This document shows positions 1-64,000 of a DNA stretch of 64,000 nt, piece by piece. The position numbers were made by a program, and so were the translations under genes. The number at the start of each line of letters is the position of its first letter. Position 1 is the stretch's first letter. The DNA comes from Halochromatium sp. (GTDB lineage: Bacteria > Pseudomonadota > Gammaproteobacteria > Chromatiales > Chromatiaceae): NCBI GenBank assembly GCA_010912705.1, contig POWB01000011.1, positions 62,001-126,000 of the forward strand, read 5' to 3'. The notes below the pieces were generated by a model. That model made no database searches. It saw nothing but the letters and a program-made list of their open reading frames with translations, and was not told the origin of the DNA.

Positions 1-906
1 GACCCTCGTAGGCTCATCGTCAAGCTCATCGCCAAGCTCATCATCAAGCTTGTCGTCACCCTGATCCCGAGGCGCATGCGCATCGATGGCAGTCTCTTGC
101 TCCTGGCCCCTAGCAACAGCCTTTGCCTGCTGTGGACTGCCGGTCAGGGTCTGGCCCGAATAGGCCTCGCGGGCGATCAGCTGGGGCGGGTCCCCTTGAC
201 AGAGACTGAGGTCAACCGATAGATCGAAGCCGTGCCGGCCATCACCAATGCCAGCCTGAGCCAGATCTGCACGCTCGACATGGGCGAGGCCGCGGGCGAC
301 GACCCGATCATTGCAAAGGATCTCGACCTCAAGCCGCGTCCCTGGTGCGTCCGGGCTGAAGACCCAGCCAATAGCGCGGCCATCGATCAGTTGATCAAAA
401 GACCCCTGCACTGCAAGGCTATGCGTTCGTGACGGCGGTCGCGGCGCGAGGACGGTTGCGGCTTCTGCGCGAACCGCCGAGGGCTCATTGAGCGACCCCG
501 CACCTGGCTGCGGCGGTAAAGCCTGTGGAGCTGAGGCTGAGGCTGAAGCTGGGGCCGGTGGAGTTGTTGCTGGGACTGGCGCTGGCTCACTAGACTGAAA
601 CTGCTGGCTGCCACCAGCAAGCACCTGTCTGGTAAAGGCCTCACGCACGCTCAGATGGTGAATCTCACCATCATTCAGCGCAGTTGGAACCGCAATCGAA
701 AAGGCATGCTTACCGTCCCCAATACCCGCCTCGAGGAGATTTTGCCGAAAGCCATTCGCGATGCCCCTCGCGATCACCTGGCCGTCAGACACCAGCTCGA
801 CCTCGAGCCGGGTTCTAGGGGCATCGGCGCTGTAAAGCCAGCCGCAGGCGTGATAATCGACGATGCCATCGAAGTGGCCTTCAAGCTTTGGTAGTGGAGC
901 GGACAT
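1..906 (-). CDS. Surface/glycosyltransferase-type protein, N-terminal part (runs off left edge)
   Basis: An open frame of 302 codons runs from an ATG at 904-906 to the first base of the window, so the C-terminal part is missing. Two copies of a domain of about 70 residues are visible at residues 9-75 and 168-235. Each has the pattern FDG/FDQ...GW, then LEVE, then AGIGDG followed by HAF or HGF. An Ala/Pro/Ser-rich linker (105-160) separates them, and the visible end is Asp/Glu-rich (DDEL repeats, 284-299). From memory, domains of this type precede glycosyltransferase modules in large alphaproteobacterial and purple-bacterial proteins, so a glycan or surface polysaccharide role is inferred. No catalytic domain is visible. 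It is divergent from the gene at 1281. Confidence 0.7.
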   Translation of the reverse strand, partial: MSAPLPKLEGHFDGIVDYHACGWLYSADAPRTRLEVELVSDGQVIARGIANGFRQNLLEAGIGDGKHAFSIAVPTALNDGEIHHLSVREAFTRQVLAGGSQQFQSSEPAPVPATTPPAPASASASAPQALPPQPGAGSLNEPSAVRAEAATVLAPRPPSRTHSLAVQGSFDQLIDGRAIGWVFSPDAPGTRLEVEILCNDRVVARGLAHVERADLAQAGIGDGRHGFDLSVDLSLCQGDPPQLIAREAYSGQTLTGSPQQAKAVARGQEQETAIDAHAPRDQGDDKLDDELGDELDDEPTRV

Positions 907-1280
907 GGAGCCTCTCACCATCTGGTCTTCACGTCCGTGCTAAGTTGCAGTGGATGGGTGGATATGGGCTGCTCGTTCAGCCGTATCCCTGCATTCGATG
1001 GCCGACAACAGAAAGCCACGAGGCCAGACAGAGCGTTGCGCGTCGAGGGCTTGGTGTCGACGCGAGTAATCGCTTGTCTTGATGGCTTGTCAGAACGCGA
1101 AACTGTCGGGTATCTTAGCTATATAGTCAATGCACGGCAAACGAAAGTAAACGCGGACCTAAGGTAGAGCATTCGGTTGGCCATAAGCCCAATAACGAGC
1201 CTGCCAAATGGCGACCCTGTTTGGTTGGTTCAAGCTGCTCTTTTCTGTTGACTGAGGCAACCTACTGCGGGACCAACCCC
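907..1280. other. Divergent intergenic region
   Basis: This stretch separates two divergent genes and should hold both promoters. I see an A+T-rich patch near 1115-1130 (ctatatagtc) but no -35/-10 pair I would defend. A short out-of-frame ATG reading frame at 1208-1255 encodes 15 residues beginning MATLFGWFK; see the frameshift note in the findings. Confidence 0.4.
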
Positions 1281-2363
1281 TTGACGAAGAAAAAACGTCG
1301 GCAGGCATTTCAAGATTGGGAAGAGGCGCTGGTGCAAGAGCCACCCCAGCAAGCGCGCCCTCAACCGACCCAGAGCGGCAGCGCAGAGCCTGGCCCCATG
1401 GAGACCCTACCGCATGACGTCCATCTGCTCGAGCGGGCGCGAACGCAGTGGCAATTTGGCCAATGGCAAGCGCTCTCTGCACTCGACCCCGAGTCGATCC
1501 ATCATCATCCTGATCGCGCCAAGCTTGCCTTGCTCGCCGCCACCGCACATGCCCAGCGCGGTCAGACCGGGCAAGCGCGCGCCTTGACACGTCAAGCAAT
1601 CGACTGGGGCGTTGATCGAGAGCTGATTACGCGCTTTCTGCTCAGCGGGATGCACAATAGCCTGGCTCGAGCTGCCGCCCTAGCCGGACAAGACAAACGG
1701 GCTCGACGCCACTTTGAAGACGCCCTCAACGTCGGCATTCCTGGTGGCGGAGCCCCGATGGCGGTGCGGGCTCGCGCCGAAACCGAGCTTACGCAGATCG
1801 GTCTTGATCAGGCCTTACCTCGGCTGATTCCCGCAACGCCACCGCAGGACGCCCCAACCTATCTGAAGCGCGCAGCCAGCGAGCCAAGCCAAGACCTGAT
1901 GGTCTTCCTGCCAGACCGAAGTCAGCGCCTGATCACACTCTACCCGGACCATCCAGATTACCTGAGCCATCAGGGCGACCGCATCCTTTTTGACGTCCCT
2001 GATGAGGCAAGCCTCATCTTCAGCAGCAACCCAGAAGGCCTCTTCTCTCAGGGACCGCGGCGCGACCTCTTTGGCCTTGCCCCAGCTACCGAGTACCGAA
2101 TCACCGGCCATTTGAGCTGCAGCAACCGTAGTGCATCCGCTTACCTGATCGAATATGATCAATCCGAGCGCATCAGTGATCATACCGACCGCGCCATCGA
2201 TAACCGTTTTGACCTCCAGTTCAGAACCAGCCGCCGACACAGGCGACTTTGCATCGCCTTTCGTATTAGAGGCCGTGGCGCACTCGATCTGGGCATCAGT
2301 GTCCTGCGTATTCAGCAGCATGCAGGCACAGCTGGCTTAAGGACCGACTCGATCGGTGTATAA
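1281..2363 (+). CDS. TPR-like protein with C-terminal beta-rich domain, function unknown
   Basis: This encodes 360 residues from a TTG start at 1281 (reading LTKKKRRQAF). An in-frame TTG at 1221 is possible, and neither has a clear ribosome binding site. The first half is alpha-helical with Ala/Leu/Arg-rich TPR-like pairs (about residues 50-160 in the longer form). The second half is probably beta-rich and has no family I can name. The gene lies head-to-head with the glycosyltransferase-type protein at 1-906, which suggests shared surface-glycan work, but that is inference only. The start region may be damaged. Confidence 0.55.
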   Translation: MTKKKRRQAFQDWEEALVQEPPQQARPQPTQSGSAEPGPMETLPHDVHLLERARTQWQFGQWQALSALDPESIHHHPDRAKLALLAATAHAQRGQTGQARALTRQAIDWGVDRELITRFLLSGMHNSLARAAALAGQDKRARRHFEDALNVGIPGGGAPMAVRARAETELTQIGLDQALPRLIPATPPQDAPTYLKRAASEPSQDLMVFLPDRSQRLITLYPDHPDYLSHQGDRILFDVPDEASLIFSSNPEGLFSQGPRRDLFGLAPATEYRITGHLSCSNRSASAYLIEYDQSERISDHTDRAIDNRFDLQFRTSRRHRRLCIAFRIRGRGALDLGISVLRIQQHAGTAGLRTDSIGV

Positions 2364-2457
2364 TCTGCGTTGATTTTTTGGCTGATTGCCAGGTCCAGCA
2401 TCCCCTTCAACGAGATTCAACTCATTGACGATCCAGGCAGGAGAGACCGAGGCGGCA

Positions 2458-4164
2458 ATGGACCAGCGCGAACCAAGCACAGCACCGCTGCAGACCCCAA
2501 CCCTGGCCCAGTTCCAGCAGATGCTCGATGCGGCCGAGCGTATCGCGCAGCTCGGCCACTGGTGCCTGGATGTCACCACTGAGCGACCGGAATGGTCGCC
2601 TCAGGTCTTCAGCATCTTCCATCGTGATCCGGCCCTCGGCGAGCCAAGCCTTGCTGAGCACGAGCATTATCTGTATCCGGACGACTGGATCAGGCTACAA
2701 CGCGCCGTCGCCGATTGCGCCGCCTATGGCAAGCCCTATGAGCTGACCCTGCGCATCCGCCACAACGACGGCACTGAGGGCCATGCTCAGGTCTATGGCA
2801 CGGCACTGATCGAGGCCGATGGCTCCATCACCAAGCTGGTCGGCTTCGTTCAAGACGTCACCCGGAAACAATCCATCGAAACCGCCCTCCACGAGAGCGA
2901 GGCCCATTATCGGCTCCTGGTCGAGCATCAGACGGACCTCATCGTCAAGGTTGACAACAAGGGCCGTTTCCTCTTTGTCAGCCCAGGCTATTGTCGGGCC
3001 TTTGGCAAGCGCCAGCATGAACTGCTCGGACAGCGCTTTCTGCCACTCGTGCATCCCGACGACCGCGCCTCAACCGAGGCCGCCATGACGGCACTCTACC
3101 AGCCACCGCATCACTGCTACCTGGAGCAGCGCGCAATGACCAATCAGGGTTGGCGTTGGTTCGGCTGGTCGGATTCGGCGGTGCTCGATGAGCAGGGGCA
3201 GGTGACCGCCATCATCGGTGCCGGCCGCGATATCCACGTCCGCAAGCTCGCCGAACTCGAGCTGCTGCGCACCCAACGCATGCTCGAACTGGCGCTCGAG
3301 TCCGGCAATATCGCCACCTACACCGCTAATTTCACGACCGGCGAGGTCTACGCTGACGAGCGTTACCTGGCCCAGCTTGGCTATGAGCCAGGCGAGATCG
3401 TTGTCACCCAGGACTGGTGGCAAGCCAATGTGCATCCGCAAGACCTCACCGCCTTCAGCACCCAGAGTGAGCAGGTCATGGCTGGAGAGCTTGATGATTT
3501 TACCGCTGAATATCGGTTTCGGCACCGCGACGGGCACTGGGTCTGGCTACAGGATCATGCCCGCGTCTATGACCGCGATGCGGATGGCGTCGCACTCGCG
3601 GCGAGCGGACTGCGCATCGACGTCACCCGCCGCAAAGAGGCGGAGCTCAAGCTCGCCTACCATGCCGATCACGACCCACTGACCGATCTCCTCAACCGCC
3701 GCGGCATGTGGCGCGCGATCAAGCGCATCCATGCGCAGAGCTTGCGCTCCAGACGGCCTCATTGCATCGCCATCTTCGACCTGGATCTCTTCAAGCAGAT
3801 CAACGATGCCTACGGACACATCGTTGGCGATGGCCTGCTCCAGCAGATCGCGCGGCTGATGCGGGACAATACCCGCGAGGCGGACTGGATCGCCCGCTGG
3901 GGTGGCGAGGAGTTCTTGATCCTGATGCCGGATACCGACATCGAACAGGCGGTTGAGCTCGTCGAGCGGTTACGTCGAAAGATCGAAGTCAATGACTTCC
4001 GCATCGAGCCGCATTCCCTGCGGATCACCACCAGCGTTGGCATTGCCAGCTGCCACCTCAACGGAGACAGCCAAGACGAGGTCGTCAATCGGGCGGATCG
4101 AGCCCTCTATGCCGCCAAGCACGCCGGACGTAATCGGGTCTGTGCCGAGACCGACATCGCTTGA
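2458..4164 (+). CDS. PAS-PAS-PAS-GGDEF diguanylate cyclase
   Basis: The 568-residue product carries three PAS/PAC sensory modules (about residues 25-145, 150-275 and 280-405) and a C-terminal GGDEF domain. The active-site signature is GGEEF at about residue 482. An RxxD inhibitory site (READ) lies five residues before it, so the enzyme should make cyclic di-GMP with product inhibition. No EAL domain, signal peptide or membrane segment is visible, so it is probably a cytosolic sensor. The ATG at 2458 is preferred over an upstream TTG at 2386 because GAGG and GGAG motifs precede it. Confidence 0.88.
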   Translation: MDQREPSTAPLQTPTLAQFQQMLDAAERIAQLGHWCLDVTTERPEWSPQVFSIFHRDPALGEPSLAEHEHYLYPDDWIRLQRAVADCAAYGKPYELTLRIRHNDGTEGHAQVYGTALIEADGSITKLVGFVQDVTRKQSIETALHESEAHYRLLVEHQTDLIVKVDNKGRFLFVSPGYCRAFGKRQHELLGQRFLPLVHPDDRASTEAAMTALYQPPHHCYLEQRAMTNQGWRWFGWSDSAVLDEQGQVTAIIGAGRDIHVRKLAELELLRTQRMLELALESGNIATYTANFTTGEVYADERYLAQLGYEPGEIVVTQDWWQANVHPQDLTAFSTQSEQVMAGELDDFTAEYRFRHRDGHWVWLQDHARVYDRDADGVALAASGLRIDVTRRKEAELKLAYHADHDPLTDLLNRRGMWRAIKRIHAQSLRSRRPHCIAIFDLDLFKQINDAYGHIVGDGLLQQIARLMRDNTREADWIARWGGEEFLILMPDTDIEQAVELVERLRRKIEVNDFRIEPHSLRITTSVGIASCHLNGDSQDEVVNRADRALYAAKHAGRNRVCAETDIA

Positions 4165-4175
4165 CGGCAAACGCT

Positions 4176-4205
4176 AATCCGGCGCCATACAATCCGGCGC
4201 CATAC
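4176..4205. repeat. Two tandem copies of a 15-base unit
   Basis: The unit aatccggcgccatac occurs twice without a gap (4176-4190 and 4191-4205) in the convergent spacer between the diguanylate cyclase and the chitinase gene. Confidence 0.85.
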
Positions 4206-4228
4206 GCATGCGCTTTTCAGCAATCGCC

Positions 4229-6139
4229 TCAGTCGTCGATGATCTCGACGTCGAACCAATGCTCGACACAGCGCACATAATCACCTGGTGTCAGCGCCGA
4301 GAAGGCGGTCTGGTAATTGACCAGCTGACAGGCGTTCGGCCGGCTCCAGTCCTGCTCCCAATAGATGGCCAGCGCACCGGAGCCTGCGGTGTCGAAGCGC
4401 TGCATATTGGCGCAGCCTAGCACCTCATCCTCCGGCACCGGCACGCCAAGCGCATCGGCAAAGGCGAGGTAATAGTCGATCCGGTTCTGCGACTGGAGAT
4501 GCTCGCTGCTGCCGCCACACTCGATGCCGCCATTGATGATCTGGGTGGTGACCCCGAAGCCCGGCGTCAGCCCGCCGGCCAGATCATGGGCATTGGGCTC
4601 CCAGCTGCCATCCAGTGCATGCAGCATCGAGGGCTTTGGCGGCTGCGGATAGACATAGAAGAAGACCGCGCTGGCCAGGTTGAGCCAAGAGTCGGCGACT
4701 AGGGCTGGGTCCTGCAGCAGGGTCTCGACATCGCCGAAGATCGCCGCCGAGAACGGCCCATAATTGTAGTTGTAGCTAAGCTGCTTGGCGCCACGGCCGA
4801 AATAGCTCTTGTACTGACCGGCGTTTGGATGCCCCGGCTCGAACAGGGCGCAGGGCCAAGTTTCACCTTGCCAGGTGGCGGGATCACAAAGACCGTAGCC
4901 ATTCGCCATGGTCTCGCTCCAACCGAGTTCGCGCAGGTAGACCAAGCCTTGGCGCCACTGCGGCTCGGGCCAGGCCGGGGTGTGCCCGCCAGTCTCCTGA
5001 GTGAAATGCGCGAACATCGTCGCCAGCGCCTTGCGGCAGATCGCCTCAGCATCGCGGCCATCGTTGTAATCACCGCAGAATGCCGGGAACTTGCCCACCC
5101 CCCTGAGGAAATTGCTGTAGCTATACTCCGCTGCACGGCGCGGGAAGAAGTCGTCCCAGTCTGCTGCGGATACGAGCCGCTCGACGCGCTGCACATTCGC
5201 CGGATTGGTTGCCGCTCCTGGCGCGATGCGCTCCACCACGGCATTCTCCAGGGTCCGGATCGAGGCCTTGACCGACGCCATCAATGGACTATCGGTCAAC
5301 GCCGCCTCGGTCGCTAGCAGGTCGCTGAGGCGCACTTGATCTGGATTGCCTGGATCAGCGGGATCGGTCGGATCGGTTGGATCATCGGGATCATCGGCAC
5401 AGAGCGCGCCAGCAGGTGCTGACCGCCAGACACCCCAGTCGCCGGTGGTGCCGGGAACCTCGCCGCGGGTCCACCATTGAGCCTCCCAGATTGCGCCAGC
5501 ATGGGCAACCAGGTCGGCGCCAACATAGACCGCATCGGCGTCCCAGCTTGGGCAGACGCCTGCGGTATCGCCCGGTCGCGACTGGGTGATGGTGACCTGG
5601 GCACTGCGACTCAGCTCACCATCGCTGACCTGGACCTCGAACAGATAGCCGGTGGTCGCCGTCGGCTCCGGCAGGCTGACATAGGTCTCAACGGCGTTCG
5701 GCGTCTCGAAGCGGACCTGAATGCTCTCCGGCGCCAGCTGCTGCCAGCGGTAGCTGAGGTTGTCACCGTCCGGATCAGTCGAGCCGGCAGCAGAGAGCCT
5801 AATCTGGCCTCCCCCGCTCAGGTTGAGGGGATCGGCACTGAGCTGCACAATCGGCGGCTGATTACCACCACCAAGGCCACTGCATTCAGGCGCCGCCGCC
5901 TGCAGTCGCTCCCAAGGCGTCTCCCAAGGCTGGGCGACCAGGTCGACGTCGGTCGGACGATCGTCCGGACCTGCCCACCACTTGGCACGGAACAGATCAT
6001 CGGCAAAGCAGACCTGGTCACCCCCGACATAGATCTCGCCAGGGAGATAGGGCTCAGCGGCAAAGGCAGGAACGATCGGCGCAAGCAGTAGCAGCATGGC
6101 GCTGGGGATCGCGGTTGAATGCAGGCATCGAATGGTCAT
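4229..6139 (-). CDS. Secreted GH19 chitinase with two chitin-binding modules
   Basis: The predicted 636-residue enzyme hydrolyses chitin outside the cell. It has a signal peptide (about 1-27, ending VPAFA), a type 5/12 chitin-binding module (30-75, with KWWAG), a PKD/REJ-like beta domain (95-187), a second type 5/12 module (195-240, with QWWTRGE) and a Asp-Pro-Thr linker (250-265). A family GH19 catalytic domain follows from about 290 to 600. GH19 hallmarks are HFTQETGG with the likely catalytic Glu at about 382, then YFGRGAKQLSYNYNYG and TQIINGG. The ATG at 6139 is chosen because GGAG lies seven bases before it; a TTG four codons upstream is less likely. Confidence 0.9.
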   Translation of the reverse strand: MTIRCLHSTAIPSAMLLLLAPIVPAFAAEPYLPGEIYVGGDQVCFADDLFRAKWWAGPDDRPTDVDLVAQPWETPWERLQAAAPECSGLGGGNQPPIVQLSADPLNLSGGGQIRLSAAGSTDPDGDNLSYRWQQLAPESIQVRFETPNAVETYVSLPEPTATTGYLFEVQVSDGELSRSAQVTITQSRPGDTAGVCPSWDADAVYVGADLVAHAGAIWEAQWWTRGEVPGTTGDWGVWRSAPAGALCADDPDDPTDPTDPADPGNPDQVRLSDLLATEAALTDSPLMASVKASIRTLENAVVERIAPGAATNPANVQRVERLVSAADWDDFFPRRAAEYSYSNFLRGVGKFPAFCGDYNDGRDAEAICRKALATMFAHFTQETGGHTPAWPEPQWRQGLVYLRELGWSETMANGYGLCDPATWQGETWPCALFEPGHPNAGQYKSYFGRGAKQLSYNYNYGPFSAAIFGDVETLLQDPALVADSWLNLASAVFFYVYPQPPKPSMLHALDGSWEPNAHDLAGGLTPGFGVTTQIINGGIECGGSSEHLQSQNRIDYYLAFADALGVPVPEDEVLGCANMQRFDTAGSGALAIYWEQDWSRPNACQLVNYQTAFSALTPGDYVRCVEHWFDVEIIDD

Positions 6140-6326
6140 CAGGGTCTCCAAGGCTCATCGTTACCCCCTTAGCCTAGCCGTTGGCGCCCTGTCGCTGGAT
6201 GACCATCAGGTCATGCGACTATCATGTGCACTCCTGGCTCCCAATGGATGATGGCAGCGACCGCTGTTGACCGCTAAGCCCCCCTAGAGCCCATCGCAGC
6301 CTGAGATCTGAGATTACGATTCCTTC

Positions 6327-7850
6327 ATGAGCCACATCCGCGAAGACGACCTCATCAGCAGCATCGCCGACGCGTTGCAATACATCTCCTACTACCATCC
6401 GCCGGACTACATCCGCGCGCTGAGCGCCGCCTACGAGGCCGAGGAATCGCCGGCGGCAAAGTCCGCGATGGCCCAGATCCTGATCAACTCCAAGCTCTGC
6501 GCCGAAGGCCATCGGCCGATCTGTCAGGATACCGGCATCGTCATCGCCTTCTTCAAGGTCGGCATGGCGCTGCGCTGGGACACCAACCGCAGCCTGCAGG
6601 AACTGGTCGATGAGGCTGTGCGCCGCGCCTATACGCATCCGGACAACATCCTGCGCGCCTCGATCGTCGACCCGCCCATCGGCGCGCGTCGCAACACCGG
6701 CGATAACACCCCGGCCATCGTCCACACCGAGCTGGTGCCGGGCGACAAGCTCGAGGTGCGGCTCGCGGCCAAGGGCGGCGGCTCCGAGAACAAGGCGCGC
6801 TTCGCGATCCTGAATCCAAGCGCCAGCGTCGTCGATTGGGTGCTCGAGCAGGTTCCGAGCATGGGCGCCGGTTGGTGTCCGCCCGGCATCCTCGGGCTCG
6901 GCATCGGCGGCTCCGCCGAGAAGGCCATGCAGATGGCCAAGGCCGCGCTCAGCGAGCCGATCGACATCCATGAGCTTAGGGCGCGCGGGCCGGCGAACGC
7001 CATTGAGGAGATGCGCCTCGAGCTGTTTGAGAAGGTCAACGCCCTCGGCATCGGTGCCCAGGGCCTCGGTGGTCTCACCACCGTGCTCGATGTGCAGATC
7101 AACAGCTTCCCGACCCACGCCGCTTCGTTGCCGGTCGCGCTGATCCCGAACTGCGCCGCGACCCGCCATTGCCATTTCACCCTCGACGGCTCCGGCCCTG
7201 CCCAGCTCGCGCCACCCGCACTCGACAGCTGGCCCGAGATCGCCTGGGACCCCGCCGCAGGCGCCCGCCGGGTTGATCTGAACAGCATCAGGCGCGAGCA
7301 GATCGCCAGCTGGCAGCCCGGTGAGCGTCTGCTGCTCTCCGGCAAGCTGCTGACCGGCCGCGATGCCGCCCACAAGCGCATCGTCGACCTGCTCAATCGT
7401 GGCGAGCCGCTGCCAGAGGGCGTCGACCTGAGCAATCGCTTCCTCTACTATGTCGGCCCTGTCGATCCAGTGCGTGACGAGGTCGTTGGTCCCGCCGGGC
7501 CGACCACGGCCACCCGCATGGATCGCTTCACCGACCAGATCCTCGAGCAGACCGGCCTGATCGGCATGATCGGCAAGGCCGAGCGCGGCCCCGCGGCGAT
7601 CGATGCCATCCGCCGCCATCGCGCGGTCTACCTGATCGCCATCGGTGGCGCCGCCTACCTGGTCTCAAAGGCGATCAAGTCGGCAAGGCTGGTCGCCTTC
7701 GAAGACCTTGGCATGGAAGCGATCCGCGAATTCGAGGTCGAAGACATGCCGGTCACCGTCGCCGTCGACAGCCGCGGTGTCTCGGTCCACGAGACCGGGC
7801 CGCAGCAATGGCGCTCGCGGATTGCCGAGATCCCGATTAAGGTTGAGTAA
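6327..7850 (+). CDS. fumA: Fumarate hydratase class I, [4Fe-4S]
   Basis: The 507-residue protein matches single-chain class I fumarase, which interconverts fumarate and malate in the citric acid cycle and uses an oxygen-labile [4Fe-4S] cluster. Candidate cluster cysteines are Cys66 (PICQDTG), Cys184 (GWCPPG) and Cys276 (IPNCAATRHC). The N-terminal alpha part and the C-terminal beta part of the Fe-S hydro-lyase family are fused in the usual order, and the length is normal. It is monocistronic or weakly linked to the reductase gene at 7918. No strong ribosome binding site is seen before the ATG. Confidence 0.93.
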   Translation: MSHIREDDLISSIADALQYISYYHPPDYIRALSAAYEAEESPAAKSAMAQILINSKLCAEGHRPICQDTGIVIAFFKVGMALRWDTNRSLQELVDEAVRRAYTHPDNILRASIVDPPIGARRNTGDNTPAIVHTELVPGDKLEVRLAAKGGGSENKARFAILNPSASVVDWVLEQVPSMGAGWCPPGILGLGIGGSAEKAMQMAKAALSEPIDIHELRARGPANAIEEMRLELFEKVNALGIGAQGLGGLTTVLDVQINSFPTHAASLPVALIPNCAATRHCHFTLDGSGPAQLAPPALDSWPEIAWDPAAGARRVDLNSIRREQIASWQPGERLLLSGKLLTGRDAAHKRIVDLLNRGEPLPEGVDLSNRFLYYVGPVDPVRDEVVGPAGPTTATRMDRFTDQILEQTGLIGMIGKAERGPAAIDAIRRHRAVYLIAIGGAAYLVSKAIKSARLVAFEDLGMEAIREFEVEDMPVTVAVDSRGVSVHETGPQQWRSRIAEIPIKVE

Positions 7851-7917
7851 GTTCGACGACATCGTTTCGTCGTCGAGGCCGCATGATCCAGCAGCAGCCA
7901 AACGATAGGAGCTCAAG

Positions 7918-8907
7918 TTGACACAGCAACAGGCCTTCCGGATTCATCAGGACGACGACGGGCATCGCGCCGGCGTCGAAGCAGTCGCGATCGCTCAACC
8001 GACACAGGGCGAGGTCCTGGTGCGGGTGAGCGCCTCTGGCGTCAACTATAAAGACGCCCTCGCCGGCACTGGAAAAGGCAAGGTGATCAAGCGTTTCCCG
8101 ATCACCGGCGGCATCGATGCCGCCGGCATCGTCGAGCAGTCCGAGCATCCCTGCTGGAAACCCGGCGATGCCGTCATCGCCACCGGCTTCGGCATGGCCT
8201 TCGATCACGACGGCGGCTATGCCGAGACCCTCTGCGTCCCTGGCGACTGGCTCGCGCAGATGCCGCAGGGGCTCGACCCGCGCCAGGCGATGATCCTCGG
8301 CACCGCTGGTTTCACCGCAGCATTGGCCGTGCATCGCTTGCTGGTCAACGGTCAGCATCCCGGGCTCGGCCCGATCCTCGTCACCGGGGCCAGCGGCGGT
8401 GTTGGCAGCATCGCCATCAACATCCTCGCTAAGCTTGACTTCGAGGTCGTCGCCGTCTCCAACAAGCAGGCACTGCACGACTGGCTTACCCAACTTGGCG
8501 CCAGCCGCATCATCGGCCGCGATGAGCTTCCCGGGGGTGACCGACCGCTCGAGAAGGCGGTCTGGGGCGGCGCGGTCGATAATGTCGGCGGTGCGATGCT
8601 CGCGCAGATCACGCGCACCCTGGCCCCCAACGGCAACATCGCCAGCATCGGTCTCGCCGGCGGCACCGCGCTCGAGACCACGGTCATGCCCTTCATCCTG
8701 CGTGGGATCGGCCTACTCGGCTGCAATTCAGTCGATGTCCCCTTCCCGCTGCGCGCCGACCTCTGGCGCCGCCTCGCGACTGACTGGCGGCCCAGCGACC
8801 TTGAAGCCTTGGTCAGCGATCAGGTGGATCTGGATGGCTTGCCCGCGGTGTTCGAGCGTATGCTCGCTGGCAAGACCCATGGTCGCATCCTGGTGATGCC
8901 CGCATAG
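7918..8907 (+). CDS. acuI: Acrylyl-CoA reductase / YhdH-type quinone oxidoreductase
   Basis: The 329-residue product is a zinc-free medium-chain dehydrogenase/reductase of the YhdH/AcuI group, which uses NADPH to reduce acrylyl-CoA to propionyl-CoA. Family marks are SGVNYKDALA near residue 42, the TGGIDAAG turn, and the nucleotide-binding TGASGGVGSIAI at about 158. The TTG start is supported by a taggag ribosome binding site seven bases upstream. The physiological substrate cannot be told from sequence. Neighbours (fumarase, YhbY) do not form an obvious pathway with it. Confidence 0.85.
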   Translation: MTQQQAFRIHQDDDGHRAGVEAVAIAQPTQGEVLVRVSASGVNYKDALAGTGKGKVIKRFPITGGIDAAGIVEQSEHPCWKPGDAVIATGFGMAFDHDGGYAETLCVPGDWLAQMPQGLDPRQAMILGTAGFTAALAVHRLLVNGQHPGLGPILVTGASGGVGSIAINILAKLDFEVVAVSNKQALHDWLTQLGASRIIGRDELPGGDRPLEKAVWGGAVDNVGGAMLAQITRTLAPNGNIASIGLAGGTALETTVMPFILRGIGLLGCNSVDVPFPLRADLWRRLATDWRPSDLEALVSDQVDLDGLPAVFERMLAGKTHGRILVMPA

Positions 8908-8947
8908 GCGCCGACGTCTCACCGACCCAATCAAAAAGTACCCAATC

Positions 8948-9259
8948 GTGCCTCAAACCATCCCGATTACCGACCATCAACGCCGCTGGCTCAAGAAGCA
9001 AGCCCATCACCTGAAACCGGTCGTCCTGCTCGGTGCCGCAGGCCTCAGCGACGCCGTGCTCGCTGAGGTCGAGCTTGCGCTCGAGCATCACGAACTGATC
9101 AAGGTGAAGGTGCCCGGCGGCGACCACGACGAGCGCGACGCCATCGTCGACGCCATCGCCGAGCGCGCCCAAGCCGATCTAGTGCAACGCATCGGCAACA
9201 CCGCCAGCTACTTCCGCGCCAACCCCGAGCGTCGCGAGCGCATCCTGCTGCCGCTTTGA
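8948..9259 (+). CDS. yhbY: YhbY-type CRM-domain RNA-binding protein
   Basis: This is a 103-residue single CRM domain. It shows the family pattern of a basic N-terminus, LKPVVLLGAAGLSDAVLAE, then HELIKVKV, and a C-terminal region with RIGNTASYFR. YhbY proteins bind pre-50S ribosomal particles. The start is a GTG at 8948. The usual neighbours of yhbY (ftsJ, ftsH, greA) are not present here. Confidence 0.88.
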   Translation: MPQTIPITDHQRRWLKKQAHHLKPVVLLGAAGLSDAVLAEVELALEHHELIKVKVPGGDHDERDAIVDAIAERAQADLVQRIGNTASYFRANPERRERILLPL

Positions 9260-9278
9260 GCGTCGCTCAGGCCACCCC

Positions 9279-10733
9279 ATGAGCGAAGCCCGCGACATTG
9301 ACTTGATCGAGGATCTACGCAGTCACAGCGCTGAGCGGCCCTGGCTAGAATTCAAACGCGATAACATCGAGCCCGAAGCCATTGGCAAACGCTGCTCTGC
9401 GCTAGCAAACGCTGCGTGCTTGGAGGGTCAGGATTGCGGCTACCTACTCTGGGGCATCGACGATGCCAGTCATGAGGTGGTCGGGACCCGGTTCGATCCC
9501 TCCACATTCAAGGCCGGAAACCAGGAATTCCAGCTCTGGCTGGCACAACGCCTCCAGCCGAGTCTTGCTTTCAGCTTCCGCAGCGTACAGCACCCTAAGG
9601 GCCGCATCGTCATCTTGGAGGTTCCGGCCGCGACCACCGCACCCCTGGCCTTCAACAATATCCCCTATCTTCGCATCGGCAGCGCAACGCCAAAGCTCGC
9701 CGATTATCCTGAGCGTTACGCCAAGCTCATCGAGTGCCTCCGCCCCTACACTTGGGAGCAGGGCATCGCGCGCGAGTATGCGACCGGCGACGAGGTGCTC
9801 GATCTCCTCGACTACGCACAATACTTTCGCCTCACGCGGCACCCGTTACCAGACAACCGCGTCGGCATCTTCGAGCGTTTGCAAGCCGACCGACTCATTC
9901 AGCGCGATGTCGGCCAACGCTGGAAGATCACCCACCTCGGCGCCATTCTGTTCGCCACGCGACTCGATCAATTCGAGCCCTCGCTGGCGCGTAAAGCGGT
10001 TAGGCTCGTGGTCTATAACGGTAAGAATCGCGCGGCAATCGTGACCTATCGCCTCGACGGGCAACGAGGCTATGCCGCTGGCTTCGAGGGACTGGTCGAC
10101 TACATCAATGGCCTGGTCCCTAAAAATGAGCACATTGGCTCGGCGATCCGCGAGTCGCGACCGCTATTTCCGGTGCTGGCGGTGCGCGAACTGGTGGCCA
10201 ACGCTCTGATTCATCAGGATATGACGGTGACAGGCGCGGGTCCAAATATCGAATTATTCGAGGATCGCATCGAGATCAGTAACCCTGGTCGCCCGCTGAT
10301 CCAAACTGAACGCATGATCGATTTACCGCCGCGCTCACGTAACGAGAGTCTGGCCTCGCTGATGCGTCGTATGGGCTTTTGCGAGGAACAGGGCAGTGGA
10401 CTCGACAAAGTCATCGCCGCCGTTGAGCTTTATCAATTACCGCCACCGCTGTTCCGCGAAGGCGAGGACGCCATGCAGGTCATCCTCTATGGCCCGCGCC
10501 GGTTCGTCGAGATGACCCCCGATGAGCGCATCCGCGCCTGCTATCAGCACGCGGTGCTGAAATTCTTGAGCGGTGAGCGAATGAAGAATGACAGCTTATG
10601 CAAGCGATTTGGCATCAATGGCAGTCAGGCCTCACAGGTCTCGCAGATCATCCGGAAGTCGCTCGAAGCGGGACTGATCAAGCTAGCCGACGCTGAGCAT
10701 CCCCGCTCCGGCTATGTACCGGCTTGGGCTTGA
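9279..10733 (+). CDS. AlbA_2/Schlafen-type DNA-binding regulator with HATPase_c_4 domain
   Basis: The 484-residue protein begins with a Schlafen AlbA_2 domain (about residues 15-130, with WLEFKRDN and the GYLLWGIDD strand). It continues into the RecG-like HATPase_c_4 region (about 280-400, with ELVANALIHQD and the GSGLDK loop) and ends in a winged-helix-like segment. Such proteins are usually annotated as putative transcriptional regulators or RecG-like helicases, although helicase motifs are absent. They are common in accessory DNA, and the target here is unknown. Confidence 0.8.
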   Translation: MSEARDIDLIEDLRSHSAERPWLEFKRDNIEPEAIGKRCSALANAACLEGQDCGYLLWGIDDASHEVVGTRFDPSTFKAGNQEFQLWLAQRLQPSLAFSFRSVQHPKGRIVILEVPAATTAPLAFNNIPYLRIGSATPKLADYPERYAKLIECLRPYTWEQGIAREYATGDEVLDLLDYAQYFRLTRHPLPDNRVGIFERLQADRLIQRDVGQRWKITHLGAILFATRLDQFEPSLARKAVRLVVYNGKNRAAIVTYRLDGQRGYAAGFEGLVDYINGLVPKNEHIGSAIRESRPLFPVLAVRELVANALIHQDMTVTGAGPNIELFEDRIEISNPGRPLIQTERMIDLPPRSRNESLASLMRRMGFCEEQGSGLDKVIAAVELYQLPPPLFREGEDAMQVILYGPRRFVEMTPDERIRACYQHAVLKFLSGERMKNDSLCKRFGINGSQASQVSQIIRKSLEAGLIKLADAEHPRSGYVPAWA

Positions 10734-10740
10734 ATAATTT

Positions 10741-10770
10741 GAACCGCAGATGACGCAGATGAACGCAGAG
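10741..10770. repeat. Degenerate CGCAGA-type short tandem repeat
   Basis: Three imperfect units built on cgcaga (ccgcagatga, cgcagatgaa, cgcagag) follow the stop of the AlbA_2 gene. Similar CGCAGA arrays occur in spacers of many bacterial genomes. The unit resembles, but differs from, the CGCxAAG arrays at 39301 and 42584. Confidence 0.6.
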
Positions 10771-10921
10771 ATTTCAATACGCTGCAGCTCATCATTCCTT
10801 CACCTGTTGGGTGCCCTTGCTAAAACCGCTAAATCCTTATTTTATTTCTTTAGATAAAAATCGCTTAAACTTTCACAGAACTCGCTTTAGGTTGAATCGA
10901 CAACCGGGAGATAACTCAAAG

Positions 10922-11368
10922 ATGCAACAAGCAACCATTCAGCGCCCAGCTGCCCTGCTCATGAGCATGCTCATCGGCAGCAGCATACTGCTGGGCTGCG
11001 CCAACCCAGGCGAAGACGTCCGCGTGCGACTCTGTAAAGACCTGGTCGTCGGGCAGTTGGGGACCAGTCAGCTAACCTGGACCCAGGTCAGCACCCGCAC
11101 ACCCGGCTATAGCGACGCAACCGTGAACCTGCGTTGGTCGGCGGCAGCAGGCGATGGCAGCGCCAGCTGCGCCTATCGCTACAACGCCGTTGACGACACC
11201 GCGCAACAGCTGGCTGACCCGCTCAGCGCCTACGCCACATCGCCGAGCCAGGTCGTCATCAATGGCAACAGTCTCAGCGGGCAGGCACTCGCCACAGCCA
11301 TCGCGCAAGCCATGCAACGGCAAGGCCGTGAGCTGATCGATGCCGCCGGCAAGGCCATTGGCCACTGA
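10922..11368 (+). CDS. Small predicted outer-membrane lipoprotein
   Basis: The 148-residue product has a lipoprotein signal peptide with the lipobox LLGC at about residue 26. The mature part contains three further Cys and a low-complexity C-terminal half rich in Ala, Ser and Gln. The ATG at 10922 is supported by gggag upstream and places the signal peptide correctly; a longer frame from 10811 would bury it. I do not recognise a family. It is convergent with btaB. Confidence 0.75.
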   Translation: MQQATIQRPAALLMSMLIGSSILLGCANPGEDVRVRLCKDLVVGQLGTSQLTWTQVSTRTPGYSDATVNLRWSAAAGDGSASCAYRYNAVDDTAQQLADPLSAYATSPSQVVINGNSLSGQALATAIAQAMQRQGRELIDAAGKAIGH

Positions 11369-11432
11369 AGAAACCGTCCTCTCCCTCAACGCCTGCATTG
11401 CAGACAGAGACCGGCCTGTTCTCATGCGTGGA

Positions 11433-12176
11433 TCAACCGCCTTTACGACCGATGAAGCGATAGTAAGGCACCCGCAAGCCAGGCAGATAGGGCACCGGCG
11501 CCATCGCCTCGGTCAAGCGATGATCGGGCAGAGACTGGCGCAGATAGGCTAACCGCTCGGACTCCAGATGCACGCCATCATGGCGGAACCAGCGCGGCCA
11601 GAACGCCCGCGCCAGCGCCGAGTGGCGCACCAAGCCCGGCGCTGGCACGGCCGCCGAGACATAAAAATCGACCAGGCCGAGATGACCGCCGGGCTTGAGC
11701 ATCGCGATCGCATTGTCGATCGCCGCGCGCCAGTCCGGAATCATGGTCAGTGAATAGGCCAGATAGACCGTATCCACCGGCGCCTCGGGCTGCCAGCGGC
11801 AGGCATCAGCCTCATGGATCTGCACATTGGCCATGGCTGCGGTCCGCCGCCGAGCCTCGCTGACCAGCGACGGACAGAGATCGACCGCATCGACCCCTGC
11901 CAGCACCGCGAGCCGATCGCCGAAGAACAGCAGATTGCGCCCAGTGCCCGCACCCAGCTCGACCAGATGGCCACCGGCCGGAACCGCCTGTGCATGGATG
12001 AGATCAGCCACCAGCTCGCCGCGCCCATGCAACAGGCGCTCACGAAAGGCATCGTAGCGACCCGCTTGCGGCGCGTAGAAGGCCTCCAGTCGCTCAGCAT
12101 GGGTGCCCGCACTCGGCTGTCCGCGCAACAGCGCCAGCAAGACCTTCAGCTCCGCAGTCCAGGCAGCCGCGGCCAT
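11433..12176 (-). CDS. btaB: Diacylglyceryl-homoserine N-methyltransferase BtaB
   Basis: The 247-residue class I SAM-dependent methyltransferase has motif I VELGAGTGRN (about 70-79) and downstream SAM-fold features such as MLKPGGHLGLVDFY. It lies two bases downstream of the BtaA gene in the same direction. In the betaine-lipid pathway BtaB adds three methyl groups to diacylglyceryl-homoserine to give diacylglyceryl-trimethylhomoserine (DGTS). The pairing with btaA is the main basis for the specific name. Confidence 0.85.
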   Translation of the reverse strand: MAAAAWTAELKVLLALLRGQPSAGTHAERLEAFYAPQAGRYDAFRERLLHGRGELVADLIHAQAVPAGGHLVELGAGTGRNLLFFGDRLAVLAGVDAVDLCPSLVSEARRRTAAMANVQIHEADACRWQPEAPVDTVYLAYSLTMIPDWRAAIDNAIAMLKPGGHLGLVDFYVSAAVPAPGLVRHSALARAFWPRWFRHDGVHLESERLAYLRQSLPDHRLTEAMAPVPYLPGLRVPYYRFIGRKGG

Positions 12177-12178
12177 GC

Positions 12179-13381
12179 TCAGACCGCCACGTCAGCGATA
12201 TGGAAGCCGGCATAGGTGTGCACCCGATCCAGCGGCTGCAGCTGCGCCGCCAGCTCCGGATGAAACCGCAGACAATCGCGCAGACACCCCCGCTCAGGAC
12301 TCACCTCAAGCGCCTGCAGATAGCTCGGCGCGGCATGGGCACTGCGGAAGATGATGCGCGCATCGGTACGCGCCCGCTCAAGGATCAGCGCCCATTCCTC
12401 GGCCAAGGCCTGGGGAGCGTAACTGCTCATCCAGTCCATGTGATCGAGGAGCACGTACTTCGAGAAGCGCTGTCCGCTGCCAGCAAGCAGCTCCGAGACT
12501 GTCGAGGTGTGCAGCTCGATACAGTCGGCCCTACCCTGCTTGAGCGCTGTAAAGTTATCCGGCTTCAGATATTCCGGGCAGCAGTCTGGCGTATAGCGCC
12601 CGTTCACATAGACCGCCCAAAAGTAGTTGGTCCAGACCGGCAGTTGCCGGAACACGTAATCGATCGACTCGCGGACGAAGCCGGCGACACCACGCTCATG
12701 CTGCTCTTGGACCTCTTTGCGCTGTGGATGCGGCACACCGAGCATGCTCATGGTCAGCTGCCGGGAGAGCGTCCAGTTGATGGTCGGCGACCAGATCAGC
12801 GGCTGCACTCGGGTCTCATAGACATGACGCTGATCGTCCAGCGAGCGGGTCTCGAACAGCTCGGAGATGCTCGCTGCGAGCCTGGGGCGCACGCGCAGAT
12901 AGGCATGGAAGCTCTTGGCGACGATGCCGGACAGCCCATGGAAATAGAAGCTGCCGCGCGGATGGCCAAACCAGCGCGCACGCTTGTCCCAGAACGTCTG
13001 CGCGAACGGGCTCAGCTCGGCGCGCAGCTCACGCCGGTAGAGACGCTCAAAGTGGGGATGATGACCGTAACCAAAGGCGGCGAAGAAGTCTTCGAACTCG
13101 AGCCGACGGATGCCGGCCAACTTCAGCTCCAGCAGCGCGTTCTGGCGCGGATTGGCATCGACCGCATGGATCGCCGCCGGACCCACCAGGGCATAGTCAA
13201 GCACATTACAGCCGGCGCTGGTGATGACCAGGATGCGGTCATCGGGGCCGATGTTGAGGACGAGGCGATCGACCGCCGGGTCTTCCCAGCAGGTGTTGTA
13301 GACCAACGCCCGCGAGTAGATGGCATCGAACACCTTCTGATCGAAACGATCGGCGAGGCTGGGTTTGGTCGTCACGAGCAT
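12179..13381 (-). CDS. btaA: SAM:diacylglycerol 3-amino-3-carboxypropyltransferase BtaA
   Basis: The 400-residue protein matches the DUF3419/BtaA family, which moves the aminocarboxypropyl group of S-adenosylmethionine to diacylglycerol, the first step of phosphorus-free betaine lipid synthesis. Visible landmarks are YNTCWEDPAVDR near the N-terminus, ILVITSAGCNVLDY (SAM site, about 50-63), AVDANPRQNALLELK and a C-terminal LLDHMDW. The family length is normal. It is the first gene of a two-gene unit with btaB. The 150-base upstream spacer is A+T-rich, but I could not fix a promoter. Confidence 0.9.
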   Translation of the reverse strand: MLVTTKPSLADRFDQKVFDAIYSRALVYNTCWEDPAVDRLVLNIGPDDRILVITSAGCNVLDYALVGPAAIHAVDANPRQNALLELKLAGIRRLEFEDFFAAFGYGHHPHFERLYRRELRAELSPFAQTFWDKRARWFGHPRGSFYFHGLSGIVAKSFHAYLRVRPRLAASISELFETRSLDDQRHVYETRVQPLIWSPTINWTLSRQLTMSMLGVPHPQRKEVQEQHERGVAGFVRESIDYVFRQLPVWTNYFWAVYVNGRYTPDCCPEYLKPDNFTALKQGRADCIELHTSTVSELLAGSGQRFSKYVLLDHMDWMSSYAPQALAEEWALILERARTDARIIFRSAHAAPSYLQALEVSPERGCLRDCLRFHPELAAQLQPLDRVHTYAGFHIADVAV

Positions 13382-13531
13382 GGCAGGGTCGCCCCGGTGG
13401 AAAAAAACCGGTTAATACTACCAAGCCAAGTTGACGATCAGATTGCAGGCTGAAGACGGCCTGATTGCAGTTTAATGAAACGCCGAGGCTAAAGCACTGA
13501 TCGCATTGGGATGAGGAGCTTCTATCGCTCT

Positions 13532-15019
13532 TCAATCAGACTTCTGCAGACGGCCATACAGCATGATCAAATGCTGCATCCGCTGAGCCAACTGCTCCTC
13601 GAGCTGATCCCACTGAAAGCGCCACTGCCAGTTCCCGTTCGCCACCCCAGGTCGATTCATCCGATGTCCACCATCAAGCCCCATCAGATCCTGCATCGGC
13701 ACGACGGCTAGGTCAGCGCGCGAGGCCAGTGCCGCGCGGATCATCGGCCAGGGCATTGGCTCCTGGGAATGTCCTAGATAGTCGTCCACATGCTGGCGCA
13801 GACCCTCGTCGATCGACTGATACCAGCCGAGCGAGGTGTCGTTGTCATGGGTGCCTGTGTAGCAGACTGAATCCCGTCCATGATGGAACGGCAGATAGGG
13901 GTTTGAAGCCCCACCCTCGAAGGCGAATTGCAGGACCTTCATACCGGGCATCCGATAGCGGCGGCGCAGGGCATCGACCTCGTCTGTGATGACGCCAAGG
14001 TCTTCTGCGATCAGCGGCAAGCTGCCGAATTCTTCCTGCAACCGCATGAAGAGGGCGTCACCCTTGGCCTTGACCCAGGTCCCGTTCATCGCTGTCTCTT
14101 CTTCCGCAGGAACCTCCCAATAGGCCTCGAAGCCACGGAAGTGGTCGATGCGCACCATGTCGAACAAGCGCAGCTGAGTGCGCATCCGATCGAGCCAGAA
14201 GCGGAAGCCGTTCTTTTCTAGCTGATCCCAGCGATAAAGCGGGTTCCCCCAGCGTTGGCCGGTGGCGGAGAAGTAGTCGGGCGGCACGCCAGCGACGACC
14301 CTGCAGGTGCCATCAGCATTGAGGTCGAAATAATGCGGTCGTGCCCAGACCTCAGCGCTATCATGCGCGACAAAGATTGGCATGTCACCAAACAGGAGCA
14401 GGCCGCGCTCGCTCGCATGCGCCCGTAGTGCATCCCACTGGCGAAAGAAGACGAATTGCTCGAAACGGATGTACTCAACGGCCTCAGCGAGCCGCCGTCG
14501 CGCTTGGCCGAGACTCCGCTTATCGCGGTTACGCAGCCCTTTCGGCCATTCCCACCAAGGCTTGTCGCGCTCCTCGTGGATCGCCCGATAGAGCGCGTAG
14601 TCATCGAGCCAAAAGCGCTGCTCAGCGCAGAACTGCTCAAGCTCTGCGCGCTCCTCGTCGGCGGCGACCTGCAGAAAGCCCTGCTGCGCTTGGCGCAGTC
14701 GTGCAAGCTTGTCTGCATCATCGGCCACGGCATCCATACCTGCGGGCAGCCAGCCCCAGCTCACCAAGGGCTCCAAGCCAATCAGCCGCGCACTGCCGGC
14801 ATGCGTGGAGCTGGTCTGATAGGGTGAATCACCTGCCTGCGGCGGACCGATCGGCAGCATCTGCCAAACGCTGACCCCTGCATCGGCCAGGAAATTGACG
14901 AAATTAAAGGCCTCCCAGCCAAGATCACCACAAGGGCCAGCGCCGGGCAGCGAGGTCAGATGCAACAGGACGCCGGCACGGCGTTGGTCAAGAGAGTCAG
15001 TCATTGGGGCGTCTTGCAT
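13532..15019 (-). CDS. malQ: 4-alpha-glucanotransferase (amylomaltase)
   Basis: This 495-residue GH77 enzyme transfers alpha-1,4-glucan segments between maltodextrins. Catalytic-loop signatures are FDMVRIDHFRGFEAYW (nucleophile Asp), LIAEDLGVITDEVDALR (acid/base Glu) and YTGTHDNDTSLGW (third carboxylate). Length fits the short bacterial/plant type. A second ATG five codons in (15004) is also possible, and neither has a good ribosome binding site. It is followed, in transcription order, by btaA and preceded by glgC, so glycogen turnover is the likely context. Confidence 0.93.
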   Translation of the reverse strand: MQDAPMTDSLDQRRAGVLLHLTSLPGAGPCGDLGWEAFNFVNFLADAGVSVWQMLPIGPPQAGDSPYQTSSTHAGSARLIGLEPLVSWGWLPAGMDAVADDADKLARLRQAQQGFLQVAADEERAELEQFCAEQRFWLDDYALYRAIHEERDKPWWEWPKGLRNRDKRSLGQARRRLAEAVEYIRFEQFVFFRQWDALRAHASERGLLLFGDMPIFVAHDSAEVWARPHYFDLNADGTCRVVAGVPPDYFSATGQRWGNPLYRWDQLEKNGFRFWLDRMRTQLRLFDMVRIDHFRGFEAYWEVPAEEETAMNGTWVKAKGDALFMRLQEEFGSLPLIAEDLGVITDEVDALRRRYRMPGMKVLQFAFEGGASNPYLPFHHGRDSVCYTGTHDNDTSLGWYQSIDEGLRQHVDDYLGHSQEPMPWPMIRAALASRADLAVVPMQDLMGLDGGHRMNRPGVANGNWQWRFQWDQLEEQLAQRMQHLIMLYGRLQKSD

Positions 15020-15071
15020 AGAGATACAGCGAGCCTGTCATGGCTTGATGGATGGAGCTTGACGGATGGAA

Positions 15072-16343
15072 TTAGCTCACCCGATTCACGGTTTGGCCGA
15101 GCAGTTCCGGCGTTACCAGGGTAACGCCGCCCTCCGAGACATAAAACCCGGCCGCTTCATCCTCCGCGCGATCACAGCCAATCCGCAGGCCTTCGGGGAG
15201 CCGGCACCAGTGATTGACGATGGCGCGATGAATGACGCAGCCGCGGCCGATATCGACGTTGGGTAGGATCACGCTGTCTTCGACATGCGCAAACGAGTGC
15301 ACGCGCACATTTGAGAACAGCAATGAGTGACGCACCAAGGCACCGGAGATGATGCAGCCACCAGAGACCATCGAGTCGACGGCCATACCGCGGCGGATCT
15401 CGTCATCGAACACAAACTTGGCCGGCGGTAGCTGCTCTTGATAGGTCCAGATTGGCCAGTCATCGTCATAGAGACTCAGCGGCGGCGTCACGCCGATCAG
15501 TTCTAGATTCGCCTCCCACAAGGCATCAATGGTGCCGACATCACGCCAGTAGGCCTGGGTGTTATTGCGTGGATCGCGAAATGGATAGGTCATGACCCGG
15601 TAGCGCTCGATCGCGCGCGGGATGACATCTTTACCGAAATCATGACTGGATTCAGACAGATCGGCATCGGCAATCACCTGCTCGAACAGGAACTCGCGAT
15701 TGAAGACGTAGATTCCCATCGAGGCCAATGCGATGTCATCTCGGCCCGGGACCGCTGGTGGATCAGCGGGCTTTTCAACGAAGGCGGAAACGCGCTGATC
15801 CTGATCGATGCTGATGATACCAAAGCCCGAGGCGGTGTCGCGCTGCACCTCAATGCAGCCAATGGTCATATCTGCACCGGATTCGACATGCTGCGCAATC
15901 ATCGGCCCATAGTCCATCTGGTAGATGTGGTCGCCGGCCAGGATCAGCACATACTCGGGCTCGTGATTGCGGATGATGTCGAGATTCTGGAACACCGCAT
16001 CCGCGGTGCCTGCATACCAGGCGGTTTCGGTCACTCGTTGCTGCGCCGGCCAAAGCTCAACGAACTCGCCGAACTCACCACGCAGAAAGCCCCAGCCCTT
16101 TTGGATGTGCAGGATCAGCGAATGCGCCTTGTACTGCGTCAGCACACCGATCCGGCGCACCCCGGAATTGATGCAGTTCGAGAGCGGAAAGTCGACGATG
16201 CGAAACTTGCCGCCAAAGGGCACCGCCGGCTTCGAGCGCCATTGCGTCAGATGGCTCAAGCGAGAGCCACGCCCACCGGCCAGGATGAGCGCCAAGGTAT
16301 TGCGCGTCAGGCGACTGACAAAGCGCGGTGTGGCTTCCGGCAT
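15072..16343 (-). CDS. glgC: Glucose-1-phosphate adenylyltransferase
   Basis: The 423-residue enzyme makes ADP-glucose from glucose-1-phosphate and ATP, the committed step of glycogen synthesis. It has the pyrophosphorylase loop [15 protein letters not shown] near the N-terminus, [16 protein letters not shown], the [11 protein letters not shown] stretch, FVEKPADPP and a C-terminal left-handed beta-helix (VVRDSVI-type repeats). An AAGG-type ribosome binding site precedes the ATG. It is divergent from glgB across 127 bases, which suggests shared control, and upstream of malQ in the same direction. Confidence 0.95.
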
Positions 16344-16470
16344 GCTGAGACCTTCAGGCGCGACCGCCGATTGGGTGGTGAATGCAAGGCCGGGCCGCCG
16401 ACTCAGCCGGCCAACCCTGCTGCTTATGGTAACATCTTGGCCGAAAAGTACCCCAGGATACCGATACGCT

Positions 16471-18831
16471 ATGCCCGAGAGTCAGCTCCGCTACCCCGAC
16501 CTCCCCGAGCCGCTCTTGCGGATTGTTGAGGCCCGTCATCACGATCCCTTCGAGGTTCTAGGCCGCCATGATCAAGGCAACGGCAACGCCATCCTGCGCG
16601 TGCTGCTGCCGCGCGCCGAGCGGGTGCGGATCGGCAAGGGCGACATCGAACTCAGCCGCATCGAAGGCACCGACCTCTTTGTCTGGGAAGGCCCCGCAAG
16701 CGCCGTCGAAGGGCACTACCAGATCAGCTGGTACGACAAACAGGGTCAGGTTCATATCCAATATGACCCCTACAGCTTCGAGCCACAAATCCCGGATTTC
16801 GATCTGCATCTGTTCGGTGAGGGCCGCCACTGGCACGCCTATCGCTTCCTCGGCGCCGAGCAGCGCGAGCTGGATGGTATCACCGGCTTCCAGTTTGGTG
16901 TCTGGGCACCGGGCGCCACCCGTGTCAGCGTGGTTGGCAGCTTCAACAATTGGGACGGTCGCGAGCATCAGATGCGGGTGCACGCCGGTTCCGGCGTCTG
17001 GGAGCTGTTCATCCCCGGCCTGGAGGCAGAAGCACTCTATAAATTCGAGTTGCGCTCCGCCGCGGGCGTGCCGATGGTCAAGATCGACCCCTACGCCACG
17101 GCCTTTCAGGAGCGGCCGGATAACGCCTGCATCCTCAAGGAGCCGAGCGACTTTGTCTGGACCGACCAAGCCTGGCTCGCGGCACGGGCCAGTGCCGACT
17201 GGCAGCAACAGCCAATGTCGGTCTACGAGGTCCACCTCGGCTCTTGGCGTCGTGCTGAGGACGGCAGCTTCCTCAACTACCGCGAGCTGGCCGAACAGCT
17301 GACCGCGCATTGCCAAGAGATGGGCTTCACGCATCTCGAGCTGCTGCCCATCACCGAACATCCGCTCGACGCCTCTTGGGGCTATCAGGCCACCGGCTAT
17401 TTCGCCCCCACCGCGCGCTTCGGCAGCCCCGAGGATTTCCGCTACTTTGTCAACTATCTACACGCGCACGGCATCGGCGTGCTGCTCGACTGGGTGCCGG
17501 CCCACTTCCCGCGCGACACCGTCGCCCTCGCCCGCTTCGACGGCACCGCCTTGTTCGAGCATGCCGATCCACGTCAGGGTGAGCACAAGGACTGGGGCAC
17601 GCTGATCTTCAACTACGGTCGCCACGAGGTGAAGAATTTCCTGCTCTCGAGCGCCCTGTTCTGGCTCGATGAGTATCATCTCGATGGTCTGCGCGTGGAT
17701 GCCGTCGCCTCGATGCTCTATCTCGACTATTCGCGCAAGGACGGTGAATGGATTCCCAACAAATACGGTGGCAACGAGAACCTGGACGCAGTCGAGCTCC
17801 TGCGCCAGCTCAATACCGTCACCCATGAGCAGCACCCGGGCTCACTGATGATCGCCGAGGAATCGACCTCCTGGCCGCAGGTCTCGCGCCCGACCTATCT
17901 GGGCGGCCTCGGCTTCAGCATGAAATGGAACATGGGCTGGATGCACGACACCCTCTCGTACATGGAGAAGGATCCGATCTATCGCCACTACCATCACGAC
18001 CTGCTGACCTTCGGCCTGCTCTACGCCTTCACCGAGAACTTCGTGCTGCCATTCAGCCACGACGAGGTGGTGCACGGCAAGAAGTCGATGCTCGACAAGA
18101 TGCCTGGTGATGCCTGGCAGAAGTTCGCCTCGCTGCGCCTGCTCTATACCTTCATGTTCAGCTATCCGGGCAAGAAGCTGCTGTTCCAAGGCTGCGAGTT
18201 TGGACAGGGGCGGGAGTGGAACTTCGATGCCGCAGCCGAGTGGGAACTGCTCGAGCGGCCGCAGCATCAGGGCGTGAAGAAGATCGTCGCCGATCTCAAC
18301 CAGCTCTACCGTGCCGAGCCGGCGCTGCATGAGGTCGACTTCGAGAGCTCAGGCTTCGAGTGGATCGACTGCCACGACTCCAGCCAGTCGGTATTGAGCT
18401 ATCTGCGCAAGTCCAAAGACGGCAAGCAGCTGGTCACCTGTGCCTTCAATTTCACCCCGGTGCCGCGCGAGAACTACCGCATTGGGGTTCCGGTCGAAGG
18501 CTACTATCGCGAGGCCGTCAACTCCGACGCCGAACTCTATGGTGGCAGCAACGTCGGTAATCGGGGCGGCGTACATTCAGAGCGCAGCAGTTGGATGGGC
18601 CGCCCCTACTCGATCCCACTCGCGTTGCCTCCGCTTGCGGGTGTCATCATGGTGCTCGAACCGAGTTCAGTTGCGTCCGACGACACCGATGCCACCGACG
18701 CATCGAGCCCGCCCACGCCCATCTTGGCCGAGGGTCGAGCCGCGCGGAGCACGACTGACGCCGATCAGAGCGGCTCCGGCAACGAGGCCAACTCGCCAGC
18801 CGCCACCGATGCCGATAGCGGCCAAGGCTGA
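16471..18831 (+). CDS. glgB: 1,4-alpha-glucan branching enzyme
   Basis: The 786-residue GH13 enzyme forms alpha-1,6 branches in glycogen. It has two N-terminal carbohydrate-binding beta domains (about 20-110 and 125-225) and then the catalytic barrel. Catalytic residues by motif are Asp410 ([10 protein letters not shown]), Glu463 (IAEESTSWP) and transition-state Asp531 ([10 protein letters not shown]). The ATG at 16471 follows an agga site. The frame stays open upstream to 15967, but that part is antisense to glgC and not coding. A Ser/Thr/Asp/Ala-rich tail of about 60 residues after the usual C-terminus is unusual and of unknown use. Confidence 0.95.
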
Positions 18832-19006
18832 GCCAACGCCGGCGGCGGCGAGCGGATATCCTGGCCGCCTATGGGCGCGCTGCTGATCGACCTCTAACGG
18901 CCCCAGTGAGGGCCACTGCGCCCATCTGCGGTCAGCTTTTCGATTGTCGCATAGCGCGAGAACCGCTATGGTGTCGCGCTGTTCTCAGCCGCAGCCCAAT
19001 CTACTG

Positions 19007-19705
19007 ATGCTCGACGTTTCCGATCTCGCTTGCCGTCGCGGTGAGCGTCTCCTGTTCAGCGGCCTCAGCTTCCAGGTGCCCTCAGAAACCTTACTGCATG
19101 TACGTGGGCTTAACGGCAGCGGCAAGACGACGCTGCTACGCGCGCTCTGCGGCCTGTTGCGAGCGGACGCCGGCAGCATTCGCTGGCGCGGCGAGCGCAT
19201 CCGTGACCTGGCCGAGGACTACAATCGCGACCTGCTCTATTTCGGCCATCTCAATGGCATCAAGGCCGATCTGACTGGACTCGAGAACCTCCGCATCGCC
19301 AGCACCCTCGATCAAGACCCTGCTGACGAGGACGCGATCATCGAGGCCCTCAGCCGCATCGGGCTAGAAGGCTTCGAGGATCTGCCGACCCGAATGCTCT
19401 CTCAAGGGCAGAAAAAGCGCGTCGCACTGGCACGCTTGATCTTGAGCAAGGCGCCGCTGTGGATCTTAGACGAGCCTTTCACTGCGCTCGATGTCGATGC
19501 GGTCGACCTCTTGCAGCAGCTCATCGCCGAGCAGGTGGCCCGCGGCGGCTCGGTGATCTTGACTACCCATCAAGAGGTTCCTTTGACCAGTGGCGCCATC
19601 CAACGTCTGACGCTCGGCGCGGCAAGCGATCCGATCAGCTCGGAAAGCACCGAGTCCGAAACACGCCAGCGCTTACCTCAAGGTCAGCTCGGTCACTCAT
19701 GCTAA
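19007..19705 (+). CDS. ccmA: Heme exporter ATP-binding subunit CcmA
   Basis: The 232-residue ABC ATPase has Walker A GLNGSGKTT, signature LSQGQKKRVALARL and Walker B LWILDEPF. With CcmB it powers release of heme-loaded CcmE from CcmC during cytochrome c maturation. The ATG at 19007 (MLDVSDLACRR) matches the usual family N-terminus. In-frame ATG at 18968 and TTG at 18944 are possible longer starts. The stop overlaps the ccmB start by seven bases, and this is the first gene of ccmABCDEFGHI. Confidence 0.92.
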   Translation: MLDVSDLACRRGERLLFSGLSFQVPSETLLHVRGLNGSGKTTLLRALCGLLRADAGSIRWRGERIRDLAEDYNRDLLYFGHLNGIKADLTGLENLRIASTLDQDPADEDAIIEALSRIGLEGFEDLPTRMLSQGQKKRVALARLILSKAPLWILDEPFTALDVDAVDLLQQLIAEQVARGGSVILTTHQEVPLTSGAIQRLTLGAASDPISSESTESETRQRLPQGQLGHSC

Positions 19706-20370
19706 AGGTCTTCTACTGCGTCCTCTCCCGCGACATCACGCTGGCCCTGCGCCGGCGCACCGACGTGCTGACGACGCTGTTCTTCTTCATCATCGTCGTC
19801 AGCCTGTTTCCGCTCGGCGTCGGCAGCGAGCGCGAGCAGTTGCGGATGCTCGGCCCGGGCGTGGTCTGGGTCGCTGCGCTGCTGGCCTCGATGCTGGCCT
19901 TGGAGCGGCTGTTCGCGGCCGACTACGATGACGGCACGCTAGAGCAGCTCTTGCTCACCGGCCAACCGCTGGCGCTGCTGGTGCTCGGCAAGGTCGTCGC
20001 GCACTGGCTCCTGACCGGCCTGCCCTTGGTGCTGATCGCACCCTTGGTAGCGATGCAATACCATCTGAGTGGCACCGCGGTCTGGGTGATGATGGCCGCC
20101 TTGGCCCTTGGCACCCCGGTGTTGAGCCTGATCGGCGCCATCGGCGCTGCACTGACGCTGGGGCTGCGTGGCGGCGGCATCCTGTTATCCTTGCTGATCC
20201 TGCCGCTCTATGTGCCGGTACTGGTCTATGGCGCTGGCGCGGTCTCGGTCAGCGCGATCGAAATCGCCGACACGCAACCCTATTTCTATCTGTTAAGCGC
20301 CTTCTTGATGGGCTCGGCCCTGCTTGCACCACTGGCCGCTGCGGCAGCGCTCCGCATCTCACTGGAGTAA
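19699..20370 (+). CDS. ccmB: Heme exporter membrane subunit CcmB
   Basis: The 223-residue integral membrane protein has about six hydrophobic segments and the family start MLKVFYCVLSRDITLALRRR, then FFFIIVVSLFPLGVG. The ATG at 19699 overlaps the end of ccmA, implying translational coupling. It pairs with CcmA in the ABC complex that frees holo-CcmE. A spacer of 114 bases separates it from ccmC. Confidence 0.93.
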   Translation: MLKVFYCVLSRDITLALRRRTDVLTTLFFFIIVVSLFPLGVGSEREQLRMLGPGVVWVAALLASMLALERLFAADYDDGTLEQLLLTGQPLALLVLGKVVAHWLLTGLPLVLIAPLVAMQYHLSGTAVWVMMAALALGTPVLSLIGAIGAALTLGLRGGGILLSLLILPLYVPVLVYGAGAVSVSAIEIADTQPYFYLLSAFLMGSALLAPLAAAAALRISLE

Positions 20371-20484
20371 ACAGAACAGATCGAACTTTTCGAGGTAAAG
20401 ATCGACTATTTCTTAGCTTCCAGCACCCAGCCGCCGAGCCTGGATCACTGATCCGCTGCTAGAATCAACCACCTTGCCACTATC

Positions 20485-21243
20485 ATGACGATCAACTGGT
20501 TCAAATTCGCCTCACCCGCCGCGTTCTACCCGATCGCGGGCCGCCTCATCCCTTGGTTCAGCGGTATCGCCCTTGCGCTGGTGCTGGTCGGCCTCTTCTG
20601 GGGCTTCTTCCTCACCGCCGATCAGCTCGGCGGCAGCAACCCGCAGAAAGAGTATTACCGGATCATTTACGTCCATGTGCCCGCAGCCTGGATGTCGATG
20701 TGGCTCTACCTGGTGCTCGCCGGCTGGTCGGCGATCGGCCTCGTGTTCAACACCCGCCTGAGCTTCATGATGGCTAAGGCGGTCGCCCCAACCGGCGCCA
20801 TCTTTACCTTCTTGGCACTCTGGACCGGCGCGCTTTGGGGCCGTCCGAGCTGGGGCACCTACTGGGACTGGGACCCGCGGCTGACCTCGGAGCTGCTCCT
20901 GTTCTTCCTCTATATCGGCTACATCGCGCTGCATTCGGCGATCGACGACACCCGACGCGCCGACCGTGCCGCCGCGCTCTTGGCCATCGTTGGCCTCGTC
21001 ATGGTTCCGGTAATCTTCCTCTCCATCAACTGCCCTGACCCGAATCAGTGCGCGTCGCTGCATCAGCGCTCCGATCCGGGCAGTATCCATCTGAGCATCC
21101 TGATACCGATGTTGACCATGACCCTCGGACTCTGGTCCTATTCGTTCGCCGCGGTATTCGCGCGTCTGCGCACCATCATCCTGACGCGTGAGTCAGACAA
21201 TGCCTGGGTGCGCGATGTCATCGCTCAGGAGACGACCGCATGA
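20485..21243 (+). CDS. ccmC: Heme delivery protein CcmC
   Basis: The 252-residue membrane protein has six predicted transmembrane segments and the tryptophan-rich heme-handling motif WGTYWDWDPRLTSEL of the WWD family, flanked by conserved His residues (YVHVPAAW, LHSAI). It places heme on CcmE. The last codons overlap the ccmD start (ATGA). Confidence 0.95.
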   Translation: MTINWFKFASPAAFYPIAGRLIPWFSGIALALVLVGLFWGFFLTADQLGGSNPQKEYYRIIYVHVPAAWMSMWLYLVLAGWSAIGLVFNTRLSFMMAKAVAPTGAIFTFLALWTGALWGRPSWGTYWDWDPRLTSELLLFFLYIGYIALHSAIDDTRRADRAAALLAIVGLVMVPVIFLSINCPDPNQCASLHQRSDPGSIHLSILIPMLTMTLGLWSYSFAAVFARLRTIILTRESDNAWVRDVIAQETTA

Positions 21244-21452
21244 TGGAGTTTTTCAGCCAGGGCGGCTACGCCGGTTATGTCTGGGGCGCGTTCGGCATGA
21301 CCTTTGGGCTGCTGCTGATCGAAGTGCTGCAACTGCGCAGCAGCCGCAAGACCACGCTCACCCGCATTCGACGGCTGCTACGCCTGCGTGCGCCCCGGCA
21401 AGACAGCGCCGGAGCCGCCCCCCAGCGGGGAACCTCTGGACCAACATCCTGA
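21240..21452 (+). CDS. ccmD: Heme exporter accessory protein CcmD
   Basis: The 70-residue protein has one membrane span after GGYAGYVWGAFGMTF and a basic cytoplasmic tail (RSSRKTTLTRIRR), typical of CcmD, which helps release holo-CcmE from CcmABC. The start overlaps the ccmC stop. Confidence 0.88.
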   Translation: MMEFFSQGGYAGYVWGAFGMTFGLLLIEVLQLRSSRKTTLTRIRRLLRLRAPRQDSAGAAPQRGTSGPTS

Positions 21453-21541
21453 TCCTATAGGGGCCGGCTCAACCGAGATCATCGACCTAGATCATCGACC
21501 CGAATCAGCCGCCCGATCGATTGCCACGCGGAGTGCTCATC

Positions 21542-22021
21542 ATGAAAGCAAGACAAAAACGATTGGTTCTCGTCGGCCTTGCGCTGGTCGGCGTCGCCGG
21601 CGCCACGACGCTCGCGCTCAGCGCCTTGCAGAGCAATATCTCGTATTTCTTTAGCCCAAGCCAGGTCATGGCCAGTGAGCACCCGACCGACGCGGTGTTT
21701 CGGGTGGGCGGCCTGGTGGTCAAAGACACCCTGGCCCGCCAAGAGGATGGCCTGACCGTCCACTTCGAGGTCACCGACAACGCCGCGGTGGTCCCGGTCA
21801 GCTATACCGGCATCCTGCCGGACCTGTTTAGCGAAGGCCAAGGTGTGGTCGCCAAGGGCCGCATCGGCGATGACGGGGTCTTCTACGCCGAAGAGGTCTT
21901 GGCCAAGCATGATGAATCCTACATGCCGCCCGAGGTTGCCGACACGCTGCAGACCGCCCATGTCGACGGCATCGTCGAACAGACCACCGGGACCGAGCCC
22001 CCCAGGAGTATGACCCAGTGA
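21542..22021 (+). CDS. ccmE: Periplasmic heme chaperone CcmE
   Basis: The 159-residue protein has an N-terminal membrane anchor (about 8-28) and an OB-fold periplasmic domain. The heme-binding motif HDESYMPPE supplies His123, which binds heme covalently, and Tyr127. The ATG at 21542 is supported by a ggag site. Its stop overlaps the GTG start of ccmF. Confidence 0.95.
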   Translation: MKARQKRLVLVGLALVGVAGATTLALSALQSNISYFFSPSQVMASEHPTDAVFRVGGLVVKDTLARQEDGLTVHFEVTDNAAVVPVSYTGILPDLFSEGQGVVAKGRIGDDGVFYAEEVLAKHDESYMPPEVADTLQTAHVDGIVEQTTGTEPPRSMTQ

Positions 22022-24006
22022 TCCCAGAGCTTGGACACCTCGCGCTCATCTTTGCGCTGATCCTCGCCACCGCCCAGGCGGCGATGCCGCTGGCCGGCTC
22101 GCTGACCGGTCATCGGCCTTGGATGACGATGGCGCGGCCGCTGGCCTATGGGCAGTTTGTCTTCGTCGCCATCGCCTTCGTCGCCTTAGTCGAGGCCTTT
22201 CTCACCAGCGACTTTTCGGTCCTCTACGTCGCCCAGAACTCGAACTCGCTACTGCCGGGAATCTACAAGGTCTCCGCAGTCTGGGGCGGGCACGAAGGCT
22301 CCCTCTTGCTCTGGGCACTGATGATGGCCGGCTGGGGCGCCGCCGTTGCCGCCTTCAGCCGCAACCTGCCGCTGCCCGTGGTTGCGCGCGTGATCAGCGT
22401 CATGGGCATGGTCGCGATCGGCTTCTTGCTCTTCATGCTGCTCACATCCAATCCCTTCGAGCGCCTGTTTCCGGTGCCACCGGAAGGGCGTGACCTGAAC
22501 CCGCTGTTGCAGGATTTTGGCCTCGCGATCCATCCGCCGATGCTCTACATGGGCTATGTCGGCTTCTCGGTCGCCTTTGCCTTTGCCATTGCAGCGCTGA
22601 TCGGCGGCAAGCTCGATGCCGCTTGGGCACGCTGGTCGCGGCCTTGGACCACAGTCGCCTGGGTCTTCCTGACCATCGGCATCGCGCTCGGCTCCTGGTG
22701 GGCCTACTACGAGCTTGGCTGGGGTGGCTGGTGGTTCTGGGACCCGGTCGAGAATGCCTCGCTGATGCCCTGGCTGGTCGGCACCGCACTGATCCATTCG
22801 CTCGCCGTCACCGAAAAGCGCGCCGCGTTCAAGAGCTGGACCGTGCTCTTGGCCATCTCGGCCTTCTCGCTCAGCCTGCTCGGCACCTTCCTGGTTCGCT
22901 CAGGCGTGCTGACCTCGGTGCATGCCTTCGCCACCGATCCTGAGCGCGGGTTGTTCATCCTGATCTTCCTCTGCATTGTCATCGGCGGCTCGCTGGCGCT
23001 CTATGCCTGGCGGGCACCGGAGGTCTCCGAGGGCGGGCGCTTCGACCTACTCTCGCGTGAGAGTGCATTGCTGCTAAACAACCTGCTGTTCGTTGCCTTC
23101 ACCGTGCTGGTGCTATTCGGTACCCTGGCCCCCCTGATCTATGAGGCCTTCAATCTCGGCAAGATCTCGGTTGGCTTCCCCTGGTTCAACAAGATGTTCC
23201 TGGCGCTGGCACCCTTCCTCGCCCTGCTGCTCGGCATCGGCCCGGCAACCCGCTGGAAGAGCGATCAGCCCTGGCGTCTGACCAAACTGCTCTGGCTGGC
23301 CTTTGCGCTCAGTATCGGCGTGCTGGTACTGACCTCGATGTCTGCCGTCAGCGGCGATGACCTCTGGGTACCGATTGGGATCGCCTTGGCAGCCTGGCTA
23401 CTCTTCTCGCATCTCACCATCGTTCGCGATCGCCTCAAGCATAAGCAGCAGGGCTGGCGACAGGCTATGGTCGCCGACTTCAGCGGCAATGGTCGTAGCT
23501 TCTACGGCATGGTCGTCGCCCATCTGGGCGTGGCGATGTTCATCGTCGGCGTCACCATGGTCTCGAACCATCAGATCGAGAAGGATCTCCGCATGTCGCC
23601 CGGCGACAGCCACGAGATGGCCGGCTATCGCTTCGAGTTCTTGGGCGCGCAGAAGGTCAACGGCCCGAACTATCGCGCCGACCAAGGGCATTTCCTGGTC
23701 TATCGCGGCGAGCGGCAGATCGCTGAACTCTTCCCTGAGAAGCGCTCCTACCTAGGAGGTGGCATGCCGATGACCGAGGCCGCGATCGACGCCGGCTTCT
23801 TCCGCGACGTCTATGTCTCGCTTGGCGAGGCAGTCGGCGGCGGTGACTGGGCGCTGCGGCTCTACTACAAACCTTACGTGCGCTGGATCTGGCTCGGCGC
23901 GGCACTCATGGCCCTCGGTGGCGCCATTGCCGTCTCCGACCGTCGTTATCGCACGGCCCGCGCCCGCAGCACCGCGCCAGCGGGCGCTGTTGGCGCCAAG
24001 GCCTAG
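22018..24006 (+). CDS. ccmF: Heme lyase subunit CcmF
   Basis: The 662-residue polytopic membrane protein has the WWD heme motif within WGGWWFWDPVENASLMPW and multiple hydrophobic segments along its length. A large periplasmic loop lies near the C-terminus. It attaches heme to apocytochrome c with CcmH and CcmI. The GTG start overlaps the ccmE stop (GTGA), showing coupling. Confidence 0.95.
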   Translation: MIPELGHLALIFALILATAQAAMPLAGSLTGHRPWMTMARPLAYGQFVFVAIAFVALVEAFLTSDFSVLYVAQNSNSLLPGIYKVSAVWGGHEGSLLLWALMMAGWGAAVAAFSRNLPLPVVARVISVMGMVAIGFLLFMLLTSNPFERLFPVPPEGRDLNPLLQDFGLAIHPPMLYMGYVGFSVAFAFAIAALIGGKLDAAWARWSRPWTTVAWVFLTIGIALGSWWAYYELGWGGWWFWDPVENASLMPWLVGTALIHSLAVTEKRAAFKSWTVLLAISAFSLSLLGTFLVRSGVLTSVHAFATDPERGLFILIFLCIVIGGSLALYAWRAPEVSEGGRFDLLSRESALLLNNLLFVAFTVLVLFGTLAPLIYEAFNLGKISVGFPWFNKMFLALAPFLALLLGIGPATRWKSDQPWRLTKLLWLAFALSIGVLVLTSMSAVSGDDLWVPIGIALAAWLLFSHLTIVRDRLKHKQQGWRQAMVADFSGNGRSFYGMVVAHLGVAMFIVGVTMVSNHQIEKDLRMSPGDSHEMAGYRFEFLGAQKVNGPNYRADQGHFLVYRGERQIAELFPEKRSYLGGGMPMTEAAIDAGFFRDVYVSLGEAVGGGDWALRLYYKPYVRWIWLGAALMALGGAIAVSDRRYRTARARSTAPAGAVGAKA

Positions 24007-24021
24007 CAGGAGCAACGCAGT

Positions 24022-24564
24022 ATGTCGAAATCGGTTCGTTTCCTGATCCCGCTGATCATCTTCGGCGCCTTGGTCATCCTGTTGGTGATCGGGCTCGGCA
24101 AGGATCCGAGTAAGGTGCCCTCGCCCTTGATCGGAAAACATGTTCCTGTGTTCAGCCTGCCAGAGCTGACTGATCCCAGCCGCAGTGTCAGCAACGAGGA
24201 TCTCAAGGGACAGATCTCGCTGGTCAACGTCTGGGCCTCCTGGTGCGGCTCCTGCCGCCAGGAGCATCAGGCGCTGATGGCCTTATCGAAAGAGACCGAC
24301 TTCCAGGTCGTCGGCCTCAATTGGAAGGATGCTGCACAAGATGCGCTCGCCGTGCTGCGCATGACCGGTAACCCTTATGCGATGGTCGGCTACGACCCGG
24401 ATAACAAGGTTGGCCTGCACTGGGGCGTCTATGGCGCCCCGGAGACCTTCGTCGTCGATCAGGCGGGCATCATTCGCTACAAGCACATCGGCCCCATCGA
24501 TCGCAAGGTCTGGGAAGAGACCCTGCAACCGCTGGTCGCTCAGCTCAAGGCGGAAGGCGCCTGA
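24022..24564 (+). CDS. ccmG: Thiol:disulfide interchange protein CcmG/DsbE
   Basis: The 180-residue protein has a membrane anchor (about 7-26) and a periplasmic thioredoxin fold with redox motif WCGSC (Cys75, Cys78). It also has the GVYGAPETFVVD segment characteristic of DsbE. It keeps the apocytochrome CXXCH cysteines reduced. A aggagc site precedes the ATG, and the stop overlaps ccmH by one base. Confidence 0.94.
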   Translation: MSKSVRFLIPLIIFGALVILLVIGLGKDPSKVPSPLIGKHVPVFSLPELTDPSRSVSNEDLKGQISLVNVWASWCGSCRQEHQALMALSKETDFQVVGLNWKDAAQDALAVLRMTGNPYAMVGYDPDNKVGLHWGVYGAPETFVVDQAGIIRYKHIGPIDRKVWEETLQPLVAQLKAEGA

Positions 24565-25118
24565 TGCCCCCAGCGCTCAACCTGTACCCGCTGCTCAAGA
24601 TGGACCCACTGATCAAGATGTCTTGCATGATCAAATCACTCCTGCTTGGCGCGCTGCTGCTCCTCGGCAGTGGCTCAGTCAGCGCCTATACGCTGGAAGA
24701 ATTCCAGTTCGACAGCCCCGAGCAGCAGACCGAGTTCCGCGAGCTGATCGCCAAGCTGCGCTGCCTGGTGTGCCAAAACGAGTCTCTGGCCGGCTCCCAG
24801 GCTGAGCTAGCGCAAGACCTGCGCAACGAGGTCTATCGGATGATGCGCGCCGGCCAATCGCAAGACGAGATCCTCGACTTCCTGGTCGAGCGTTACGGCG
24901 ATTTCGTGCTCTATGATCCGCCGTTGAAGCCATCGACCTACCTACTCTGGTTTGGCCCCTTCGTGCTGATTGGGATCGCTGGCTTCGTCGTCGTGCGCAC
25001 CATCCTCTCCAAGAAGCGCGCCGCCGATGAACCTATCTCAGCGTCCGAGCAGGAGCGTCTTCAGGCCCTGCTCGACAACAGCCCCGATAGCCCCTCTTCC
25101 AGCTCTCGATCGACCTAG
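24564..25118 (+). CDS. ccmH: Cytochrome c maturation thioredox protein CcmH
   Basis: The 184-residue protein carries the LRCLVCQNES motif (Cys67, Cys70) of the CcmH/CcmL family and a C-terminal membrane anchor (about 128-146). A signal peptide is best read from the internal ATG at 24627 (MIKSLLLGALLLLG). The ATG at 24564 overlaps the ccmG stop and could be the coupled start. The short Ser-rich tail looks unstructured. Confidence 0.93.
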   Translation: MPPALNLYPLLKMDPLIKMSCMIKSLLLGALLLLGSGSVSAYTLEEFQFDSPEQQTEFRELIAKLRCLVCQNESLAGSQAELAQDLRNEVYRMMRAGQSQDEILDFLVERYGDFVLYDPPLKPSTYLLWFGPFVLIGIAGFVVVRTILSKKRAADEPISASEQERLQALLDNSPDSPSSSSRST

Positions 25119-25136
25119 CCCGCACGCCATCTGATC

Positions 25137-26714
25137 ATGACCATCTTCTGGATACTCGCTGCTGGACTAGCCGGCCTGGCGGTCCTCTTCGCCGTTGCCC
25201 CCCTGCTCACGCCCGCACAACCAGCTCAGGATGGAGCGGACGCGGACGACACCGAGGCCGAGCAGGCCCTCCTGAACCTCGAGCTGTTCAAGCAGCAGCT
25301 CGCCGAGCTGGACGCCGATCTCAGCAGCGGCAAGCTCGATCAAACCCTCTATGAGTCTGCACGGCGCGACCTCGAGCGCGAGCTTCTGCACGACCTCGGC
25401 GATCGCGATCCGCTCACGGCGGCCCGTGGCATCGACGCCAAGCAGCGCCGCTACCGGCTGCCCGGACCACGCCTGACCGCGCTGGCGTTGGTGCTGGTGG
25501 TCCCCCTCGCTGCTTGGGCGCTCTATGGCCTGATCGGCAGCCAGGCGATCATCCCGCAGTTGGAGCAGCTTGCGGCCAGCGGCGGCGCGGGCGGCAGCGG
25601 TGCCCACGGCGGCGGTCAGGCCGAGCTGCCACCGCTCGAAGAGCTGGTCGCGAGGCTCGAGCAGCGGCTCGAGCAAGCGCCGGGCGACGCCGAGGGCTGG
25701 ATGATGCTCGGGCGCACCTACTTCGCCACCGGTGATCGCGAACGAGCACAATCGGCACTGGCTCAGGCCTACAAGCTCCTGCCCACCGATCCACTGATCG
25801 TACTGGCCTACGCCGAATCGATTGCGACCAACAACGACAACCAGCTCGAGGGACGGCCAGCCGAACTGATCTCAGAGGCGCTGGCGCTCGAGCCCAACAA
25901 CGCCACCGCGCGCTGGCTGGCGGCGATGGTCGCCTTCCAACGCGGGCAATTCCAGTCTGCCGCCACCACCTGGCGCAAGCTGCTCGAGCAGGTCGACCCC
26001 GAGAGCGAAGATGCCACCGAGCTGCGCAGCCTGATCAGCGAGGCCGAGCAGCGCGCTGGCTTACCTGATGAGGCACAGCAGATCGCTCAAGCGGGGATGG
26101 CCTCAGCACCAGCGACGGCTTCAACAGCAACGGCTTCAGCCGAAGCAACCGGAGGCAGCGCCAGCGACGACGCCTCCCAGAGATCACCAAGGCAAGCAAG
26201 CTCCGGCGATGAAGCATCCCAAGGATCATCAGCACAAGTGCACAGCGATCCGGGCAAGGATCCGGGCTCATCCAGTGGCCCAGCAACGAGCAGCCGGCCC
26301 TCGGCAACGGCATCTGCCGGAGCGGATGCTCAAGATAGGCCGATGGATACGCCGGCTGAAGCAACCCAGTCGGGCGTACAAGTCAGCGTCGCCTTGGCCA
26401 CCGAGCTCAACGGCCGGCTGCCGCCCAACACCCCGGTGTTCATCTATGCCAAGGCCGCCGCCGGCCCGCCGATGCCGCTCGCGGTGCAGCGCGCAACCCT
26501 CGGCGACCTGCCCGTGCAGGTCCGGCTCGATGACAGCATGGCGATGATGCCGGCCATGCAGCTCTCCAACTTCCCGCAGATCATCGTCGGTGCCCGCGTC
26601 TCGCCATCCGGTCAAGCCATGCCCCGCCCCGGCGACCTGCAGGGTGAGACCGGTCCCATCGAGAGCACGGTGATCAACCCGGTTCAGGTCCGCATCGACC
26701 AGGTACTGCGCTAG
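25137..26714 (+). CDS. ccmI: Apocytochrome c chaperone CcmI (CycH)
   Basis: The 525-residue protein has two N-terminal membrane segments (about 3-20 and 112-132) and a TPR region (about 165-310, WMMLGRTYFATGDRERAQ). After these comes a Ser/Ala/Gln/Asp-rich linker (about 320-410) and a C-terminal beta domain with VSVALATEL. CcmI brings apocytochrome c to the CcmFH lyase. It is the last gene of the operon and is followed by a hairpin at 26721. Confidence 0.92.
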   Translation: MTIFWILAAGLAGLAVLFAVAPLLTPAQPAQDGADADDTEAEQALLNLELFKQQLAELDADLSSGKLDQTLYESARRDLERELLHDLGDRDPLTAARGIDAKQRRYRLPGPRLTALALVLVVPLAAWALYGLIGSQAIIPQLEQLAASGGAGGSGAHGGGQAELPPLEELVARLEQRLEQAPGDAEGWMMLGRTYFATGDRERAQSALAQAYKLLPTDPLIVLAYAESIATNNDNQLEGRPAELISEALALEPNNATARWLAAMVAFQRGQFQSAATTWRKLLEQVDPESEDATELRSLISEAEQRAGLPDEAQQIAQAGMASAPATASTATASAEATGGSASDDASQRSPRQASSGDEASQGSSAQVHSDPGKDPGSSSGPATSSRPSATASAGADAQDRPMDTPAEATQSGVQVSVALATELNGRLPPNTPVFIYAKAAAGPPMPLAVQRATLGDLPVQVRLDDSMAMMPAMQLSNFPQIIVGARVSPSGQAMPRPGDLQGETGPIESTVINPVQVRIDQVLR

Positions 26715-26720
26715 AGCAAG

Positions 26721-26771
26721 CTGGGGGCTGACGGATGTCCGGCCCAACTGATCGCTCCTCGTCAGCCCCAG
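26721..26771 (+). terminator. Stem-loop after the ccm operon
   Basis: The arms ctgggggctgacg (26721-26733) and cgtcagccccag (26760-26771) pair with one bulged G, six bases after the ccmI stop. No T-run follows, so this may be a 3'-end stabiliser or a factor-dependent end rather than a classic intrinsic terminator. Confidence 0.6.
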
Positions 26772-26871
26772 TTGCCTAGCACCAGCTACCTCGATTCAAC
26801 CCACCCAGCGCATAGGCTTGCCCTCGCAGACCGCATATACTACTGTCATTTTCAATGTGGCGGCCCTAACC

Positions 26872-27795
26872 ATGCCCGAGCTTCCAGCGGTTAAACTCCT
26901 CATCGTCGATGATGATCCCGCCACCGTCGAGCTGATTGCTGAACTCTTTCGAGATCAGTACGAGACCCTGTTTGCGCTCTCCGGTGAGAAGGCCTTGGAG
27001 ATCGCGGCAACGGCTGTTCCCGACCTCATCCTGCTTGATCTGATGCTGCCAGGCTTGGACGGCTTCGCGGTCTGCGCGCAACTCAAGGCCGACCCATTGA
27101 CCAGCGCCATCCCGGTGCTCTTCATCACCGGGCGCGCCGATAGCATCACCGAGACGCGGGCGCTTGAGCTAGGTGCAATGGACTACATCACCAAGCCGAT
27201 CAACCCGCTGGTACTGAAGATTCGGGTACGCAATCAGATCGAGCTGAAGCAAGCCCGCGATCGGCTTGCCAAGCTGGCCACAACCGATGGTCTGACCGGG
27301 ATCGCCAATCGGCGCCGGTTCGATGAGATCCTCGCGCAGGAGCATGCCCGCCACGCCCGCACAGGCACTCAGCTCGGGCTGATCATGCTCGACATCGACC
27401 ACTTCAAGGCCTACAACGACACCTATGGCCATGTGCTCGGAGATGACTGCCTCTGTGCGGTGGCGCAGGTGCTCGAGCACAGTTTGAGGCGCAATACGGA
27501 TCTGGTCGCCCGCTATGGTGGCGAGGAATTCGCCTGCATCCTGGTCGACGGGCCACCCGCGCAGGGCGCACTCACACTTGCTGAGGAGTTGCGCAGGCAG
27601 GTCGCGGACCTGGCCGTGCCCCATAAATCCTCGCCAACCGCTGAGTATGTGACCATTAGCCTCGGCATCATCACCGCCTGCTGTAATCAGAGCACGAGCG
27701 CCTCGCTCCTGATCAAGCAGGCCGACGAGCAGCTCTATCGGGCCAAAAACAGCGGCCGCAATCGCAGCTGCTTAGTCCAAGATCTGAACTGTTGA
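26872..27795 (+). CDS. Response regulator with GGDEF output (PleD/WspR-like)
   Basis: The 307-residue protein has a receiver domain (about 8-125) with acidic pocket DDD at 13-15, phospho-acceptor Asp56 (LLDLMLPG) and the conserved KP near 109. Then comes a GGDEF domain with GGEEF at about 216 and an RxxD inhibitory site (RNTD) five residues before it. Phosphorylation should switch cyclic di-GMP synthesis. It is directly upstream of a large hybrid kinase gene, its probable partner. The ATG at 26872 is chosen because it sits just before the receiver domain. Confidence 0.9.
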   Translation: MPELPAVKLLIVDDDPATVELIAELFRDQYETLFALSGEKALEIAATAVPDLILLDLMLPGLDGFAVCAQLKADPLTSAIPVLFITGRADSITETRALELGAMDYITKPINPLVLKIRVRNQIELKQARDRLAKLATTDGLTGIANRRRFDEILAQEHARHARTGTQLGLIMLDIDHFKAYNDTYGHVLGDDCLCAVAQVLEHSLRRNTDLVARYGGEEFACILVDGPPAQGALTLAEELRRQVADLAVPHKSSPTAEYVTISLGIITACCNQSTSASLLIKQADEQLYRAKNSGRNRSCLVQDLNC

Positions 27796-27837
27796 TCGCG
27801 GTGGAGCCAAGAACGCTAACCTCCGTCCGATGCCGCC

Positions 27838-30800
27838 ATGTTCACTGACGTTCAGGTTTACAGCGCAGCAAACTGTCAAACAACATCCCCCCTCAGCCTT
27901 GATAGGGCTCTGATCGCCAATCAGTCTCGGGAAGCCGTCCTAGCCTGGTCTAAGACCCTGCCCAGCTTGCTCACGCCTGCCTTGCTCGCGCCTGCCTTGC
28001 TCACGCCTGCCTTGCTCACGCCTGCCTTGCTCGTGCTCAGCCTGTTACTGATTGCTACTCCACTGCATGCTCAGGCTGACCAGTCCAATACAGCGCCAAC
28101 CGCAGCCCCAATGACTGGGTCCGTCACTGGGTCCATTACTGGGCCCACAAACAAGCCCCGCATAGATGCTCCAGGGATCACCAAAGACGCGCTTGACCCC
28201 AAGCGACAAGATTCAGGCCGGCAGACCGAACTGACCGCACAAACCGCACAAACCGCACAGAACAAACAAACCAAACGCGAGCGCGTCGTTTTACAACTAC
28301 GCTGGTTCCATCAGTTCCAGTTCGCCGGTTACTACGCCGCCCAAGCCAAAGGCTTCTATCGCGATGCTGGCCTCGAGGTCATCATCCGCGAGCGTTCCGG
28401 AGAGGAAGACGTCGTGCAGTCGGTTGTCGAGGGCGACGCCCAGTATGGGGTCACCAACAGCGAGCTCCTGCTGCGCGCCGGTGATGGCGATCCCGTCGTC
28501 GTGCTCGCGGCCATCTTCCAACACTCACCCTTGGTCCTGCTAGCCCGCGAGCAGAGCAACATCGTGACGCCGCACGATCTGATCGGCGCAGCAGTGAAGA
28601 TGACCAAGGACGCCCGCGATGCCGAGCTGAAGGCCATGCTGGCGATGGAGGGCGTCGACATCGATCAGCTCGCGCTGACGGATGGCGAGGTCGGCCAAGC
28701 CGACTATCTGAATCCAAACATCGACGTCCTGAGCGCCTACGTTACCAACGAGCCCTACTATCTTCAGCAGCGTGGCGAGCGCTACCACATCCTCTGGCCG
28801 AAGCACTACGGCGTCGACTTCTATGGCGACAGCCTCTTCACCAGCCGTCGTGAGCTGAAGCGCCGACCCGATCGGGTCGAGGCCTTTCTCCGGGCGAGCT
28901 TGCGTGGCTGGGACTATGCCATGGCGCATCCAGAAGAGATCATCGCGCTGATTCACGAGCACTGGAGCCCCGATAAGTCTCTCGACCATCTGCGCTATGA
29001 GGCCGATACCCTGCGTGACCTCATCAAGCCGGACCTGATCGACATCGGCTATATGAACCCAGGCCGCTGGCAGCACATCGTCGATGTCTATATCGAGCTT
29101 GGGCTCTTAACCACCGGCTTCTCACTCAAGGGTCTGCTCTACCAGCCGGGGCAACAGGTGGACCTGAGCTGGTTCTATCGCAGCCTGGCGATTAGCCTGA
29201 CCCTCTTGGGCATCACCGGGTTGATCTCGGCCTACGTCATCCTCGTCAATCGCCGCTATCGCAAGGCACTGATCGACAGTCAGCGAGCAAACCAGTCGCT
29301 GACCGATCAAGGCCGATTCCAGGCGATGGTCACTGAACTCTCGACTGAGCTGATTAGTGCCGATCTGAACAGCATCGATGCCAAGATCAATCATTTCTTG
29401 GCCGTGACTGGCCGCTTTTTCGGCGTCGACCGCAGCTATCTGTTCGCCTTTTCCGATGATCTCACATCGATGCGCAACACCCATGAATGGTGCGCCCCAG
29501 GCATCGAGAGCTTTCTTAACAACAATATCACCGAGATCAACGCGCTACCCTGGTGGAGGCGCCAGCTCTTAAATCAGGACTACGTGCTGATCCCGCAGGT
29601 CAAGGCACTGCCAGCGGCGGCCGAGGCCGAACAACAGGAATTCTCCCGCCAGGACATCCAGTCCTTGATCACCGCCCCGCTCAAGATCGGCAGTCGACTG
29701 GTGGGCTTTTTCGGCTTTGACAGTGTGCGCGAGCCGCGCCACTGGACCGAGAAACAGGTCTCATCCCTCAAGATCCTCAGCAACCTGCTCGCCGAGGCCG
29801 AGCTGAAGATGCGCAAGGAGCGCGAGCTGCTGACCGCGAAACAAAAGGCCGAAAGCGCCACCGCTGCCAAGAGCCGTTTTCTGGCCAATATGAGCCACGA
29901 GATCCGCACGCCCATGAATGCGGTGATCGGCATGGCCCAATTGGCGCAGCGCGAGCCACCCAGCACCAAGACTCGCGATCGGCTAGCGCAGATCGAGCAG
30001 GCTGCTCGTTGGCTGCTGCGGCTCATCAACGACCTCTTAGATCTGTCGAAGATCGAATCCGGCAAGCTCGAACTCGAGGCGCGACCCTTCCAGCTCCGAG
30101 AGGTGCTTGCCCAGCTGCGCTCGGTCCTCGCCATCTCGGCCGCGGCCAAGGGTAACCGGGTCAGAATCGAGGCCGACCCCGCCATCCCCAACTACCTGGT
30201 TGGCGATTCGCTGCGTCTCAGCCAAGCCCTGCTCAACCTCGCCGGCAATGCGGTGAAATTCACCGAGCAGGGTCTGATCCAGGTGCGCGTGCGTCTGCTC
30301 GATTGCGCGACCGATTGGGTCCGTCTGGGCTTCTGGGTACATGACTCGGGCATCGGCATCGATACCGATCAGTTACCGCTGCTCTACGAGCCATTCTGGC
30401 AAGCCGACAGCTCCACCACCAGGCGCTATGGCGGCACTGGTCTTGGTCTCCCCATCACCAAGCAATTGGTCAACCTGATGGGCGGCGAGATCCAGGTCCG
30501 TAGCCGGGCTCGACGCGGCACCAGCTTCTCTGTCCAGATTTGTTTCGGCACCCTCAGTGCCGAAGCATCGACCCAATGCGCGCTCGCTGAAACTCAACAC
30601 AACAGGGCGCTTGCCCAGCCTGACCAGCTTGCATTCCGCGGGCGTCGAGTCCTATTGGTCGAAGACAATCAGCTGAACGCTAACTTGGTCTGCACCCTCT
30701 TAGATGAGCTCGGCATCGACACTGAGGTCGCCCGCAATGGACGCGAGGGTCTGCGCAAGGCCAAGACGGGCACCTTCGATCTGGTACTCATGGATATCCA

Positions 30801-31815
30801 GATGCCAGACATGGACGGTCTGCAAACCGCCCGCGCCATCCGCGCACAAGAGGCCGCTTTGGTCTCTGCCAGCGGCAACAAGGCCTCTGCACGGCTACCG
30901 ATCATTGCCCTCACCGCCCACGCCAGCGAGCAGGATCGCGCGAATAGCTTAGCGGCAGGGATGGACGATCATCTGACCAAGCCGATCGACACCCATCAGC
31001 TTTGGAACCTGTTACGGCGTTGGCTCGCACCGCAATGGCAGGCATCGCAATGGCAGGCATCGCAATCGGAAATGCCTTTAGAACGAGAACCATCATCCGC
31101 ACAGTTGCCTTCGCAGCTGCCGCCATTCGACTTGCCAGCCGCGCTCCAGCGCTGTCATGGCAACCAGGCACTGCTGCAAAAACTCATACTCGGATTCGCC
31201 CGTGATTATGCCGACGCCAGTCAGCGTCTGCGGCATCAGATTCAGGCGCATCAGCTCAAACAGGCAGAGCGCCTCGCGCATACGCTCAAGAGTGCTGCCG
31301 CGACATTGCATCTCGAGCGCCTCAGCAAGGCCGCTCTGCAGCTCGAGCAAAGGCTGCGTGACCTCGAGAGCGATCCTGCTGAGCCTGATTCCGGGTTTGA
31401 GACCTTGCTGGAGGCCGTTGACAAGCACCTTGCACCCGCGCTGCAGGCAGCTCAGCAAGGCTGCTCAGACCATGAGCCGAGCCACATCGGTAGAGCCTCG
31501 CAACAACAGCTTGCTGCAAACGCAAGCCAAGATTCAACATCGACGCTGGACTTAAGTCAACTCTCCACCCTGTATGCGCAGATCAAGACCAACAGTCTCA
31601 GCGCCCGCGATACCCTTGCCGCGCTCCGGGATCATCGATGCGCTCGACAAGATGCCCAATGCGGCAACGACAGCATCGATCCAAGCCATGTAGCCCAGCT
31701 TGAGGCCATGGCGCAAGAACTCGACCGACTCGACTACGAAAGGGCTCGGCAACACTGCGAGCAGCTGCTGAAGGCTATTTCGGAAAGCGCTGGTAATTCA
31801 GCTGTATCGTCTTAG
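27838..31815 (+). CDS. Hybrid histidine kinase with fused NMT1/ThiY-type periplasmic sensor
   Basis: The 1325-residue protein has an N-terminal signal anchor made of tandem repeats (about 44-75) and a periplasmic NMT1/ThiY-like solute-binding domain (about 143-430, LRWFHQFQFAGYYAAQAKGF). A membrane span follows at about 448-468 and then a GAF-like domain (about 500-660). HisKA follows with His687 ([10 protein letters not shown]), HATPase (NAVKFTEQG, GTGLGLPITKQ), a receiver with Asp986 (MDIQMPDMDG) and an HPT module with His1148 (LAHTLKSAAATL). The sensor fold usually binds pyrimidine, riboflavin or related small molecules, but the ligand is unknown. The stop overlaps the converging sugar transferase stop by two bases. 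Confidence 0.9.
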   Translation: MFTDVQVYSAANCQTTSPLSLDRALIANQSREAVLAWSKTLPSLLTPALLAPALLTPALLTPALLVLSLLLIATPLHAQADQSNTAPTAAPMTGSVTGSITGPTNKPRIDAPGITKDALDPKRQDSGRQTELTAQTAQTAQNKQTKRERVVLQLRWFHQFQFAGYYAAQAKGFYRDAGLEVIIRERSGEEDVVQSVVEGDAQYGVTNSELLLRAGDGDPVVVLAAIFQHSPLVLLAREQSNIVTPHDLIGAAVKMTKDARDAELKAMLAMEGVDIDQLALTDGEVGQADYLNPNIDVLSAYVTNEPYYLQQRGERYHILWPKHYGVDFYGDSLFTSRRELKRRPDRVEAFLRASLRGWDYAMAHPEEIIALIHEHWSPDKSLDHLRYEADTLRDLIKPDLIDIGYMNPGRWQHIVDVYIELGLLTTGFSLKGLLYQPGQQVDLSWFYRSLAISLTLLGITGLISAYVILVNRRYRKALIDSQRANQSLTDQGRFQAMVTELSTELISADLNSIDAKINHFLAVTGRFFGVDRSYLFAFSDDLTSMRNTHEWCAPGIESFLNNNITEINALPWWRRQLLNQDYVLIPQVKALPAAAEAEQQEFSRQDIQSLITAPLKIGSRLVGFFGFDSVREPRHWTEKQVSSLKILSNLLAEAELKMRKERELLTAKQKAESATAAKSRFLANMSHEIRTPMNAVIGMAQLAQREPPSTKTRDRLAQIEQAARWLLRLINDLLDLSKIESGKLELEARPFQLREVLAQLRSVLAISAAAKGNRVRIEADPAIPNYLVGDSLRLSQALLNLAGNAVKFTEQGLIQVRVRLLDCATDWVRLGFWVHDSGIGIDTDQLPLLYEPFWQADSSTTRRYGGTGLGLPITKQLVNLMGGEIQVRSRARRGTSFSVQICFGTLSAEASTQCALAETQHNRALAQPDQLAFRGRRVLLVEDNQLNANLVCTLLDELGIDTEVARNGREGLRKAKTGTFDLVLMDIQMPDMDGLQTARAIRAQEAALVSASGNKASARLPIIALTAHASEQDRANSLAAGMDDHLTKPIDTHQLWNLLRRWLAPQWQASQWQASQSEMPLEREPSSAQLPSQLPPFDLPAALQRCHGNQALLQKLILGFARDYADASQRLRHQIQAHQLKQAERLAHTLKSAAATLHLERLSKAALQLEQRLRDLESDPAEPDSGFETLLEAVDKHLAPALQAAQQGCSDHEPSHIGRASQQQLAANASQDSTSTLDLSQLSTLYAQIKTNSLSARDTLAALRDHRCARQDAQCGNDSIDPSHVAQLEAMAQELDRLDYERARQHCEQLLKAISESAGNSAVSS
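27967..28026. repeat. Four tandem 15-base units inside the kinase signal anchor
   Basis: The unit ttgctcacgcctgcc occurs four times in frame (one copy with g for a), encoding LLTPA or LLAPA repeats in the hydrophobic anchor. Units of 15 bases keep the frame, so copy number can change the anchor length without frameshift. Confidence 0.9.
28113..28148. repeat. Three tandem 12-base units in the kinase
   Basis: The unit actgggtccgtc and two variants (actgggtccatt, actgggcccac) follow each other in the linker before the periplasmic domain, encoding a Thr-Gly-Ser-Val/Ile repeat. Confidence 0.75.
31032..31061. repeat. Two tandem 15-base units in the kinase
   Basis: The unit gcaatggcaggcatc is present twice in frame, encoding QWQAS twice, in the linker between the receiver and HPT modules. 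Confidence 0.85.
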
Positions 31816-32759
31816 CCAATACTTGTCTGCAGCACATACTTATGAAACTTATACTCGTTAAACGGCGTCAGTCTCTCGACCAACAGGACCGTGTTACGTT
31901 TTTGGCGTTTAATACCATCAGCTTCATCAATATGATAATCAAGTGATGATTGCAAGCAGACCCCCTGAAAATGCAGCGTCTTCTTTCCCGAGAGGATCGA
32001 GACATCGAGCTGCTCATACTGCGAGCAAATTTCCTTTGGATCTGAGCGAACAATCACCACAAATTCATTGCATTCAACAACGCGATGCACTTTACCGTTG
32101 ACGATAGCCCGGAGATTACTCTTTGCCCCAGGGCCACTCATCCTCAAGGTCTTTCTGAACAGCCGGAGAAAGAGAAACCCAAAGGCAGTAAAGAGTAGCT
32201 TGACATCCTTTACAATTGAATGGTGCTTGATCGCGAATTGATAGTCGACGAGCGATCGTAAGCGCTTGTAGGTTCGGTGTGGTGTGAAAACCTGTGAATA
32301 GCCAATCACCCCCGGACGAACCGCAAATCTGAGATCGTAGCCTGGGATATCTTGACAGGCAGCCTCATAAACCGCCTGTCTCTCTGGCCTGGGACCGACC
32401 AGATTCATCTCACCACGCAGCACATTAAACAACTGAGGCAGCTCATCAAGCCGAGTGTCTCTGAGAAATCCACCAATTCTTGTTTCGGCATTATGACCCT
32501 GGCCGACCAAATCGTTCCCAAGCGCTGCCGCAGCATCGGTTTTCAAGCTTCTAAATTTAAAGATGGTGAAAGGCCTCTTATGCAGCCCTAGGCGTTGCCC
32601 CCGGTAAAAAACCGGACCTGCTGGGTCATCAATCTTGATCAGGATTGGAATGATGATAAAAAGGGGCAAGGAAACAACAAGCAGCAGTAACGAGCCGACA
32701 AGATTGAGCGCGTGATCGAGAGGATTGACCGGCGCTTGTTTCTTCTTATTGATCATCAT
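31812..32759 (-). CDS. Sugar transferase of the undecaprenyl-phosphate glycosyl-1-phosphate family
   Basis: The 315-residue protein has a single strong hydrophobic segment (about 18-40) followed by the cytosolic family motifs FYRGQRLGLHKRPFTIFKFRS, DELPQLFNVL and MNLVGPRPE. Such enzymes place the first sugar phosphate on undecaprenyl phosphate for polysaccharide assembly. Residues after about 205 form an extra C-terminal part of about 110 residues that the core family lacks. The gene is clearly richer in A+T than its neighbours and has less biased codons, suggesting later transfer. It stands alone between the kinase and draT. Confidence 0.83.
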   Translation of the reverse strand: MMINKKKQAPVNPLDHALNLVGSLLLLVVSLPLFIIIPILIKIDDPAGPVFYRGQRLGLHKRPFTIFKFRSLKTDAAAALGNDLVGQGHNAETRIGGFLRDTRLDELPQLFNVLRGEMNLVGPRPERQAVYEAACQDIPGYDLRFAVRPGVIGYSQVFTPHRTYKRLRSLVDYQFAIKHHSIVKDVKLLFTAFGFLFLRLFRKTLRMSGPGAKSNLRAIVNGKVHRVVECNEFVVIVRSDPKEICSQYEQLDVSILSGKKTLHFQGVCLQSSLDYHIDEADGIKRQKRNTVLLVERLTPFNEYKFHKYVLQTSIG

Positions 32760-32804
32760 GTTATACCAGGTTTCAATATCAAAAAGCCGGACTTATCGAT
32801 ATTA

Positions 32805-33833
32805 TCACAAACAGCTAATCGCCACCTCATAGACCCCACCGATCACCACCCACTCATCCTCGCCCTTCAGCATGCCAGGAAGCAGGCTGTTGTAGAAGAA
32901 TACCTTCGGCAGTGGCACCTGCGCCTCGAGGATATAGTCACCAAACTCGCAGGCGCGCTCGCGGTTGCTGGTGAAGCTACTGAGATTATTCAGCAGCACG
33001 CGCCGCCAGCCGGCCGTCGCCGAACCGCTGCAGAACCGACCGCTGCCCTCCTGCCCTGCCTTAGGCCGAACCTCCCATGCAGGGGTTTGGGCGGCACTGG
33101 CTGCCCCTAAGGAGGTGCCGGCATCGGACTTGTCGTCTAACAGCTCATGCTCGCCAATGCGGTTGATGCCTCGGTAGAGCGTCAGATGGGTCTCCTCGGG
33201 ATGCTGGCGGATCAGCTCGTATTGGCAATAGGTGTAGAGCAGATCGAGCTGGGCCTCGAGGGCATTGGTCGCGTAGAGGCCCTTTGCACCCTGCGCAAGG
33301 TAAAGATGATAGGCGTCCGGGTCAGCGCCGTCGAGCGGACCAGCGTGGTAGCGGGCGAGCAGCCCGAAGCGGGTCTCGACCCAGTGCTTGAGCACAGCTC
33401 CCTCGCGCCCGTCAGCATCGAACGACCAACCGCGCACCATGCGCAGGTAGTTAGCGTTGCGCCGATACTTCTTGACCCGCTCCTTGGCTAGGCCCGCGGC
33501 CTCGAGGTCATCGAGGCAGAAATGCGCGGCCATGTAGTCGACGAAACGCTCGGCACGCTCATGTGCATTGTCAATCGGCGACAAGAGCCGGAACAGGTCT
33601 TGATGGAAGGCACGAATGCCATCGATCTCGAGCGCAACCGGATGCGTTTGATACGTCAGTCCACCAAGGATGACAGCTGGCAGGTTGCAACGGTTGATGG
33701 GCAGACGAGCGTTCGCCGGCAAGGATGGCCGGGAGTTAGGGGGCGAAATGCCCTGGGGGCTGGGGTCAGAATCGAGGGCAATACTGGGCTGGGCATCGGC
33801 CTGACCGCTGGCTAGCTGTTGAGATTGGGGCAT
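32805..33833 (-). CDS. draT: NAD+-dinitrogen-reductase ADP-ribosyltransferase DraT
   Basis: The 342-residue enzyme switches off nitrogenase by ADP-ribosylating Arg101 of NifH. Family stretches are PINRCNLPAVILGGLTYQTH (about 45-64), TLYRGINR with the NAD-contacting Arg221, LNNLSSFTSNRERACEFG (281-298) and GEDEWVVIGGVYEV near the end. It has an extra N-terminal arm of about 43 residues and an unusual Ala/Gly/Ser-rich insertion at about 234-276 between YRGINR and NNLSSF. It is divergent from nifH. The partner hydrolase draG is not in this window. Confidence 0.93.
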   Translation of the reverse strand: MPQSQQLASGQADAQPSIALDSDPSPQGISPPNSRPSLPANARLPINRCNLPAVILGGLTYQTHPVALEIDGIRAFHQDLFRLLSPIDNAHERAERFVDYMAAHFCLDDLEAAGLAKERVKKYRRNANYLRMVRGWSFDADGREGAVLKHWVETRFGLLARYHAGPLDGADPDAYHLYLAQGAKGLYATNALEAQLDLLYTYCQYELIRQHPEETHLTLYRGINRIGEHELLDDKSDAGTSLGAASAAQTPAWEVRPKAGQEGSGRFCSGSATAGWRRVLLNNLSSFTSNRERACEFGDYILEAQVPLPKVFFYNSLLPGMLKGEDEWVVIGGVYEVAISCL

Positions 33834-33853
33834 GTCGGAGTTCTAACGTCGAC

Positions 33854-34930
<1,077 letters not shown>

Positions 34931-34962
34931 TTCACTGCCGATTGCCCTGCCTACCCCATCAG

Positions 34963-35000
34963 CCCCTCGTCTCGCCGCTGCTGAGCGCAACCGCGAGGGG
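34963..35000 (+). promoter_or_regulatory. nifH-nifD intercistronic hairpin
   Basis: The arms cccctcg (34963-34969) and cgagggg (34994-35000) form a perfect seven-base stem across a G+C-rich loop, with no T-run after it. This fits a processing or stabilising structure at the 3' end of nifH mRNA. Confidence 0.6.
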
Positions 35001-35067
35001 TCAGTTCGATGCTTCAACGCGCGTCGGTCCGCGGATGAGCGGCGGCGCCGATGAGAGGAACGCCAAC

Positions 35068-36555
35068 ATGGCAACCATGACCCGTGACGAGACCCAAGCC
35101 CTGATCCAAGAGGTGCTCGAGGTCTACCCCGAGAAGGCGAAGAAAGACCGCGCCAAACATCTGGCCGTCAATGATCAGTCGGTCGAGCAGTCGAAGAAGT
35201 GCATCACCTCCAACCGTAAGTCGCAACCTGGCGTCATGACCGTTCGCGGTTGTGCCTATGCCGGCTCCAAGGGCGTGGTCTGGGGTCCGATCAAGGATAT
35301 GATCCACATCTCCCATGGCCCGGTTGGCTGCGGTCAGTATTCGCGCGCCGGACGCCGCAATTACTACGTCGGCATGACCGGCGTGAACACCTTCGGCACC
35401 ATGAACTTCACCTCTGACTTCCAGGAGAAGGATATCGTCTTCGGTGGCGATAAAAAGCTAGCGAAGATCGTCGACGAGATCGAACAGCTGTTCCCGCTCG
35501 CAAAGGGTGTCTCAGTGCAGTCGGAGTGCCCAATCGGCCTCATCGGTGATGATATCGAATCAGTCTCGAAGCAGAAGACCAAGGAATACAGCAAGCCGGT
35601 AATTCCGGTCCGCTGCGAAGGCTTCCGCGGCGTCTCGCAGTCGCTCGGCCATCATATCGCCAACGATGCAATCCGCGATCACGTTGTGCACAACCGCGAC
35701 AACGACGACAGCTTCGAGACCACGCCCTATGACGTCGCCATCATCGGCGACTACAACATCGGCGGCGATGCCTGGTCCTCACGCATCCTGCTCGAGGAGA
35801 TGGGTCTGCGCGTGGTCGCGCAATGGTCTGGCGACGGCACCCTCTCGGAGATGGAGCTGACACCGAAGGTCAAGCTGAACCTCATCCACTGCTACCGCTC
35901 GATGAACTACATCAGCCGCCACATGGAAGAGCGCTACGGTGTGCCTTGGATGGAATACAACCTCTTCGGCCCGACCAAGATCGCCGAATCGTTGCGCAAG
36001 ATCGCTGAATTCTTCGACGAGACCATCCAGGCCAATGCCGAGAAGGTCATCGCCAAGTACCAGGCCGAGTACGACGCCATCATCGCCAAGTACCGCCCGC
36101 GTCTGGAAGGCAAGAAGGTCATGCTCTACGTTGGCGGTCTGCGTCCGCGCCACATCATCGGCGCCTACGAAGATCTCGGCATGGAAGTGGTCGGCACCGG
36201 TTACGAGTTCGCCCATAACGACGACTACGACCGCACCATCAAGGAGATGGGTGACTCGACCCTGCTCTACGACGACGTCACCGGCTATGAATTCGAGGAA
36301 TTCACCAAGGCCATCAAGCCGGATCTGGTCGGCTCCGGCATCAAGGAGAAGTACATCTTCCAGAAGATGGGCATTCCCTTCCGGCAGATGCACTCCTGGG
36401 ATTACTCGGGTCCGTATCACGGCTACGACGGCTTCGCCATCTTCGCGCGTGACATGGACATGACCATCAACAATCCCTGCTGGAACAGCATGCAGGCACC
36501 TTGGCTCAAGCCCGCTGCGGGCGAGAGCGAGGCACCAATGGCTGCTAGCGCTTGA
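35068..36555 (+). CDS. nifD: Nitrogenase MoFe protein alpha chain
   Basis: The 495-residue subunit carries the P-cluster ligands Cys62, Cys88 and Cys154 and the FeMo-cofactor ligands Cys275 (HCYRSMNY) and His442 ([12 protein letters not shown]). These numbers coincide with the Azotobacter vinelandii protein. It follows nifH by 137 bases that include a hairpin. The ATG at 35068 is preceded by gagaggaa. Confidence 0.98.
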
Positions 36556-36581
36556 CCGAATCGTCCTGACCTAAGCGCATC

Positions 36582-36609
36582 GGTTGGTGGCCACGAGCGG
36601 GCCACCAAC
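36582..36609 (+). promoter_or_regulatory. nifD-nifK intercistronic hairpin
   Basis: The arms ggttggtggcc (36582-36592) and ggccaccaacc (36599-36609) form a perfect 11-base stem with a six-base loop. There is no T-run, so partial termination or RNA protection is more likely than full termination. Confidence 0.7.
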
Positions 36610-36695
36610 CTGTCGAACGCCAAGGCCAGTCATCGCGAGACAACACTTTCACTCGCCGTCTGTCCGCAGATAAGCGGCGCGGCAGGAGCACCCTC

Positions 36696-38267
36696 ATGTC
36701 CCAGACCGCCGACAAGATCAAGCCCGGCTACCCGCTGTTCCTCGATGAGGACTACCAGACCACCATCGGCAACAAGATCAAGCTCTCCGAAGAGCGCGCC
36801 GACCAGGCCAAGCTCGACGAGACCTTCGAGTGGACCACCACCAAGGAATACCAAGAGCTTAACTTCGCCCGCGAGTCCTTGACCATCAACCCGGCCAAGG
36901 CCTGCCAGCCACTCGGTGCCGTGCTCTGCGCACTCGGCTTCGAGAAGACCCTGCCCTATGTGCATGGCTCCCAGGGCTGCGTCGCCTACTTCCGCACCTA
37001 CTTCAACCGCCATTTCAAAGAGCCGATCGCCTGCGTGTCGGACTCGATGACTGAAGACGCCGCGGTCTTCGGCGGCCAGAAAAATATGTTCGATGGTCTC
37101 GAGAATGCCAAGGCGCTCTACAAGCCGGAGATGATCGCGGTCTCCACCACCTGTATGGCCGAGGTCATCGGTGACGACCTCAACGCCTTCATCGGCAACG
37201 CCAAGAAGGAAGGTCATATCCCGGCCGAATTCCCAACCCCGTTCGCGCACACCCCGAGCTTTGTCGGCAGCCACACCACCGGCTGGGACAATATGTTCGA
37301 GGGCACCATGCGCTACTTCACCCTCAACAGCATGGAAGGCAAAGCGGTCGGCAGCAACGGCAAGATCAATCTGGTGCCGGGCTTCGAGACCTATCTCGGC
37401 AACTTCCGCGTCATGCACCGGATGATGCAGGAGATGGGCGTCGACTACAGCCTCCTCAGCGATCCGACCGAGGTGCTGGATACCCCAGCCGACGGTGAAT
37501 ACCGGATGTACGACGGCGGCACCAAGATCGACGAGATCAAGGATGCCCCGAACGCGATCGATACCCTGCTGCTGCAGCCTTGGCAGTTGCCGAAGACCAA
37601 GAAGTACATCGACACCATCTGGCATCAGCCGGCCTCGAAGATCAACATCCCGATGGGACTCGAATGGACCGACGACTTCCTGATGAAGGTCGCGGAGCTC
37701 ACCGGCAAGGAGATCCCGGCCTCCTTAGCCAAGGAGCGCGGTCGTCTGGTCGACATGATGACCGATAGCTATCAGTGGCTGCATGGCAAGAGCTTTACGC
37801 TCTACGGCGATGCCGACTTCGTCATGGGCCTGACCAAGTTCCTGCTCGAGCTCGGCGCTGAGCCGAAGCACATCCTTTGCAACCACGCGAACAAGCGTTG
37901 GAAGAAGGAGATGGACAAGATGCTGGCCGACTCGCCTTATGGTCAGAACTCGACCGTCTACATCAGCAAGGATCTCTGGCACCTGCGCTCGCTCTGCTTC
38001 ACCGACAAGCCGGACTTCCTGATCGGTAACAGCTACGGCAAGTTCATCCAGCGCGACACCCTGCACAAGGGCAAGGAGCACGAAGTCCCGCTGATCCGCC
38101 TCGGCTTCCCGATCTTCGATCGCCATCACCTACATCGCATGACCACGCTCGGCTACGAAGGCGCGATGTACATGCTGACCACGCTGGTCAACGCCGTGCT
38201 CGAGCAGTTGGACAAGGAAACCAACGAGATGGGCGTCACCGACTTTGGTTACGACCTAGTCCGCTAA
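36696..38267 (+). CDS. nifK: Nitrogenase MoFe protein beta chain
   Basis: The 523-residue subunit has P-cluster cysteines Cys70, Cys95 and Cys153, in the same positions as in Azotobacter vinelandii. With NifD it forms the alpha2beta2 tetramer that reduces N2. A gcaggag site precedes the ATG. The next gene, nifT, lies 223 bases downstream after another strong hairpin. Confidence 0.98.
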   Translation: MSQTADKIKPGYPLFLDEDYQTTIGNKIKLSEERADQAKLDETFEWTTTKEYQELNFARESLTINPAKACQPLGAVLCALGFEKTLPYVHGSQGCVAYFRTYFNRHFKEPIACVSDSMTEDAAVFGGQKNMFDGLENAKALYKPEMIAVSTTCMAEVIGDDLNAFIGNAKKEGHIPAEFPTPFAHTPSFVGSHTTGWDNMFEGTMRYFTLNSMEGKAVGSNGKINLVPGFETYLGNFRVMHRMMQEMGVDYSLLSDPTEVLDTPADGEYRMYDGGTKIDEIKDAPNAIDTLLLQPWQLPKTKKYIDTIWHQPASKINIPMGLEWTDDFLMKVAELTGKEIPASLAKERGRLVDMMTDSYQWLHGKSFTLYGDADFVMGLTKFLLELGAEPKHILCNHANKRWKKEMDKMLADSPYGQNSTVYISKDLWHLRSLCFTDKPDFLIGNSYGKFIQRDTLHKGKEHEVPLIRLGFPIFDRHHLHRMTTLGYEGAMYMLTTLVNAVLEQLDKETNEMGVTDFGYDLVR

Positions 38268-38282
38268 CCGCAAGGGCGGCTT

Positions 38283-38318
38283 CCGGCCTGATGAGCGATG
38301 GCATCCTCATCGGGCCGG
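38283..38318 (+). promoter_or_regulatory. nifK-nifT intercistronic hairpin
   Basis: The arms ccggcctgatgag (38283-38295) and ctcatcgggccgg (38306-38318) pair over 13 bases with one G-U position and a ten-base loop. It is the third strong stem in the nifHDK-T spacers. Confidence 0.65.
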
Positions 38319-38490
38319 ATAGCCGGCGACAGCCAGCGACACCTAACGCCTGCTCGGCGCCAAGGAGCCCGACGCCACTTTTGCCGATCGACGCGACTGA
38401 CCGGGCCTGCAGAACACAGACCGACGACCGTTGCACTGGCCTGAGCGATTGGCGCCGGAACAGATCGAGACAGGAAAAGAGAGCCCAACA

Positions 38491-38709
38491 ATGCCGAACG
38501 TGATGATCCGAAAGAAAGAAGATGGTGGCCTGCTGTTCTATGTCGCCAAGAAAGACATGGAAGAGACCATCGCCAGCGTCGAGACCGACACCAGCGACGC
38601 CTGGGGCGGTGAGGTCGAGCTGACCGATGGCTCGCGCTGGTACATCGACCCCGTCAGCCCGCCGCCCAACTTTCCAACCACCCTGCGTTTCAAACGCGCC
38701 GAGGGCTGA
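38491..38709 (+). CDS. nifT: NifT/FixU protein
   Basis: The 72-residue protein matches NifT by size, position after nifK and motifs (MPNVMIRKK near the start, GGEVELTDGSRWYI in the middle). Its biochemical role is unclear in all bacteria. An aggaaaagagag site supports the ATG at 38491. Confidence 0.88.
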   Translation: MPNVMIRKKEDGGLLFYVAKKDMEETIASVETDTSDAWGGEVELTDGSRWYIDPVSPPPNFPTTLRFKRAEG

Positions 38710-38824
38710 GCCACCGACCGTCCGCGACCAGCGGCCCATGGCGGCTCCTCAACAGCACAGCGATAAGACGCGCGAACGACCTCGCGCATGCACGCACCAG
38801 CAACTCCTAACCCGGAGGTACATC

Positions 38825-39013
38825 ATGGCCTTGCAAATCATCCGCGACCTCTGCACCGCCTGTGGCGACTGCGAATCCGTCTGCCCGACCGACAGCATCA
38901 CCCCATTCAAAGGCACCTATAAGATCGACGCCGCTACCTGCACCGAGTGCGACGACGCCGACCCGCAGTGCCTCGATGTCTGCATGGAAGATGACTGCAT
39001 CGTTCCTGCCTAA
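38825..39013 (+). CDS. nif-associated 2[4Fe-4S] ferredoxin
   Basis: The 62-residue electron carrier has Cys10, Cys13, Cys16 and Cys20 (CTACGDCESVCP) for one cluster and Cys39, Cys42, Cys49 and Cys53 for the other, plus an extra Cys58. The enlarged second motif (CTECDDADPQCLDVC) is typical of Chromatium-type ferredoxins. It probably feeds electrons to nitrogenase or its cofactor assembly. A cggagg site precedes the ATG. Confidence 0.92.
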   Translation: MALQIIRDLCTACGDCESVCPTDSITPFKGTYKIDAATCTECDDADPQCLDVCMEDDCIVPA

Positions 39014-39102
39014 GAAAGGTCGAGCGAAAAGCGCAAGCAACTAAAGGCTATCCGTGAGCCAGCAGCAAACGCCGCCGGACGCCCGCAAACCGCCAGAGCA
39101 CG

Positions 39103-39218
39103 AGCAGAGTCTGTCGGGTGGCGCCCGCCGGGGGCGTGCGCAGCAAGGATGCTGCGCTCGAGCCTCCAAGGACGGATTCACGGCGTCCCCCGGCGGGCGC
39201 TACCCGGCAGACTCTGCC
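39103..39218. repeat. 116-base imperfect palindromic element (MITE-like)
   Basis: Two arms of about 32 bases (39103-39134 and 39187-39218) are inverted copies with three differences, all transitions that can keep G-U pairing. Between them is a smaller hairpin (gcgcagc...gctgcgc). The element sits in the fdx-nafY spacer and resembles a small non-autonomous mobile element or an RNA-level hairpin. Confidence 0.6.
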
Positions 39219-39300
39219 TGCACCCAACTCACAGTCTCGGCCACCACCAACACCAAGCGCTACAACAAGGTCCCAGTCTCAACACCAAGGCTCAAGCCCA

Positions 39301-39340
39301 ACGCCAAGACGCCAAGACGCCAAGACGCCAAGACGCCAAG
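39301..39340. repeat. Five tandem copies of an 8-base unit
   Basis: The unit acgccaag is repeated five times without gaps, 44 bases before the nafY start codon. An 8-base period would shift frame, so this is not coding. It resembles the CGCxAAG array before nifS at 42584. Confidence 0.9.
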
Positions 39341-39383
39341 ACCCAGCCAAAGCCAATCAGGTAAGACAAGAAAGGAGCCACCG

Positions 39384-40097
39384 ATGACCCAACCGACCTT
39401 ATCCGAGGAGATCGCGCTCCGCATCGGCCTCGCCGCCCGCGCCCTCCCAGACACCGACATCCCTCGGCTCCTAAGCGTGCTTGCCGACGCCGTCGGTCTG
39501 CCACCAACCGCCGCAAACCTCGACAAACTCAGCGTCAAAGACCTCAAACAGGCCGCCGATGGCGAGCTCGCCGACATCGACAGCGCCGCCCTCAAAGAGG
39601 CCCTCGCACGCCTCAAAGGCCAAGGCAGCACCGACATCGAGCCCGCACCCGAGCCCGAGTCCTACAGCGACGGCGAACTGCCCAACTCGATCCGCGTCGC
39701 CTGCGCCTCCAACGGCGGCGAGCTGCTCGACGGCCACTTCGGCTCCTGCCAGCGCTTTCTGGTCTATCAGGTCTCCGCCGACAGCTACAAGCTCATCGCC
39801 TGCCGCGACATCGACCCCACCGCCGGCGAGCTACAAGACGACAAGAACAGCTATCGCGCCTCACTGATCGCCGACTGCCAGGTCCTCTACGTCGCCTCCA
39901 TCGGCGGCCCGGCCGCGGCCAAGGTCGTCAAGCGCGACATCCATCCGATCAAACGTCCGCAGATGGGCAACGCCCGCGAGCATATCGCCGAACTCTCGCG
40001 CACGCTCGCCGCAAAAACGCCACCCTGGCTCGCCAAGATCATGGGCACTGCAACCGAAGACCGCGTCCACTTCGAGCGATCCGCTGAAGAAGCATAA
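39384..40097 (+). CDS. nafY: NafY/NifX-type FeMo-cofactor binding protein
   Basis: The 237-residue protein has an alpha-helical N-terminal domain typical of NafY/NifY (about 5-80) and a C-terminal NifX/NifB-like dinitrogenase-cofactor domain (about 100-215). The latter has LPNSIRVACASNGGELLDGHFGS and LYVASIGGPAAAKVV. Such proteins hold FeMo-cofactor or apo-dinitrogenase during maturation. The ATG at 39384 is set by a strong aaaggag site. The open frame further upstream runs through repeats and is not coding. Confidence 0.88.
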   Translation: MTQPTLSEEIALRIGLAARALPDTDIPRLLSVLADAVGLPPTAANLDKLSVKDLKQAADGELADIDSAALKEALARLKGQGSTDIEPAPEPESYSDGELPNSIRVACASNGGELLDGHFGSCQRFLVYQVSADSYKLIACRDIDPTAGELQDDKNSYRASLIADCQVLYVASIGGPAAAKVVKRDIHPIKRPQMGNAREHIAELSRTLAAKTPPWLAKIMGTATEDRVHFERSAEEA

Positions 40098-40184
40098 GGA
40101 AACCCAAGACCCGCTCGAGACTGGCACGGACGCTTGCTCGCGCAAAACCGGCAGCACGGCGGCAGCCTGGAGCCAACACACAGC

Positions 40185-40463
40185 ATGATCACTCCAGTCT
40201 TTCTCGATCAGATCGAGACCATCCTCAGCCGAGCCGGGCTCAGCGCCGACTCGGTCGCGGCCCTGCGCGACGCCTTCCCAGACCATCATTTCACTCACTG
40301 TCTCGATGACGACATCAGCGCCGGCATCGAGCCAGTGCGGGAATCCGACGGCTTCAACCTCTACCTCATCGACGCCAGCGAGCACTGCCTGCGCTTCACC
40401 CGCGACCTCGACAGCGCCACCGGCCTGGTCCTCGCCGAGGTCAGCGACGAGGACTGCAACTGA
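40185..40463 (+). CDS. Small nif-cluster acidic protein
   Basis: The 92-residue acidic protein (LDQIETILSRAGLSADSVAALR, with Asp/Glu/His-rich middle) follows nafY by 87 bases. Similar short proteins are found beside nifX in gammaproteobacterial nif clusters (I believe DUF6129), but function is unknown. It converges with the Uma2 gene, separated by two bases. Confidence 0.65.
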   Translation: MITPVFLDQIETILSRAGLSADSVAALRDAFPDHHFTHCLDDDISAGIEPVRESDGFNLYLIDASEHCLRFTRDLDSATGLVLAEVSDEDCN

Positions 40464-40465
40464 CC

Positions 40466-41059
40466 TCAAAGCTCAACGGGTGGCAAACGCTCAAGCAGCT
40501 GATCCCAGAAGATCACCACACCCTCGAGCACAGCCACCGGCGTCTCACCGCCAAGCTCGACGACACTCGGCTTACCGTATCGGTCTTGATCGAGCTGGTA
40601 GATGGTGAGCACCCGGTCGATCGGATGCACCAGCCAATACTCGCGCACGCCAGCGCGCTCATAGATGCGCAGCTTGCGTACCTGATCATGGCTCGCAGTT
40701 CCGGGCGACAGCACCTCGACGGCCAGATCCGGCGCCCCACGTACCCCGCGCCGATCGGTCTTCGAGGCATCGCAGACCACCAGCACATCGGGCTGAACCA
40801 CCGTATCAATCTGCTCGTCGGCTTCGTCTCCCTTCGGCAGCCGCACATCGACTGGAGAGACGTAGGCGCGACAAGGATTGTCGAGCAATGCATTGGCAAG
40901 CTGCCGAAACACCTCACCAACAATATCCTGATGGTCCAACGTCGGCGCCGGCGCCATCAGATAGGCGACGCCATCGATCAGCTCATAGCGCACATCGTCC
41001 GGCCAGGTCAGATATTCACCATAGGTGTGATAGTCGGTATCTCGCTGAGGGAGCCCCAT
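40466..41059 (-). CDS. Uma2-family (DUF820) restriction-endonuclease-fold protein
   Basis: The 197-residue protein shows the PD-(D/E)xK pattern of Uma2/DUF820: VQPDVLVVCD, then PDLAVEVLSP, then RKLRIYERAGVREYWLVHP. These proteins are abundant in cyanobacteria and purple bacteria and often multi-copy; the role is unknown. It is convergent with the nif genes and likely an insertion between the two nif units. Confidence 0.85.
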   Translation of the reverse strand: MGLPQRDTDYHTYGEYLTWPDDVRYELIDGVAYLMAPAPTLDHQDIVGEVFRQLANALLDNPCRAYVSPVDVRLPKGDEADEQIDTVVQPDVLVVCDASKTDRRGVRGAPDLAVEVLSPGTASHDQVRKLRIYERAGVREYWLVHPIDRVLTIYQLDQDRYGKPSVVELGGETPVAVLEGVVIFWDQLLERLPPVEL

Positions 41060-41176
41060 CAGTCTTTCCCCTTATTCAATGTAAAGATCAGCTCGTCGAC
41101 TGTCCGCATCGTATCGCTTGAATCAATCCCAAAGCACAAAAAATGCGAGTGCGCGTTACGCTGCCGACAACCTGCT

Positions 41177-41192
41177 TGTCGCAAGCCCGACA
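41177..41192 (+). promoter_or_regulatory. NifA upstream activator site for nifU
   Basis: This is an exact TGT-N10-ACA site (TGT 41177-41179, ACA 41190-41192), about 77 bases upstream of a GG-N10-GC promoter. The outer TGT/ACA bases and the inner part (tgtcgcaagcccgaca) form a near-palindrome. Confidence 0.78.
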
Positions 41193-41253
41193 ACCCGTGC
41201 CAAGATGCGGATGGAATCTCTTGAATATCAGAGACCTAACATCTCCACCACTC

Positions 41254-41270
41254 TAGGCCCAAGAGTTGCT
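41254..41270 (+). promoter_or_regulatory. Sigma-54 promoter of nifUS
   Basis: The sequence taggcccaagagttgct has GG at 41256-41257, GC at 41268-41269 and ten bases between, with TTGCT at -12. The -24 half is weaker than that of nifH (AGGCCC). It lies about 95 bases before the nifU ATG. Confidence 0.72.
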
Positions 41271-41362
41271 TACCAAGACAGCCATGCGGATTCTCAATCG
41301 CACCGCCCGGCGCCCTCTCTCAGCGCTAGCAGCCGTCTTTAACTCGAGCCTGGAGCCAGACC

Positions 41363-42481
41363 ATGTGGGATTACTCAGACACCGTCAAAGAGCACTTCTT
41401 CAACCCGCGCAATGCCGGCGCCGTCGCTGACTCCAATGCGATCGGCGAGGTCGGCTCCCTCTCCTGTGGCGATGCGCTGCGCCTGACCCTGAAGGTCGAC
41501 CCAGAGAACGAGACCATCCTCGACGCTGGCTTCCAGACCTTCGGCTGCGGCTCGGCAATCGCCTCTAGCTCGGCGCTGACCGAGATCATCAAGGGTATGA
41601 CGCTTGATCAGGCCCTCAAGGTCAGCAATCAGGACATCGCCGACTACCTCGACGGCCTGCCGCCAGAGAAGATGCACTGCTCGGTGATGGGTCGCGAAGC
41701 CCTGCAATCGGCGGTCGCCAACTACCGCGGCGAGGTCTGGAGCGACGATCATGAAGAAGGCGCCATGATCTGCAAGTGCTTCGCCGTCGACGAGGTGCTG
41801 ATCGAAGAGACCATCCGCGCCAATAATCTCAGCAGCGTCGAAGAGGTGTCGAATTACACCAAGGCCGGAGGTGGCTGCTCGGCCTGCCATGAAGGTATCG
41901 AGGAGGTGCTCGCGCGCGTGCTTGCATCGCAGGGGCGCAGCTTCCAGCCTTCTGAGCCACCGGCGAAAGCGCCTGAGCGCAAACGCGTTGCTGTTGGCAT
42001 GCCGCTGATGCCGACCCGCGCGCAGACCTCGGTATTGGCTGCAGAGCAGGCGCCAGCGGCAGTTTCACCAACCGCGACATCGACCACGCCAAGACAACAA
42101 ACATCCGCAGTCTCAGCGAGCGCTACGTCCTCCAGCAAACGCCCAGCTGCCGCGGCTGAATCCTCAGTTGTCGCAGCAGGACAACCAGATGGGATTGAGT
42201 CCAAGACGGCTCCTCGCCCCAAGCTGAGCAACCTCGCCCGCATCCGCCGCATCGAGCAAACTATCGAATCCATCCGCCCGAATCTGCAGCGCGATCATGG
42301 CGACGTCGAGCTCATCGACGTCGACGGCAAGAACGTCTTCGTCAAGATGGTCGGTGCCTGCTCTGGCTGCCAGCTCGCCTCGGTCACGCTCGAAGGCATC
42401 CAGGAGCGTATCTGCGAGGATCTCGGCGAGCTGGTTCGCGTGCTGCCGGAACAGGCGATGGCCGTCGCTCAGCGCGCCTGA
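41363..42481 (+). CDS. nifU: NifU Fe-S cluster scaffold
   Basis: The 372-residue scaffold has an IscU-like domain with Cys35, Cys62 and Cys106, a central [2Fe-2S] domain with Cys137, Cys139, Cys172 and Cys175, and a C-terminal Nfu domain with Cys333 and Cys336 ([10 protein letters not shown]). These positions agree with the Azotobacter protein up to 175. A Ala/Ser/Thr-rich linker of about 80 residues (205-285) between central and C-terminal domains is longer than usual. It assembles clusters for nitrogenase with NifS. Confidence 0.95.
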
Positions 42482-42583
42482 GCCTGTGTTTCGACGAAAA
42501 ACAGCCTGAGTCAACGGCAACAGCTCAGGCGAGTCCGTCAGGCGAAGGCCTTGCTAAAGAGCCTGGCGAAAAAAGAAGAGATC

Positions 42584-42615
42584 ACGCGAAGCCGCGAAGC
42601 CGCGAAGGCGCTAAG
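42584..42615. repeat. Four tandem 8-base units, CGCxAAG type
   Basis: The units acgcgaag, ccgcgaag, ccgcgaag and gcgctaag follow one another 40 bases before the nifS start. They share the spacing and core of the array at 39301, so both nif units carry this element just upstream of an internal gene. Confidence 0.8.
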
Positions 42616-42655
42616 AGAAGACGCCAAGAAGAGAAGACTCGGCCCAACGAACACC

Positions 42656-43906
42656 ATGAGCCTAACCAGCATGTCCAGCGATCAAACCACTCCCGGTATC
42701 TATCTCGACAACAACGCCACCACCATGGTCGCACCCGAAGTGGTCGAGGCCATGCTGCCCTACTTCAGCGAGCAGTTCGGTAATGCCTCCTCGATGCATC
42801 AGTTCGGCGATCGGGTCGGGCGCGCCATCAAGACCGCGCGCCAGCAGGTGCAAGCCTTGCTTGGCGCCGAGCTCGACTCCGAGATCGTCTTCACCTCTTG
42901 CGGCACCGAGTCCGATTCGACCGCCATCTTGTCCGCGCTCAAGGCCCAGCCGGCGCGCCGCGAGATCATCACCACGGTGGTCGAACATCCGGCGGTGCTG
43001 AGCCTCTGCGAGCATCTGGAGAAGGACGGCTATAGCGTTCACAGGCTCGAGGTCGATGAGCAGGGGCGTCTCGATCTCGCGCACTACCAATCGCTGCTCA
43101 GCGATCAGGTCGCCATCGTCTCGGTGATGTGGGCCAACAACGAGACCGGTACCCTGTTCCCGGTCGAGCAGATGGCCGAGATGGCACGCGAGGCCGGCGT
43201 GATGTTCCATACCGACGCGGTGCAAGCCGTTGGCAAGCTGCCGATCGATCTCAAGACGACGGCCATCGACATGCTCTCGCTGTCCGGGCACAAGCTGCAT
43301 GCGCCCAAAGGCATCGGTGTGCTCTATCTGCGTCGCGGCACCCGCTTCCGTCCGCTGCTGCGTGGTGGCCATCAAGAGCGCGGTCGACGTGCTGGCACCG
43401 AGAATAGCGCCTCGATCGTCGCGCTAGGCAAGGCCTGCGAGCTGGCCCAAGCCCATCTCGAGACCGAGCGCACCCAGGTCGCCGCGCTGCGCGATCGGCT
43501 TGAGCAAGGCATTCTTGAGGTGGTCCCAAACAGCTTCGTCACTGGTGATCCCAGCAATCGACTGCCGAACACCAGCAACATCGCCTTCGAGTTCATCGAG
43601 GGCGAGGCCATCCTGCTGCTGCTCAACAAGCTCGGCATCGCCGCATCCAGTGGATCGGCCTGCACCTCAGGCTCGCTCGAGCCAAGCCATGTGATGCGCG
43701 CCATGGGCATCCCCTTCACTGCCGCCCACGGCACCACCCGCTTCTCGCTCTCGCGCTACACCACGGCTGAGGAGATCGAGCGCGTCATCGAAGCCGTGCC
43801 ACCGGTCGTCGCCCAACTGCGCAAGCTCTCGCCCTACTGGGATCAAGACCGCCCAGCAACCGAGGGCCAGGGGCATCAAGCCAGCTTTCAGCCCGCTTAT
43901 GCCTGA
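42656..43906 (+). CDS. nifS: Cysteine desulfurase NifS
   Basis: The 416-residue PLP enzyme supplies sulfur to NifU. Lys213 (SGHKLHAPKG) should bind PLP, and Cys336 (SSGSACTSG) is the persulfide cysteine. The ATG at 42656 is used; a second ATG at 42671 is possible. The longer open frame from 42551 crosses the tandem repeat and has no NifS similarity. It is cotranscribed with nifU. Confidence 0.95.
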   Translation: MSLTSMSSDQTTPGIYLDNNATTMVAPEVVEAMLPYFSEQFGNASSMHQFGDRVGRAIKTARQQVQALLGAELDSEIVFTSCGTESDSTAILSALKAQPARREIITTVVEHPAVLSLCEHLEKDGYSVHRLEVDEQGRLDLAHYQSLLSDQVAIVSVMWANNETGTLFPVEQMAEMAREAGVMFHTDAVQAVGKLPIDLKTTAIDMLSLSGHKLHAPKGIGVLYLRRGTRFRPLLRGGHQERGRRAGTENSASIVALGKACELAQAHLETERTQVAALRDRLEQGILEVVPNSFVTGDPSNRLPNTSNIAFEFIEGEAILLLLNKLGIAASSGSACTSGSLEPSHVMRAMGIPFTAAHGTTRFSLSRYTTAEEIERVIEAVPPVVAQLRKLSPYWDQDRPATEGQGHQASFQPAYA

Positions 43907-43953
43907 TGCCTACCAACCCGCGTCGGCGCCAAATCGAGTCTTATCTTGCGGCC

Positions 43954-44325
43954 TCACTGCTGCGATAACCGCTCATTGAACAATGGCTCGGCGCCGATCA
44001 AGGGTATCAGCCGCAAGAGAACCTCCTCTAGAACCCCGGATTCAGCCTCGGCAACCTTCTTCACCTTGCGCACCCGCCAGTCGAGGGTCTGAATCAGGTT
44101 GGCGGCGACAACCGATGTCGAGTCGAGGTTGTTGACGGGCACCTCTGTGGCCGCACCCCGGATACTGGTACTGATCGGGCAGCAGATGAGCAGGCCAGTC
44201 GCCTGGTTATAAGCCCTGCTCGACAACACCAGCGCCGGACGGTACTTGCCGATCTCTTTGCCTTTGGTCGGCTCGAAATCAACAAAGACGATGTCGCACC
44301 GCGCCGGAATGTAGCGGCCAGCCAT
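43954..44325 (-). CDS. mazF: MazF/PemK-family toxin
   Basis: The 123-residue protein matches MazF/PemK mRNA interferases: RCDIVFVDFEPTKGKEIGKYRPALVLS near the N-terminus and LICCPISTSIRGAATEVPV in the middle. It lies directly downstream of an AbrB-type antitoxin gene with one base between stop and start, so they form a type II toxin-antitoxin pair. It converges on nifS. Confidence 0.9.
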   Translation of the reverse strand: MAGRYIPARCDIVFVDFEPTKGKEIGKYRPALVLSSRAYNQATGLLICCPISTSIRGAATEVPVNNLDSTSVVAANLIQTLDWRVRKVKKVAEAESGVLEEVLLRLIPLIGAEPLFNERLSQQ

Positions 44326-44326
44326 G

Positions 44327-44608
44327 TCATTCCCCTAGCTCATGGCCCAGCAGCGTCGGCAATTCATCGGCATGGGCCTTTTCCGGCGTCATGCCCGCAA
44401 TCAGGTCAGCCTCGGTATAGGGAAGCCGGGATGGCTTCTCGGCCTCCTTGCGGGTAATCAGCAACCCCTCTTCGGTCACCTCAATGGCCACCTTGTCGCC
44501 TTTGCCGAGACGAGCCAAGTGCCCGATCGGGCGGGTGATGCGGATGCCCAAGCTATTACCCCAAGGTTGGACCCTTCCCTCAAACCGGGCTTTAGCCGAT
44601 GCAGCCAT
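44327..44608 (-). CDS. mazE: MazE/AbrB-type antitoxin
   Basis: The 93-residue protein has the swapped-hairpin AbrB DNA-binding fold at its N-terminus (VQPWGNSLGIRITRPI, KGDKVAIEV) and a flexible C-terminal tail that would neutralise MazF. It precedes the toxin gene, as usual, and should repress the pair. Confidence 0.88.
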   Translation of the reverse strand: MAASAKARFEGRVQPWGNSLGIRITRPIGHLARLGKGDKVAIEVTEEGLLITRKEAEKPSRLPYTEADLIAGMTPEKAHADELPTLLGHELGE

Positions 44609-44803
44609 CAGGCCCCCAATGTTGTCACGTTGTAGTTACGTCGAAGTGTAGTCGGAGGCTGTAGCTTGTCAATCATCCTGCTGCGCCAGATCGAGCGTCA
44701 TCGATCCAACAGCCCGGCGCTCCATACTGCTGGAAATGCCGGGTCCTTGATGCGTGTAGCCGTCTACCTTCTAGATCTCGGTGAATGTCCTACAGCGGTG
44801 CTT

Positions 44804-45427
44804 TCAGAATTCCTCGTCGCCAAAGTCATCAAAAAAGCCGCCGCCATCGTCCTCGGCCGGCAGATCTGGCTCGGCGAGACCGGGATCATCTAAAGCGCCA
44901 GCATCTGCCGGAGCAGCATCGGCCGGCGCGGCCTCAGCATGATCTGAGAACAGCCCGCCGATCGCATTGCCGAGCAGCACGCCACCAGCAACACCAACCG
45001 CGGTCTGCATCGCACCAGCGAGGAAGCCTCCGCCCTGCATCGCCGCAGCTTGCGGCTGCTGTGCGGTCTGAGAGCCCCAGCCGCCCGAGCGGACGGGTCT
45101 GCCAGGTGCGGCTGATGGAGCTGGCGGTGCCGCCGGTGGCTGCGGTGCAGCACCAGCACCAAACAGCCCGCCAAGGAAGCCACCGCCGCCGGCCTGCGGC
45201 CGCGAGGCAAGCTCCTTCTCCAGGGTCTCGACTCGGCTCTGCAGTTGTTGCAGGGCGTGCTCCTGCACAATCACCGCCTGTGCCATCAGATAAGGTGCCG
45301 CAGGCTGCTGCTGCACCAAGGAGCCGATCAGGCGCTCGGCCTCGGCATCACGCGGGCCACTCTGGCTCTCGGCCTGCCTCAGACGCTCGAACAGACCTTC
45401 AATTGCTGTTTGATCTTGGACGTTCAT
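44804..45427 (-). CDS. DUF2076 family protein
   Basis: The 207-residue protein fits DUF2076: N-terminal FERLRQAESQSGPRDAEAERLI and PYLMAQAVIVQEHALQQ, Gly/Pro/Ala-rich low-complexity middle, a hydrophobic Gly-rich stretch (VGVAGGVLLGNAIGGLF) and an acidic C-terminus ending DDFGDEEF. Function is unknown. Confidence 0.75.
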   Translation of the reverse strand: MNVQDQTAIEGLFERLRQAESQSGPRDAEAERLIGSLVQQQPAAPYLMAQAVIVQEHALQQLQSRVETLEKELASRPQAGGGGFLGGLFGAGAAPQPPAAPPAPSAAPGRPVRSGGWGSQTAQQPQAAAMQGGGFLAGAMQTAVGVAGGVLLGNAIGGLFSDHAEAAPADAAPADAGALDDPGLAEPDLPAEDDGGGFFDDFGDEEF

Positions 45428-45548
45428 CGTAGAAGTCTCTCAGGGTGAGTGAGGTCGAATGATAACCGACGGCACGAAAATCAGAGCACAGACAAGCGCA
45501 CACTGCCTGAACAGACCTTCACCGGAGAACCGCTGATGGAAACCTTCG

Positions 45549-45707
45549 TCAGTTTGACTCTGACGACGGCGGAAGCTCGAGCTTTGCCTCTAGCCGAGCG
45601 AGCCGTTCTTCTAGCCCCGGGGTGTTCAGCTGTGGGTCACGCGCCTTGGTGTCGGCGACGGTTGTGCTGTCGGTCGCATGGGTCAGATTGCGTTGATTGG
45701 TGGCCAT
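45549..45707 (-). pseudogene. Mini-gvpJ copy 1 (core domain deleted)
   Basis: The ATG at 45705-45707 opens a 52-codon frame whose first 19 residues and last ~30 match GvpJ at 55783-56100, but the 55 core residues are absent. It ends differently from copy 2 (PPSSESN instead of PPASSE). A piece of the gvpK tail lies directly upstream. It is either a truncated remnant or, because the frame is intact, a short expressed peptide. Confidence 0.7.
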
Positions 45708-45713
45708 GATGCT

Positions 45714-45753
45714 TCCTTAGAGCAGTCGGCCCAGCGGACCGAGGTCGAGATTC
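45714..45753 (-). pseudogene. gvpK 3'-end fragment
   Basis: Forty bases match the last codons of gvpK (LNLDLGPLGRLL then stop, compare 56110-56145) with one base difference. It joins the arsA-like fragment without a break. Confidence 0.75.
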
Positions 45754-45814
45754 AAGAAAGCCACGCAGCTCATCACGATACCGCTACCGCAGCGCGGAAA
45801 AGACCTGCACCGCC
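45754..45814 (-). pseudogene. ArsA-like gene fragment
   Basis: Sixty-one bases match 57481-57541 inside the gvp-cluster ATPase gene, with most of the differences G to A on the plus strand. It directly abuts the gvpK fragment, so the junction records a rearrangement that removed about 1.3 kb. Confidence 0.7.
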
Positions 45815-46067
45815 CCCGACGCCCGTCAGCCCCGAGTTGGGCGTTGACGGCGCATCCCACCCCCGCTAGCCTCATTCCTCAGGCCAACCTGGACGCTCGG
45901 GGTGGCTTGAATTTCCCATCCGTCATTTGTCCGGGCTCCACGCTGCTCTCGAACTCGCCTTCGCAGGCGGCTGTCACCGCGACGCGGTCGCCTGCGAATT
46001 GCATGGCATGGAAGGCATGCTACTGTTGCTTAACGAGCTCACACCAATTATTCGCACCAGTGCAAAC
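45815..46067. other. Spacer with no recognised gene
   Basis: Apart from the copied gvp pieces before it, this stretch shows no gene I can support. It leads into the exported protein at 46068. Confidence 0.5.
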
Positions 46068-46826
46068 ATGATGGCGTCTTTTCGACCCGCTGCGATCGGT
46101 CTTTGGGCGGCGCTCGCTGTTCACGTCGACGTACCGGTTGCTGCCTCGTCACAGGAGGATGAATCGCTCGGCGCTCAGGAATCAGTGTCGCGTCCGCTGT
46201 CGCCGGAGTATGACCTCGGCAGGGATGGATCGGTGACGCTGAGGATCTGCTTCAATTGGTCGTGCTCACAGCGCGAGATCCTGCGCTTCACCTCTGAAGA
46301 CATGGCTCTCGTCAAGGAGCGAATGGCAACTTGTTCAGGTACGAGTCTCCATGACCGACTCCAGCGTGTGCGTATCGGCGTCTGGCAAATGGAACTGCTA
46401 GCCGAGAAGTATCAACCGCTGCTAGCCAACGACTTGTCCATCAATGATGACAGGAGGGCTAACGGTCGCACGGATTGCGTCGACAACTCGACCAACACGA
46501 CGACTTACCTAAACATTCTGAGGGATGCTGGAGGCCTGACGGGGTGGACGGTCTCTCGGCCACAGGTGCGGAAGCGTTTCGACGTCAACGCGGTTCACTG
46601 GACAGCAGTGCTCGTCGACAACAAAAGTGGAATGCCCTGGAGTATTGACTCCTGGTTCCGTCCGAACGGGCACCTGCCGATGGTCATGCCGCTTCGGAAC
46701 TGGAGGCGCGAAGAAAAGGGCTGGGAGCCGCCGTTAAACCGCCTGAACCCGACCCCGCGTTCGATCCACGACCTCTGCCTGTCGCCATCAGGTGCACCGG
46801 CGAATGCGGAGGCGACGGTCTTTTGA
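46068..46826 (+). CDS. Exported protein with papain/transglutaminase-like Cys-His-Asp pattern
   Basis: The 252-residue protein starts MMASFRPAAIGLWAALAVHV, a short signal peptide ending near PVAA. Three conserved-looking spots are TDCVDNSTNT (Cys137), VHWTAVLVD (His177) and WSIDSWF (Asp194), the order and spacing of a papain-fold or transglutaminase-like catalytic triad. I do not recognise the family. An L,D-transpeptidase gene converges on it from 46960, so a cell-envelope role is possible. The longer frame from 45927 lacks a signal. Confidence 0.6.
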   Translation: MMASFRPAAIGLWAALAVHVDVPVAASSQEDESLGAQESVSRPLSPEYDLGRDGSVTLRICFNWSCSQREILRFTSEDMALVKERMATCSGTSLHDRLQRVRIGVWQMELLAEKYQPLLANDLSINDDRRANGRTDCVDNSTNTTTYLNILRDAGGLTGWTVSRPQVRKRFDVNAVHWTAVLVDNKSGMPWSIDSWFRPNGHLPMVMPLRNWRREEKGWEPPLNRLNPTPRSIHDLCLSPSGAPANAEATVF

Positions 46827-46959
46827 CAGATAGAGGTTCAACGCTCGTCAAGGTTGCTGGCGGCCCCACCCACCCAAGCGGGCGTCCATACCCGGGACTT
46901 GGCGCAGATGTCCGAAACTGGGCGGGCTAGATCATAGGCGGGCTAAATCGATCGTCGGA

Positions 46960-47817
46960 CTACCCCAGACGGTTGGACTCGGGCAGTATGTAGACCACTC
47001 CGCCAGCGCCTGAGAATTTGCCTTTGATCATCTCATTGAAGAAATTCGTCGGCACGTTGATGCAGCCAAAGGAGATCCGGTTGTCGGTTGGCGTTGGAGA
47101 GGCAAGGCGCTCTGCCCGTCGATCTCTTGCCGTGCCTCGCACGACCGCGTGCATGGAAAGCGCTTGATCATAGTCCACCCACAGGATGTCTTTACCTTTG
47201 TGGTTGCGACCCATGACCGAGACGAATCGGCCCGCCGGGGTTGTGCGATCTTTGACCGGAATCTGTGACATCGGCTTGCTGCCGGCACCGACGGGGGTGT
47301 GATCGCCTATCCCGATCCCCAGCAACACCGGCGCGGCCCCGAAGAACTTGCCATCTGCGTTGAAGACGTAGACCTTGGCGTTCACCTTGTCCACGATCGC
47401 AAAGGGCATGTTGACATTGTCGCCCGTGCTAACGATCCAGTGCGCCATGTCTCTGGTTCTGCGCGATGCACTCTCTGAAGCGAAACTGACCTTACCAGCC
47501 TTCTTCCCAACCGTCGCCGGAGTCATCACGAAGGCGTTGTCTGCATCTGCGGTGTACGAGGCATTGAGCAAGGGGTTTGGAAGATTTGCTGCGCTAGTGT
47601 CCCTCGTGGTCTGAGTGGTGACACAGCCGGAAACGATTAGGCCGAGGCAGAGGAGTAGAGCTGCGTTCGCTGCTTTGTCGCGCAACGACCGGTGGGGAGA
47701 GCGCCCGCCGTGGCTCGCGCTGGCAAGCGACTGGCCATGGTAGACGCTCAGCCAACCTCGGATGTGGCTGTGCGCCTCCTGGTCCGGCGTTTGTGCGATG
47801 CAGCTTTTGGTCATCAC
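46960..47817 (-). CDS. L,D-transpeptidase (YkuD family) lipoprotein
   Basis: The 285-residue protein has the YkuD active-site pattern: MHAV (His223) and RISFGCINVP with Ser249, Gly251 and catalytic Cys252. A lipobox (VSGC, Cys65) follows a hydrophobic segment at about 53-64. That makes the 45-residue lead-in long and suggests a start further downstream. Such enzymes form 3-3 peptidoglycan cross-links or attach proteins to the wall. It converges with the exported Cys-His-Asp protein. Confidence 0.82.
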   Translation of the reverse strand: MMTKSCIAQTPDQEAHSHIRGWLSVYHGQSLASASHGGRSPHRSLRDKAANAALLLCLGLIVSGCVTTQTTRDTSAANLPNPLLNASYTADADNAFVMTPATVGKKAGKVSFASESASRRTRDMAHWIVSTGDNVNMPFAIVDKVNAKVYVFNADGKFFGAAPVLLGIGIGDHTPVGAGSKPMSQIPVKDRTTPAGRFVSVMGRNHKGKDILWVDYDQALSMHAVVRGTARDRRAERLASPTPTDNRISFGCINVPTNFFNEMIKGKFSGAGGVVYILPESNRLG

Positions 47818-48095
47818 GTTGCGCTCCGGGATCTTCGTATGAGTGCGGTTATGGTCACGAAAACAGCGGCTAATGCTAGCAAAACCAACTGTCTACATAA
47901 AGTATCCGCGCGTCCTCTTCGGTTTGCCCGTTCCGTCGTTCTCTGCAGCACATATCTAAATTTGCGTGGTGCGCCAGTTCAATAGATTGACGATCGATCC
48001 GCGTGGTCGCCCATCGGCTGTGCTCCGTGTTTCGCGCTCTGTGCAGACTCTGATCTCCAAGCGTCTATTGCTGCACCTAAAGGCGCTCGAAAAGG

Positions 48096-48116
48096 AACCG
48101 AACGTCCGGTTTTTTT
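48096..48116 (+). terminator. Weak intrinsic-terminator-like hairpin
   Basis: A five-base stem (aaccg/cggtt) with a six-base loop merges into a run of seven T. The stem is short, so confidence is low, and no clear plus-strand gene ends just upstream. Confidence 0.3.
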
Positions 48117-48161
48117 GCAGAGTCGGCGTCTTGCGCCAGGAAGGCTGCGTCGACTTTCGTC

Positions 48162-48190
48162 TTGACAGTTCGATTTGAAGGCTGGATATT
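48162..48190 (+). promoter_or_regulatory. Predicted sigma-70 promoter
   Basis: ttgaca at 48162-48167 and gatatt at 48185-48190 are 17 bases apart, about 105 bases upstream of the small lipoprotein start. Confidence 0.45.
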
Positions 48191-48294
48191 CTCCTATTGT
48201 TGACCAGAGAATTCCGGTCGGATGATCCTGGCCTTCATTCAGGCGTTGACCCTTTAACCCGACTTTCATTCTGACCAACACACAGGATACGCTC

Positions 48295-48435
48295 GTGAGC
48301 AAGACTAGTAGATCCATTCTTGCGCTTTTTGCTATCGCAATGGTGCTCGGACTTTCGGCCTGCAGCACCACGAAGGAAGAGCCGCCACCGCCAGCCCCTG
48401 CCCCCGTGCTGGAGCCAAAGCCTGATCGCGGCTGA
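48295..48435 (+). CDS. 46-residue proline-rich lipoprotein
   Basis: A GTG start at 48295 after an agga site (eight bases before) opens a frame for MSKTSRSILALFAIAMVLGL, then SACSTTKEEPPPP, ending PKPDRG. The lipobox (LSAC, Cys23) and the Pro-rich mature part resemble small entericidin-like lipoproteins. It has its own predicted promoter at 48162. Function is unknown. Confidence 0.65.
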   Translation: MSKTSRSILALFAIAMVLGLSACSTTKEEPPPPAPAPVLEPKPDRG

Positions 48436-48626
48436 TTGCTTCTACCCTCGATCCTCGGCCCTCTCACACCACTGTTCTCGCCTAATGAGTCCATTCGGAC
48501 CCGGTCGCAGTCGTGAAGAGGGTCGCATTGGAGGACGGCTCCGTGCGGCTGGCACAAAGCTGACAAGCTGGCTCTAGGATCGTTTCGACCAGACTAGCCG
48601 GACGACGGCCCCAACGTTCTCGGGCG
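48436..48626. other. Spacer, nothing recognised
   Basis: No gene, repeat or site supported. Confidence 0.4.
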
Positions 48627-48692
48627 TCGGCCTCGCATGCCCGATCCCCGGCGCGCTATCTCTGGACCATGCTGTTGGCGCGGCTGTTCGAG
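48627..48692 (+). pseudogene. Possible transposase C-terminal remnant
   Basis: A short frame reads HARSPARYLWTMLLARLFES, very like the ARYLWAMLLARIYE motif of IS91-type transposase C-terminal regions. It has no start or zinc-binding partner here and abuts a copied kinase fragment, consistent with an old insertion used as a recombination site. Confidence 0.4.
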
Positions 48693-48806
48693 TCTGCGCC
48701 TCGGAATCGGCAGTTCACTGCTTAGCGCTGGCTTCCCAGGCATGCGCAGGCCCGTTGCAGCGCCTCGGCGCCGAGGTTGCCGGCAACGCCTTTGAGCTTG
48801 TGGATC
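48693..48806 (-). pseudogene. Fragment of hybrid-kinase HPT domain
   Basis: These bases nearly equal 55655-55760 and resemble the HPT coding region of the full kinase at 50760-50860. They lead directly into mini-gvpJ copy 2, as in the right-hand copy. Confidence 0.7.
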
Positions 48807-48830
48807 AGACGGCGTTCTTTTTCGTCAGCT

Positions 48831-48983
48831 TCACTCTGACGACGCTGGAGGCTCGAGCTTTGCCTCTAGCCGAGCGAGCCGTTCTTCTAGCCCCGGGGTG
48901 TTCAGCTGTGGGTCACGCGCCTTGGTGTCGGCGACGGTTGTGCTGTCGGTTGCATGGGTCAGATTGCGTTGATTGGTGGCCAT
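48831..48983 (-). pseudogene. Mini-gvpJ copy 2 (core domain deleted)
   Basis: The 50-codon frame (ATG at 48981-48983) matches GvpJ residues 1-19 followed directly by residues 75-105. The internal 165 bases are missing in frame at exactly the same point as in copy 1. A short shared gtcg at both ends of the deleted part suggests slippage or microhomology deletion. Confidence 0.75.
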
Positions 48984-48992
48984 GATGCCTCC

Positions 48993-49040
48993 TTAGAGCA
49001 GTCGGCCCAGCGGGCCGAGGTCGAGATTCAAATCCTCGTT
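48993..49040 (-). pseudogene. gvpK 3'-end fragment (second copy)
   Basis: It matches the last codons of gvpK (EDLNLDLGPLGRLL, stop), lacking the rest of the gene. It lies upstream of mini-gvpJ copy 2 as in the intact operon. Confidence 0.75.
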
Positions 49041-49080
49041 GCTGCCTGATCCGACCGCATTCCCGGTGTCGCTGAGACCT

Positions 49081-50235
49081 TCAGGCGGCCACGGTGTCGG
49101 GATGGGATGCGGCGATCTCAGCGAACCGCTCGCGACAGGCCAGGAAGGCATCGACGACGTCCGGATCGAAGTGACGACCACGGTCCTCGAGGAGGATCTG
49201 CGTTGTCTCGTCCAGCGTCAGCGGAGGCTTATAGACGCGCTTGTTGAGCAGGGCGTCGAACACGTCGGCCAGCGCCATCAGGCGGCCCGAGACCGGGATC
49301 GCCTCACCGGCCAGCCCGTTGGGATAGCCGGAGCCGTCCCATTTCTCGTGATGACTGGCGGCGATCTCGGCCGCGACCTCGAGGAAGGCGAAGGCATCCG
49401 GCACCTTGTCTGCCGCCTCGGGATCCGCTCCTGCGGCACTAGACCGCATGGCGTGTTCGATGGCCTCGGCGCCGATCCGCGCGTGGGTCTTCATGATCTC
49501 GTATTCGTGCGCATCGAGGCGACCGCGCTTGAACAGGATTGCATCGGGGATGCCGACCTTGCCAATGTCGTGCAGCGGGGCCGCTTTGATGATGCGCTCG
49601 AGCCACTGCCCGGCGAGCGCCGGGGCGAACTTGGGATGCTCGGCCAGGTGCCGGGCCAGCACCTCGACATAGGCTTGGGTGCGCATGATGTGCAGCCCGG
49701 TCTCGTTATCGCGGGCCTCGGCCAGGTTAGCCAGGGCGCGGATGCTGAGTTCCTGAATCAGGAGGTTGTCGCGCATCCGGCGAGAGACCTCGGCCTCCAG
49801 CCATTCGTTTTCATTCGTGAGGCGGTCGCGAGCCTCTTTGAGCTCCAGATGGGCCTTGACGCGGGCCCGCAGGATGACCGGATTGATGGGTTTGGTAATG
49901 TAATCCACCGCGCCAAGCGTGAGGCCAAGCTCCTCATTCTCGCTGCTGTTCATTGCAGTGATGAAGATCACCGGAATCTTGCGCAGGTCTTCATCGGCAT
50001 GCAGGCGCCGCATCACCTCGTAGCCGTCCATGCCCGGCATCATGACGTCGAGCAGGATGAGATCCGGCAAGGGTGGTCTTTCGACCATCCGCAAGGCGCG
50101 CTCTCCGGAAGTGCCGACCCGCACGTGGTAGAGCGGCTGCAGGAGCTCTCCAAGTACGGTGAGATTCTCGGGCGCATCATCGACGATCAGGATACTGTGC
50201 CGGATCGGCTCAAGGACATTAGGCCTTGTAGTCAC
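49081..50235 (-). CDS. HD-GYP response regulator (c-di-GMP phosphodiesterase)
   Basis: The 384-residue protein begins with a receiver (LIVDDAPEN, then LLDVMMPGMDGYEVM with the phospho-Asp). After a coiled-coil (ENEWLEAEVSRRM) comes an HD-GYP domain with HDIGKVGIP and HHEKWDGSGYPNGL. It should break down cyclic di-GMP when phosphorylated. The GTG at 50235 is chosen because ggaggag lies eight bases upstream; a longer ATG frame from 50334 is weaker. The full kinase gene lies upstream in the same direction, its likely partner. Confidence 0.92.
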   Translation of the reverse strand: MTTRPNVLEPIRHSILIVDDAPENLTVLGELLQPLYHVRVGTSGERALRMVERPPLPDLILLDVMMPGMDGYEVMRRLHADEDLRKIPVIFITAMNSSENEELGLTLGAVDYITKPINPVILRARVKAHLELKEARDRLTNENEWLEAEVSRRMRDNLLIQELSIRALANLAEARDNETGLHIMRTQAYVEVLARHLAEHPKFAPALAGQWLERIIKAAPLHDIGKVGIPDAILFKRGRLDAHEYEIMKTHARIGAEAIEHAMRSSAAGADPEAADKVPDAFAFLEVAAEIAASHHEKWDGSGYPNGLAGEAIPVSGRLMALADVFDALLNKRVYKPPLTLDETTQILLEDRGRHFDPDVVDAFLACRERFAEIAASHPDTVAA

Positions 50236-50404
50236 AATCAAGCTCCTCCGTTTGGGCTCATGTCGAAGAGGTCGTCCTCGCCTACCAAGAGGCAGCGCTC
50301 GAAAGCCTAACCATGGTCGACTGATTGCCTCCATAGGTGAAAATACATCTCGTCTGCTGCGACATGGCTCTCATTGTAGTACCCGCGGCGTGCCGGTGGT
50401 GAAT

Positions 50405-55237
<4,833 letters not shown>

Positions 55238-55437
55238 TGTCGGATACCGCCGAACGCAGCGTCCTGATTGCTTCTATATAGCCATTAGCCGTGATTGCCA
55301 GACTCAGATATGTCGCTAGCTTACAACTGCCGTGGATCAGGTGTCTGGATATCAGGAGCGATGGTCATAGCTGAAAATACGTCTCGTCTGCTGTGACGTG
55401 ATTCTCATTTAGTGCCCGCGGCGCGCCGGTGGTGAGC
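55238..55437. other. Kinase upstream spacer with start of the copied segment
   Basis: The first ~125 bases show no recognisable element and may contain the kinase promoter. From about 55371 the sequence copies the spacer found after the kinase stop at 50341-50404. Confidence 0.5.
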
Positions 55438-55760
55438 TCATGGCTGATCCGCCGCCTCAGCGGTCCTGATCTCGTCGAGCAGTGTCTGCGCCGTCTCGAA
55501 GTCGGAGTCCTCTAGGGCAGCTTGCAGCTGTTGAGCCTCGCGGCGCAAGCAGGCGCACTCGAGCAGCAAGCGTTCGGCCTCCAGCGCGAGCGGGCAGGGT
55601 TGCGATCACGGCGAGCACGCAGGCGAACTCGCGCTCTACGACGGCCTGCGCCTCGGGATCGGCAGTTCACTGCTTAGCGCTGGCTTCCCAGGCATGCGCA
55701 GGCCCGTTGCAGCGCCTCGGCGCCGAGGTTGCCGGCAACGCCTTTGAGCTTGTGGATCAG
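55438..55760 (-). pseudogene. Decayed copy of the hybrid-kinase 3' end
   Basis: It starts with a tca (stop) matching the kinase stop at 50405 and keeps the last ~50 codons. It then has internal losses (for example at about 55587, where about 130 bases present at 50560-50690 are missing) before the HPT piece. No intact reading frame remains. It leads directly into gvpJ. Confidence 0.75.
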
Positions 55761-55782
55761 ACGGCGTTCTTTTTCGTCAGCT

Positions 55783-56100
55783 TCACTCTGACGACGCTGG
55801 AGGCTCGAGCTTTGCCTCTAGCCGAGCGAGCCGTTCTTCTAGCCCCGGGGTGTTCAGCTGTGGGTCACGCGCCTTGGTGTCGAAGGTCGGGTTGCCACGC
55901 CACCAGTCGACACCCATCTCGACGGCGCGATCGACCGAGCAGATCAACAGCCGCACCTCGATCGTCAGCAGTTCCACCTCGACCAGTTTGACCCGGATAT
56001 CGCCCGCGATCACAACCCCCTTATCCAGCAAGCGCTCAAGCAGGTCGGCGACGGTTGTGCTGTCGGTCGCATGGGTCAGATTGCGTTGATTGGTGGCCAT
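55783..56100 (-). CDS. gvpJ: Gas vesicle protein GvpJ
   Basis: The 105-residue GvpA-like protein has the J-type core TTVADLLERLLDKGVVIAGD and KLVEVELLTIEVRLLICSV, followed by a C-terminal helix rich in charged residues (GLEERLARLEAKLE). GvpJ is a minor component needed for vesicle assembly. It is the last gene of the operon, nine bases after gvpK, and it is the intact parent of the two deleted copies at 45549 and 48831. Confidence 0.9.
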   Translation of the reverse strand: MATNQRNLTHATDSTTVADLLERLLDKGVVIAGDIRVKLVEVELLTIEVRLLICSVDRAVEMGVDWWRGNPTFDTKARDPQLNTPGLEERLARLEAKLEPPASSE

Positions 56101-56109
56101 GATGCCTCC

Positions 56110-56481
56110 TTAGAGCAGTCGGCCCAGCGGGCCGAGGTCGAGATTCAAATCCTCGTCGCGTAGGCCAAAGACCTCGCGCACGCGTGCCAGCTCATCGGCC
56201 TGACGCATCAGCGTGAGCCCCAGCCGCTCGATCTCCTCCTCAGTCAGCGAGCCAGAGTCCATCCGTGCAATCGCTTGTCGCTCCAGCAGCTCGTGCAGCA
56301 GCTTGATCAGCGTCAGCACCAATTGCGCCAAGCCATCACGCACGCGCTCGCCATCGATCTCCAGGCGCTTGCGGCCACCCACCGAGGAGGCGGCAGGCGT
56401 CTGCAGCGACCTGTCCAGCGCATCCGGCAGCACCCTCTGAGGTTGTTTAGGGCTTGCTGTCGTCGATGGATTGTCGTTCAT
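56110..56481 (-). CDS. gvpK: Gas vesicle protein GvpK
   Basis: The 123-residue protein matches GvpK by GLAQLVLTLIKLLHELLERQA, LTEEEIERLGLTLMRQ and the end DEDLNLDLGPLGRLL. GvpK is essential for vesicle formation in other bacteria, and its role may be in assembly. It overlaps the end of the gvpS-type gene by 35 bases and is followed by gvpJ after nine bases. Confidence 0.92.
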   Translation of the reverse strand: MNDNPSTTASPKQPQRVLPDALDRSLQTPAASSVGGRKRLEIDGERVRDGLAQLVLTLIKLLHELLERQAIARMDSGSLTEEEIERLGLTLMRQADELARVREVFGLRDEDLNLDLGPLGRLL

Positions 56482-56829
56482 GAGCCGCCTCTTGCTGCAA
56501 TCGCCGCCCGGTCTCGACCGAGGTGATTAACGCCTGCAGATTGATGTAAATAAGGTCGATATCGGCAACCGAGATGGTCAGATCAGCCACCACCACAGCG
56601 CCCTTGTTCAGGATACGATCCAGCGCCTCGCACAGCGAGATGTGCTGCTGCTCGGCTCTGGGCGTCCTCGCCCCGCCAGTGCCATTAACGAGATCTTGAT
56701 CTTGATCTTGATCTTGATCTTGATCTTGACCCAGCCCCTGACTGCCACCGCTCGTGGTGCCAGCAGCGATGCCGATGCTTGCACCGCTCACACCAGGCTC
56801 AGCGGATCGACCCTCGTCGCTCGGCGCGC

Positions 56830-56833
<4 letters not shown>
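56447..56833 (-). CDS. gvpS: Gas vesicle GvpA-like protein (GvpS/M type) with Gln-Asp repeat
   Basis: The 128-residue protein has the S/M-type core SLCEALDRILNKGAVVVAD and DLIYINLQALITSVE. Its N-terminal 60 residues are low complexity with a Gln-Asp run encoded by gatctt hexamers at 56692-56727. It is a predicted minor gas vesicle protein. The start overlaps the stop of the ATPase gene, and its 3' end overlaps gvpK. Confidence 0.85.
56692..56727. repeat. Six gatctt hexamers in the gvpS-type gene
   Basis: Six tandem copies of gatctt encode Gln-Asp pairs on the minus strand. Hexamer steps keep the frame, so the length of the run may vary between strains. Confidence 0.92.
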
Positions 56834-58817
<1,984 letters not shown>

Positions 58818-58821
<4 letters not shown>

Positions 58822-59237
58822 TCGCGGCCTTCCCAGTCGTCTTCGCCATCCTCGCTGTCGGCCTCGTTATCTTCCGAATCCTCATCATTCGCCTCCGAAA
58901 CCTCATTAACCGCATCCGCATCCGCATCCGCATCCGTATCATCTAGATCTTCATCATCTAGATCTTCAGCATCTAGATTTTCAGCATCCTCATCGTCCTC
59001 ATCTGGCGCTTCATCCGCCTCGAGCTCGTCGAGCCGGTCAAGCAGCGGTCCCTCGCGGCGGTCGAACTCCTCCTCATCGATCTGCTCGGTCTCGAGCATC
59101 ATGTAGAGGTCAGTAAGCTCGTTGCGAATTCGGGCCGCCTCGCCCTCCACCTCTTCGAGCGCGGCGTTATGGATCTCCTTAAATACCCAGAACAGACCGC
59201 GATAGGGGCTGAGGAGGATGTCATCAATCAGTAGCAC
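58818..59237 (-). CDS. gvpG: Gas vesicle protein GvpG with long acidic tail
   Basis: The first 70 residues match GvpG (LLSPYRGLFWVFKEIHNAA, then EVEGEAARIRNELTDLYMMLE). GvpG is normally about 80-90 residues, but here a tail of about 65 Asp/Glu/Ala/Asn residues follows. The tail is encoded largely by tandem units at about 58910-58980 (gcatcc hexamers and catctagatctt units). It overlaps the ATPase start (ATGA) and follows gvpF/L by 48 bases. Confidence 0.88.
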
Positions 59238-59285
59238 AGTACCGGCCTCATCCTGTGACTGGCCGGGCTGTCACGCAGCGACTGC

Positions 59286-60077
59286 CTAGCCGACCGCCGC
59301 TCGATTCGCCGGCCGAGAGGCTGTCTGCAGATCGAGATCGACGAAATTATGGGGTGCCCAAGGGCCGTTGTAATCAAACAGAAAGTCGTTATTGAATCGC
59401 TTTGAGGCCTCAAACACTCCTTTCTCGAACTCGGCCTGTCCTGCTTTGTCGACCAGACAAACCAGATTCATCACCTCTTTTTCATGCTTAGGGGGATTCG
59501 CGACCACTTCTTCACAATAGCCGCGTAACACCTCGATGACCGCTGCGGTATGCCGCTCGCGCTCTTCCTGCACCAAGCGGTCGAACATCCGCCCTAGCTC
59601 AATCTTCTCTTCGCGTCGGTTATGCTCTTCTTGCATCACGTAATCACGCATCTCGCGCAGGACGGGATGCATGCTGACGAAATACTCATAGATGTTACCG
59701 ACGTCCCAGGAGACGCGGAGCCCCATCTCGACGCGCTGCCGCACCCGCTGTAACTGCTCCTCGATCGCGGCACGATTACTGCTCAATAAGGTCTGTACCG
59801 CCGTGGCACTGGTTGCAATGACGCCGAAACGCATTGGCAATACGGTGCCCAGTTCCAAGAGATGAGCAAGCACGGCCCGATGCGCCATCAGATGGCGCCG
59901 TTCCGGGCGCACACGGGCACTTTGAATATCACTGACGACCGCGCCGATATGGCCCGCATTCAGACCATAGACTCGCTCCTTATTCAGTCCGGTCACGCGA
60001 TAAGCGGGCGCCTCATCACCAACATCGACCAGCGCATAGATAAACTTGCCGCCCTGCGATTTCGATTTCTGAGCCAT
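59286..60077 (-). CDS. gvpL: Gas vesicle protein GvpF/L
   Basis: The 263-residue protein matches the GvpL/F family: FIYALVDVGDEAP, GHIGAVVSD, LLELGTVLPMRFGVI and a C-terminal LVDKAGQAEFEKGV...FDYNGPWAPHNFVDL. GvpF/L proteins take part in vesicle nucleation with GvpA. I cannot separate F from L on sequence alone. A charged-residue helix sits in the middle (MQEEHNRREEKIELG). Confidence 0.9.
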   Translation of the reverse strand: MAQKSKSQGGKFIYALVDVGDEAPAYRVTGLNKERVYGLNAGHIGAVVSDIQSARVRPERRHLMAHRAVLAHLLELGTVLPMRFGVIATSATAVQTLLSSNRAAIEEQLQRVRQRVEMGLRVSWDVGNIYEYFVSMHPVLREMRDYVMQEEHNRREEKIELGRMFDRLVQEERERHTAAVIEVLRGYCEEVVANPPKHEKEVMNLVCLVDKAGQAEFEKGVFEASKRFNNDFLFDYNGPWAPHNFVDLDLQTASRPANRAAVG

Positions 60078-60119
60078 GATGATCCTGCGGATTGTTTGAT
60101 CGCGGTTTAGGCTTGCATT

Positions 60120-60497
60120 TCAATAGCGGATGCGTAGTCCACGGGGCTGGCCAGTTGGCTCGCCCGAGGTGGCCCGACTGCAGGTCTCCGAGCGACTGCC
60201 AGCGGGCGCGCGAGCACCCCGTTTGGTCGATCTTTGTACGCCTTCTACCCCTTCTACCCCGGCATCGACCAACAGGCCCTGCATTTCAGTCTCGATCTCA
60301 CCAAGGCGCTCATTGATGCCTTCGATCCGCCCCTGCGCCGCATCCCGCTCGAGCCCCCGACGATAACGTTCGAACTCTAGTGCACCCAATTGAAAATAAC
60401 TGGCATAGCGCCGTTGATTCTTGTTCGAGCTTCGTCCTGCAACCGTCTTGATGTCGCTTAAGGTGCGTGGTGGGCGTGTTGTCTTGATTGCCATCAT
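60120..60497 (-). CDS. Unknown conserved-position gas vesicle operon protein
   Basis: The 125-residue basic protein starts MMAIKTTRPPRTLSDIK with an N-terminal basic part and a helical segment (about 35-75, EFERYRRGLERDAAQGRIEG). The C-terminal third is Ser/Thr/Gly/Arg-rich and looks disordered. ATG codons overlap the gvpN stop, so it is coupled. I do not recognise it; it lies where small accessory gvp genes occur in other clusters. Confidence 0.65.
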   Translation of the reverse strand: MMAIKTTRPPRTLSDIKTVAGRSSNKNQRRYASYFQLGALEFERYRRGLERDAAQGRIEGINERLGEIETEMQGLLVDAGVEGVEGVQRSTKRGARAPAGSRSETCSRATSGEPTGQPRGLRIRY

Positions 60498-61540
60498 TGA
60501 CTCCTGATCAGATTTGGCTTGCCGCCCAAAGCGACGACAACGTCATCGCTCAACGCGCTACTACCGGCAGCCTCCGCGCGCGGCCCAGCCGCCACCGGCG
60601 GACAGACCTGCTTGATCACGCTGTCGACCAATTGATGAAAGATCGACTGCCCATCATGCAGAACCTTCGCGCTTTCAGTGCTGACCACGTCATAACAGAC
60701 GCCATGGAAGAAGCGATCACCAAAGCGCGCACGGCCATTGACCATGCCGAGGATCTTGCCAATCGCAATCCCCGCGCGCAGGGTCGGTCGCGTCTTGTTC
60801 TCGCCACTGCCACGCAGCTCGCGAATGATGTCAACGATATGACCAGCCTCAAACTCATCGATGCCCGCCTTGGCCTTGACGATCTCGATCTCGGTATCGC
60901 GATCCGGCGGATTCAGACGGATCGTGATCATTCGATCCGCAAGCGCATCCTGGGTCTTGTGCGTGCCGGCGTATTCTTCAGGATTAGAGGTAAAGATGGC
61001 GCGAAAATCGCTGCCGACATCCAGATAGCCCTCTCCCGCCGTGCGCAATCCCGGCAGGTTCAAGATCCCCTCCGACATCACCGAGAGCAGCACATTGTTC
61101 GCCTCTGGCCGTGAGCGGTTGAACTCATCGTAGATCAGCGTATCGCCATTGCGGCAGGCCGTCGTCAGCCGATTATCGACCCACATCTGCCGCATCTCTT
61201 CCTCGGTGCGCACCACCGAGTGGATGTAATTATCAACCACCTTGCTGCGCCGATAGCCGGCATCATTGGTGCCGATGAGATCAGAGACGCTAAACTCATC
61301 ATTACCATGGATCAGCGTCACCGGCCGCCCCCAGAGCGCGGCCAAATGGAAGGCCATGGTGGTCTTACCGGTCCCGGAAGGGCCGGCAAGATGCACTGGA
61401 TAACCGGCCCGCAGATAGACCAGCGCTCGATTCGTCACCTCCTCCACATAGGGTGTGGAGACAAAGGTCTCGCTCGCTTCGGGGACAACGAGATCGTCAT
61501 CATTCAGACCGACATCGGGTCGCAGACTTTCCAAGGTCAT
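60494..61540 (-). CDS. gvpN: Gas vesicle AAA+ ATPase GvpN
   Basis: The 348-residue MoxR-type ATPase has Walker A GPSGTGKT (53-60) and Walker B TLIYDEFNR (Asp138, Glu139). Its sensor region reads TSNPEEYAGTHKTQDALADR. GvpN enhances vesicle growth. The stop overlaps the next gene start. The last ~40 residues are an Ala/Pro-rich extension. Confidence 0.93.
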   Translation of the reverse strand: MTLESLRPDVGLNDDDLVVPEASETFVSTPYVEEVTNRALVYLRAGYPVHLAGPSGTGKTTMAFHLAALWGRPVTLIHGNDEFSVSDLIGTNDAGYRRSKVVDNYIHSVVRTEEEMRQMWVDNRLTTACRNGDTLIYDEFNRSRPEANNVLLSVMSEGILNLPGLRTAGEGYLDVGSDFRAIFTSNPEEYAGTHKTQDALADRMITIRLNPPDRDTEIEIVKAKAGIDEFEAGHIVDIIRELRGSGENKTRPTLRAGIAIGKILGMVNGRARFGDRFFHGVCYDVVSTESAKVLHDGQSIFHQLVDSVIKQVCPPVAAGPRAEAAGSSALSDDVVVALGGKPNLIRSQ

Positions 61541-61671
61541 CTTTCAATTCCAGGCTCAGCGCACATCAAGAGATCAGCAAAACGGCCCAATCAAATCAGG
61601 CCAGGACGGGTCAGCGCTGATCTTGGCAACCCGAGGCATCAGGTCGCGATCAGCGCTCAGGCATCGATCCC

Positions 61672-62538
61672 TCAGTCGCCTGCTGTCGATTCTTTCGACT
61701 CCTTCGCCTTTGCGTCCTGTTGAGCACTTGGCTTCTTCGGTTTGCGTGCGGTTGCCGGAGCCTTGCTACCATTGGTCACCGACTCATTGGCCACCGGCTG
61801 GGCTTGCTCATGCGCCCCCGCCTGTTTGGTTGGTGCTGCCGATGGCGCGGTAGCCGGCTTTTTTGCCGCCGCCGAGCTCGATGCAGGCTTGGCTGAACGA
61901 CTGGCGATCTCAGAGGCCCCACCGAACAAGTGCCGCACCCCAGCAAGATCCTCAGCCACCGAGTTCTGGAACGCAGCAACCTGGCTGCTGAGATCCCGAA
62001 TGAAAGCAAGTCGCGCCTGAACATCAGCGGCAGCCTGTTCGCTGCGCTCCTGCCTGAAGCCACCAAGCAGATCAGCAACCTGAGTCGCGGTATCAGCGAC
62101 AAAGCCAGCACGCGCAAAGGCATCCTCGTTGACGGACGCCAGGTAATCGGAGCGAAAAGCGATCATCGTCTGTTTGAAATCGCCAAGCGTCCCGCGAATG
62201 TCATCGGCAATCGCCTCGACCTGGGCGCGGCGCTCTTCGGCCGCAGCCGCCGCCTGCTCGGTCCTGGCTTGCTGCAGATCCTGCATCATGTCGCGCACGC
62301 CTTGGCTCAAGGCGTTGATATCTTGTCCCAAGCCAGCGAGAAACTGCTGACGCGAGGCGCGGTCAGCCGCACTCTGGTTGGCTCGCGCCGCGGCAAAGCC
62401 GGCGAGTAGGCCTTCAACCGCCGATGCCTGGTCCGCAAGCTGCTCGGAGCGCGCCTGCTGCGCCTGCACGCGACCCTCGCGCGCGCGATCGATGTCGCCG
62501 CGCAGATGCGTCATCTCATCTAAAATCTTGCCCATCAT
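61672..62538 (-). CDS. gvpC: GvpC-like gas vesicle scaffold protein
   Basis: The 288-residue protein is rich in Ala, Gln, Arg and Glu. Its first 200 residues form degenerate ~33-residue helical repeats (F or G-F hinges then ARxEQAAAxxxRRxxV-type runs), as in GvpC, the outer scaffold that strengthens the shell. The rest is an Ala/Lys/Pro/Ser-rich tail. A gaggag site precedes an ATG-ATG start. It follows gvpA after a strong hairpin. Identification rests on composition, repeat pattern and position. Confidence 0.75.
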   Translation of the reverse strand: MMGKILDEMTHLRGDIDRAREGRVQAQQARSEQLADQASAVEGLLAGFAAARANQSAADRASRQQFLAGLGQDINALSQGVRDMMQDLQQARTEQAAAAAEERRAQVEAIADDIRGTLGDFKQTMIAFRSDYLASVNEDAFARAGFVADTATQVADLLGGFRQERSEQAAADVQARLAFIRDLSSQVAAFQNSVAEDLAGVRHLFGGASEIASRSAKPASSSAAAKKPATAPSAAPTKQAGAHEQAQPVANESVTNGSKAPATARKPKKPSAQQDAKAKESKESTAGD

Positions 62539-62567
62539 CTGTCTCCTCAGGCCAATCCAAGAACAAC

Positions 62568-62602
62568 AAGTCCCGCTGTCGGCGGACCGACGCGCGGGAC
62601 TT
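62568..62602 (-). promoter_or_regulatory. Strong gvpA-gvpC hairpin
   Basis: The outer arms aagtcccgc and gcgggactt are perfect inverted copies, with an inner gtcgg/ccgac stem around a four-base loop. In transcript sense it is followed by a T-rich stretch (ttgttctt). It probably limits read-through from gvpA to downstream genes or protects gvpA mRNA. Confidence 0.7.
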
Positions 62603-62651
62603 CCTCAGAGGCTCATCAACCGGGTCAACTCACCCCGAGGCTGCCATGATG

Positions 62652-62870
62652 TCAGGCAGGTGCTGCAGCGCTGGCGGTCAGGCCAATGGCCTCAGCGTAT
62701 TTGAGGTAGGTCTCAACCGAGGCCACGACCACGCGGGCCTCGACCGAGAGCAACTCGATACCAACCAGCGAGACCTTGACCCACGCATCAACCACGATAC
62801 CTTTGTCGAGGATGCGATCAACAACTTCGGCCAGACTTGAAGAGTCAGTGGATTTTGCGATGTTAGCCAT
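62652..62870 (-). CDS. gvpA: Gas vesicle shell protein GvpA
   Basis: The 72-residue shell protein has the conserved core [20 protein letters not shown] and [20 protein letters not shown], then [10 protein letters not shown]. The ATG at 62870 follows an aggag site; a frame starting seven codons earlier lacks support. It forms the ribbed vesicle wall. It is first in the operon. Confidence 0.96.
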
Positions 62871-62940
62871 GTATCTACTCCTATGCGGCAAAGCGCATTT
62901 GACTTCAGAGACAGTGCGGTTGCGCTGTCAGTGATAAGGG

Positions 62941-62957
62941 TGCAATGCATGGGCCAA
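62941..62957 (-). promoter_or_regulatory. Predicted sigma-54 promoter of gvpA
   Basis: On the minus strand the sequence ttggcccatgcattgca has GG and GC exactly ten bases apart, with TTGCA at -12. The first half differs from consensus at two positions. It starts about 70 bases upstream of the gvpA ATG. Confidence 0.65.
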
Positions 62958-63060
62958 GATCGGAGCAGGTGACAAACAAAATGCAAGCTGTTGATTTAAA
63001 AAGACTCGGTGGTCAGGCAAGCATGATTCATAGGGACCAGCGGCTCATCTACTGATCGAA

Positions 63061-63087
63061 ATACCATGGAACAGATTCCATAGGTAT
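63061..63087. promoter_or_regulatory. Palindrome upstream of gvpA (candidate enhancer-binding site)
   Basis: ataccatggaa (63061-63071) and ttccataggtat (63076-63087) are inverted copies with one extra base and a four-base spacer. It lies about 118 bases from the -24 element, the distance usual for enhancer sites. Confidence 0.55.
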
Positions 63088-63116
63088 GGCGACCAAGCCC
63101 TAGTGATTGAGAATTA

Positions 63117-63524
63117 TTAACGGCCAGCAAGCGGCTCGCCAGCACCCTCTGCCGCTGACCGTTCAGGATCGAGCGCGTCCAGCAGTGCTTGATGCGAGAA
63201 AGGCTTGGCCACAAAGCGCTGAATGCTGCCCTCCCTCAAGGCCGCGATCACCGCCTGGTCGTCGCGGTAATAGAAGGCCGAGACCAGCACAATCCAGGCA
63301 TTTGGATTGAGCAGGCGAATGCGCTCTGCCAAGTCCAGCCCATTCATATCCTGGAGCTTGGCATCCAAAATGATGCGCTCGAAGGACTCCTGCTGAAGTC
63401 GCGACAGGGCCTCTGAGCCGCTGTTCAGACTCAGTAGCCGATAACCTGGAGGACGCAGGAGTGCTTTGATGGCCCAGCAAATATCGGGCTCGTCATCGAC
63501 CAGTAGGACGCTGACCTCGCGCAT
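63117..63524 (-). CDS. REC-only response regulator next to gvpA
   Basis: The 135-residue protein is a single receiver domain (LLVDDEPDICWAIK, phospho-Asp54 in IILDAKLQDMNG, conserved KP near 108) with no output domain. A histidine kinase gene lies 23 bases upstream in the same direction. It may act by protein contact on an enhancer-binding protein encoded elsewhere. It is located directly upstream of the gvpA promoter. Confidence 0.85.
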   Translation of the reverse strand: MREVSVLLVDDEPDICWAIKALLRPPGYRLLSLNSGSEALSRLQQESFERIILDAKLQDMNGLDLAERIRLLNPNAWIVLVSAFYYRDDQAVIAALREGSIQRFVAKPFSHQALLDALDPERSAAEGAGEPLAGR

Positions 63525-63547
63525 TGGTCAAGCCGCTGTGACCCTTA

Positions 63548-64000
63548 TCACAGGATCGGCAGCTGAACACGGAAGGTACTTCCCTCACCCACTCGACTGG
63601 TCACGCTGATCGAGCCGAGATGGCGCTGGATGATGGAATAGCAGATCGACAGCCCGAGTCCGGTGCCGTTTGGCGTCTGTCGACTGGTATGGAAAGGGTC
63701 GAAGATCTTCTGTAGCTCGCTGCTCGGAATGCCGACACCGGTGTCAGTCACATCAACCAGGGCCAGGTTCTGCACCTGACGCAGATCAACCCGCAGCTCG
63801 CCGCCATCCGGCATGGCGTTAATGGCATTCAAGAGCAGATTCAAGAACACCTGCTGCAGGAGATTCGGGATCGCCCGCAGCTGCAGATGAGGAACCTCGA
63901 GGCTCAATGTCAAACTGATCTGCTGGACCTTGACCTGATTGGTCACTAATTCGGCCGTATCCTGCAGCACAGCACATAAATCGGTTTCCTGCATCTCGTC
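63548..64000 (-). CDS. Histidine kinase, C-terminal part (runs off right edge)
   Basis: The visible 150 residues are the HATPase_c domain of an NtrB-like kinase: N-box [15 protein letters not shown]1 [15 protein letters not shown]-box [10 protein letters not shown] and G2 [16 protein letters not shown]. The start lies beyond the window. With the REC-only gene it may form a two-component system controlling gas vesicles. Confidence 0.85.

Follow-up and report, generated by a model that had tools for sequence, protein, structure and literature searches.

Candidate σ54 promoter and palindrome upstream of gvpA

The question raised by this locus is how its gas vesicle (gvp) operon is switched on. 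The 64,000-nt stretch analyzed here (the window) comes from an assembly of 4.19 Mb in 43 contigs that is 89.8% complete. The sequence-only reading held that the operon appears to be σ54 dependent and to have an activator site upstream. The features that bear on the question are as follows; L012 is the stretch that carries the locus past the end of the window.

60494–61540, minus strand: gvpN (TIGR02640, above the cutoff)
61672–62538, minus strand: coiled-coil-like gene following gvpA, at the place of gvpC; role assigned by position
62652–62870, minus strand: gvpA, encoding the main gas vesicle protein, the first gene of the operon (NCBIfam PRK09371 GvpA, above the cutoff)
62941–62957, minus strand: candidate σ54 −24/−12 promoter, TTGGCCCATGCATTGCA, assigned by sequence pattern and conservation at gvpA
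62984–62996, minus strand: IHF-like site, AATCAACAGCTTG, between operator and promoter; fits the consensus WATCAANNNNTTR
63061–63087, no strand: palindromic probable GvrA operator, the 27-mer ATACCATGGAACAGATTCCATAGGTAT; core ATGGAA-N4-TTCCAT at 63066–63081
63086–63101, minus strand: weak second operator copy (7 of 12 bases), 20 bp further upstream
63117–63524, minus strand: gvrC-like lone receiver domain (PF00072; position as in Serratia)
63548–64000, minus strand: gvrB-like PAS histidine kinase (PAS, HisKA, HATPase_c), truncated by the window end; the whole gene is L012 2549–4051
L012 8373–9851, further upstream: gvrA, NtrC type, 492 amino acids (PF00072, PF00158, PF02954)

Read toward gvpA, the order in L012 is gvrA-gvpH-gvpZ-gvpF-gvpF-gvrB-gvrC, the palindrome, and gvpA; gvpZ is CDC48-like, and there are two gvpF/L genes. 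The coiled-coil-like gene at 61672–62538 had no Pfam or NCBIfam match.

On the minus strand, the GG at 62954–62955 and the GC at 62942–62943 are ten bases apart, so the −24/−12 pair with GG-N10-GC spacing lies upstream of gvpA where it had been claimed. The predicted transcription start of gvpA, about 12 bases past the GC, is near 62931. The pattern TGGCNYN6TGCW has 8 matches in the 64-kb window versus 4.08 expected, and 5 of 100 shuffles reach 8 or more; thus, the pattern is unenriched in the window and by itself proves nothing. The genome does encode RpoN (PF04552, E = 3.4e-67). What places the promoter and the palindrome above chance is their conservation in relatives, described below.

The palindrome had been described as 27 bases long. 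Its core, ATGGAA-N4-TTCCAT, has no mismatch, but pairing of the outer ATACC/GGTAT arms requires a one-base shift, and the full length is therefore slightly generous. The claimed distance of about 118 bases to the promoter agrees with our measurement, 118 bases from the core center to the GG. There is a single exact copy of the core in the window and no second one in the assembly, and a search for the 27-mer that tolerated as many as 3 mismatches likewise gave a single occurrence.

Conservation within the Chromatiaceae and association with gvr genes

gvpA is present in 22 of 210 Chromatiaceae genomes. We analyzed 47 family upstream regions, keeping only gvpA matches that reached 75% identity and whose alignment started at residue 1. 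Of these regions, 38 contain 10 or more of the 12 palindrome bases (dinucleotide shuffles, 0.77), and 26 contain all 12 (shuffles, 0.0); in L048, L050, and L051 the best palindrome had 9 of 12 bases and did not exceed shuffles. Among the 44 gvpA upstream regions from gvr-bearing Chromatiaceae genomes (which include L054_1750 and L054_1329, second and third tandem gvpA copies), the exact −24/−12 element is present in 40 and exact ATGGAA-N4/5-TTCCAT in 27. Chromatiaceae genomes without gvr contributed three regions, and neither exact element was present in any. The sequence-only reading had named related gvpA upstream regions as the place where it could fail; there it was not refuted.

The association extends to the gvr genes themselves. 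Of 29 gvp genomes, 20 encode a GvrB of at least 47% identity, and matches in two others reach only 32%. All 20 have an exact promoter at some gvpA copy. Eight of the nine gvp genomes without such a GvrB have neither exact element at the gvpA examined; in the ninth, G846, the contig stops 8 bases short of gvpA, and the weak match in G888 was left out. Because these genomes are related, the counts are not a set of independent events. At gvpA without gvr neighbors, neither the exact promoter nor the exact palindrome was found at any of 10 loci.

For gvpA copies away from the gvr genes, we defined the module as a promoter score of at least 20 plus at least 9 of 12 palindrome bases. The module is kept at 22 gvpA copies that have no same-strand upstream gvr gene in the DNA examined, which exceeded 10 kb for 14 of the 22. 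One copy, L081, has no module, although its genome bears gvr. The looser promoter score separates less cleanly, since L091 and L197, which have no gvr, score 20.5 and 20.0. We also noted a single promoter ahead of three tandem gvpA copies in L054 (1129–2052); several genomes from the order of genome G345 have similar tandem gvpA arrays.

Second palindrome and IHF-like site

From 54 modules in 59 regions we picked 32 representatives for highest palindrome score, 9 of them from the motif scan described below; base counts over the 32 lean to the consensus because of this choice. The offset of a second site was no part of the selection. Among 106 offsets, −20 gave the highest mean second-palindrome score over the 32 loci (6.12, against a mean of 2.88 and a standard deviation of 0.62). 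A second copy with at least 8 of 12 bases lies 20 to 22 bp away, on either side, in 20 of the 32, and 17 control windows gave 0 to 4. Offsets +14 and −14 also score high over the 32 representatives (z = 3.4 and 2.3), which we read as self-overlap of the half-sites.

Distances between operator and promoter in the 32 representatives fall at 114 to 119, 128 to 131, and 135 to 141 bases, with two at 271 and two at 106 to 109. Related sequences dominate this set, and we make no claim of helical phasing. Between operator and promoter, 4 of the 32 contain a sequence that fits the IHF consensus in full (shuffles, 0.22; maximum, 2), as do, at about −40, all four members examined of the window's genus. 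The genome has four HU/IHF-family genes, assigned at family level.

Distribution beyond the family

We scanned 84,980 species genomes for the palindrome and promoter 100 to 130 bases apart and obtained 68 stretches. Of these, 29 are followed on the same strand by gvpA, at a distance of no more than 1.5 kb; by record label these span about seven phyla. Because a match required the motif, the scan gives spread and not frequency. Ten of the 29 are non-Chromatiaceae by label: two Phycisphaerales, a Syntrophaceae, another Thermodesulfobacteriota, a Nitrospinia, an Omnitrophota, a Poribacteria, a Verrucomicrobia, an unclassified bacterium, and a metagenome-assembled genome (MAG) labeled Bordetella, a doubtful label. 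In the DNA examined, gvr homologues lie near 8 of these 10, and none near L121 or L173.

We checked 40 of the 68 stretches, namely, the 39 without a gvpA match and L134, in which gvpA is cut by the contig end. Twenty-nine of them sit within mechanically called open reading frames and look like chance matches; L110 is another gvpA locus, cut by its stretch. In a deltaproteobacterial MAG (L156, 3178–7289), a GvrA-like activator gene (38% identity) is followed by the palindrome, a −24/−12 site, cheW, and an MCP gene. Since palindrome and activator are thus paired outside a gvp setting, L156 ties the palindrome to a GvrA-type activator. Five other stretches, L124, L127, L138, L169, and L174, were also inspected: in a Desulfobacterales MAG (L124, minus strand, at about 3260 on the reverse complement), a tandem ATGGAA..TTCCAT and a −24/−12 site precede a kinase-like gene, and in L138 the next gene has no Pfam match.

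A set independent of the motif came from the order of G345, in which 31 of 301 genomes have gvpA. Our set comprised 28 regions drawn from 24 of these gvpA genomes and left out six genomes, L256 (too short), the short-upstream loci L238, L239, and L261, and later tandem gvpA copies; L238 and L239 offer 146 nt upstream, with no site there. In families f137 and f259 (14 regions), the palindrome is exact in 12 and the promoter in 7, and the remaining seven have TTGT at −12. In genus g536, the operator-promoter spacing is 229 to 267 bases, and 7 of 11 regions have TTGT at −12. Family f168 (14 regions) has an exact promoter in 10 and an exact palindrome in none (one region has 11 of 12 bases), and GvrA of 46 to 50% identity is encoded in 8 of 9 f168 genomes searched. 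Seven f168 regions that we inspected have a candidate TAGGT-type tandem element about 200 bases ahead of the promoter, e.g., TAGGGTGTTAATTACCTA then TAGGTAATTAACACCCTA; the f168 gvpA regions with this element are in L243 to L255.

Plasmids of the methanotrophs Methylocella and Methylosinus served as an independent test. Both have gvrA/B/C-like genes upstream of gvpA. The promoter prediction passed, with one exact and one near match, and the palindrome prediction failed, the palindrome being absent from both. The plasmid clusters of Spartinivicinus and Octadecabacter, with no gvr in the region examined, have neither promoter nor palindrome. The GvrA-like activator of Methylocella tundrae (L204, 13647–15042) is annotated in two pieces, the helix-turn-helix (HTH) part being a separate gene.

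Proposed activation by GvrA and the alternatives

The GvrA of this locus has a receiver, a σ54-activator AAA+ domain, and a Fis-type HTH, and is encoded inside the gvp locus. σ54 activators usually carry the sequence GAFTGA. This GvrA has GAFTSA instead, as do those of its three genus members and of G1043; elsewhere the loop is GAYTGA (L054/L057), GSYTGA (most G345-order genomes examined), or GSFTGA (L136 and G1167), and the others have GAFTGA. The helix residues DYKT are common to the GvrA proteins found beside the operator. We looked for covariation of the recognition helix with the operator, but DYKT is constant and neighboring residues differ without a clean link.

The promoter, the tandem operator, the gvp-linked NtrC-type activator, and the genetics of Serratia (see below) together make a σ54 switch of gvpA, with GvrA binding the palindrome and activating the promoter, very probable and the most likely reading. 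Weighing against it are the gvr-bearing clusters in which the palindrome is missing or does not exceed shuffles, the wide spacing and TTGT of g536, the module-free copy L081, the less clean separation by the looser promoter score, the GAFTSA loop, and the capacity of the palindrome to fold as an RNA hairpin. The mechanism that we propose is as follows. σ54 RNA polymerase would transcribe gvpA from the −24/−12 site at 62941–62957 and would idle there until GvrA, the product of the first gene of the upstream gvr operon, receives a phosphate group; the most likely kinase is the PAS protein GvrB, and GvrC would serve as partner receiver. From the sequences, their conservation and spacing, and their co-occurrence with gvr genes, we infer that GvrA dimers occupy the palindrome and, at most loci, another copy some 20 bp from it. 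GvrA would then form an ATPase ring, the intervening DNA of about 118 bp would be looped, and the promoter would be opened; a bend by IHF may aid looping in some lineages.

The σ54 dependence and upstream activator site of the sequence-only reading are thus favored by conservation at gvpA, by rpoN, and by the NtrC-type gene in the locus, but its suggested link to nitrogen signals found no support. The gene for the likely activator lies among the gvp genes, and the protein scores 433.6 bits against NCBIfam ntrC (TIGR01818), below the cutoff of 558.6 for the nitrogen regulator NtrC [NR(I)]; in Serratia, moreover, expression rises under microaerophilic conditions. An energy or oxygen signal is possible.

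It is unlikely, though it deserves some weight, that the promoter is real and the palindrome binds a regulator other than GvrA, such as a repressor or a second activator. The f168 and methanotroph clusters, which keep gvr genes and promoter without this palindrome, would fit such an arrangement, and in Cereibacter sphaeroides gvpN is under CtrA, according to the available text of PMC11999139, so gvp genes can have other regulators. Against this alternative, the sites occur in tandem, about 20 bp from each other and as far from the promoter as enhancers lie, the palindrome stands beside a GvrA-like activator in the non-gvp setting of L156, and the different candidate tandem element in f168 fits a changed operator.

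We give very little credence to the palindrome being a hairpin, i.e., a terminator or processing site, at the 3′ end of the gvrC transcript. It lies 30 bases beyond the gvrC stop, and a surrounding 71-nt segment folds at −23.2 kcal/mol (z = −2.66; 2 of 200 shuffles fold equally well). Yet there is no T run and no terminator-like site (GC-rich stem plus T run) in 62600–63600, the module is kept at the 22 gvpA copies described above, and the half-site letters are conserved beyond what pairing needs, although the choice of representatives by palindrome score biases in the same direction; the terminator reading was therefore rejected. Least probable of all is a chance match beside an ordinary gvpA promoter: the −24/−12 pattern is indeed unenriched in the window, but the elements are conserved across genera, in another order, and in other phyla, and 62600–63600 contains no σ70-like site (shuffles, 0.5).

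Relation to known systems

Sigma-54 control of gvp genes had been taken as unestablished for purple sulfur bacteria. This was overstated, given the reports on two organisms. In Serratia sp. ATCC 39006, the available text of two reports (PMC4982088 and PMC11778176) describes the gvpA1-gvpY operon as being under GvrA, GvrB, and GvrC together with RpoN; gvpA1 expression requires gvrA, gvrB, gvrC, and rpoN, increases under microaerophilic conditions, and is repressed through quorum sensing by SmaR. As in that strain, so far as these sources describe it, the locus studied here has a σ54 consensus upstream of gvpA, an NtrC-type activator, and the order gvrA-gvpH-gvpZ-gvpF-gvpF-gvrB-gvrC; unlike in Serratia, whose gvr genes form a second operon located past the gvp genes, here they immediately precede gvpA. 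For another purple sulfur bacterium, Thiodictyon syntrophicum Cad16, several gvpA genes and homologues of GvrA and GvrC were reported (PMC5944118). The available text of that report names neither promoter nor operator; we found the module at the gvpA of its pTs485.

The control described here is thus most likely a further case of one already known. In the literature searched, whose scope excluded most subscription papers, no GvrA operator is described, and the main text of PMC4982088 contains neither "palindrom" nor "upstream activating." As far as the papers searched show, four elements are new: the probable GvrA operator, often as two palindromes about 20 bp apart; the IHF-like site that some lineages have within the loop; the dispersed gvpA copies that retain the module; and the f168 and methanotroph clusters with the promoter and without this palindrome.

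Classical σ54 promoters of the nif and glnA type combine −24/−12 elements, palindromic activator sites, and IHF. The gvpA regions resemble them in having activator palindromes about 100 to 130 bp upstream and, in some lineages, an IHF-like site between. To our knowledge, ATGGAA-N4-TTCCAT is unlike NtrC or NifA sites.

We lean toward a broader interpretation, with less assurance than for the switch at this locus: the tandem palindrome would be the GvrA operator and would mark a gvp σ54 regulon that spread with gvr over about seven phyla, one GvrA system would drive dispersed gvpA copies (as in Thiodictyon and Lamprocystis), and the operator would have been rewired with the promoter kept in f168 and the methanotrophs. 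The GvrA/σ54 switch proposed for this locus turns a result from a single enterobacterium into a testable rule, that gvr-bearing gas vesicle clusters are σ54 switched, in many lineages via one operator. The operator provides a sequence for footprinting, mutation, and gas vesicle reporters, and it points to more targets, namely, the dispersed gvpA copies and the chemotaxis gene set of L156. It also seems to be an example of an activator site that diverged among lineages whose promoter was retained.

Other features of the gvp cluster

At the end of the gvp cluster, window positions 48694–56159 contain direct repeats (237 nt at 100%, 175 nt at 96%, and 116 nt at 98%) that bracket genes for a 1,610-amino-acid hybrid histidine kinase (50405–55237) and an HD-domain response regulator (49081–50334), as if this signaling cassette had been inserted or duplicated. 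Proteins of the gvp cluster encoded in 56447–59237 have simple repeats (DQDQDQ, TETETE, and DADADA), which are possible slippage sites.
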